NCBI GenBank assembly: GCA_900314975.1
Contig: OMXI01000043.1
Coordinates: 1-36,173, forward strand
Source of the DNA: an uncultured Eubacteriales bacterium
GTDB taxonomy: Bacteria > Bacillota > Clostridia > Oscillospirales > Ruminococcaceae
Direction of reading: 5' to 3'
Length of the DNA: 36,173 nt
Both the position numbers and the translations under genes were made by a program. Below the pieces are notes generated by a model. The model searched no databases, was not told the origin of the DNA, and saw only the letters and a list, made by a program, of their open reading frames with translations. Shown here in pieces: positions 1 through 36,173 of this stretch (its first letter is position 1; each line of letters starts with the position of its first letter).

Positions 1-1
1 G

Positions 2-298
2 CTTGATATTGGCGACAGGGTAAAGCACTACCCAGCCGAGCTTTCGGGCGGTCAGCAGCAAAGGGCAGCAATAGCCCGCGCACTTATCAACGACCCCGAC
101 GTTATCCTCTGCGACGAGCCGACAGGCAACCTCGACAAGAAATCGGGTGAGGAAGTAATGAACCTGCTGAAAAAGCTGAATCAAGAGCAGAACAAGACAG
201 TTATCATCGTCACCCACGACAGCGATATCGCCGCGCAGTGCAGCCGAATTATCGAGTTGAGCGACGGCACAGTAAAAGCCGCAAATGTGAGCAGCTGA
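2..298 (+). CDS. ABC transporter ATP-binding protein, C-terminal fragment
   Basis: This is the last 98 codons of an ABC ATPase, cut by the window edge. The fragment shows the signature LSGGQQQR, a Walker B (VILCDEP) followed by TGNLD, and the H-loop histidine in IIVTHD, so the missing part is the N-terminal half with Walker A. The TGNLD and Gln-rich signature are typical of the LolD/MacB/BceA class that works with FtsX-type permeases. It stops at TGA only 18 bases before the stop of the opposing gene, so two operons converge here. It is clearly paralogous to the ATPase at 1232-1897 on the other strand, so this locus carries two similar exporters back to back. The substrate cannot be told from the fragment. 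Confidence 0.93.
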   Translation, partial: LDIGDRVKHYPAELSGGQQQRAAIARALINDPDVILCDEPTGNLDKKSGEEVMNLLKKLNQEQNKTVIIVTHDSDIAAQCSRIIELSDGTVKAANVSS

Positions 299-316
299 TA
301 CTGCCTGCGCCGATGT

Positions 317-760
317 TCATTCACCGCTGTATATTTGTATATCCGTACTGCCCGCAGCACTGTCATCACTGTCAATAAAATAGTTCAGCACCTTTTCATC
401 ATCGGGTATCTGCACCACTATCTCGTTATCGCCGCTTCCTTTCGGGCGGTAGTGTATTATATACCCACCGTCTGTTTTTTCAACATCATCAGGCGAAGCG
501 GGTTCACCGTTTATCACTATGCCGCTGGGTTTCTTTTCTTCCTTTTTGCCGATAATATGCCCTACAATGCTCTCGTCCGTAGCCGCATAGCAGATAATAT
601 CCGCAATCAGCGTCATTATCATCGTTGCCGCAGCCGTTACCACAACCGTCACAAGCCGTTTGTGCGAGCCTTTCCTTTGGGTATCGGGTATTTCTTCAAG
701 CCTTTTATGAAGCTGTTCATCGACGGATAAACCATCGTACGCCTTCCTGTAATCGCTCAT
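317..760 (-). CDS. single-TM protein in anti-sigma position
   Basis: A 147-aa protein with a charged cytoplasmic N-terminus (residues 1-34), one membrane segment at about 36-59 and an extracytoplasmic C-terminal part rich in Asp, Glu and Gly. I recognise no domain. Its ATG overlaps the stop of the ECF sigma gene as ATGA, so it is translationally coupled to it. Location, topology and coupling are those of a membrane anti-sigma factor, and that role is inferred from context only: no zinc-binding HxxxCxxC motif is visible, so it would not be a ZAS-type anti-sigma. It is the last gene of the permease-ATPase-sigma operon. Confidence 0.8.
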   Translation of the reverse strand: MSDYRKAYDGLSVDEQLHKRLEEIPDTQRKGSHKRLVTVVVTAAATMIMTLIADIICYAATDESIVGHIIGKKEEKKPSGIVINGEPASPDDVEKTDGGYIIHYRPKGSGDNEIVVQIPDDEKVLNYFIDSDDSAAGSTDIQIYSGE

Positions 761-1245
761 AGCTCTGCCTCACCTATCCTTTCTTTAAGCATCTGCCGTG
801 CACGCATAAGCTGCGTCTGCACAGTCGTTTCCCGCCGCTTGAGTATGCCTGCTATCTGCCTTACAGACAGCTGTTCGTAGTAGTACAGATGTATAACGCT
901 GCGGTACTTTATCGGCAGCGCTCTCACCGCCGATATGACCGTAAGGCTCTGCTCGCATTCAGCTGCCGTGTCACGCAGCTGCGCGATAAACTCATCACCC
1001 GTCACGACCTTTGTTTTCCACGCCGATTTTGTGAGATTTATGCTCATATTCACCGCAATGCGTATCAGATACAGCTTTGTCTGCTGCTCATCAAGCTGTT
1101 TCCCCCTGCGGTAAAACCGCAGGAACACCTCCTGCGTGATGTCCTGCGCATCGTGCCGGTCCCTGCAGTAGTTTACCGCTATGCGAAACACCGTGTTCTC
1201 ATATTTCTCAACGCATTTTTCAAAGTAATACCTATCCATTTTCAA
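757..1245 (-). CDS. ECF-type RNA polymerase sigma-70 factor
   Basis: A 162-aa protein of normal ECF length. Region 2 spans about residues 8-72 (YENTVFRIAVNYCRDRHDAQD, with the conserved DITQEVFLRFYR stretch for core and -10 binding). Region 4 spans about 105-155 and ends in a helix-turn-helix (LSVRQIAGILKRRETTVQTQL). No sigma region 3 or extra C-terminal domain is present. Its start lies 14 bases inside the end of the upstream ABC ATPase gene, and its stop overlaps the start of the membrane protein at 317-760. The sigma probably controls its own operon, including the ABC exporter, as in envelope-stress or antibiotic-sensing ECF systems; this is inference from layout. Confidence 0.93.
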   Translation of the reverse strand: MKMDRYYFEKCVEKYENTVFRIAVNYCRDRHDAQDITQEVFLRFYRRGKQLDEQQTKLYLIRIAVNMSINLTKSAWKTKVVTGDEFIAQLRDTAAECEQSLTVISAVRALPIKYRSVIHLYYYEQLSVRQIAGILKRRETTVQTQLMRARQMLKERIGEAEL

Positions 1246-1897
1246 ATAGCCTGCCGTCCCGAATAGTCAGTATCCTGCCGCACACTCCTGCGGCAGTTTT
1301 GTCGTGTGTTATTATTATGACCGTCTGCTGTCCGTCCTGCGAAAGCTCCTTTAGCAGACCAAGCACCTCTTTGCCTGACCCTTGGTCAAGGTTGCCCGTC
1401 GGCTCGTCGCAAAGCAGCACATCAGGCTTGTTCGCAAGCGCCCTGGCAATAGCCACCCTCTGCTGCTGTCCTCCCGAAAGCTCACTCGGGTAATGTGACA
1501 GCCTGTCCGCAATGCCCAGCCTTTCGCAAAGCGACTTGAGGTAGTGCGTATCAGGCTTACCTTTCAGCGACTGCGGCAGCATAATGTTCCTCCACGCCGT
1601 CAGCTCGGGTATAAGATTAAAGAACTGAAACACAAACCCTATCCTTTGCAGCCGAAATTCTGTAAGCCTTCGCTCGCTCATATCGTATATGCTCTCACCC
1701 TCATAGCGTACCACACCACAGCTTGGCGTGTCAAGTCCGCCGAGCAGATGCAGAAGCGTTGATTTCCCCGCACCGCTTGCCCCGACTACCGCAGTCATCT
1801 CACCGCGCTGTATGTCAAAGCTCACATTGTCCAGTGCCCTGACCTCGCTCTCACCCTTGCCGTATGTCTTGCAAAGCCCTTTTACCTCTATCAGCAT
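1232..1897 (-). CDS. ABC transporter ATP-binding protein (LolD/MacB/BceA class)
   Basis: A full-length 221-aa ATPase. Walker A is GASGAGKST at 39-47, the Q-loop is FVFQFFNL at about 88-95, the signature is LSGGQQQR at 140-147, Walker B is LLCDEP at 161-166 and the switch histidine is H198. All catalytic residues are present. The TGNLD after Walker B is characteristic of ATPases that power FtsX-fold permeases by mechanotransmission rather than by ordinary transport. It starts 2 bases after the stop of the 912-aa permease and its end overlaps the sigma gene, so permease, ATPase, sigma and the membrane protein form one unit. It most likely exports or extracts a peptide, antibiotic or lipid-linked compound. 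Confidence 0.95.
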   Translation of the reverse strand: MLIEVKGLCKTYGKGESEVRALDNVSFDIQRGEMTAVVGASGAGKSTLLHLLGGLDTPSCGVVRYEGESIYDMSERRLTEFRLQRIGFVFQFFNLIPELTAWRNIMLPQSLKGKPDTHYLKSLCERLGIADRLSHYPSELSGGQQQRVAIARALANKPDVLLCDEPTGNLDQGSGKEVLGLLKELSQDGQQTVIIITHDKTAAGVCGRILTIRDGRLFENG

Positions 1898-1899
1898 TG

Positions 1900-4638
1900 T
1901 TATTCCTCCTTAAGCGCCCTTGTAATGCCTGTTTTGCTTTGCAGCATTATCGGCAGCACCGCCGCAGCCGCCGTCAGCAGCGCAAACAGCAGGGCAGTGT
2001 AAACTATCATCATCAGATACTCCCTGTTCATCAGCTTATACCTGATAAAACCGTCATACAAAAAATACTCCATAAGAACGCTGTGCGGTGTATTTGTTTC
2101 ATCAAGCAGTATTACTCCCGTGCCGTTGTCTATAACTGCAAAAGCCGCCCTTGACAGCCTGTCAAACGCATATACGGGCAACACAGAGAGCAGCCCTGCC
2201 GCTATGACAAACACTTCGTTTTGTATCACCGAAACAATGCCTATCCTTGCCTTGCTCATTCCTATCGCCCTTAACCGCGCCGCGTTTTTTCTCTGCCTTC
2301 GCAGCAGACTGTATATGCAAAGCGTTATCCCTATAATCAAAAGCACAGTCAGTAAGATCTGAAGATTTAAAAATATGTTTCTCACACCGTTTTTCTCACG
2401 CTCGTACTGTCCTTTAAGCTCCGCGGCAGAAGCGCTCTTCATACCCTTGCAGCCATTAAGCATCGCATACCAGGCTTTGTCCGCCGAGACTGTATCCGCG
2501 CTGTCATCAAGCTTCACGCAAATATCAGTGCAGTTTTTATCCAAAAGCCCCCAAGCCGAAAGCGTATCCTTTGCCACAAAAATGTTCGCCCTTGTCATTT
2601 GACAGTAATATTCTTCCTCGCTGCCTTGCTTAACTGGTATTATACCGCCTATCCTTGCCCGTATATCCTTTCTGTACCCAAAGCAATAATCCGTCCCGTT
2701 CTGCGTCTGTACAGGCGTGCCGTACTTCTGGCAGTCCTCAAGCGTTACCGCTGAAACGTCTATGTTCTGCGCGCCCTCGTTTGGCATTATCACCGAAAGT
2801 GTGATCTCGTCACCAATGTCAAAGCAGTTTTTTACACTTTCATAGCTTGCCTCACTAACAGCAATTATGCACTCTTTTCCGTCAGCAACAGCCTTTATAT
2901 CAGCACCGCTGCCAAGCTGCTCAAGCACCTTTTCATCAACCGCGGCAATCGGCGTACTTACCGCACGCTCGCTTTCGCTGTAGCCCGCTGCCGCCCACAT
3001 CTGCGGCATATCTTTGTTCAAGGTGTTGTCCGTAAGGATATGCGGCAGGTCGTCTCTTTTTGTGTCAAATATCATCATCGCCGCATTATTGACCGTACAG
3101 CATTTTATCTGCGAAATATCCGAACCGAGAGCTTGCTTAAAGCTGTCTATCTTTTCGTAGGGTATCCCGTCACCGTAACCAAGATATATGTTCGGCGAAA
3201 GCGTGCTTTCAGACTGTCTCGAAGCAGTGTAGTCCACCTTGTCCAAACCCTGCGACTGAAGCGTCCACAGCGTCTCGTTGGATTGCAGCCTGCCCGCCTC
3301 GCTTGAAAAGATAAGCCCGAAGCTCATGCACACAACTCCTATAATGATAAGCAAGCCGATAGAGAAATTGGTAAACCTCACCCCCCAGAATACCGACCGC
3401 AGCCAGCCTGCTTTTTTGAGCCTTCTGCCAACCCTGCGCCTTGCGTGCTTCAAAGCTTTTCTGCCGCTTGTCAGCTCAAGCACATTCGCACATCGGTACT
3501 TGATAATAAACATCACACATACCGTCACTACCGCCGCACCTGTCACAAGCGCGCTTGTCAGCCACGGGTCATATGTCACCTGCTTTATCAGCCCGGGTGC
3601 TGCAAACGCATCGGGCATTTTGCTGAACCGCGCTGTCAGCCTAAAAACACCCACCGCCGCAAGCATACCAAGCGGCAGTGCAGCCGCCGATACAGCAGCT
3701 ATCTCAAAAGTGAGCATAGCAAGCCGTCTGCGCTTTGACATACCTATATCAAGCAGTATCCCGCTGTTTTTCATTCTGTCCTCAAAAATGTTCACAGCCA
3801 TACGGTAAAGCGATATCACCGCGATAAGCCCGATAATTGCCGAAAACATCGGTATCAGCAGCGAGTAGGGGTCGGCATATGTTTTGCCTTTCCCGACAAG
3901 CTCTCTTATTTTATCAATGCTGTCTGCCTCACCGTATTTGAAACGGTCTGTCCCGAGAACATATCCGTAAACATATCTGCGGGAAAGGCACGCCTGAACG
4001 CCCTCAGGCAGAGCCTTTATTTCCCCGTCCACCTGACCGAAGCCCGTGTACGAGCTGCCGTTTTCAATAAAGAACGAGCTGTCAAGTACCGCATTGGGAA
4101 TGTAGCTGCCCTCGCGCGTTACTATCTCATCGCGGCGGTAGTTGTTTTGTGCGTCAAATATCCCGACAAGCCTGAACTGCTTTTTCTCACCGCCTACCTC
4201 CGCCGTGACCGTACCCTGCGCGTACGGTGCGACCCCGCAGCCCTTGCAGTATGTAAGGTCAAGTGCTATCTCGTCAGCTCTGCGCGGATATCGCCCGCGT
4301 ATCATCGCAAGATGATAGACCTTCTGCGAAAGCTCGTCACGAAACGCTATCGCAGGTACATCAAAGCCGCCCTCGACCTTTATATCATCACAGCGCATAA
4401 ACATTCCGTGTGGCAGCGCACCCTCGACCTCCTCGGCTGCCTTGGCTGTCGCAAGGTCAGTGTTTGATGCCACAATGTCATAGTCACCCTGAACGGAAAG
4501 CAGCTGTTCAAGCCTCTGCGTTTTATAGCTTCGCACTAACAGAAACATCAGCGAAAGCACGCCCGCCGCCGCAGCTATAATGAATATCAACAGACACAGC
4601 TTTACCCTGTGTCTGCACCAGTACCGTATCGATAACAT
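1900..4638 (-). CDS. FtsX-family ABC transporter permease, two FtsX domains
   Basis: A very large permease (912 aa from the chosen start). It has an N-terminal membrane segment at about 14-36, an extracytoplasmic region, a first FtsX domain at about 255-385, another TM near 430, a second extracytoplasmic region, and a second FtsX domain at about 755-905. The cytoplasmic coupling motif appears twice (GMSKRRR and AIGMSKARIG), as expected for a permease carrying both halves in one chain. I prefer the ATG at 4636-4638 over the in-frame GTG at 4645-4647, because the GTG is part of the ribosome site AGGGGGTG, which sits 6 bases before the ATG. The ATPase gene follows after 2 bases. The substrate is unknown. 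Confidence 0.92.
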   Translation of the reverse strand: MLSIRYWCRHRVKLCLLIFIIAAAAGVLSLMFLLVRSYKTQRLEQLLSVQGDYDIVASNTDLATAKAAEEVEGALPHGMFMRCDDIKVEGGFDVPAIAFRDELSQKVYHLAMIRGRYPRRADEIALDLTYCKGCGVAPYAQGTVTAEVGGEKKQFRLVGIFDAQNNYRRDEIVTREGSYIPNAVLDSSFFIENGSSYTGFGQVDGEIKALPEGVQACLSRRYVYGYVLGTDRFKYGEADSIDKIRELVGKGKTYADPYSLLIPMFSAIIGLIAVISLYRMAVNIFEDRMKNSGILLDIGMSKRRRLAMLTFEIAAVSAAALPLGMLAAVGVFRLTARFSKMPDAFAAPGLIKQVTYDPWLTSALVTGAAVVTVCVMFIIKYRCANVLELTSGRKALKHARRRVGRRLKKAGWLRSVFWGVRFTNFSIGLLIIIGVVCMSFGLIFSSEAGRLQSNETLWTLQSQGLDKVDYTASRQSESTLSPNIYLGYGDGIPYEKIDSFKQALGSDISQIKCCTVNNAAMMIFDTKRDDLPHILTDNTLNKDMPQMWAAAGYSESERAVSTPIAAVDEKVLEQLGSGADIKAVADGKECIIAVSEASYESVKNCFDIGDEITLSVIMPNEGAQNIDVSAVTLEDCQKYGTPVQTQNGTDYCFGYRKDIRARIGGIIPVKQGSEEEYYCQMTRANIFVAKDTLSAWGLLDKNCTDICVKLDDSADTVSADKAWYAMLNGCKGMKSASAAELKGQYEREKNGVRNIFLNLQILLTVLLIIGITLCIYSLLRRQRKNAARLRAIGMSKARIGIVSVIQNEVFVIAAGLLSVLPVYAFDRLSRAAFAVIDNGTGVILLDETNTPHSVLMEYFLYDGFIRYKLMNREYLMMIVYTALLFALLTAAAAVLPIMLQSKTGITRALKEE

Positions 4639-4712
4639 TTTTCGCACCCCCTGTTATTAAAACAAGTGAGCATAGAAAAATATCACAAAAGCAGCTAAAA
4701 ATTTTCCGATAA

Positions 4713-4745
4713 GCAAAAACTCCGCGGGTCAAAACCCTGCGGAGC
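4713..4745 (-). terminator. Rho-independent terminator of the arg cluster
   Basis: Read on the minus strand, a GC-rich stem (CTCCGCAGGG paired with CCCGCGGAG, one bulged base) with a short loop is followed by TTTTT. It lies 25 bases after the argF stop and separates the arg operon from the ABC/sigma operon, whose first gene starts about 75 bases further on. Confidence 0.85.
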
Positions 4746-4769
4746 TTTATCTTTATGCTTTTTGTATCC

Positions 4770-5678
4770 CTATTTTCCCATTACCTTGACCATGACCGCC
4801 TTCTGTGCGTGCAGACGGTTTTCAGCTTCTTCAAAAATCTCGTCAGCGTGTGCCTCAAATACCTTTTCGGTTATCTCTTCCTCGCGGTGTGCGGGCAGGC
4901 AGTGCTGAACCATAGCATCGGGTTTAGCCGCAGCCATTATCTCGTCATTTATCTGATAGCCCGCGAAAGCCACCTTGCGCTTTTCAGTCTCCGCTTCCTC
5001 GCCCATTGATGTCCACACGTCAGTAAACAGCACATCAGCGTCCTTTGCAGCCTCAAGCGGAACGTCCGTCATTGAGAACATATCGCCGTATCCCTTTGCA
5101 AATTCAAGCACCTGCGCGTCAGGCTGGTAGTCCTTGGGGCAGGCAACGCTCACCTGCATACCGACCTTCAAGCCGCCCACTATAAGCGAGTTCGCCATAT
5201 TGTTGCCGTCACCGATGTAGCACATCTTCAAGCCCTCAAAGCGTCCCTTGAACTCGCGTATAGTCATAAGGTCGGCAAGCACCTGGCAGGGGTGGCAGAA
5301 ATCGGTCAGACCGTTGATGATAGGGATCGAGCCGTACTGCGCAAGGTCCTCGACCTCTTTTTGCTCAAATGTGCGTATCATAATGCCGTCAATGTAGCGT
5401 GAAAGCACACGTGCCGTGTCCTGAACAGGCTCACCTCTGCCTATCTGCAAATCGCGGTTTGAAAGGAACAGCGCCTGTCCGCCGAGCTGATACATACCCG
5501 TCTCGAACGAAACTCTCGTTCTTGTCGAAGACTTCTGGAATATCATACCCAGAGTCTTGCCCTTGAGTATCTTGTGTTCGATACCGTTCTTGTTCTCGTA
5601 TTTGAGCTGGTCTGCAAGGTTGAGTATGTCGATTATCTCCTCTTTTGAAAGGTCAAGTAATTTCAGTAAATGCTTCAT
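4770..5678 (-). CDS. argF: ornithine carbamoyltransferase
   Basis: Transfers a carbamoyl group from carbamoyl phosphate to ornithine to make citrulline, the sixth step of arginine synthesis, in the cytoplasm. The 302-aa length is normal. The carbamoyl-phosphate loop SSTRTR is at 50-55, HPCQ at 129-132, the ornithine-binding DVWTSMG at 220-226 and the catalytic HCLPAHR at 259-265; ENRLHAQ near the C-terminus is also family-typical. It begins 14 bases after argD behind an AAGGAGG ribosome site and is the last gene of the arg cluster, followed by a clear terminator. Position next to argD and argB supports an anabolic rather than a catabolic (arcB) role. Confidence 0.97.
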   Translation of the reverse strand: MKHLLKLLDLSKEEIIDILNLADQLKYENKNGIEHKILKGKTLGMIFQKSSTRTRVSFETGMYQLGGQALFLSNRDLQIGRGEPVQDTARVLSRYIDGIMIRTFEQKEVEDLAQYGSIPIINGLTDFCHPCQVLADLMTIREFKGRFEGLKMCYIGDGNNMANSLIVGGLKVGMQVSVACPKDYQPDAQVLEFAKGYGDMFSMTDVPLEAAKDADVLFTDVWTSMGEEAETEKRKVAFAGYQINDEIMAAAKPDAMVQHCLPAHREEEITEKVFEAHADEIFEEAENRLHAQKAVMVKVMGK

Positions 5679-5692
5679 TTTTGTTGTCCTCC

Positions 5693-6874
5693 TTAATCGT
5701 CAAGTATGTCTTTGAGAATTTTCATTCCCTTTTCAATGTTTTCATCACTGATGTTCAAAGGCGGCAAAAAGCGCAGCTTATCCTTTGCCGTAAGTATCAA
5801 AAGCCCATTCTGCGCGCACTTTACAAGTATATCCGCAGCCTTTTTGGTCTTTAGCCTTATGCCGAGCATAAGCCCCATTCCGTCAACGCCCTCGACCTCG
5901 TCTATTTCCGCCAGCTTGCTTTTGAAAAGCTCTGCCTTGCGGTTTATCTCCTTGATGAAATCAGGGTTCGTGACCTTGTCAAGCACTACATTTCCACCCG
6001 CACACGCCAGCGGATTTCCGCCGAATGTCGAGCCGTGCGTACTCTTTGTCAGTACATCACAGCACTTCTCGTCAGCCAGGCACGCACCCATCGGCACACC
6101 GCCCGCGATGCCCTTTGCAAGTGTCGTGATGTTGGGCTTTACACCGAAAAGCTGTGATGTCAGCAGCGCGCCCGTTCTGCCCACGCCCGTCTGTACCTCG
6201 TCAGCAATCGTGAGAATGTCGTCTTTTGCACACTCGGCAAAAATCGCGTCAACGAACTCCTTCGTCAGCGGGCAAACGCCGCCCTCGCCCTGTACAAACT
6301 CAAACATCACCGCGCAGACCTTGCCCTTGTTCTCGGCGAGCTTGTTTTTCAAATCATCAATATCGTTCGCCTCAACGTTTACAAACCCATCTACAAACGG
6401 GAAAAAGTAGTTGTGGAAAACCTCCTGTCCCGTCGCCGAAAGGGTAGCCAGCGTTCTTCCGTGGAAAGAGTTCACCAGCGTGATGATGATGTTTCTCTGC
6501 GCGTCCTTTCCGTACTTGTCAAAGCTGTACTTTCTTGCGAGCTTTATCGCGCACTCGTTAGCCTCCGCACCCGAGTTGCCGAAAAACACCTTGCTGTAGC
6601 CCGTCGCCTCACACAGCTTTGCCGCAAAATCCGCCTGTACCTTTGTGTAGTAGTAGTTCGATGTGTGCTGTATACTGCGAGCCTGCGCGCATATCGCGTC
6701 AGCCCAGTCCTTGTCGCAGTAGCCAAGGCTGTTCGTGCCTATGCCCGAACCAAAATCAATGTACTGCTTTCCGTCCTCACCGACAGCGTTCTGCTCGCTG
6801 CCCTTGTCCAGCACAATGTCCAGACGACCGTATGTCGCCATAACATGCTCGTTGAATTTTTCGATAGTTCCCAT
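5693..6874 (-). CDS. argD: acetylornithine aminotransferase
   Basis: A PLP-dependent class III aminotransferase converting N-acetylglutamate semialdehyde to N-acetylornithine. From the ATG at 6872-6874 it has 393 residues. SGAEANE is at 101-107, the FHGRT stretch at 137-141, DEVQTG at 225-230 and the PLP lysine is K254 in LAKGIAGG. A longer reading from a TTG at 6887-6889 is possible, but that TTG overlaps the ribosome site GGAGGAG, which lies 6 bases before the ATG, so the shorter protein is preferred. It follows the 87-aa membrane protein after 19 bases and precedes argF by 14 bases. Confidence 0.96.
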   Translation of the reverse strand: MGTIEKFNEHVMATYGRLDIVLDKGSEQNAVGEDGKQYIDFGSGIGTNSLGYCDKDWADAICAQARSIQHTSNYYYTKVQADFAAKLCEATGYSKVFFGNSGAEANECAIKLARKYSFDKYGKDAQRNIIITLVNSFHGRTLATLSATGQEVFHNYFFPFVDGFVNVEANDIDDLKNKLAENKGKVCAVMFEFVQGEGGVCPLTKEFVDAIFAECAKDDILTIADEVQTGVGRTGALLTSQLFGVKPNITTLAKGIAGGVPMGACLADEKCCDVLTKSTHGSTFGGNPLACAGGNVVLDKVTNPDFIKEINRKAELFKSKLAEIDEVEGVDGMGLMLGIRLKTKKAADILVKCAQNGLLILTAKDKLRFLPPLNISDENIEKGMKILKDILDD

Positions 6875-6893
6875 TTTACTCTCCTCCAATCAC

Positions 6894-7157
6894 TTATCTT
6901 CTGAAAAAGATAAGCACCGTTATCGCAATTATACATACCCCGTATACAAGCACCATAAACAGCCTTGCCAGCCTTTTCTTTCGTATGCACGAATCCACCA
7001 GCATCGAGATAAGCGCCGCGTACGCAAGTATGTAGTAAAATATATCGCTTACCGCCGTAAACCTTGAAAGCACTCCCAGCCCCAGCGCCGCAATAAGACA
7101 GCATAGGGTGACAATGCTTGTTATCTTCAGGGCGGTCTTTCTGCTTTTTTCGTCCAT
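6894..7157 (-). CDS. 87-aa three-TM membrane protein between argB and argD
   Basis: A small hydrophobic protein with likely membrane segments at about 11-31, 37-57 and 65-85 and positively charged ends. I recognise no family. It is in the sense direction of the arg cluster, 21 bases after argB and 19 bases before argD, so it is probably a real cluster member. No ribosome-binding site precedes its ATG; instead a TGATATAAT extended -10 element ends 6 bases before the ATG, which would put the transcript start at the A of the ATG. It could help amino-acid movement or simply be a passenger; no function can be assigned. Confidence 0.7.
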   Translation of the reverse strand: MDEKSRKTALKITSIVTLCCLIAALGLGVLSRFTAVSDIFYYILAYAALISMLVDSCIRKKRLARLFMVLVYGVCIIAITVLIFFRR

Positions 7158-7163
7158 ATGCGT

Positions 7164-7172
7164 ATTATATCA
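7164..7172 (-). promoter_or_regulatory. extended -10 promoter, possibly giving a leaderless mRNA
   Basis: On the minus strand TG-A-TATAAT is an exact extended -10 element. It is followed by six bases and then the ATG of the 87-aa gene, so the expected transcription start coincides with the start codon. No good -35 is present at 17 bases (CGCAGT), which is tolerable for extended -10 promoters. It would also give argD and argF an internal promoter. Confidence 0.5.
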
Positions 7173-7178
7173 GATGCC

Positions 7179-8036
7179 TTAAATGAACTGCGTGCCGATA
7201 CCCTCGTTGGTAAGCAGCTCGATAAGTATCGAGTGAGGTATCCGTCCGTCAATGATAGATGTCTTTCTGACGCCTCGTCTGACCGCCTCCACGCAGCAGT
7301 CTATCTTTGGAATCATACCGCCGCTGATAATGCCCTTCTTTTTGAGGTACGGCACCTCGCTGACGTTGACCGTCGGTATCAGTGTCGAGTCATCGTCCTT
7401 GTCCTCAAGCAGACCCACAATATCCGTCATAAGAATAAGGTTTTCAGCGCGCAGACACGCCGCAATTCTCGAAGCTGCCGTGTCAGCGTTTATGTTGTAG
7501 CTCTGACCGTCCTCGCCTATGCCGACTGTCGAGATTATCGGCACATACCCGTTGTTCAGCGCGTCAATAATAGGCTTTGTCGTTATCTTTTTGATGTCGC
7601 CCACATACCCAAGGTCAACATCACCCGTCAGCTTCTGCGCAACTATCATCTGACCGTCACAGCCGCAAAGACCCAGCGCCTTGCCGCCGTGCATCTGAAG
7701 CGAGCTTACAAGCTCCTTGTTCACCTTGCCGCAAAGCACCATCTTTACAATGTCGATAGTCTCCTCGTCAGTGTATCGCAGACCGCCGATAAACTTGCTT
7801 TCCTTGCCCACTCTTTTGAGCATAGCGTTTATCTCAGGTCCGCCGCCGTGAACCAGTACGACCTTTATCCCGACCATGCTTAAAAGCACAATGTCGTTCA
7901 TTACCGCGTCTTTAAGCTCACCGTTAGTCATAGCGTTTCCGCCGTACTTCACCACAACTATCTTGTCGTGGTATTTCTGAATGTACGGCAAAGCGTCAAT
8001 AAGTACCTGCGAGCGCATGTTGTTTTTCAGTTCCAT
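7179..8036 (-). CDS. argB: acetylglutamate kinase
   Basis: Phosphorylates N-acetylglutamate with ATP, the second and usually controlled step of arginine synthesis. At 285 aa it is full length. Visible are K30 in KYGGNAM, the nucleotide/substrate loop HGGGPE at 63-68, NINAD at 181-185 and ISGGMIPK at 237-244. The first 20 residues (SQVLIDALPYIQKY) match the N-terminal helix that, in known enzymes of this family, makes the ring-shaped hexamer of arginine-inhibited kinases. Since argJ in the same cluster gives the cyclic pathway, feedback by arginine at this enzyme is expected; that is inference. It follows the 290-aa membrane protein after 5 bases. Confidence 0.97.
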   Translation of the reverse strand: MELKNNMRSQVLIDALPYIQKYHDKIVVVKYGGNAMTNGELKDAVMNDIVLLSMVGIKVVLVHGGGPEINAMLKRVGKESKFIGGLRYTDEETIDIVKMVLCGKVNKELVSSLQMHGGKALGLCGCDGQMIVAQKLTGDVDLGYVGDIKKITTKPIIDALNNGYVPIISTVGIGEDGQSYNINADTAASRIAACLRAENLILMTDIVGLLEDKDDDSTLIPTVNVSEVPYLKKKGIISGGMIPKIDCCVEAVRRGVRKTSIIDGRIPHSILIELLTNEGIGTQFI

Positions 8037-8041
8037 TTTCC

Positions 8042-8914
8042 TTACTCCTCGTCGTTTTTATAATCCTCGTCCGTGGCAAGCAAAGCGTCCATCGTCTCCT
8101 GATTGGGAAGCTCAAGCTCGTCCATATCCGCGTTTACCTTTTGTTTGTGCAAGCCCTCACCGTAGTCCGTAACAATAGTCCTCTGGTATTTTCTTATCGG
8201 TGCGGCAGCCTTTTTTATCGTGTTGTTATCAGGCGTGTATTGGTCAATAAAATCGTTGCGCCTGTCTCTGTCAATGATAAGCGTCCTGATTATCTCAAAT
8301 GCGGTAGAGAAATCTCTCGTCATGTATATGCCGCTGTGCTGGTACGCACCGTTGAATATCATAGGGAAGTCAGGCTCGTTTGTCGCAAAAATAACGTTGC
8401 CGATACTCTCACCGCGCTGTTCGGGCAGAACGTATAAAATGTCATTGATGTCCGTAATGTCAACGTCCTCGCCGTGCCGCGCGATTATCCGCCTGTCCGT
8501 GATAAGATACTTTATCTTGCCGATAGCCTCAAGATCGGGGCTGAGGTCGATAAAGTGCCAGTAGATAAGCACGATAGTCGTGTAAACGAACGGGAACGCC
8601 AGCGCCATAACGATAAGCACCGTCCGCGACGTGTCATTGAGCCACATTATGAACAGCACCACCGCCGCAATAAGTATCGCCGCGCCGATAAGCAGCGAGC
8701 GCAGGTCAAAGTATCTCTTGAAAATCTTCGTGTGCTTTTTCTTTTGCTTTGGCACCTGCCCCGAGCATTCAAACATTATCTTCTCGTCTTCGAGCAGATA
8801 CGCCCTGTAAAGCTTGATAATGCGCTGATTTTCCTCAAGCGAAATGCTTGTGTTCAGCGGCATCTTGTAGTATTTTTCAAGGTCTCCGTTAATACCGTAA
8901 TTCTTGTAATACAT
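8042..8914 (-). CDS. two-TM membrane protein with bacterial PH-like domain
   Basis: A 290-aa protein with a polar N-terminus, two adjacent membrane segments at about 72-91 and 98-120, then a soluble region starting YLITDRRIIARHG at about 136-148, followed by DITDINDIL. The YxxTxxRI pattern after a TM hairpin resembles the bacterial PH domain seen in YdbS/YdbT-type (DUF304-like) membrane proteins. The last 60 residues are charged, acidic and probably flexible. It lies 28 bases after a GNAT gene and 5 bases before argB, so it is cotranscribed with arginine genes, but no arginine-related role is known to me. The PH-like assignment is by pattern only. Confidence 0.8.
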   Translation of the reverse strand: MYYKNYGINGDLEKYYKMPLNTSISLEENQRIIKLYRAYLLEDEKIMFECSGQVPKQKKKHTKIFKRYFDLRSLLIGAAILIAAVVLFIMWLNDTSRTVLIVMALAFPFVYTTIVLIYWHFIDLSPDLEAIGKIKYLITDRRIIARHGEDVDITDINDILYVLPEQRGESIGNVIFATNEPDFPMIFNGAYQHSGIYMTRDFSTAFEIIRTLIIDRDRRNDFIDQYTPDNNTIKKAAAPIRKYQRTIVTDYGEGLHKQKVNADMDELELPNQETMDALLATDEDYKNDEE

Positions 8915-8942
8915 ATCTTTCTCCCCATCTTGTTGTCTTTTG

Positions 8943-9359
8943 TCATTTTATCTCGTACATCATCTTTAGTCTGTGCGCTTCGTTAGCGCTAAAGCCGAAT
9001 TTTTCGTAGAATGGTACCTTGTCGGGCATCGCCGCAAGCTCAACAAATACGCTCGTCCCGCTTATCCCGTGTTCATTTACGAACCTTAAAAGCTCATCAA
9101 TAAGCGTCCTTCCAAGCCCGCGCCCCTGGTAATCGGGGTGAACCACCACGTCCTTTATGTAGCAGCAAAGCCCCATGTCACCTATCATTCGCGCCATAGC
9201 CACGCACTTTTCTCCGTCGCAAATGCTCACCGTAAACAGCGTGTTTTCAAGCGCAAGCGAGACCTGCTCCATTGTCGGCGCATTCCCCCATACACTCTCC
9301 CACAGCGCTGTAAACTGCTCCGCCGTAAGCTCACCGCGGCGTACCTCAAATCCGTCCAT
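8943..9359 (-). CDS. GNAT family N-acetyltransferase next to argJ
   Basis: A 138-aa single-domain GNAT enzyme, which transfers acetyl from acetyl-CoA to an amine. The acetyl-CoA loop is QGRGLG at 78-83, preceded by the beta-4 strand KDVVVHP; the C-terminal FYEKFGF is also typical. The gene starts only 4 bases after argJ with almost no ribosome site of its own, so translation is likely coupled to argJ. That coupling makes it a candidate for a short N-acetylglutamate synthase priming the cycle, but the sequence itself looks like a general GNAT and the substrate is not shown. Confidence 0.9.
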   Translation of the reverse strand: MDGFEVRRGELTAEQFTALWESVWGNAPTMEQVSLALENTLFTVSICDGEKCVAMARMIGDMGLCCYIKDVVVHPDYQGRGLGRTLIDELLRFVNEHGISGTSVFVELAAMPDKVPFYEKFGFSANEAHRLKMMYEIK

Positions 9360-9363
9360 CTCT

Positions 9364-10596
9364 TTAGCTTCTGTAATCTCCGTTTATCTTGACGTAATCG
9401 TATGTCAGGTCGCACCCGTAAGCCGTAGCTTCGCCGTTTCCGCTGCCCACGCTCACAAGTATCTGTATCTCGTCCTCCAGCAGTACCTTTTTAGCGACCT
9501 CCTCCGAGAACTCCACACCCGCGCCGTTTTCGCACACGTGTACCTCGCCCGCCCTTGAGCACAGCCTTACGTCAACTGCATTTATGTCAAACTCCGCGTC
9601 CGCGTAGCCGATAGCGCACAGCACGCGTCCCCAGTTAGCGTCCGCACCGAACATCGCGCACTTGAACAGGGGAGAGCATATAACGCTCTTTGCAATAACG
9701 ATAGCCGTGTCCGTGTCTTTTGCCCCGCTGACCTTGCATTCCAGCAGCTTTGTCGCACCCTCGCCGTCCTTTGCAAGCATGCGCGTTATGTTCATCATCA
9801 CTATGTAAAGCGCCTGCTTGAACTTCTCAAAGTCCTCGCCCTCGGCCGTTATCTCCGCGTTGCCCGCAAGACCGTTCGCCATTACCGCCAGCGTGTCGTT
9901 TGTCGACTGGTCACCGTCAACGCTTAAACAGTTGTATGTTATCTTCACGTTCTCGTCCAGTGCCTTTTGTATCATCTCTGCACTTATCGCACAGTCCGTC
10001 GTCACCACGTTGAGCGTCGTCGCCATGTTCGGATGGATCATTCCGCTGCCCTTGCCCATGCCGCCCACACGGCAAACCTTGCCTTCAAGCTCGAACTCAA
10101 CAGCAACCTCTTTTTTGACCGTGTCCGTCGTCATTATCGCAGTAGCCGCCTCGATGTTCCTGTCGTATGCAAGCCCCGCAAAAAGCTCGTCTATCTTTCT
10201 CTCCACAGGCTCGATAGGGAATACCTGCCCGATAACTCCCGTCTGCGCCACAAGCACCTCCTCGGGCTTGATGTTCATACGCTCTGCGACAAGTCCGCAC
10301 ATTCTGTAAGCCTTCTGCTCGCCGTCAGCGTTGCAGGTGTTGGCGTTTTTTGAGTTGAGGATAAACGCCTGCGCCCTGCCGTGAGTTGCCGCAAGATTTT
10401 TGCGCGATACCGTCACAGGCGCACCCTTTACCTTGTTCTGCGTGAACACCGCTGCCGCATTGCACATCACGTCCGATGTCACAAGGCAAAGGTCATTTTT
10501 CATGTTGTCGATAGGGCTTTCGTTGCCGTCAGGCGCAGCGTGCGGGCTTTTTATCCCGCAGTAAAGACCGTTCGCCTTAAAGCCGCGAGCCCTCAA
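9364..10596 (-). CDS. argJ: bifunctional glutamate/ornithine acetyltransferase (ArgJ)
   Basis: Moves the acetyl group from N-acetylornithine to glutamate, closing the cyclic arginine pathway; many members also make acetylglutamate from acetyl-CoA. The protein self-cleaves: KGSGMIHPNMATTL at 182-195 contains the cleavage point A192/T193, with T193 becoming the nucleophile. NANTCNADG (84-92) and SVDGDQSTNDT (225-235) are also conserved. The start is unusual. The open frame begins at a TTG with GGAG 5 bases upstream, giving MRARGFKANG, whereas family members usually have about ten more residues before the GF. An overlapping 15-codon frame with a better ribosome site lies just upstream. All visible catalytic motifs are intact. 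Confidence 0.95.
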   Translation of the reverse strand: MRARGFKANGLYCGIKSPHAAPDGNESPIDNMKNDLCLVTSDVMCNAAAVFTQNKVKGAPVTVSRKNLAATHGRAQAFILNSKNANTCNADGEQKAYRMCGLVAERMNIKPEEVLVAQTGVIGQVFPIEPVERKIDELFAGLAYDRNIEAATAIMTTDTVKKEVAVEFELEGKVCRVGGMGKGSGMIHPNMATTLNVVTTDCAISAEMIQKALDENVKITYNCLSVDGDQSTNDTLAVMANGLAGNAEITAEGEDFEKFKQALYIVMMNITRMLAKDGEGATKLLECKVSGAKDTDTAIVIAKSVICSPLFKCAMFGADANWGRVLCAIGYADAEFDINAVDVRLCSRAGEVHVCENGAGVEFSEEVAKKVLLEDEIQILVSVGSGNGEATAYGCDLTYDYVKINGDYRS

Positions 10597-10624
10597 ACTT
10601 CTCCATAGTTATTTGCTTGCTCAT
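10577..10624 (-). other. 15-codon reading frame overlapping the argJ start (shifted N-terminus or leader)
   Basis: ATG at 10622-10624 follows a strong GAGGTG ribosome site with an 8-base gap and reads MSKQITMEKFEGSRL before TAA. The frame overlaps the first six codons of argJ in another frame. MEKFEG resembles the short segment ending in EGG that normally opens ArgJ proteins, so this may be the original argJ start, separated from the rest by an indel. It could instead be a translational-coupling leader, or a base error in the assembly. Confidence 0.5.
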
Positions 10625-10645
10625 ATTAAAAACACCTCAATATAT

Positions 10646-12127
10646 TTATGGTTGTGTTCCCACGTATTCAATAATGTTGCTCACACGCACATAGCCGTTC
10701 TCACCGGGCGCTATAAGGTAAACCTTGTGTATTCCCTCGCTTCCTTTTCGCCACTGATACTGCGTTTCAAGCGTCAGCTCATTTTCAGCACCGCGTTCGA
10801 GTATCTCCACTCCGTCAAGCTCAACGTGCCAGGTGATCTCTTTAAATTCCTTGTGTTCATCGCGCGTTATCGTGCAATCCGGATTCAGCGTCAGGTGGAA
10901 GGTCTCCTTCACGGGCGTTTCAGCCTCTTGTTTCTTCTTGTACGAGAAATACTTGAACGGCTCGCCGCCGACAGTCACATCCGCCGAGCAGCCCTTAAAA
11001 CTGATACCGCTTTCTCTGCCAATTATCGCGCCGTAGTCTTTTCCGCCGCCCGATACCTTGCCTTGCGTGTAAATGTTTGACCAAACGCCGGACGAGTAAA
11101 CCTCGCCGCCAACAATGCCTGTGCAGTGCGTGCCGGTAACATCAGCATTTATAAAGCTAATGTCATGAACGGCCGCATCCCAGCCGTAGCCTATAAATCC
11201 GCACGGTTCGTAGCCGACCTTTATCTTCATACCCTTTATGTAGTGACCCTGACCGTTGACCGTTCCGCAGAAAGCGTGATTGTTAGACTTGCTCCAGCCC
11301 ATCGGTCTCCAGTCATAGCCCGTCAGGTCAATGTCGCTTTCCAGCGTTATGCTGACTTTGTTGTAAGTGGGATTTATACCGTTCACATAGTAAACCGCCG
11401 ATGCCAGCTGCTGCGCCGTGGAAACGTGAAAATCAGGAGCGTTTTTCACAGCCCAGTCCTTGTCCGCCAGCTTAATAATGCTGCCCGTGTCAAACTCGCG
11501 TTCCCAGTCGGTCTTGTAGCTTGTCGTATCTCTTTCATACGCATACTCTGAAACGTCCTCACCCCATGCGCCGTACCACTGGTACGCATCAGCAAGCAGA
11601 TAAACACCCTTGCCCTGCACCGCTGCCGAGACCACACACTTTTGCGTGTCAAGCTTTGCACTCGTCACCGTGTTGTACGGCTCGTTGGGAGCTGTGCAGT
11701 AAAGCAGCACCAGATTTTTTTCGGGAACTCCGCGCAGTTCATTTTTGTCGTAGTAAAAAGTTATCTGCGCATCGTAAACGCCGTCATATTCCACCTCTAT
11801 CGGCGAGCCGATAAGCCCCACCACGCCGTTGTGAAGAACGTGCCCGCTTTCCGAAAGTGATGCCATGCGCTCTATGTCGCCGCTGCACTTTCCCGAAAGC
11901 TCCACCTTTGTAAGCTCGGGCTTTTTATCGTTGTTTATATCCAGCGTCAGTACCTGCCGACCGTCGCTGTCAGCCGCCTCACTCTCGCTTGCCTGTCTGC
12001 TTGAGGTAATGCTCTCACTTTGCTGCGAGAATGATACATCACCCTCGCCGCCGCCCTTTTCAGACTCACCGCACGATGCAAACAGCATACATACGCACAT
12101 AACCGCTGCCATAAGTCGTCTTTTCAT
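10646..12127 (-). CDS. lipoprotein with GLUG-like surface repeats
   Basis: A 493-aa exported protein. It has a signal peptide ending in the lipobox FASC with lipidated C19, then a Ser/Glu/Gly-rich stalk (20-55). The segment LDINNDKKPE (about 63-72) resembles a calcium-loop-like repeat. The second half holds W(R)PMG and FCGTVNGQGHYIKGM followed by GFIGYG and IVGGEV, a pattern like the GLUG motifs found in surface-exposed repeat proteins. It probably sits on the outer face of the membrane. It is in the arg cluster between a GNAT gene (18 bases) and argJ, with a good AAGGTG ribosome site, but nothing links it to arginine. Function unknown. Confidence 0.88.
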   Translation of the reverse strand: MKRRLMAAVMCVCMLFASCGESEKGGGEGDVSFSQQSESITSSRQASESEAADSDGRQVLTLDINNDKKPELTKVELSGKCSGDIERMASLSESGHVLHNGVVGLIGSPIEVEYDGVYDAQITFYYDKNELRGVPEKNLVLLYCTAPNEPYNTVTSAKLDTQKCVVSAAVQGKGVYLLADAYQWYGAWGEDVSEYAYERDTTSYKTDWEREFDTGSIIKLADKDWAVKNAPDFHVSTAQQLASAVYYVNGINPTYNKVSITLESDIDLTGYDWRPMGWSKSNNHAFCGTVNGQGHYIKGMKIKVGYEPCGFIGYGWDAAVHDISFINADVTGTHCTGIVGGEVYSSGVWSNIYTQGKVSGGGKDYGAIIGRESGISFKGCSADVTVGGEPFKYFSYKKKQEAETPVKETFHLTLNPDCTITRDEHKEFKEITWHVELDGVEILERGAENELTLETQYQWRKGSEGIHKVYLIAPGENGYVRVSNIIEYVGTQP

Positions 12128-12145
12128 TTTTTGTCACCTTTTTTG

Positions 12146-12607
12146 TTATCTCAGAATTTTTTTCATGTAGACCACATCTTCCATCGGATTGTCATAGTAC
12201 GCCCCGCACTCTTCAAACCCGAACTTTTTGTACAGATGTATCGCGCTTTGCAGGGGAGTTATCGTGTCAAGCACCATTTCCTCAAAGCCGTCCCTTTCAG
12301 CCGCCTCGATTATCGCCGCGATAAGCTGCCGCCCTGCGTGAAGCTCCCGGAACTGCGGCTTAACAAACAAACGCTTCATCTCGCAGCGCCTGTCATCGTG
12401 CCTGTGATACGCCACGCACCCGATGACCGTTCCGTCATCGTTCACTGCGCACAGCAAGCGTCCCTCGGGGTAGGAGTATTTCACCGCAAGGTCTTTTATC
12501 TCCTCGTCAAATCCCTGAAATGAAAGGTCGCGCCCGAGCGCCTTGTTGTATTCGCCTATCAGCTCGGTTATCTGATTTGTGTACCCCTCGCCGCTGACTA
12601 TCTTCAC
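12146..12607 (-). CDS. GNAT family N-acetyltransferase
   Basis: A 153-aa GNAT protein when started at the GTG at 12605-12607. I chose this start because GGAG lies 7 bases upstream and the GTG overlaps the stop of the 69-aa gene as GTGA; a GTG 27 bases further upstream is possible but has no ribosome site. The strand-helix core CEMKRLFVKPQFRELHAGRQL (about 75-95) is the acetyl-CoA region, with the loop reading RELHAG instead of the usual R/Q-x-x-G-x-G. LYKKFGFEECG follows near the C-terminus. It is one of three GNAT genes in the arginine cluster. Substrate unknown. Confidence 0.88.
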   Translation of the reverse strand: MKIVSGEGYTNQITELIGEYNKALGRDLSFQGFDEEIKDLAVKYSYPEGRLLCAVNDDGTVIGCVAYHRHDDRRCEMKRLFVKPQFRELHAGRQLIAAIIEAAERDGFEEMVLDTITPLQSAIHLYKKFGFEECGAYYDNPMEDVVYMKKILR

Positions 12608-12813
12608 ATCATCACTCCGTTCTCTGCCCGCCACTTTTCAGCTTCTTCAATCTTTTTATTTATTATCTCAAGAGCCGTGTCATCCTCCACATAGAAAAGG
12701 GTCTTTTGTGGAAGCGTGTTGCAAACAAGCTGTCCCAGCCGAATGTCAGGCTGAAGCTTCCATAGCTTTTTCAGTTGCTCGCACATCTCATCTATTCTCT
12801 TTGGGTCGCGCAT
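12604..12813 (-). CDS. 69-aa small soluble protein (YihD/DUF1040-like pattern)
   Basis: A compact helical protein beginning MRDPKRIDEMCEQL, with the pattern PDIRLGQLV at about 22-30 and FYVEDDTALE at about 40-49. A similar PDLxLxQxL pattern occurs in the YihD/DUF1040 family, though this protein is shorter, so the match is tentative. It sits 4 bases after the GNAT gene at 12818-13252 and overlaps the next GNAT gene by 4 bases, so the three are translated together. No catalytic residues can be named. Confidence 0.75.
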   Translation of the reverse strand: MRDPKRIDEMCEQLKKLWKLQPDIRLGQLVCNTLPQKTLFYVEDDTALEIINKKIEEAEKWRAENGVMM

Positions 12814-12817
12814 ATCA

Positions 12818-13252
12818 TCACTCCAAGTCCGTGTACTTGTTTCTGTAATACAGGTCCTCTCTTACCGTGAAGCCCTGCTTTTCCCAGAAACCGTTGCCCT
12901 GTTCGTTGTCGGTGAAAGCTACAAGAGCGACCTTTCGTATGCCCTCGTTTTTCAAAGCCTGCATCGCATTCTCAACAAGTGTCCTGCCGATGCCCTGCCC
13001 CTGATATTCCCTCATCACCGAAACGTGGTGGAAAAACCCTCTGCGTCCGTCGTGTCCTGCCATTATAACTGCGATGACCTTTCCGTCATCCTCGGCAACA
13101 AAGCTGGTGTTCGGGTTTCGCTTGATATACTTGTCAAGCCCCTCAAAGCTGTCGTCAATGCTCACCGCACCGTTAGTCTCCTGACCCGTGCTGCGCCATA
13201 CCTCGTGCAGCGCGTCGTGGTCACTTGCTTTCATATTTCTGTATTTTATCAT
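12818..13252 (-). CDS. GNAT family N-acetyltransferase (YpeA/RimI-like)
   Basis: A 144-aa GNAT enzyme. The acetyl-CoA loop is QGQGIG at 84-89, following HHVSVMREY; the C-terminal ALVAFTDNEQGNGFWEKQGF region has the beta-5/alpha-4 pattern of the family, including the asparagine before the helix and the FWEKQGF ending. It begins 40 bases after argC behind GGGAG and is followed after 4 bases by the 69-aa gene. It is probably a small-molecule or peptide acetyltransferase; there is no evidence for a role in arginine synthesis beyond location. Confidence 0.92.
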   Translation of the reverse strand: MIKYRNMKASDHDALHEVWRSTGQETNGAVSIDDSFEGLDKYIKRNPNTSFVAEDDGKVIAVIMAGHDGRRGFFHHVSVMREYQGQGIGRTLVENAMQALKNEGIRKVALVAFTDNEQGNGFWEKQGFTVREDLYYRNKYTDLE

Positions 13253-13292
13253 TGTTTTGTTCTCCCTATAATTTTATTTTTATCTGTCTGTA

Positions 13293-14240
13293 TTATTCAA
13301 GCCCCGTAGTCTCGTCTATTCCCATCATAATATTCATGCACTGCACCGCCGCACCGCTTGCACCCTTTCCAAGATTGTCAAGCCGTGAGCAAAGCAGTAT
13401 CTGCTCGTCATTTCCGCAAACAAATATCTGCATGTTGTTCGTCCCCGCAAGCGTGTTCGCAGGCAGAAAACCGTCAGGCAAAGTTTCCTTTCCGCCAAGC
13501 TCCATAACCTTTACAAAGTGCTGCCCCGCGTAGTGCGCCGACATAATTTCGTGTATGTCCGCAGGCGTGTACTTTTTCGTCAGACACCTGCTCACCAGCG
13601 GCAAGGTCACCACCATTCCCGCAAAGTAGTCGTCAACGATAGGGTTGAACATCGGCGGATATTTAAGACCGCACACTGCCTGCATCTCGGGCAGGTGCTT
13701 GTGCGTCTGTCCCAGCGCGTACTGCCTGGGCGAACACATCTCAAATGTCTTTCCCTCACCCTCGATAGCCGCTATCATCTTTTTGCCGCCGCCGCTGTAG
13801 CCCGATACCGCGTGGCAGACAACAGGGTAGTCCTGCGGAAGTACACCCGCCTGTACCAGCGGATAGCAAAGTGAGATAAATCCGCTTGCGTAGCACCCCG
13901 GTACAGCAACTCTTTTGGAGTTCCTGATGTTTTCCCTGTGCTGTTCGCTCAGTTCGGGGAAACCGTAATCCCACGCAGGATTTGTCCTGTGCGCCGTAGA
14001 CGCGTCAATAATGCGTACATCGGGGTTTGTGCAAAGGCTCACAGCCTCGCGCGCCGCCGCATCGGGCAAGCACAAAAACGTAAAGTCCGACGAGTTTATC
14101 AGCTTCGCCCTCTCCGCGCTGTCCTTGCGCTTTTCCTCATCTATCAGCAGTATCTCAAGGTCATCGCGCTTTTCAAAACGCTCAAATATCTTCAGACCTG
14201 TCGTGCCTTCTTTTCCGTCAATAAAAACTCTTGTTTTCAT
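13293..14240 (-). CDS. argC: N-acetyl-gamma-glutamyl-phosphate reductase (type 2)
   Basis: Reduces N-acetylglutamyl phosphate to the semialdehyde with NADPH, the third step of arginine synthesis. From the ATG at 14238-14240 it has 315 residues, matching the shorter type 2 ArgC family. The nucleotide loop GKEGTTG is at 9-15 and the catalytic cysteine is C116 in PGCYASG; HTHKHLPE-like His residues follow (TKHLPE region). A longer open frame reaches back 35 codons, but only this ATG has a ribosome site (GAGGA, 7 bases before). It follows the 150-aa membrane protein after 10 bases. Confidence 0.96.
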   Translation of the reverse strand: MKTRVFIDGKEGTTGLKIFERFEKRDDLEILLIDEEKRKDSAERAKLINSSDFTFLCLPDAAAREAVSLCTNPDVRIIDASTAHRTNPAWDYGFPELSEQHRENIRNSKRVAVPGCYASGFISLCYPLVQAGVLPQDYPVVCHAVSGYSGGGKKMIAAIEGEGKTFEMCSPRQYALGQTHKHLPEMQAVCGLKYPPMFNPIVDDYFAGMVVTLPLVSRCLTKKYTPADIHEIMSAHYAGQHFVKVMELGGKETLPDGFLPANTLAGTNNMQIFVCGNDEQILLCSRLDNLGKGASGAAVQCMNIMMGIDETTGLE

Positions 14241-14250
14241 TTTATTTCCT

Positions 14251-14703
14251 CTAATCGTCAAGTATTTTCCTGTATTTCCTGTCCTCGTGCAAGCGCCTGT
14301 CTCTGCGCTCCTTTTTGTGCGCCTCAAGCAGCTTTTTGTCCGCAAAGATATTTCCCATACCGCTGCCGAAAAGCATACCGAACAGCGTCGTCACAAAAAT
14401 GTTTGGCTGTATCGCCCGAAAATTCACCGACGCTATGTACACCACCGCAATAATAGGTATCATCATAAACGGCATGTACCAGCGTATCCCGCAGCTTTTG
14501 GCGTATATAAAGCACCCCACCAGCGTCATCACAGGGTAAACCAGCATAAAGCATAAAAACAGCATAAATGCGTCCTGCAAAACGTAGTTAGTCAGCAAAA
14601 ACATGCCGATAGTCACGCCCGCCCATACCGCGAGAAAAATGCAAGCCCATCTCGCAGGGTGCGACATCATATTTTCAGAAAACCTCGATTGCTTTTTCGA
14701 CAT
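14251..14703 (-). CDS. 150-aa four-TM membrane protein between argH and argC
   Basis: A small membrane protein with four likely segments at about 19-39, 44-68, 75-95 and 101-120 and a long, strongly charged C-terminal tail (KKERRDRRLHEDRKYRK). I do not recognise the family. Its open frame overlaps the end of argH by 29 bases; an internal ATG at 14668-14670 would remove the overlap and is an equally possible start, since neither has a clear ribosome site. It ends 10 bases before argC, so it is cotranscribed with the arginine genes. Function unknown. Confidence 0.82.
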   Translation of the reverse strand: MSKKQSRFSENMMSHPARWACIFLAVWAGVTIGMFLLTNYVLQDAFMLFLCFMLVYPVMTLVGCFIYAKSCGIRWYMPFMMIPIIAVVYIASVNFRAIQPNIFVTTLFGMLFGSGMGNIFADKKLLEAHKKERRDRRLHEDRKYRKILDD

Positions 14704-16057
14704 AGCCTATCTGTTCCTTTACCGATTCGGGTGCAGGACCGCCCGCACTCTTTCTTTGCATAACGCACGTGTCAAGACTTATCGCATCATACACATCATC
14801 TTCAAATCTGTCGCACAGCTTTTTGTACTCCGAAATTTCCAGCGTTTCCAGAGTGCAGCCCTTTTCAATGCAGGTGTGTACCAGCGTTCCCGTTATCTTG
14901 TACGCATCTCTGAAAGGCATACCCTTCTTAACGAGGTAGTCCGCGCAGTCAGTCGCGTTAATAAAGCCCTTGGCAGCCGCCGCCCTCATATTCTCGGGCA
15001 GTACCTTCATCGTCGCAAGCATCGGGTCAAACGTCACAAGGCAAAGCTTGACCGTGTCGATAGCGTCAAAAATAGCCTCCTTGTCCTCCTGCATATCCTT
15101 GTTGTACGCAAGCGCAATGCCTTTCATCATCGTCAGCAGCGTAATAAGGTCACCGTAGACTCTGCCCGTCTTGCCGCGGATAAGCTCCGTAACATCGGGA
15201 TTTTTCTTTTGCGGCATTATCGACGAGCCCGTAGCGTAAGCGTCATCAAGCTCCACGAATTTGAACTCCCACGAACACCAAAGTATAACCTCCTCGGAGA
15301 ACCTCGAAAGGTGCATCATCAGTATCGAAAGCGCCGAGCAAAGCTCAATGCAGAAATCCCTGTCCGAAACTCCGTCAAGCGAGTTCATCGTTATCTCCTC
15401 AAACCCCAGCAGCTCGCACACCCTCTGCCTGTCGATAGGGTATGTCGTGCCCGCAAGCGCGCCGCTGCCAAGCGGCATTTTATTCATTCTGCCGTAAGCG
15501 TCTTTGAGCCTGCCAAGATCTCTCACAAACATATTCGCATACGCCATAAGATGATGTGCAAAGGTTATCGGCTGCGCCCTCTGCAAATGCGTGTACCCGG
15601 GCATTACCGTGGTCGTGTGCTTTTTGGCGATGTCCGTCACCGTCTGCGTAAGCTTTTTGAGCAGCGCAATTATCTCCCTCGTTTCGTCCTTGAGCGTCAT
15701 TCTCACGTCAAGCGCCACCTGGTCATTCCTCGACCTCGCCGTGTGTAGCCGCTTGCCCGTGTCACCAAGCCTCTTTGTCAGCTCCGCCTCAACAAACATA
15801 TGTATGTCCTCGGCATTCGGGTCAAACTCCAGCTTGCCGCTTTCAATGTCCTCAAGTATTTCTTTCAGACCCTTTACGATAGCCTCGCTCTCGCTTTTTT
15901 CAATGATGCCGCATTCGCCCAGCATCGTCGCGTGCGCGATAGACCCCGTAATGTCCTGCCTGTACATTCTCGCGTCGAATTTTATCGACGAGTTGAAGTC
16001 ATTGACCCTCTCATCGACCTCTTTTGTAAATCTTCCTGCCCACATCTTCTGAGCCAT
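14675..16057 (-). CDS. argH: argininosuccinate lyase
   Basis: Splits argininosuccinate into arginine and fumarate, the last step. The 460-aa length is normal for the fumarase/aspartase superfamily. TARSRNDQ is at 106-113, the catalytic histidine is H157 in PGYTHLQ, and the flexible signature loop GSSIMPQKKNP is at 277-287 with the catalytic serine in it. The start has AAAGGTGG 7 bases upstream. It is separated from the upstream pentapeptide gene by a terminator and a stretch of repeats, so it may have a separate promoter from argG. It heads the argH-argC part of the cluster. Confidence 0.97.
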   Translation of the reverse strand: MAQKMWAGRFTKEVDERVNDFNSSIKFDARMYRQDITGSIAHATMLGECGIIEKSESEAIVKGLKEILEDIESGKLEFDPNAEDIHMFVEAELTKRLGDTGKRLHTARSRNDQVALDVRMTLKDETREIIALLKKLTQTVTDIAKKHTTTVMPGYTHLQRAQPITFAHHLMAYANMFVRDLGRLKDAYGRMNKMPLGSGALAGTTYPIDRQRVCELLGFEEITMNSLDGVSDRDFCIELCSALSILMMHLSRFSEEVILWCSWEFKFVELDDAYATGSSIMPQKKNPDVTELIRGKTGRVYGDLITLLTMMKGIALAYNKDMQEDKEAIFDAIDTVKLCLVTFDPMLATMKVLPENMRAAAAKGFINATDCADYLVKKGMPFRDAYKITGTLVHTCIEKGCTLETLEISEYKKLCDRFEDDVYDAISLDTCVMQRKSAGGPAPESVKEQIGYVEKAIEVF

Positions 16058-16102
16058 ACTGAAACCACCTTTGCTGGATTTAATGCAAGCTGCTTTGATA
16101 CA

Positions 16103-16120
16103 GTCTGCCGAAAGGCAGAC
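16103..16120. repeat. perfect 7-bp inverted repeat upstream of argH
   Basis: GTCTGCC and GGCAGAC flank a GAAA loop. A related motif (ATACAGTCTGTCTGCC) recurs about 90 bases away at 16193-16208, so the 7-bp repeat array between them is flanked by copies of the same sequence. This may be an attenuator-like hairpin in the argH leader or part of the repeat insertion; there is no T-run after it. Confidence 0.5.
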
Positions 16121-16123
16121 ACC

Positions 16124-16158
16124 TTTTCTTGCTTCTTGCCTCTAATTTCTTGCTTCTG
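16124..16158 (-). repeat. degenerate 7-bp repeat array
   Basis: Five consecutive heptamers that on the minus strand read as variants of AAGAAGC and TAGAGGC. They share phase and consensus with the larger array at 18861-18979 and lie between the terminator of the pentapeptide gene and the start of argH. Confidence 0.65.
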
Positions 16159-16217
16159 ACCACTTGACCTATAAGACCCGCTGCTGTAAGCATACAGTCT
16201 GTCTGCCTGTGGATAAC

Positions 16218-16263
16218 AAAAAAACATATGGGCAAAACGATCCCCTGCGGAACCGTTCTGCCC
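16218..16263 (-). terminator. Rho-independent terminator after the pentapeptide gene
   Basis: On the minus strand, a 10-bp stem (GGGCAGAACG with CGTTTTGCCC) with a GC-rich inner loop is followed after 5 bases by TTTTTTT. It separates argG and the pentapeptide gene from argH. Confidence 0.75.
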
Positions 16264-16274
16264 TTAACTGTCTA

Positions 16275-16712
16275 TTAGCCGTTTTCCTTTTCGTGCTGTT
16301 CAAGGAGCTTGGAGATATCTATGCCGTTGATCTTCATGCCCTCTATCTTGCAGTCGTTTATTTCAACGTTTGAAAGGTCACAATGGATAAACTGCGAGTT
16401 TTTCAGGTCAGGGTTCTTGAATTCCACATTGTTCATTATCGAGCAGCCGAATCTTGTGTTGCTCAGATTAACACCGAGGAATCTTGAATTGACCATATAA
16501 ATGTCCGTGAAATCAGCGCCGCGCATACTTGCGTCGTTGAAGGTAGCGCTGTCCATGTTGACATCGTTGAACTTTGCCTCTTTCAGATTTACATTATCGA
16601 AAGTAGCGCTGCCCAGGTTAACGTCCTCAAAAGTCGAGTTCGGAAGACTGTCGTAGGATATTTCCACCTTTTTGTCCAGAGCAGGCTCAAAGGATTTTTT
16701 TACTTCTGACAT
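16275..16712 (-). CDS. pentapeptide-repeat protein
   Basis: A 145-aa protein largely made of A(D/N)LxX-type pentapeptides (for example ATFDNVNLKEAKFND, AD at 66-67, NLSNTRF) from about residue 22 to 130, expected to fold as a right-handed quadrilateral beta-helix. There are no transmembrane segments or signal peptide, so it is cytoplasmic. It follows argG after 46 bases behind a strong AAGGAGG site and has its own terminator, so argG and this gene probably share one transcript. Pentapeptide proteins include DNA-gyrase protectors, but this one is short and nothing shows that function here. Confidence 0.92.
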   Translation of the reverse strand: MSEVKKSFEPALDKKVEISYDSLPNSTFEDVNLGSATFDNVNLKEAKFNDVNMDSATFNDASMRGADFTDIYMVNSRFLGVNLSNTRFGCSIMNNVEFKNPDLKNSQFIHCDLSNVEINDCKIEGMKINGIDISKLLEQHEKENG

Positions 16713-16758
16713 AACTATACCTCCTTGTATAAAAAGAATGTCTATTGTAAAGCCGTTA

Positions 16759-17988
16759 TTACTTGTTGTTTCTCTTCTGCTCCAGCTTTGCCCTTACCTT
16801 GATAGGCAGACCGAACAGATTGATGAATCCCGCTGAATCAGCCTGATTGTAAACATTGTCCTCATCGAATGTAGCAACTTCCTCATCATACAGAGTGTAC
16901 GGCGAGGTAACGCCCGCGTTGATGATGTTGCCCTTGTACAGCTTGAGCTTAACGTCGCCCGTAACAGTCTTTTGTGTCTCTGTAACGAATGCGCTCATAG
17001 CCTCGCGCAGAGGAGTGAACCACTGACCGTTGTAAACGATGTCCGCAAACTTAATGCTCAGATACTGCTTAACTCTTGCAGTTTCCTTGTCAAGCGTGAT
17101 AGTCTCAAGAACCTCGTGAGCCTTGTAAAGAATAGCTCCGCCCGGTGTCTCGTAAACGCCTCTTGACTTCATGCCCACCAGTCTGTTTTCAACCAGGTCA
17201 GCAAGACCGATACCGTTAGCACCGCCAAGCTCGTTGAGTTTAGCAACTATCTGCTTGCCGTTCATCTTAACGCCGTCTATCTCGGTCGGTACACCCTTTT
17301 CAAAGTGAATGTTAACGTAAGTCGGCTTGTCGGGAGCCATTATCGGCGAAACGCCCATCTCCAGGAAGCCCGGCTTTTCGTACTGTGGCTCGTTAGCAGG
17401 GTTTTCAAGGTCAAGTCCCTCGTGAGAAAGATGCCACAGGTTCTTGTCCTTTGAGTAGTTGGTCTCTCTGTTTATCTTCAGAGGAATGTTGTGAGCCTCC
17501 GCGTAGTCTATCTCCTCATCTCTTGACTTGATGTCCCATATTCTCCACGGAGCGATTATCTTCATGTCAGGCGCAAAAGCCTTGATAGCCAGCTCAAATC
17601 TTACCTGGTCATTGCCCTTGCCTGTGCAGCCGTGGCAGATAGCGTCAGCGCCCTCTTTAAGAGCGATCTCTGCGATCCTCTTTGCGATGATAGGTCTTGC
17701 AAAGGAAGTACCCAGAAGATACTGGTTCTCGTAGACCGCACCCGCCTGAACGGTAGGGAATACATAATCAGTGATGAACTCCTCTGTCAGATCCTCGATG
17801 TACAGCTTTGAAGCACCCGTCTTGATAGCCTTTTCCTCCAGACCGTCAAGTTCCGTGCCCTGTCCAACGTCACCCGAAACCGCGATGACCTCGCAGTTGT
17901 CATAGTTCTCCTTCAGCCATGGGATAATGATAGATGTGTCAAGTCCTCCCGAATAAGCAAGGACTACCTTTTTGATTTTGTCAGCCAT
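16759..17988 (-). CDS. argG: argininosuccinate synthase
   Basis: Joins citrulline and aspartate with ATP to make argininosuccinate, the seventh step of the pathway. Starting at the ATG at 17986-17988, which follows GGAGG by 7 bases, it has 409 residues, the family norm; the open frame reaches 29 codons further but without a ribosome site. The ATP pyrophosphatase loop AYSGGLDTS is at 11-19 and [13 protein letters not shown] in the middle is a family signature. It is the first gene of the minus-strand arginine cluster, with a consensus promoter about 70 bases upstream of the start. Confidence 0.97.
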
Positions 17989-18066
17989 AATAATTCCTCC
18001 GAAATAAATAATAATCAAACGCATAAAAGCATAAAAATAATATGCCGCAAATGTGCTGTCAAGTAT

Positions 18067-18094
18067 ATTATACACTTTTATGCGGTTTTGTCAA
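18067..18094 (-). promoter_or_regulatory. sigma-A promoter of argG
   Basis: On the minus strand TTGACA (18089-18094) and TATAAT (18067-18072) are both exact consensus with a 16-base spacer. The predicted start near 18060 leaves a leader of about 70 bases. An imperfect palindrome covers the -10, so a repressor bound there could block it. Confidence 0.85.
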
Positions 18095-18261
18095 GGGGAT
18101 ATGCATATAAATTTTATTTTTATACACAATTTTACGCAAATTTATGTATAATCAAATAAAGTATGCATTATTTTATACATTTGTGAGCTTATCCCTGCCC
18201 GCTTGTGCATTGCTTTAATATATTGTACCACTTTTGCGCGCAAAATGCAACCATAAAACGC

Positions 18262-18290
18262 TTGCAAATTCAAGTTTTTTAGTGTATAAT
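18262..18290 (+). promoter_or_regulatory. sigma-A promoter of the flavin-reductase-like gene
   Basis: TTGCAA at 18262-18267 and exact TATAAT at 18285-18290 with a 17-base spacer, about 40 bases before the start codon of the gene at 18329. Confidence 0.8.
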
Positions 18291-18328
18291 TTAATAATGA
18301 TAACAAGACTTGAAAGGTGGTAATTTTT

Positions 18329-18874
18329 ATGTCCGAAAAAATGATACAGCTCGGCTTTGAAAAACTCACAGGGGAGCAGCTCACTTCGCTTGACCTCAAT
18401 GCATTCAAAAAGATAGGTTTAGACTGGATGCTCGTTTCCGCAGGTGACGAAAGCGGCTGGAACACCATGACTGCATCGTGGGGCTGGGCAGGCGTTATCT
18501 GGGGGAAGAACGCTTTTCAGGTGGTCATCAGACCGCAGAGATATACCAAGGAGTTTATCGACAAAAGCGATTATTTCACAGTCTGCTTTTTTGACGAGCA
18601 GTATAAAAAAGCGCTTGCCTTCTGCGGCGGACACAGCGGCAGAGACTGCGACAAGGCGAAGGAAACAGGTCTTGTTCCCGTTTTCACAGACGGCTCGGTA
18701 GTGTTCGAGCAGGCGTCAATGGCGTTTGTCTGCAAAAAGCTTTACGTGCAGGAAATGAAGCCCGAGTGCTTTACCGATAAGTCAAATATAGAGCAGTGGT
18801 ATGCAGGCGGCGACTATCATACCCAGTATACAGGCGAGATAGTCGCGGCATATGCTTTTAGAGGTAAGAGGTAA
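18329..18874 (+). CDS. flavin reductase-like (FMN-binding split barrel) protein
   Basis: A 181-aa protein of the flavin reductase-like family, probably binding FMN and reducing it or a small substrate with NAD(P)H. The core WNTMTASWGWAG (about 44-55) with VVIRPQRYT and FFDEQYKKAL, and CGGHSGRDCDK, is the usual family order. The ATG at 18329-18331 is chosen because AAAGGTGG lies 8 bases before it; a GTG at 18317 falls inside that ribosome site. The last residues (RGKR) and the TAA stop are supplied by the first units of a 7-bp tandem repeat, so the native end of the protein may have been altered by the repeat. Confidence 0.88.
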   Translation: MSEKMIQLGFEKLTGEQLTSLDLNAFKKIGLDWMLVSAGDESGWNTMTASWGWAGVIWGKNAFQVVIRPQRYTKEFIDKSDYFTVCFFDEQYKKALAFCGGHSGRDCDKAKETGLVPVFTDGSVVFEQASMAFVCKKLYVQEMKPECFTDKSNIEQWYAGGDYHTQYTGEIVAAYAFRGKR

Positions 18875-18979
18875 GAGGTAAGAGGTAAGAGGTAAGAGGT
18901 AAGAGGTAAGAAGTAAGAGGTAAGAGGTAAGAGGTAAGAGGTAAGATGTAAGAGATAGGAGATAAGAGATAAGGTACAA
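18861..18979 (+). repeat. tandem 7-bp repeat array (GAGGTAA)
   Basis: About 17 consecutive heptamers: eleven exact GAGGTAA, one GAAGTAA, then increasingly diverged copies (GATGTAA, GAGATAG, GAGATAA, GAGATAA, GGTACAA). It starts inside the last codons of the flavin-reductase-like gene. Because 7 is not a multiple of 3, the + strand has TAA in all three frames, while the minus strand has none and gives an artificial LTSYLLP repeat. Confidence 0.97.
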
Positions 18980-19010
18980 GAAGCTGATTGTAAACAATCA
19001 ATGACACAAC

Positions 19011-19039
19011 TTGACAAAATCGGGTGCTTGTGTTATAGT
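19011..19039 (+). promoter_or_regulatory. sigma-A promoter of the T-box/tyrS operon
   Basis: Exact TTGACA at 19011-19016 and TATAGT at 19034-19039, spacer 17. The predicted start near 19046 places the complete T-box leader in the transcript. Confidence 0.85.
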
Positions 19040-19045
19040 AACCTT

Positions 19046-19310
19046 AATATTTGAAATGCATTGATAAGAACAAGTAAGTCAGCGCAGCAGCGTTCAGAGA
19101 GCTGTCGCCTTGGTGAAAGACAGTACGCAAACGCAGACCGAATACATCTTTGAGCAGGCTGCTCAGAAAGCGGGATTGTACCGCAAAGGCAGCACGGCGG
19201 CGTGCCGTTATAACGCAAAAGGCAGGGGGATACCTCTGCGAACAAAGGTGGTACCGCGATAATTCGCCCTTTGATGAGCAAATGCTTGTCAAAGGGCTGT
19301 TTTTGTTTAA
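19046..19310 (+). ncRNA. T-box leader (tyrosine-specific riboswitch)
   Basis: All classical parts are visible in order: AGAGAG at 19096-19101 in stem I, GGTGAAAG in its tip region, the specifier segment GAATACATC with the Tyr codon TAC at 19143-19145, the T-box AAGGTGGTACCGCG at 19245-19258, and a terminator with a 9-bp stem (GCCCTTTGA/TCAAAGGGC at 19266-19297) and a T-run. UGGU in the T-box pairs with a tRNA ending ACCA, as tRNA-Tyr does. Uncharged tRNA-Tyr should stabilise the antiterminator and switch on the three downstream genes, of which the third is tyrS. Confidence 0.95.
19266..19308 (+). terminator. T-box terminator
   Basis: GCCCTTTGA pairs with TCAAAGGGC around a 14-base loop, followed by TGTTTTTGTTT. 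The 5' arm competes with the antiterminator formed by the T-box sequence immediately upstream. Confidence 0.9.
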
Positions 19311-19323
19311 AAGGGGAGTAAAG

Positions 19324-20487
19324 ATGAAGAATATGAACCACGCAGACCCTGTCAATGCGCTTGCTGCACAAAAGCAGCGCGATAACAGGATAACCGCCTG
19401 CTGTGATATTTTCAAAGGCATCGTCAGAGCGAACAAGACTTTTCTGTATGCGCAGATAATAAACTACCTACTGCTTGCATACAGCATTTTCTGGTGTGTT
19501 TTCACCTCAAAGGAGCTTTTCAGACTGACAGCAGCAATGCTTTTCCCGCTCGCCGCACTTGCCGTCACCGTGATAAAGCGCGATATCAAAGGCAACCTTG
19601 CCGCCGCGGGCATAGATGTCGTATCAATTGCGGTGCTGCTGTATTTCAGAGCGTTTGATGCCTTGAGCGTTCTGTTTATGCTCGCATCTTTCATCATTCA
19701 CGCAATGCGCGCTGAAAAGCTCTATTGCCACAGTAAGATCAAAAACCTCTACGGCTATTCGCGCTTCAACAGCTTTGACATCTGCAATCAGGTGCTTGGC
19801 GACGATAGCTTGACCGACAGCATAATCGCTTCCTACGAAGATGCCTTCGACGACAGAGTAATGAAGTTTGAAAGGTCAAGCCACTACGTGCCGCCGCTTT
19901 TCAAAAAGCTGCAGCTTGTGTCGATGATAGCCGTCCTTGCGGGAGTTGTTGCCGCAGTTTTCGCGTCAGCCGCGATAGGAAGTGCCAAAAACGCGGTCAG
20001 GGTCGATTCTATAAAGGACAGAAAAGAGGGAACTGTCAAAGGCAAGGTCACTCAGATCTTTGACGTTGACAGCATAGGTCTTGATTCCGCCACCGATTCG
20101 ACCTATTGGGTGACCTTTGGCGGCGAGCAGGTCTGCTTTTCAGTCCCCCAAAGCTATAAAGACAAATTCGAGTCGCTGTTTCGTTATCAGCACCCCGGCG
20201 ACTACGATATCGACAACGATTCCGTCAAGCCGTCCTCAAACCCGATTGAGTTCACAGGCGAGATAGTCAAGGCAGACAGCAGCAAGTACGCGCAAAGCAG
20301 CATAGAACCGTCACAGCGCGCGAAAGAGGGTTCCGCCCTTGCGTTCAATACAGGGTATTATATCAAGGTCTACAGTACCGCATTCTATAACACCCTGCAA
20401 AAAATAGGCATAGCCCTTATCATCATCGGCGCAATTGTCTGGGCAGGAACGATACTTCTCGGCAGCCTTGAAAACAAACGCTATTGA
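19324..20487 (+). CDS. multi-TM membrane protein, first gene of the T-box operon
   Basis: A 387-aa protein starting at the ATG at 19324-19326 with AGGGGAG 5 bases upstream; the open frame continues back through the T-box but that part is not translated. Likely membrane segments are at about 40-60, 66-84, 95-125 (one or two), 197-219 and 361-380. Between the last two is a soluble domain of about 140 residues (GTVKGKVTQIFDVD to GYYIKVYS). I recognise no family or catalytic motif. It lies directly behind a tyrosine T-box, so it is made when tyrosine is short. Tyrosine or precursor transport is possible, but the fold does not look like a known amino-acid transporter. Confidence 0.85.
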   Translation: MKNMNHADPVNALAAQKQRDNRITACCDIFKGIVRANKTFLYAQIINYLLLAYSIFWCVFTSKELFRLTAAMLFPLAALAVTVIKRDIKGNLAAAGIDVVSIAVLLYFRAFDALSVLFMLASFIIHAMRAEKLYCHSKIKNLYGYSRFNSFDICNQVLGDDSLTDSIIASYEDAFDDRVMKFERSSHYVPPLFKKLQLVSMIAVLAGVVAAVFASAAIGSAKNAVRVDSIKDRKEGTVKGKVTQIFDVDSIGLDSATDSTYWVTFGGEQVCFSVPQSYKDKFESLFRYQHPGDYDIDNDSVKPSSNPIEFTGEIVKADSSKYAQSSIEPSQRAKEGSALAFNTGYYIKVYSTAFYNTLQKIGIALIIIGAIVWAGTILLGSLENKRY

Positions 20488-20517
20488 TGCAAAGGCGTAT
20501 AAGAAAGAGGCTTTGAA

Positions 20518-20868
20518 ATGAGACTGACTGACAGGCGCGTGCGCACTGATAAACGGTACACGGTAGGCTGGTCGCCCGTGCTTGAAAAGTACGTCCTTGC
20601 GATAACGGTCGGGTGGCTCGCCAATTACGAGCGATATTACGAAATAAGCCGCGAGGAATACGAGCAGACGCTGACCGAACCCCAAGCCCTTGACGAGTCA
20701 GCGCAGCAGTTGTTTGCGGCTGTGAACAACTCCGAGCGCTTTATCTGCTCGGAGAAATCAGATGAGAACACCGCGGAACAGAACGCTCTTGCAGTAAAAC
20801 TGCTCAAAGAGAAAAACGATTATTACAGCGCTCACCCCGAGGCTGTTAAGGATTTTGTAAGATATTAA
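20518..20868 (+). CDS. 116-aa soluble protein of unknown function
   Basis: A small protein with an aromatic, probably beta-rich N-terminal half (YTVGWSPVLEKYVLAITVGW) and a charged helical second half (SREEYEQTL, LAVKLLKEKNDYY). It has no signal, TM segment or known motif. It lies 30 bases after the membrane-protein gene and 23 bases before tyrS, with GAGG before its ATG, so it is in the T-box operon. Codon use resembles its neighbours. No function can be assigned. Confidence 0.8.
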   Translation: MRLTDRRVRTDKRYTVGWSPVLEKYVLAITVGWLANYERYYEISREEYEQTLTEPQALDESAQQLFAAVNNSERFICSEKSDENTAEQNALAVKLLKEKNDYYSAHPEAVKDFVRY

Positions 20869-20891
20869 ATAAAAAAACGGAGGAATAAAAA

Positions 20892-22109
20892 ATGACTTGT
20901 TACGAAGAACTTGTAAGGCGCGGGCTTATCGCGCAGGTCACAGACGAAAAAGAGATAAGCGATATGATAAACAACGGAAAGGCGACCTTCTATATCGGCT
21001 TTGACCCCACAGCCGACAGCCTGCACGTTGGACACTTTATGGCGCTTTGCCTTATGAAAAGACTGCAAATGGCAGGCAATAAGCCCATAGCCCTGCTCGG
21101 CGGCGGTACGGGAATGATAGGCGACCCGTCGGGCAAGACGGATATGCGCAAAATGCTCACCAAGGAAACTATCGAGCATAACGTAGAGTGCTTTAAAAAG
21201 CAGATGTCACGCTTTATCGACTTTTCAGACGGCAAAGCAATGGTAGTCAACAATGCCGACTGGCTGCTCGACCTCAACTATATCGACGTTCTGCGCGAGG
21301 TAGGCGCGTGCTTCTCGGTAAACAAAATGCTCACCTTTGAGTGCTATAAGCAGCGTATGGAAAGAGGACTCACATTCCTTGAGTTCAACTATATGATAAT
21401 GCAGTCCTACGACTTCTATATGCTCTTTAAAAAGTACGGCTGCAATATGCAGTTCGGCGGTGACGACCAGTGGGCAAATATGCTCGGCGGCACAGAGCTT
21501 ATCCGTAAAAAGCTCGGCAAGGACGCCCACGCGATGACAATCACCCTGCTCCTCAATTCCGAGGGACAGAAAATGGGCAAGACGGTCGGAGGAGCAGTAT
21601 GGCTTGACCCTGAAAAGACATCTCCGTATGATTTCTACCAGTACTGGAGAAACGTCGGCGACGCGGACGTTATCAAGTGCCTCAAGCTGCTCACATTTGT
21701 TCCTATCGAGCAGATAGAGGAAATGGAGAAAACGCTTCAGGGCGCAGAGCTTAACAAAGCCAAGGAGCTTCTCGCGTTTGAGCTTACCAAGCTCGTTCAC
21801 GGCGAGGCAGAGGCTAAAAAAGCTGACGATGCCGCAAAAGCAATTTTTGCAAAGGGCGGCGTGAGTGACGATATGCCTACCACCGAGATAGACGCAGCAG
21901 ACCTTGACAGCGGCAAAATAGGTATCCTCACCCTGCTTGTAAAGTGCGGACTTTGCGCATCAAACGGCGACGCAAGAAGGCTCGTCACACAGGGCGGCGT
22001 AACTATCAATGACGAAAAAGCCACCGACCCCAAAGCAATGATAGACCTCTCCAATGCCGTCATCATCAAAAAGGGCAAAAAAGTATTCCACAAAGCAGTA
22101 GCAAAGTAA
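20892..22109 (+). CDS. tyrS: tyrosyl-tRNA synthetase
   Basis: Charges tRNA-Tyr with tyrosine. The 405-aa protein is a full-length class I enzyme: HVGH (HIGH motif) at 45-48, [10 protein letters not shown] at 78-86, the tyrosine-pocket [10 protein letters not shown] near 166-175, QFGGDDQW at 187-194, KMGKT (KMSKS motif) at 227-231 and an S4 RNA-binding domain from about 340 to the end. The start has CGGAGGA. It is the third gene behind a tyrosine T-box with no other promoter visible in the 23-base gap before it, so its control must come through the two unknown genes upstream. A strong hairpin terminator follows. Confidence 0.97.
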
Positions 22110-22131
22110 AAATTACATAGCATAAGAAAAA

Positions 22132-22164
22132 AGAGGTTCGGTCTTTTCGACTGAACCTCTTTTG
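22132..22164. terminator. bidirectional terminator after tyrS
   Basis: A 12-bp stem (AGAGGTTCGGTC with the matching arm, one G-U pair) with a TTTT loop, followed by TTTT on the + strand and preceded by an A-run that reads as a T-run on the minus strand. It can stop tyrS transcripts and those coming from the DHHW gene. Confidence 0.9.
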
Positions 22165-22446
22165 TCTTGATAGGGTAGTTTATTGTGGGTATTCTCTTGG
22201 GAGTGTTTTTTTCTCAAACTCTCTTTTCTGAACTCTCTATTACTTTTTCGTTATTTGGGTCAAAGACCCAAATGGCGAAAAAGCATTAAAAGGTTTAGGA
22301 ATGGGGGTATAGCGACCTGCGGTCGCTTGCGAGAATATCCAAAGGATATTCTCGGGGGGATAACGGAGTAACCGTGGTAACGGTTACTCCCAAGAGAACG
22401 GCTTTGCCGTTCTCGACCTTCATCCAAAAGGGTTTCCCCCAACAAA
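22165..22446. other. intergenic block of consecutive perfect hairpins (locus A)
   Basis: No gene is supported here. Five perfect inverted repeats follow one another: 22243-22283 (8+9 bp with a 2x2 internal loop), 22311-22327 (7 bp), 22330-22354 (11 bp), 22365-22390 (10 bp) and 22394-22414 (9 bp). Four have 3-base loops and one (22365-22390) a 6-base loop. TGGGGG at 22302-22307 can pair with CCCCCA at 22436-22441 to close the last four as a multibranch. A 13-base perfect long-range repeat (22192-22204 with 22386-22398) would compete with the last two hairpins. This looks like a structured RNA or a composite palindromic repeat; orientation is unknown. Confidence 0.8.
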
Positions 22447-23592
22447 TCACTCTATCCAAACAAAATTGTTGTCCGAGTTAAGAAAATCCACATTATAAAG
22501 CAAGATCACCTTGTCGATATTATTCTGCTTTATGTATTCCGAAACGGTCAGCGCCTGAATGTGATAGAACCGCAGGTCTATCATCGTCACGTCCGAGTAC
22601 ATGCTTGTAAAGTACGGCATAGCGCAGTTAGCGTAGCTGTCCTTTAGTATCAGCACCTTCTCGTCCTTCTGTGCGTTTGTGGACTTGATATTCACGTTTG
22701 CGTAGTTGCCGCCGAAGAAAACCGAGTACTTGTCCTTCTTGTCCTCAAATGACGAGTCAAACAGACTGTCCGCCGTCTTTTTCTCACTAACGTACTCAAC
22801 GTTCAGCGAGTTTCCCTTGTCCGTGTACAGCTTCATCTTTTCCTTGTCTGCAAATGCCGACGGAGCCTTTGAGTACAGCGTCCCGAGGAACCCGTCAAGC
22901 TCGCGCACATCGTAATCCGCTTTCAGCTCGCCCTCGCCCATAAACTTCATCAGCCCGTCAAAGCCCACGCGCGCACCGTCCGAAGTCCAGTGGTGGTCGG
23001 TCTTGTAGTACGCCTGTACGCCGCTTTCCACCGCAGCTTTTAGGTCGCTCATCGGGCAGTAGAACTTTATCTTTTCGTCAAGCATACCCTCGACCTTGTC
23101 GATAGTCTTTTGCTGGCTGCCTGTAGTGTTCACCTTGGGCAGCTTGTCGTCCATAACACTAATGCTGTTCGGCACAAGCATAAAATTGATGTCCGTATCG
23201 GGACACAGCTTTGCAAGGTCGTTTATGCACCCGACGTTCTTTTCGACCTGCTTGGTGTTTTCCTTGTAGTCCTGTAAATAGTAGCCGTCCTTGCCAAAGT
23301 ATACGCCGTTTTGCAGATCGTGCATCAGCAGCCTGTCGCTGTCGGTTTTCAGCGTAACCAGCTCGTCCTTTAGCGGCAGCTGGTCCGACATATACTTTTC
23401 AAGCCCGTCCGTAAAGCTGCCGTCCTTCAGATTTTTCCACGAGAATTCGGGGAACTGTGCAAGGTTGCGGTTTTCCATCTCCGAGAACTTTCTGTCTTTT
23501 AGCAGAAAGCTCCACACCGCAAAACCGAAAATAAACACAATAAATACGCTGACCATAATTATCTGCGATATCTTTTCCATCTTCTTGTTCAT
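22447..23592 (-). CDS. DHHW/AlgX-like protein partner of MBOAT
   Basis: A 381-aa protein with one N-terminal membrane anchor at about 8-30 and an extracytoplasmic SGNH-like domain. The DHHW motif is at 199-202 (KTDHHWTSDG) and KDSYANC with the probable catalytic serine S319 follows, the layout of the DHHW family and of AlgX/AlgJ acetylation proteins. The ATG at 23590-23592 is used because the upstream in-frame GTG belongs to the ribosome site AGGGGGTG. It lies 12 bases after the MBOAT gene; the pair is expected to pass acetyl groups to an extracellular polysaccharide or other wall polymer. Confidence 0.92.
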   Translation of the reverse strand: MNKKMEKISQIIMVSVFIVFIFGFAVWSFLLKDRKFSEMENRNLAQFPEFSWKNLKDGSFTDGLEKYMSDQLPLKDELVTLKTDSDRLLMHDLQNGVYFGKDGYYLQDYKENTKQVEKNVGCINDLAKLCPDTDINFMLVPNSISVMDDKLPKVNTTGSQQKTIDKVEGMLDEKIKFYCPMSDLKAAVESGVQAYYKTDHHWTSDGARVGFDGLMKFMGEGELKADYDVRELDGFLGTLYSKAPSAFADKEKMKLYTDKGNSLNVEYVSEKKTADSLFDSSFEDKKDKYSVFFGGNYANVNIKSTNAQKDEKVLILKDSYANCAMPYFTSMYSDVTMIDLRFYHIQALTVSEYIKQNNIDKVILLYNVDFLNSDNNFVWIE

Positions 23593-23604
23593 CACGCGCA
23601 CCCC

Positions 23605-25020
23605 CTAAAATCTGAAATACAAAAACGGGTTGAACGAGTTGCCCGCAAGGTAAGCCGTGCAAAGCACCAGCAGTCCCAGCACCATCACAGGCTGCAAAAC
23701 GCAGCTGTACAGCACAGGCGCACCGCCCTTGATAAGACCGCCCAGCTTTTTGATAAGCGGAGTAGATGCCGCAATAAGTATCACGAAAGTCACCGCGTAG
23801 GTCGCCAGCCAAGCCCACGCCTTGTCGTTTATCAGCGCAATGTCTGATATGCCGAACATGTTTTTGAAATTGCGCGTCAGCGCCTTGAAATTGTCAAACG
23901 CAAAAATTCCCCAGCCAATGACAATAAGTATCAGCGCGTAAATGTGACCGATAACCTTTGGTATCTTTTTGAGGACTTTCAGCAAGAACAGCTTTTCGCA
24001 AAGCAGTATCACGCCAAAATAAACGCCCCATATCATAAAGTTCCAGTTCGCACCGTGCCAGAATCCCGTCAGGAACCATACAATCATAATGTTCACGCAC
24101 TGCCTGAACTTGCCCTTGCGGTTTCCCCCAAGGGGTATGTAAACGTAGTCTCTGAACCAGCTCGACAGCGACATATGCCACCGCCTCCAGAACTCCGTGA
24201 TAGAGTCCGAAATGTACGGGTAGTTGAAGTTTTCAAGAAAGTCAAACCCGAACATCTTTCCAAGCCCTATAGCCATGTCCGAGTAGCCCGAGAAATCAAA
24301 GTATATCTGGAACGTGTACGCAATAATTCCAAGCCATGCCGCCGCAACGCTCATCTCGCCCTGCGGTGTCTTGCTTATCGCGTCAAACAGCGCACCAATG
24401 CTGTTTGCAAGCAGTACCTTCTTGCCAAGCCCTATGCTGAACCGCCTTACGCCTTCTGCAAAATTGCCCATGGTCTCGCGGCGGTTTTTCATCTGCTCCG
24501 CAACGTCCTTGTACCTTACGATAGGACCCGCGATAAGCTGCGGGAAAAGTGCAACGTAAGTACCCAGCGTGAGATAATTTTTCTGCGCCTTAACATCACC
24601 GCGGTAAACGTCAATGACGTACGAAAGCGTCTGAAAGCTGTAAAACGAAATGCCGATAGGCAGCTTGAGTCCCAGCAGCTTTATGTGCAAGCCGAATATG
24701 TCGTTTGCGTTGCCGATGAAAAAGTCCGTGTACTTGAAAAACAAAAGCAAGCCCATGTTCCACAGTATCGCCGCCAAAAGCGAGACTTTCGGCACCCACG
24801 GCTTCCGACCCTGCTTTGTCTTGTCCGCAAGCAGTCCCGTTATGTACGCCACGATAGTCGAGCCTATCATCAGAAAAACGTAAACAGGCTCGCCCCACGC
24901 GTAAAACACCAGCGAGAAAATAAACAGTATCAGATTGCGCACTTTTCGCGGCGCAATGTAATACAGTATCATCACCGCAGGCAGAAATGCAAACAGAAAA
25001 ACAGTGCTTGAAAAAAGCAT
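23605..25020 (-). CDS. MBOAT family O-acyltransferase (AlgI/DltB/PatA-like)
   Basis: A 471-aa polytopic membrane enzyme that moves acyl groups across the membrane for transfer to a surface polymer. The two conserved histidines are H282 in RRWHMSLSSWFRDYVYIPLG and H322 in FLTGFWHGANWNF, both in the canonical places; PIGISFYSFQ at 121-130 is also typical. It has about ten membrane segments. The DHHW protein gene starts 12 bases downstream, the usual two-part arrangement. The absence of dltA or dltC suggests acetylation of a polysaccharide rather than D-alanylation of teichoic acid. Confidence 0.96.
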   Translation of the reverse strand: MLFSSTVFLFAFLPAVMILYYIAPRKVRNLILFIFSLVFYAWGEPVYVFLMIGSTIVAYITGLLADKTKQGRKPWVPKVSLLAAILWNMGLLLFFKYTDFFIGNANDIFGLHIKLLGLKLPIGISFYSFQTLSYVIDVYRGDVKAQKNYLTLGTYVALFPQLIAGPIVRYKDVAEQMKNRRETMGNFAEGVRRFSIGLGKKVLLANSIGALFDAISKTPQGEMSVAAAWLGIIAYTFQIYFDFSGYSDMAIGLGKMFGFDFLENFNYPYISDSITEFWRRWHMSLSSWFRDYVYIPLGGNRKGKFRQCVNIMIVWFLTGFWHGANWNFMIWGVYFGVILLCEKLFLLKVLKKIPKVIGHIYALILIVIGWGIFAFDNFKALTRNFKNMFGISDIALINDKAWAWLATYAVTFVILIAASTPLIKKLGGLIKGGAPVLYSCVLQPVMVLGLLVLCTAYLAGNSFNPFLYFRF

Positions 25021-25037
25021 CTAAACTCTCACCATAC

Positions 25038-25200
25038 CTTTGAAAAAAATACCTTTAAGGCAACACCGCGCAACCAACAGCTAACGCTTTTGTACGTCAT
25101 AAACTTGCATATTTTCCGTCATAGCAACCAAAAACTCCTTGACTTACGCCAGTACACGAAATCAAGCCATGTCCCGCCGCAAAAGCGGCAGAGCATGACT
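25038..25200. repeat. non-coding element with internal repeats, possible dispersed repeat
   Basis: About 160 bases between two operons without a supported gene. It holds a hairpin GCCGC-AAAA-GCGGC near 25172-25185 with flanking CATG copies, and two nested direct repeats (CAACCAA and CGTCATA, each twice). One end carries TACCTTTAAGG, which also occurs at about 33025-33035 beside hairpin locus B. There are no terminal inverted repeats or transposase. It may be a repeat unit present elsewhere in the genome, which cannot be tested here. Confidence 0.4.
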
Positions 25201-25221
25201 GATAGAAAATGCGTTTGAATA

Positions 25222-25758
25222 TTAGCCGATTATTTCCTTTGCCTTGCTGTTGTTGTTTGACAGGCACATAATAACATAGCTGCCGTCAACTACAAGTACA
25301 GGGTCATTGAGCTTGTCCATCTCCGCAGGAACATAATCCTTGAAAGCCGTCTTCTGATTTTCGATACGCTGCTTGAGAGCTGCCTCAATTTCCTTTGCAG
25401 CGTTCTCGTCGTTAGCCTCAAAGCAGTCTATCTCGTGAGCAGATGCACCCGATGCGTCAACGTAGCAAACAGCCTTCTTGTAAAGGTCAGGCTTAACGCC
25501 TATCATCTTTTCGATCCTTGACTCGTCAAAAGCAGTCATAGTAGCCTTTACCGCATCGTCAAGCGAATCCTTGAGCTTGTCTGCAAGAGCCTGAAGGTCC
25601 TTTGCAGCCTTCTGCTCTGTTGTAGCAGCAGTAGTGCTGTTTTCGCTTGATGCACTGCTTGAAGCGTCAGTGCTGCTTGACTCTCCGCACGAAGCAAAAG
25701 CCATAGTTGTCATCATAGCCGCAGCAAGAACTGCGCAGATTACTTTCTTTGATTTCAT
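25222..25758 (-). CDS. DUF4358-like lipoprotein
   Basis: A 178-aa exported lipoprotein: signal peptide, lipobox AFASC with lipidated C24, a Ser/Thr-rich stalk at 25-48, then a helical and beta domain with EIDCFEANDENAAKEIEAALKQR and the ending VLVVDGSYVIMCLSNNNSKA. This order is that of the DUF4358 family of Clostridia lipoproteins, whose role is not known. It follows the SGNH-protein gene by 22 bases with AAAGGAAAG before the ATG, so both are probably cotranscribed and act on the outer face of the membrane. Confidence 0.88.
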   Translation of the reverse strand: MKSKKVICAVLAAAMMTTMAFASCGESSSTDASSSASSENSTTAATTEQKAAKDLQALADKLKDSLDDAVKATMTAFDESRIEKMIGVKPDLYKKAVCYVDASGASAHEIDCFEANDENAAKEIEAALKQRIENQKTAFKDYVPAEMDKLNDPVLVVDGSYVIMCLSNNNSKAKEIIG

Positions 25759-25780
25759 TTAATATCTTTCCTTTCTTCAA

Positions 25781-26692
25781 TTAAGTTTCGTCAATAATAT
25801 AATTCAACCAATACTTGCAGTATTCAATGCTCAGGTGTATTCCGTCAGTGCTTGCCTCCTCGGGCAGCTTTCCGTCGTCGCCCATTACAGCCTTGTCGCA
25901 GGTAAGGTATTCACACCCGTTCTCGCCCGCAAACTTCTGAATGTATTCATTGAGCGCCTTTACATTGGCATTGTTTATTGCATCTCCCTGCAGCTCTCTT
26001 GCAGCCGTAACAGGAAGTATTGATTCACAGTAGATTTTCGCATTGGGGCTGTATTGCCTTATCGTCTCCACCAGCTTGCCGTAAAGCTGAATAAAGCTGT
26101 CATAGTACGGCCAGCCCATTTCATTCGTGCCAAAGCCGATGTATACGCGCCCGAATTGATGTCCCTGCGCCAGCGCCTCAACGACCGTACCCATCTGTCC
26201 GTTGTCAAGCCTTATCGCCTTGCTCTCAAACGCCGTCTGAATGTTAAGACCTATGCTGCAATAGAATGTCGCCTTTGGCTTGTCGCAGTTGTTGAAAAGT
26301 CCCACAGTCCTCGAATCGCCTATGAAAAGCGCGTCTGCAAGCTCGTCCTCCGTGTCGCGCACTACCGAGTACGGTCTTACCCCCTCGGGAAACGGCGGAA
26401 GCTCTTTTTGCGAGCTGCTCGTCACATCGGGAACCGAACTGCTGTCAGGTACAGACTGCGAGCTGTCGTTTGCACCCTGCGACGAGGAATCGCCCTGCGA
26501 AACCGAGCTGTTGTCACCGCTCACCCTTGAACTGCTGTCCGCGTGTGTGAAAAACTCTCTCTTGCTGCCTGCCGAATGAATCATCCAACCGACCGCAAAA
26601 ACCACACAAACAAGGCAGCACAGCGAAACGATATTTTGCTGTAAGCGTACCCTTGAACGCTGCTTTGCGCTGTTGTCTTTTTTCTGTTTCAT
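25781..26692 (-). CDS. membrane-anchored SGNH/GDSL-like hydrolase
   Basis: A 303-aa protein: short cytoplasmic tail, one TM at about 21-39, a Ser/Asp-rich linker (52-96), then an SGNH fold. Block I reads FIGDSRTVG with S127, block III GTNE at 188-191 and block V DGIHLS with D283 and H286, so the catalytic set is complete. It may deacylate a surface polymer, in keeping with the MBOAT/DHHW pair nearby. I chose the ATG at 26690-26692 (GAGGG 9 bases before); the open frame runs 42 codons further upstream across the promoter but has no ribosome site. Confidence 0.92.
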   Translation of the reverse strand: MKQKKDNSAKQRSRVRLQQNIVSLCCLVCVVFAVGWMIHSAGSKREFFTHADSSSRVSGDNSSVSQGDSSSQGANDSSQSVPDSSSVPDVTSSSQKELPPFPEGVRPYSVVRDTEDELADALFIGDSRTVGLFNNCDKPKATFYCSIGLNIQTAFESKAIRLDNGQMGTVVEALAQGHQFGRVYIGFGTNEMGWPYYDSFIQLYGKLVETIRQYSPNAKIYCESILPVTAARELQGDAINNANVKALNEYIQKFAGENGCEYLTCDKAVMGDDGKLPEEASTDGIHLSIEYCKYWLNYIIDET

Positions 26693-26734
26693 TATTTCAG
26701 TCCCTCTTGGGTTCATATATTCACATATACGACT

Positions 26735-26763
26735 ATGATACCACATTTGCCGCGCATTTTCAA
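26735..26763 (-). promoter_or_regulatory. sigma-A promoter of the SGNH/DUF4358 operon
   Basis: On the minus strand TTGAAA (26758-26763) and TATCAT (26735-26740) with a 17-base spacer, 42 bases before the start codon. It lies downstream of the maf terminator, which fits separate transcription. Confidence 0.75.
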
Positions 26764-26882
26764 GAGTATTTGCAAATTTTGCAAGCATAATAGACACTTT
26801 GCACAAAACAGGGCGCATTTTGCACTAAACAAGTGGAACAATTTTCGCCTCTGCCGCTTTTTCCGAGCCTGTCGGCGTTGCC

Positions 26883-26916
26883 AAAAAACGAAAACGCCTG
26901 CTGTGCAGACGTTTTC
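26883..26916 (-). terminator. Rho-independent terminator of maf
   Basis: On the minus strand a 12-bp stem (GAAAACGTCTGC with GCAGGCGTTTTC, one G-U pair) and a 3-base loop are followed by GTTTTTT. It lies 8 bases after the maf stop. Confidence 0.92.
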
Positions 26917-26924
26917 CCAAAGCC

Positions 26925-27521
26925 TTACATTGTCTTTAAAAACCCTTCAAGGTTAGCGGCAATTTCCGAAACGGGCAGACCGACAACATTGTAAAAATCG
27001 CCGTCGATTTTTTTGATCAGCATCGATCCGATACCTTGAATACCGTACGCTCCAGCCTTGTCGAGCGGCTCGCCCGAGCGGCAGTAGATCTCGATGTCGT
27101 CGTCTGAAAGCTCCCTGAAAGTTACCTTTGTCTGCACCGAGAATGACAGGAATTTTTTCTGGTATCCCACCGTCACCCCGCTTACCACCGTGTGCTCTTT
27201 GCCCGACAGCGCCCGCAGCATACGCCGAGCGTCCTGCTCGTCCGAGGGCTTGCCGTAAATAACACCGTCGCAGATGACCATAGTATCGCACCCGATAACA
27301 ATGCTGTTGTCGTAAATATCCGCAATATAGCGGCACTTGAGGTCAGAAAGATATTCCGCCGCCTCGTCAGTGGGAATGTCCGCAGGCAGCTTTTCGTCGC
27401 ACTCGGGGGGTATCACACGGAAGTTTGAGCAAATAAGCTGTAAAAGCTCCTTGCGGCGCGGCGAAGACGACGCAAGAATAACATCATACTCACGCAGAGT
27501 ATCTCGTATAGTCAGTGACAT
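26925..27521 (-). CDS. maf: Maf nucleoside triphosphate pyrophosphatase
   Basis: A 198-aa housekeeping enzyme that hydrolyses non-canonical or TTP/UTP nucleotides to the monophosphate. The N-terminal ASSSPRRKELL is at 17-27, GCDTMV at 77-82 contains the key aspartate D79, and GEPLDKAGAYGIQG with the conserved lysine follows near 150-163. Length is normal. It starts with AAGGGA 8 bases upstream and follows a terminator, so it may depend on read-through or a weak promoter. It has its own strong terminator. Confidence 0.95.
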   Translation of the reverse strand: MSLTIRDTLREYDVILASSSPRRKELLQLICSNFRVIPPECDEKLPADIPTDEAAEYLSDLKCRYIADIYDNSIVIGCDTMVICDGVIYGKPSDEQDARRMLRALSGKEHTVVSGVTVGYQKKFLSFSVQTKVTFRELSDDDIEIYCRSGEPLDKAGAYGIQGIGSMLIKKIDGDFYNVVGLPVSEIAANLEGFLKTM

Positions 27522-27562
27522 AAAGTCAATCCCTTCTTTTTTCTTTTATCTTTGTTTCTCAA

Positions 27563-27590
27563 TAAAAACAGGCGGTGGATATCCGCCTGC
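27563..27590 (-). terminator. Rho-independent terminator of the SpoIID/zinc-ribbon operon
   Basis: On the minus strand CAGGCGG and CCGCCTG form a 7-bp stem with a 7-base loop, followed by TTTTTATT. It lies 57 bases after the zinc-ribbon gene stop. Confidence 0.88.
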
Positions 27591-27621
27591 TTTTGTCTTT
27601 GAAGTATTGATAAGCGGTATA

Positions 27622-27642
27622 TTCTCTTACCTCTTACTTCTA
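27622..27642 (-). repeat. three-unit 7-bp repeat at a gene 3' end
   Basis: On the minus strand it reads TAGAAGT, AAGAGGT, AAGAGAA, in the same register and consensus as the array at 18861. It begins 4 bases after the stop codon of the zinc-ribbon gene. Confidence 0.6.
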
Positions 27643-27646
27643 AAAA

Positions 27647-28606
27647 TTAAAGCTTGCTGCCACACTGCGAGCAGAATGCCACACCAGCAGCTTCCTTGTG
27701 ACCGCACTGCGAGCAGAATACAAAGCTCTCTGCCGCCTTTGGAGCCTCCGCTTCAGCAGGTGCAGCCGTCGGCGCATCGCTGCTAACCGTGGTCTCGGTC
27801 AAAGGCTCTGTCTTTTCGGGCATCGGAGGAACGGGAGGGATCTCGTTCACAGCAGATTCGGGCTTTGCGTCGGGCATCGGCGGAACAGGCGGAATGTCCT
27901 TGAGCATATTATCAGCCTGCGGTGCAGCGGGAACAGGCGGTACGTCATTCATCGGCGGTATCGGTGCGCTTGGCATCGGCTGAATGTTTTCAGCGCCTAT
28001 CTTGTTCTTGTTCGCATTGGCAGGGGAGTTGCCCGAGGACGCAGGATTAAAGCCTGTCTGCGAGCGCGGAGGTGTCTGCGGCTGCGCAGGTGCGGGCGCG
28101 GGTACAGGTGTCGGCACAGGTGCGCCGAATCCGCCCTGCATAGTATTACCCTGCATGGTGTTTTGCATACCCATGTTCATAGTATTGCCCTGCATATTGT
28201 TCATGCCCATGTTCATAGTGTTACCCTGCATATTGTTCATGCCCATGTTCATAGTGTTGCCCTGCATACCGCCCATCATGCCGTTCATACCCATCGCATT
28301 GTCGGGCTGCTTTGTGCCGCACTGCGGGCAGAACGTAACAGCTACAGGTATCTGCGCCGAGCAGTTTACGCACAGCTTGATCCCTCTTACGCTGTTGAGG
28401 TCGTTGTTGAGCTGCTGCAGCCTTGCAAGACAGTCGTCAATGTTGCGTGCAGCGTTCTGAACATACTGGTCGTTTATCTGGTCCTTCAGATTCAGCTTTA
28501 CGTATCTTCCCAGGTCAAGATAAAGCTCGTTTATCTGATTGTGAGTCTGCTGTATCTGCTGATTGATAGCCTTTTCTCTTGGGTCAGTGTTGCTAAGAAA
28601 TCCCAT
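27647..28606 (-). CDS. zinc-ribbon protein with Met/Asn- and Pro-rich linkers
   Basis: A 319-aa protein. A helical, possibly coiled-coil part (10-75) is followed by a first zinc ribbon (CVNC at 79-82, CPQC at 93-96), then three near-identical 12-residue repeats (NNMQGNTMNMGM) at about 115-150, a Pro-rich region with IPPVPPMP repeats, and a second zinc ribbon at the end (CSQC at 298-301 and 312-315). There is no TM or signal peptide. The ATG at 28604-28606 has GAGGTGA in front. It follows the SpoIID-like gene by 23 bases. Probably a cytoplasmic scaffold or sensor; the function is unknown. Confidence 0.88.
   Translation of the reverse strand: MGFLSNTDPREKAINQQIQQTHNQINELYLDLGRYVKLNLKDQINDQYVQNAARNIDDCLARLQQLNNDLNSVRGIKLCVNCSAQIPVAVTFCPQCGTKQPDNAMGMNGMMGGMQGNTMNMGMNNMQGNTMNMGMNNMQGNTMNMGMQNTMQGNTMQGGFGAPVPTPVPAPAPAQPQTPPRSQTGFNPASSGNSPANANKNKIGAENIQPMPSAPIPPMNDVPPVPAAPQADNMLKDIPPVPPMPDAKPESAVNEIPPVPPMPEKTEPLTETTVSSDAPTAAPAEAEAPKAAESFVFCSQCGHKEAAGVAFCSQCGSKL
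28166..28269 (-). repeat. 36-bp in-frame tandem repeat inside the zinc-ribbon gene
   Basis: About three copies of a 36-base unit with only a few base differences encode the NNMQGNTMNMGM repeats. The near identity at DNA level indicates recent duplication, so copy number may vary between strains. Confidence 0.85.
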
Positions 28607-28629
28607 AAAAATCACCTCATAATTTATAT

Positions 28630-30039
28630 TTATTCGGCATCCTCTGCCGATTTGGTCACCTTTTGCGCACCCTCTTCCTCGGTGCTTTCGCTCTGCTTTT
28701 CATCTGCCTCGCTTGCTGGTACCGCAGTAGTCTGCTCGCCCTGCGCATCGTCAGATGTAGTCTCCTGCGGCGGTGAGCTTTCGCCGTCAGCAGTCGTCTG
28801 CGTAGCCGAAGCCGCTTCCTTTTCAAGCTCCTCGGCGCTCTTTTTGCCGCGCTCGACAGCCTTCTGGCTCACGCCCGAAAGCCCCAGCTTCGTGCCTACA
28901 TAGTAGTGCGTAAGTATCTGGTCGTAGGTGTATCCGTGCCTTGCGTACATGCACGCACCCCACTGCGACATTCCCACGCCGTGTCCCCAGCCGTAGCTGG
29001 TAAAGGTAAACACATCGTCTTTTAAACTGATGTCAAAAGCGTTTGACCGCAGCCCGAACAGCGCCGCGATAGCCTTGCCCGTAGCGTTCGCCTTTGAATC
29101 TATCGATATACCGAAAATGTACTTTCCGTATCGGCAGTCGGTTATCTTGAACCAGTTTTTCACATCGTCCGATAGCTTGATACCGAACTTGCTCTCCAGC
29201 TTTTGCTTTACATCAGCCTTGGATACCGTCACCTTGCGTCCCCAGTTTGGGTCTTGCTCGTCATACGCGCTCTTAACGCAGGTAAGGTAAGGGTACTTTG
29301 AAACAATAACGTCGCCCGACGGAATTGAGTATCCCGCAGTTGAAGCCGAATACAGCGTGTTTGCGATACCGCCGCCGTAGAACATCACCTGTCCCTGTAC
29401 AGCCCTCACACAGCTTTGTATAGTCGGCGTATAGTTTTTCTTTATCCCGACCGTCTCCACCATGCCAATGCTCTCGCTGTACCGCAGACAAGAGTACGCC
29501 GCGACCGCCTGCGCCTTGATAGCCTCCGCGCCCCAGCCGTCACCGACCTCGTTGTAAACAATGCCGCATACCAGCTCAAAAGCGTTCATCGTGACCAGCT
29601 TGCCCGTCGTTATGTCGCGCACCGTGTAAAACTCCCGGCTTATGTCTCTCGTCGCACGGAAATACGCAGGGGAGTTCATCACGTCCTTGAACGCAAAATC
29701 ACCGCTTTTCGCCGTGACCGTGAAATCCGCCGTTTCGGGAGCCTTCGTGCCGTTTATTTCCTCGCCAACGACCTGCGCCACATACGTCTGCGCCATATCA
29801 TATTCGCTCAGCGGAGCCTTCTTGAACTTGGTAACAGGCAGCTTTTGTGACGCAGCCGTCTGTACCTGCGAGCTTTCGCTCACGCTGTCAGCCGCCGCCG
29901 TGTCAGCGCCATGCTGCGAGCCTGTAAACACCACAGCCAGAGCCACCGCCGCACCTGCCGCGCATACCGCACCCGCAGCGCACAGCTTTTTCACGCCGAA
30001 CCTGCCCGCCAGCTCCTTGATTTTTGTCAAGCCTTGCAT
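28630..30039 (-). CDS. SpoIID/LytB-domain wall protein
   Basis: A 469-aa protein with an N-terminal membrane segment at about 19-38, a low-complexity stretch, then a SpoIID/LytB domain. NEVGDGWGAEAIKAQAVAAY (163-182) contains E172, the glutamate used by SpoIID-type lytic transglycosylases on denuded glycan strands, and WGHGVGMSQWG at 351-361 is the family signature. The last 80 residues are Glu/Ser/Thr-rich. The ATG at 30037-30039 is preferred because GAGG lies 6 bases before; two further in-frame starts upstream are weaker. It could serve spore engulfment or general wall turnover; the window alone does not decide. Confidence 0.93.
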   Translation of the reverse strand: MQGLTKIKELAGRFGVKKLCAAGAVCAAGAAVALAVVFTGSQHGADTAAADSVSESSQVQTAASQKLPVTKFKKAPLSEYDMAQTYVAQVVGEEINGTKAPETADFTVTAKSGDFAFKDVMNSPAYFRATRDISREFYTVRDITTGKLVTMNAFELVCGIVYNEVGDGWGAEAIKAQAVAAYSCLRYSESIGMVETVGIKKNYTPTIQSCVRAVQGQVMFYGGGIANTLYSASTAGYSIPSGDVIVSKYPYLTCVKSAYDEQDPNWGRKVTVSKADVKQKLESKFGIKLSDDVKNWFKITDCRYGKYIFGISIDSKANATGKAIAALFGLRSNAFDISLKDDVFTFTSYGWGHGVGMSQWGACMYARHGYTYDQILTHYYVGTKLGLSGVSQKAVERGKKSAEELEKEAASATQTTADGESSPPQETTSDDAQGEQTTAVPASEADEKQSESTEEEGAQKVTKSAEDAE

Positions 30040-30100
30040 AAAAAACCTCATTTCATCTGTTTTTTTGCCGTCTTGCTCAAAATTTTTACATACACATTTA

Positions 30101-30129
30101 ATTGTAAACACCGCAGCAAAAAAAGTCAA
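30101..30129 (-). promoter_or_regulatory. sigma-A promoter of the SpoIID-like gene
   Basis: On the minus strand TTGACT (30124-30129) and TACAAT (30101-30106) with a 17-base spacer. The -35 lies inside the 3' arm of the preceding gene's terminator, so terminator and promoter overlap. Confidence 0.7.
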
Positions 30130-30157
30130 GACCTATACAAAAAAGGTCTTGACTTTT
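30118..30157 (-). terminator. Rho-independent terminator of the SleB-like gene (perfect 13-bp stem)
   Basis: AAAAGTCAAGACC and GGTCTTGACTTTT are perfect inverted arms around an 11-base loop, ending in a run of seven T on the minus strand. It follows the SleB-like gene stop by about 90 bases. Confidence 0.85.
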
Positions 30158-30248
30158 CGTCACTTTTAACAACTTTTAAATCAATATACGGGCATATTGC
30201 ACATATCCCAAGCACAACATTTAGTGCCTGTAAAATCGTCCTGTACAA

Positions 30249-31166
30249 TTACCACGGCTTAAAGAATTTAGCCGAGTAAAGACCCGAATCAAGATACAAA
30301 CAGCACTGCATCGACTCAAACCACGCAATAGAGCCGCAGATCTTGGGTGAGTAGTAATAAACCGCACCGTTTGAGTTATCCTCGCCCGCAAGCGCCCTCT
30401 TGCAGCAGTTTATCGTGCTCTGGTTTGGCTTGTTGGTCTTGCTGTAGTAATTGCTTATCGATGTAAACTGTCCGCCCGCCGTAAGTACAGCCTTTATGTT
30501 CTTTGCATACGCAAACCTTGAAGACTTCACCCTGTTGATTATAACATTTGCCACAGCTATCTTGTAGGGTTCTGTGCAGTTTCCGACCTCTGCCTGTACC
30601 ACATAGCACATCATCTCAAATTCCTCGGCGGTGTACTTGATGTTCTCGCTTGCAGCGTGCTGTACCGTCTTTGCCGCCGCAGCCGTTGTCACAGCAGCCT
30701 TCGTGGTCGCCTTTGTGGTAGCTTTAGTCGTAGCCTTCGTAGTGGCTTTCGTGGTCGTAGTCGCTGCCTTTGTCGTTACCGCCGCCGCAGACTTTGTCGT
30801 CGTGGTCGCCGCAGGTTTAGCCGCACTTGTGGCAGCAGCCGTTGTCACCTTCGGGGTAGTCGTGGTAGTCTGCCTTGCGCTTGCCACCTCGTATTCAGCA
30901 ATGCCCGCCTTGTGCCACTGTATCTGCTGTATCTTCGTGACCGTCTCGGGCGCGGTAGTTGTCTGCGCAGATGTCGTTGTTTCGGTCGTCTGCACCGTTG
31001 TCTGCTGCGTTACCTCACTGTTATCGGTAGTCTCTATAGACTCACCCGTGAAAATGAATACGCCCGCAGCACCCAGCGTCAGCATCATCGCACAAGCCGC
31101 AGCAACAAGCCTTCCCTTGCCCCTGTTCACTCGTGCCTTTTCGACCTTCTTACTGTCCTTTTTCAT
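30249..31166 (-). CDS. SleB-like cell-wall hydrolase with Thr/Ala linker
   Basis: A 305-aa exported or anchored protein: TM or signal at about 20-40, a long Thr/Ala-rich linker (50-165) including repeated KATT units, then a C-terminal SleB (hydrolase 2) domain. EFEMMCYVVQAEVG at 182-195 holds the probable catalytic glutamate E193, and VANVIINRVKSSRF, GGQFTSIS and YYYSPK follow in family order. SleB enzymes cut muramic glycan strands, in spore cortex or vegetative wall. The start has a weak AAAGG site 14 bases away, with a mini ATG-TGA between. It follows sortase B after 66 bases. Confidence 0.93.
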   Translation of the reverse strand: MKKDSKKVEKARVNRGKGRLVAAACAMMLTLGAAGVFIFTGESIETTDNSEVTQQTTVQTTETTTSAQTTTAPETVTKIQQIQWHKAGIAEYEVASARQTTTTTPKVTTAAATSAAKPAATTTTKSAAAVTTKAATTTTKATTKATTKATTKATTKAAVTTAAAAKTVQHAASENIKYTAEEFEMMCYVVQAEVGNCTEPYKIAVANVIINRVKSSRFAYAKNIKAVLTAGGQFTSISNYYSKTNKPNQSTINCCKRALAGEDNSNGAVYYYSPKICGSIAWFESMQCCLYLDSGLYSAKFFKPW

Positions 31167-31232
31167 TATCGTTCACATTACCTTTCTTTGCAGCGGTATA
31201 GCGCTCCGCCGCTTTTTCATTACCTTATTATC

Positions 31233-32258
31233 TTAATAGTCCCAACCGTAGTAGACTTTTTTATTGCCGATCTTGTTCACCCATACCGCAGGGAAGTAAA
31301 TATCCTTGTCGCTCTTCGCCGCGTACGATTCTGTTATCTTGCCGATGTCATCGCTTGCCGTCAGTTTTTTCGCAACGACCACCCAGCGTATGCCCCAGCA
31401 TTCGTCCGAGCAGGTCGAAAGGGTCAGATAATCGTCATTCTCGGTGCATTTCACACTTGATGAGTACCACGAGTATTTGCGCACATTTTCATACCACTCG
31501 TTAAAGCCCTTTTTGTCGCCCTTGAAATCGCGCGCCTCCCAGTACTTGAACAGCTTGCCGTTGTCCGCGCTTTCAAACGCGTTTGTCACAAAGCACCCGA
31601 TTATCGCGTAGCGCTGATTTGTGCCGTCGTAGATAGTGTTAAAATTTATCACGGGGTTTTTCTTTAAAAAGTCGACCCCCGACTTGTATTCGTGAATGTG
31701 CGTCAGACCCGTCCCGATGTACCCCATGTGATGTCCGTAAACCGTAATGTTGTCCGACTGCTTATCCTTTGTCAGCTCGCACCGCGAGTCCGCAAAAAGC
31801 GACCCCGACATCGAGTATTTCTTGTCTATGTTCAGATACAGATATTCGTCATTCGTCTTGCCCTTGACCACAGCCGTGTCAATGTACGCGTTGCCCTTGC
31901 TGTCCTTGTGCGTGGGAATGCTTATCCAGCCCACAACGTCCTTGTTTTTGTCAAGCAGCTTCTGCGCCCACGGCTGTATCTCCCTGACCGCCGCAGGTGC
32001 AGGCTCGCCCTGCTGCGTCTGTACGGGCTGTGTTACCTGCGCGGGCTTGTCCTCAAGGTGAGGCGCGTAGCTTAATAACTCCTGCTGATAGCCCTTTTCA
32101 ACGCCCTGGCTTCGCAAGAACATCGCCAGCTGCACCAGCGACAGTATAAAAACCGCCACCGAGCAAAGAAAAACGATCTTGCGCAGCTTTTCACTCCTGC
32201 TGTCGCTCTTTGCAGGCAGCAAATATTCCTTTAAGCTGAATTCGCTGTATTGTGCCAT
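31233..32258 (-). CDS. srtB: class B sortase
   Basis: A 341-aa membrane-anchored transpeptidase that joins surface proteins to the wall or builds pili. One TM lies at about 28-48, a flexible linker at 70-92, then the sortase fold. Catalytic residues are in place: H176 or H177 in YGHHMG, C283 in LSTCSDE and R291 in GIRWVVVAKK. VVGWISIP at 108-115 is a class B feature. No LPxTG-type substrate gene is in the window, so its targets must be elsewhere. It lies between the CinA-like gene and the SleB-like hydrolase, in the same direction. Confidence 0.95.
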   Translation of the reverse strand: MAQYSEFSLKEYLLPAKSDSRSEKLRKIVFLCSVAVFILSLVQLAMFLRSQGVEKGYQQELLSYAPHLEDKPAQVTQPVQTQQGEPAPAAVREIQPWAQKLLDKNKDVVGWISIPTHKDSKGNAYIDTAVVKGKTNDEYLYLNIDKKYSMSGSLFADSRCELTKDKQSDNITVYGHHMGYIGTGLTHIHEYKSGVDFLKKNPVINFNTIYDGTNQRYAIIGCFVTNAFESADNGKLFKYWEARDFKGDKKGFNEWYENVRKYSWYSSSVKCTENDDYLTLSTCSDECWGIRWVVVAKKLTASDDIGKITESYAAKSDKDIYFPAVWVNKIGNKKVYYGWDY

Positions 32259-32296
32259 TTATTTATCCTAACTCTTATGTTACCTGTCTGTTAAAA

Positions 32297-32331
32297 GACT
32301 CTTGCCTCTTGCTTCTATTCCCTTGCTTCCT
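32297..32331 (-). repeat. degenerate 7-bp repeat at the end of the CinA-like gene
   Basis: On the minus strand: AGGAAGC, AAGGGAA, TAGAAGC, AAGAGGC, AAGAGTC. The first units encode the last residues of the CinA-like protein and the TAG stop is part of the third unit, as in the flavin-reductase-like gene. Confidence 0.65.
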
Positions 32332-32851
32332 GCGAGCAAAGCTCAAGCAGCATTTCAAGCGCCCTGCGCGCCGAAACCGTGCGTACCGTTTGCCTGTCAG
32401 GGTCAGGGTGCTGCTCGTAGATCTTCAGGTCGCAAACCTTTTCCACGCCGCGAACCCTTACACTTACAAATACCGTCCCCGCGGGCTTTTCACCGACTCC
32501 GCCCGGACCTGCAATGCCCGTTATCCCTATCGCGCAGTCAGCACCGAAAAGCGCCTGCGCACCCGCACTCATCTCGCTTGCGACCTGCGCAGAGTACACC
32601 GTGTACCTGTCAAGAGTTTCTTTTTTAACGCCGAGAATTTTCTGCTTTATCTCCTCCGTGTAACTGCATACACCGCCGAGGAACATCGCCGACGCGCCCG
32701 AAACCGAGGTGACCGTTTCGCTCACCATACCGCCCGTGCAGCTTTCCGCCGTGCATAAAGTCAGTCCCGACTGTACCATATATTTTACTACATCACTTGC
32801 AATAGTGTCAATAGTTTTTGTTACCGATTTGTCATTTTTATGGATTTGCAT
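32315..32851 (-). CDS. pncC: CinA C-terminal domain protein (nicotinamide-nucleotide amidase)
   Basis: A 178-aa stand-alone CinA C-terminal domain, which in known members deamidates NMN to nicotinate mononucleotide in pyridine-nucleotide recycling. TAESCTGGMVS at 34-44 and GITGIAGPGG at 109-118 are the family signatures. The ATG at 32849-32851 with GGGAG upstream is preferred to a GTG at 32884 that lacks a ribosome site. The N-terminal competence-damage domain is absent, as in many Firmicutes. The C-terminus (QEARE) is written by 7-bp repeat units and may be longer than the ancestral protein. Confidence 0.93.
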   Translation of the reverse strand: MQIHKNDKSVTKTIDTIASDVVKYMVQSGLTLCTAESCTGGMVSETVTSVSGASAMFLGGVCSYTEEIKQKILGVKKETLDRYTVYSAQVASEMSAGAQALFGADCAIGITGIAGPGGVGEKPAGTVFVSVRVRGVEKVCDLKIYEQHPDPDRQTVRTVSARRALEMLLELCSQEARE

Positions 32852-32884
32852 ATAAAATCCGCTCCCTTTTGTTTCGTTTTGCAC

Positions 32885-33374
32885 ATAAAACCGCCCACAT
32901 TTGTTACCTGTTTGTTAATTCAAAAAACTGAAAAACCATACCCTAAAGAAAAATGCGGTCATAAACCAACCGCACCTCCTTATTCAACCCATATCCCCAA
33001 AAAACAGTATTTATGGGTCTGCACTACCTTTAAGGACTTGCCAAAGACAAGACAGGTTTTTCGGTCCAGCCTTTTCTCGTAAAAAAGGCTGGCGGGTCAA
33101 GGGCAGAGCCCTTGCCGCCGTCCGCAGACGAATACCCTGACGCTTCGCGCGCTCGGCAAGGGGTGAATTTCAAACAGTCCTGTGGACTGTTTGAAAGAGG
33201 GGACGCCCTGCAAGAGAGGGCGTGCCACTACGGAGAATACACTCACTATTTTTCCGCAATCCGCCTGCAAAAAGGCGGATTGAATGGCTCTTGTTTAGGG
33301 GGCTTTCCGGTCGCCCCCTAAAACCCCTTCGGGCATACCTCTACTAATTTGATAATAGTACAAATACTGATCTG
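32885..33374. other. 490-base intergenic region with consecutive hairpins (locus B)
   Basis: No gene is supported. The part from 33066 to 33322 contains six strong inverted repeats in a row: 33066-33092 (10 bp), 33091-33119 (12 bp with a 2-base bulge), 33168-33196 (13 bp, 3-base loop), 33203-33223 (7 bp), 33257-33282 (9 to 10 bp) and 33294-33322 (10 bp). It is bounded by the thiI stop on one side and the CinA-like gene start on the other. It resembles locus A in architecture but not in sequence. The remainder is AT-rich leader of the CinA-like gene with a GTTACCTGTTTGTTAA motif. Confidence 0.75.
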
Positions 33375-34556
33375 TCACTCCAGCTTTATCATTTTAACTG
33401 TTGTCTGCTCGACAGCCTCGGCGATCATATCTTCCCAGTCATACAGCGCCTGCGCCTTCTCGACCGCCTCAAGCGTGGGGCGCGTCTTGGGGTGGCGCGG
33501 GGTAAACACCGTGCAGCAGTCCTCGTAAGGCAGAATGGACGTCTCAAACGTGTCGATTTTGCGCGCCACATCTATTATCTCCGTCTTGTCAAGTCCAATG
33601 CACGGACGGAACACAGGCAGCCTGCACGCCGCGTCAGTGCAGACCATCGCGTACATCGTCTGGCTCGCCACCTGCCCCAGACTTTCGCCCGTAACAAGCG
33701 CCTGCGCACCGTTTTTCTCGGCAAGCCTCTGCGCGATCTCCATCATCAGACGGCGCATAAGTATCGTGAAGTATTCCTCGGGACACTTGTCGCGCAGCGT
33801 CTCCTGTATCTTTGTGAACGGCACGCAGTAAAACGCAACATCACCGCAGTAGTCCGTTATCTTCTTTGCCAGCTGCTCGACCTTCATCCTCGCCCTGTCG
33901 GACGTGTACGGCGGAGCCTCAAAGTGTACCGCGTCAATGACCGCACCGCGCTTTGCCATCATGTAACCCGCCACGGGCGAATCAATTCCGCCCGAAAGCA
34001 AAAGCATAGCCTTTCCGCTCGAGCCAACGGGTATTCCGCCCGCACCGTCAAGGTTTCCCGCGTGAACAAAAGCGTTCTGCTCGCGCACCTCAACCATCAC
34101 CACAACATCAGGCTTGTGAACGTCAACCGTCAGATGCGGGAACTCCTGCAAAATCTTTCCGCCAAGCTCTATGCATATCTCCGGACTCTTGTGCGGGAAC
34201 TTCTTGTCGCTGCGCTTTGCCTCAACCTTGAAAGTGCGCGCACATTCAAGGTCAGGGCGAATGTATTCAATGCTGTCGTTTATAATAGAATCAAGACTCT
34301 TTTCAAGCACACAGCAGCGGCAAAGCTTTATTATTCCGAAAATCTTTGAAAGCCTGTCCACTACCTCGTCGGTGTCAATGTCCTCGCTCATCGGCTCAAC
34401 GTAAACCGTCGACTGCGCCTTTGTTATCTTTATCTCGCCGAACTTTTTCAAGCGGCGGCGAATGCTTTTCATCATCATCGACTCAAACGTGCTCTTGTTC
34501 AAGCCCTTCAGCGCTATCTCACCGTATTTGCAAAGTATAATCTCTTTCATTTTCAT
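33375..34556 (-). CDS. thiI: tRNA 4-thiouridine synthase (ThiI, no rhodanese domain)
   Basis: Adenylates U8 of tRNA and inserts sulfur; also linked to thiazole synthesis in some bacteria. The 393-aa protein has an N-terminal ferredoxin-like plus THUMP region (to about 165), then a PP-loop ATPase with LLSGGIDSPVAG (SGGIDS at 188-193). YEDCCTVFTP at 344-353 is the place of the conserved cysteine. It lacks the C-terminal rhodanese domain of the E. coli enzyme, as in Bacillus, where a dedicated cysteine desulfurase supplies sulfur; the desulfurase gene here is two genes upstream. Its start overlaps the 114-aa gene as ATGA. Confidence 0.97.
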   Translation of the reverse strand: MKMKEIILCKYGEIALKGLNKSTFESMMMKSIRRRLKKFGEIKITKAQSTVYVEPMSEDIDTDEVVDRLSKIFGIIKLCRCCVLEKSLDSIINDSIEYIRPDLECARTFKVEAKRSDKKFPHKSPEICIELGGKILQEFPHLTVDVHKPDVVVMVEVREQNAFVHAGNLDGAGGIPVGSSGKAMLLLSGGIDSPVAGYMMAKRGAVIDAVHFEAPPYTSDRARMKVEQLAKKITDYCGDVAFYCVPFTKIQETLRDKCPEEYFTILMRRLMMEIAQRLAEKNGAQALVTGESLGQVASQTMYAMVCTDAACRLPVFRPCIGLDKTEIIDVARKIDTFETSILPYEDCCTVFTPRHPKTRPTLEAVEKAQALYDWEDMIAEAVEQTTVKMIKLE

Positions 34557-34897
34557 CTTTCCTTTTCATTATGTTTGTTACCGCATGTGTAGTACCTTGC
34601 CAGTGCACAGTCGAACTTTTCCAGATAGTGCGTGTATTTTTTTGGGAAATCCGTTATCTGTGAGCTGTCGTTCGGATTAAAATGGTATATGAACTCTTTA
34701 AGAATGTTCTGATAGCAGTGCGTGATCTTCTCTGTAAGCATATCGCACCTGCTGCCTGCAAGCGTTTCCACTGCCCTGCACAGAGTATTGAACCTGTCCG
34801 CACGGAACAGATCCCGTTCGTGCAGATAGAATAAAAAGCTGTCATTTGTGAGATGATAGTTATCACGGACTATCTTCAAAGCATATTTTTCCGTCAT
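34553..34897 (-). CDS. 114-aa unknown protein between cysteine desulfurase and ThiI
   Basis: A soluble, mostly helical protein with four cysteines (in SRCDML, THCYQN, KFDCAL, YTCGNK) and many histidines and tyrosines. No family is recognised. It overlaps both neighbours by ATGA junctions, so desulfurase, this protein and ThiI should be made in fixed ratio. That position suggests an accessory role in sulfur transfer to tRNA, for example holding a persulfide or docking the two enzymes, but there is no motif to prove it. The C-terminal TCGNKHNEKER resembles a flexible tail. Confidence 0.85.
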   Translation of the reverse strand: MTEKYALKIVRDNYHLTNDSFLFYLHERDLFRADRFNTLCRAVETLAGSRCDMLTEKITHCYQNILKEFIYHFNPNDSSQITDFPKKYTHYLEKFDCALARYYTCGNKHNEKER

Positions 34898-36024
34898 TTC
34901 TTTATCCTCGCAAGGCTGCCTTGCGCCTCGCTTATCGCGCCCATCAGCCCGTCAATGTCCTCATTCGTTGTGTCCACCGAAAAGCTAATGCGCAGCACGC
35001 TGTCCGATAGCTTTTCAGGCACGCGGAATTCCTTTATCACCGAGCTTTTCCTGCCCTTTGAGCAAGCCGAGCCGCTTGATACGAAAATGCCCTTTTTCTC
35101 AAGGAAATGCAAAAGCACCTCCGACTTCAGCCCTTGCACCGAAATGCTCGTAACGTACGGCGAGCCGCCCACGAAATTCACCGTAATACCGCCGTTTTCA
35201 CCGCACCTTTGTATAAGATATCCCTGCACCGATTTTGCACGCTTGAAATTCTCATCCACCTTGCCCGAAAGCGCCGCCACCGCCGCGCCGAAACCGCAGA
35301 TAAGCGGCACGCTCTCCGTTCCCGAGCGAAACCCCTTTTCCTGCCCACCGCCAAGCATAAACGGCGGAATATGCACGCCGCTTCTGACGTACAGCGCACC
35401 CACGCCCTTTGGCGCGTATATCTTGTGTCCGCTCAGCGAGATAAGGTCTGCGCCCAGCTTTTTCACCGTAAACGGAATCTTCATAAAGCCCTGTACGCAG
35501 TCACAGTGCGTCACAACCTGCGGATACTTTTTCTTGATAAGCGCAAACGCACCGCCCACGTCAAATACTGCGCCCACCTCGTTGTTGACCAGCATCATGC
35601 TCACAAGCAAAGTGTCGCCGTTCACCGCGTTAAGCACAGCCTTGGGACTTATCTGCCCGTTCTCGTCAGGGGAGAGCCTCACCACCTCGCACCCAAGCTG
35701 TTCAAGCTTATTTATAGGATTTGCAACGCTTGGGTGTTCAACGCTTGTCGTCACAATGCGGTGCTTTCTCTTGCCCTGAGCCGCGTATGCCCCGAAGATA
35801 GCCGTGTTGCTGCTCTCCGTCGCCCCCGAGGTAAAGAAAATCTCCTTTGCCTGCGCACCGACAGCAGCCGCAATTATCTCGCGCTGCCCGTTCATAAGAG
35901 TCTCTGCCTCAAGCCCCAGCGAGTGCAGACTTGACGGGTTGCCAAAGCACTCCAAACCCTTCATCACCGCATCGGCAGCCGCCTTGCACGGCTTTGTCGT
36001 CGCCGCGTTATCAAGATATATCAC
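34894..36024 (-). CDS. nifS: cysteine desulfurase (NifS/IscS-like)
   Basis: Takes sulfur from cysteine with PLP and hands it on as a persulfide. The 376-aa protein has H97 in SVEHPSV, the PLP lysine K201 in SLSGHKIYAPKG and the active cysteine C321 in SSGSACSKGR. The GSACSKG loop is the longer, flexible class I type able to reach acceptors such as ThiI. The GTG start at 36022-36024 follows AAGGAG by 9 bases. It begins 14 bases after the stop of a Cys-rich gene and is coupled to the 114-aa gene and thiI. Confidence 0.96.
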   Translation of the reverse strand: MIYLDNAATTKPCKAAADAVMKGLECFGNPSSLHSLGLEAETLMNGQREIIAAAVGAQAKEIFFTSGATESSNTAIFGAYAAQGKRKHRIVTTSVEHPSVANPINKLEQLGCEVVRLSPDENGQISPKAVLNAVNGDTLLVSMMLVNNEVGAVFDVGGAFALIKKKYPQVVTHCDCVQGFMKIPFTVKKLGADLISLSGHKIYAPKGVGALYVRSGVHIPPFMLGGGQEKGFRSGTESVPLICGFGAAVAALSGKVDENFKRAKSVQGYLIQRCGENGGITVNFVGGSPYVTSISVQGLKSEVLLHFLEKKGIFVSSGSACSKGRKSSVIKEFRVPEKLSDSVLRISFSVDTTNEDIDGLMGAISEAQGSLARIKK

Positions 36025-36038
36025 AGTATCATTCTCCT

Positions 36039-36173
36039 TTAATAATCTCCCTTTTTACAAAAGCGTTCCTGATATAAATCAGAATTTGTGCACAGCGTGC
36101 ACCACGCAATTCCGTCGCATATCAGTTTGAATTGGCAACGACTTTCGTGCGGCTCCGGGCTTTCATTTTGTGA
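36039..36173 (-). CDS. C-terminal part of a Cys-rich protein (cut by window edge)
   Basis: The frame is open from the window edge for 44 codons and ends at TAA just before the ribosome site of the cysteine desulfurase. The sequence includes CQFKLICDG, AWCTLC and ERFCKKGDY, with five cysteines in about 30 residues, which suggests a metal or disulfide-bearing small protein. Codon use is like the neighbouring genes. If real, it is the upstream member of the desulfurase operon. The reading is short, so a chance frame cannot be fully excluded. Confidence 0.5.
   Translation of the reverse strand, partial: SQNESPEPHESRCQFKLICDGIAWCTLCTNSDLYQERFCKKGDY

Follow-up and report, generated by a model that had tools for sequence, protein, structure and literature searches.

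A hairpin array beyond tyrS in an uncultured Ruminococcaceae genome as a putative copy of a modular, dispersed repeat with inverted flanks

A hairpin array between convergent genes

The contig OMXI01000043.1 of an uncultured Ruminococcaceae bacterium (36,173 nucleotides, hereafter the window) carries five perfect hairpins in a row between the ends of two genes. As the upstream gene has its own terminator, what is this array? The gene in question is tyrS, on the plus strand, whose stop codon ends at 22109; it is followed by a terminator hairpin near 22130-22164 and then by the array (locus A). On the other side lies a convergent minus-strand gene (22447-23601, stop codon 22447-22449). The hairpins stand where the first-pass annotation had placed them, at 22253-22273 (9 bp), 22311-22327 (7 bp), 22330-22354 (11 bp), 22365-22390 (11 bp) and 22394-22414 (9 bp), counting non-overlapping, perfect arms of at least 7 bp with loops of 3-6 bases. 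This is well above chance: five hairpins were found in 0 of 1000 dinucleotide shuffles of 22165-22446 (mean 0.083, maximum 2) and in 3 of the 718 segments of 282 bases that cover the window, all three over locus A.

The 13-base match of 22192-22204 to the reverse complement of 22386-22398 is exact. A 6-bp stem (22302-22307 with 22436-22441) had been read as closing four of the hairpins; it is present, but the comparative fold described below pairs 22435-22440 with GGGGGA at 22355-22360 instead. A further outer stem had been missed, and joins 22169-22189 with 22436-22456 across the stop codon of the convergent gene. Locus A had also been taken to lie beyond a normal terminator and so not to be needed for termination. 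This agrees with a simple scan of 22050-22520 (a weak test that also misses the evident tyrS hairpin), which detected no intrinsic terminator, defined as a G/C stem and then a U run; downstream of 22442 there is no run of T. A promoter-like site at 22167-22195 (9 of 12) was discarded as being at chance level (one found against 0.7 expected).

No Rfam family scored above its gathering threshold at locus A. Relaxed thresholds gave sub-threshold matches only, mostly to microRNA hairpin models and some to bacterial sRNA, none near its gathering score. The HEARO/omega RNA (RF02033) had no match in the same genome, a weak negative, as the control matched nowhere either.

Copies, modules and fold

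A search with the 282 bases matched 68 stretches of the same genome (G000) at E <= 0.001. Several contigs of this genome begin within a copy (C85:1, C21:2, C25:1, C14:1), so the copy number is probably underestimated. Among the 61 genomes searched, 10 others gave DNA-level matches, all within one genus, and none was found in the 32 other genera of this sample. The evidence is weak for two of the ten: G026 gave a single match (E 1.6e-4), and that of G001, also single, lies on a contig with 95.7% identity to a G000 locus and is suspected contamination, since the tyrS of G001 is only 74% identical and the contamination of this genome is 7%. Among the matches listed (80 loci, at least 95 stretches), carriers of the 3' end motif include the rumen Ruminococcus MAGs RUG13219, RUG13226 and RUG13311, other Clostridiales/Clostridia MAGs and the isolate Ruminococcus sp. 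FC2018. A covariance model of the P2-P domain (see below) found relatives in 7 of 244 other genomes of the order, in three further genera of the same family, the match in genus g34 being weak (best E 2.6e-5). Copies in these other genera appear by eye nearly symmetric, with a terminal hairpin at each end. The earlier suggestion of a composite palindromic repeat is borne out by these homologous copies at many places: judged by sequence comparison, locus A belongs, as a single copy, to a dispersed high-copy repeat and is not a unique switch.

From 97 loci and the window, 113 chains were obtained, and copies among them were aligned in three sets (A1, 24 of 28 long copies; A2, 15 of 18 short copies; A3, 32 of 39). 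Copies are short (about 160-260 bp), non-coding and numerous, and follow one order: a 5' part, the P2 stem around the hypervariable hairpin P, the conserved strand ATTAAAAGGTTTAGGAA, the optional hairpins H1-H4 and a 3' closing stem. The H1-H4 array is absent from short copies, and units are duplicated in L066 and L069; as in BOX-type elements, there are end modules with a middle module that is optional or repeated. At locus A the parts are as follows, with the evidence in brackets.

22169-22456, plus strand: whole element including outer arms, one copy of the family (repeat matches, flank pairing, copy comparison)
22169-22189, plus strand: left outer arm, complementary (with G.U pairs) to 22436-22456 (flank pairing)
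22219-22234, plus strand: 5' side of the P2 stem (comparative fold, helix 3)
22243-22283, plus strand: P, a long hypervariable hairpin (double changes in 17 of 19 pairs)
22285-22301, plus strand: ATTAAAAGGTTTAGGAA, a strongly conserved strand overlapping the 3' side of P2 (long- and short-copy alignments)
22292-22307, plus strand: 3' side of the P2 stem (comparative fold, helix 3; G.U 108 against A.C 9)
22311-22327, plus strand: H1, optional hairpin (perfect arms, alignment, fold)
22330-22354, plus strand: H2, optional hairpin (perfect arms, alignment, fold)
22355-22360, plus strand: 5' side of the closing stem, GGGGGA (comparative fold, helix 8)
22365-22390, plus strand: H3, optional hairpin (perfect arms, alignment, fold)
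22394-22414, plus strand: H4, optional hairpin (perfect arms, alignment, fold)
22415-22442, plus strand: 3' end module including the 3' side of the closing stem, TCCCCC at 22435-22440 (alignments, fold)
22436-22456, plus strand: right outer arm, covering the minus-strand gene's stop codon at 22447-22449 (flank pairing)

Copies are found at unrelated genes and in every orientation. To judge from crude ORF calls, 44 of 62 copies are followed on the right by a minus-strand gene, which makes the plus strand of the element usually antisense to its neighbour; at one site the core is, by eye, oppositely oriented in G000 and G009. At L337 and L032, G000 and G006 are 100% identical over 263 bases beside an insertion found in G000 only, an identity that may reflect a recent exchange.

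On the 24 long copies the named structure comprises 97 pairs. Paired cells make up 92.6% against 84.3% in shuffles, double changes occur in 47 pairs against 27.1 and in 198 cells against 64.4, and 0 of 500 shuffles reached these figures, although the test favours the structure because it was predicted from the same alignment. Slid versions of the structure are 39-57% paired. The arms therefore change with compensation across copies, and the idea of an undescribed structured element holds up.

Wobble marks are distributed unequally among the domains. P2 has 108 G.U and 9 A.C cells, P has 32 and 5 (140 against 14 for P2-P together) and the two small 5' helices have 64 and 29, whereas H1-H4 combined have 9 and 18, with no plus-strand bias, and the outer arms 182 and 170, with no strand bias; the copies are related, so these cells are not independent events. 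Since G.U cells exceed A.C cells in P2-P, the pattern favours a folded plus strand there, which would be a selected single strand and most simply an RNA. The lack of strand bias in the outer arms speaks against RNA selection on them. Because one domain has the wobble signature and the adjoining hairpins and outer arms do not, the family could serve as a natural test, within one element, of whether hairpin covariation stems from RNA selection or from template switching. It also urges caution, as covariation by itself could get such a locus called a riboswitch.

Inverted flanks and their possible origin

Flank tests could be run on 61 sufficiently complete chains of the 113, and 59 had 140-base flanks. 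Flanks of the 61 copies paired with a mean of -29.6 kcal/mol to their own partners and -17.9 kcal/mol to foreign ones, and 35 copies had their own partner among the three best of 61. For the 59 copies with 140-base flanks, pairing exceeded the copy's own control in 49. When the G/C ends of the core were excluded, pairing surpassed every one of 200 shuffles in 31 of 59 copies and lay within 5% in 42, while 17 of 59 had no significant inverted repeat. A guide-RNA reading, with the 5' arm as a targeting guide, was rejected here: foreign arms pair far less well, so no shared guides are evident.

In many copies the arms are locus-specific and about 20-75 bp long, and the left one is usually the non-native one across the family. 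Some reach into coding sequence, namely the end of argC (L082, L096), the start of mnmE (L068; both names come from reading translations) and the end of the gene left of L307. In a set of 11 loci, 10 beat all 300 shuffles (the exception being L030, at 20 of 300), but this is not a random sample because the loci were chosen by hand, mostly with visible arms, and the unselected figure is 42 of 59. None of 17 unoccupied orthologous sites beat all shuffles (18 tests; the two nearest cases stood at 10 of 300). These were orthologs without the core; occupied ones were excluded (e.g., L318-L321, L323-L325, L331, L332, L334, L339-L341, L347, L354), as were some sites of L079, L102 and L110. Many copies sit in an inverted repeat, one arm of which can be native gene sequence, unlike the unoccupied orthologous sites.

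Comparison between copies adds detail. G237 has nine closely similar elements whose outer arms differ from place to place; in three of them the arms match perfectly, over 34, 39 and 26 bp, and in the other six imperfectly; orthologs of these sites in its genus are without these arms or have other copies, and the native arm is not distinguishable. In the orthologous pairs B, C and E, every left arm pairs more closely with its own right arm than with that of the other species, in all six comparisons. The arms of pairs A and J have hardly diverged, and own and foreign fits are equal there (two of four comparisons). Both arms of L064 look inserted, which goes against one arm always being native.

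How might such flanks be made? We consider the chances evenly balanced that locus A is a copy of a modular, MITE-like mobile repeat whose inverted flanks arise by snap-back copying at insertion, followed by template-switch matching of the palindromes. At insertion, one element end would join the target. The free 3' end could then fold back through short terminal G/C complementarity and copy the flank, leaving an inverted flank duplication, and later DNA-polymerase template switching would keep the palindromes matched. One published account attributes the matching of inverted-repeat arms and the inversion of spacers to template switching (PMC8604942), and another describes it as making and maintaining RNA hairpins (PMC8794818). 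Small hairpins and arms may thus co-vary without RNA selection, because template switching would match the palindromes. The narrower proposal, that on insertion as much as about 75 bp of the target's flank is duplicated in inverse orientation on the element's other side, by snap-back synthesis from its folded end, and that covariation is partly mutational, is advanced tentatively and with rather more doubt. If true, such insertions would turn gene ends into giant hairpins, which template switching then keeps matched. Inverted flank duplication across so many insertion sites would imply a mode of transposition or repair for which the open-licence papers searched gave no example among bacterial repeats, and the flanks seen here hint at such a process. 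No fresh insertion with an exact empty allele was found among the sites compared. The element is probably selfish and tolerated at gene ends, and a host function is possible.

The outer arms could instead be fast-changing terminal inverted repeats. An ordinary MITE moved by a cellular transposase, whose terminal inverted repeats diverge quickly and are still paired, would account for the ~340-bp units with TAAATCAGAATTT-like inverted-repeat ends that recur at unrelated sites (L046, L109, L111, L112, L115, L116), for the presence of that end motif 98 times in the same genome against 0 for the reversed pattern, and for the two seemingly inserted arms of L064. Such ends are seen in some copies and locus-specific arms in many others, and the reading is unlikely, if far from negligible: the arms in argC, mnmE and the L307 gene are native and present alone at unoccupied orthologs, and the G237 elements are closely similar yet have unrelated outer arms. 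Alternatively, the element might insert into the loops of pre-existing palindromes such as terminators, and the arms would be the old palindrome. Some arms in G172 and G247 do resemble terminator stems (L299, L300), but with a significant palindrome at 0 of 17 unoccupied orthologous sites, and with arms of 34-75 bp that enter coding sequence unlike usual terminators, we find this improbable.

No mobilising enzyme was identified in searches that covered RVT_1 and Y1_Tnp. The sole RVT_1 match in G000 is a UG26-type reverse transcriptase (PADLOC model, E 9.3e-154), which in a SINE-like scheme would reverse transcribe the element RNA into gene ends. Nine of the 11 element-bearing genomes of the genus have this enzyme and the fold lies on the plus strand, but tyrS identity shows the same nine to be just the nearest relatives, and the enzyme's own upstream RNA has, by eye, no evident likeness to the core. 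The scheme is kept as a rival only, and a very improbable one, because seven carriers in other genera lack a UG26 match. What, then, of the two-state switch that the first-pass annotation had seen in the 13-base pairing? A cis-acting RNA switch for the adjoining genes would suit the stable fold, its covariation and the exact pairing at locus A. That pairing, however, is complete in this copy only, and just 7 of the 24 long ones retain at least 11 of its 13 pairs. In short copies the 5' segment persists without its partner, and copies lie beside unrelated genes in all orientations. The comparison gives the switch no support, and we regard it as extremely improbable.

Known repeats and neighbouring elements

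REP palindromes are dispersed, extragenic and moved by Y1 transposases. They share with this repeat the character of dispersed extragenic palindromes, although this repeat is much longer and multi-domain. A Y1-transposase REP system was rejected, there being 0 Y1_Tnp matches in G000 and G006.

The nearest known kind is a BOX-like modular MITE, from which the repeat is set apart by its inverted flanks. BOX elements of Streptococcus pneumoniae are likewise small, dispersed and modular with many intergenic copies, have a middle module (boxB) that can be absent or repeated and have an extensive predicted RNA fold (PMC3049150); the likeness is drawn from these descriptions. BOX is reported there to cause target-site duplications, whereas none was noticed for this repeat at sites read unsystematically, and the inverted native-flank copies seen here are not mentioned for BOX in that part of the source (PMC3049150). 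MITEs such as Correia are also short, non-coding, multi-copy and gene-adjacent, with inverted-repeat ends and possibly folded transcripts (PMC10969869), but the outer arms of this repeat vary by locus and can be native gene sequence. Template-switch hairpins similarly have arms created or mended by reverse-complement copying; they are local mutation events (PMC8794818, PMC8604942), unlike a dispersed repeat with flanking duplications. Literature on Ruminococcus palindromic intergenic, structured or terminator-linked repeats, MITEs and inverted duplications (open-licence papers only, a weak screen) did not yield a recognisable match to the element.

Other elements occur in the window and the genome. 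The UG26 reverse transcriptase locus lies at about 1130-2514 of L254 (G000:C72, RT match 80967-81593), and further examples are L248, L250-L253 and L256. Upstream of the enzyme, 7 of 8 loci shown have a conserved, probably structured non-coding stretch that differs from the hairpin repeat and has repeated motifs such as GTCTGCG...TTTGCAGAC and ATTAAGC...GCTTAAT. The end motif RATAAATTCTGATTTRT has 98 matches in the same genome (at most 2 mismatches) and 0 for the reversed pattern, one of them in the window at 36074-36090 (minus strand). Several form outward pairs 100-200 bp apart and constitute another MITE family, which encloses the hairpin element at some loci. A second hairpin cluster at 33060-33330 of the window (three per 282 bases) contains GGGGGCTTTCCGGTCGCCCCC, a motif also found beside L036, L079 and L084 and thus another interspersed repeat. 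The only Rfam match in the window is a T-box leader (19052-19274, plus strand, 111.6 bits), which precedes tyrS (20892-22109) by about 1.6 kb, a stretch containing other ORFs.
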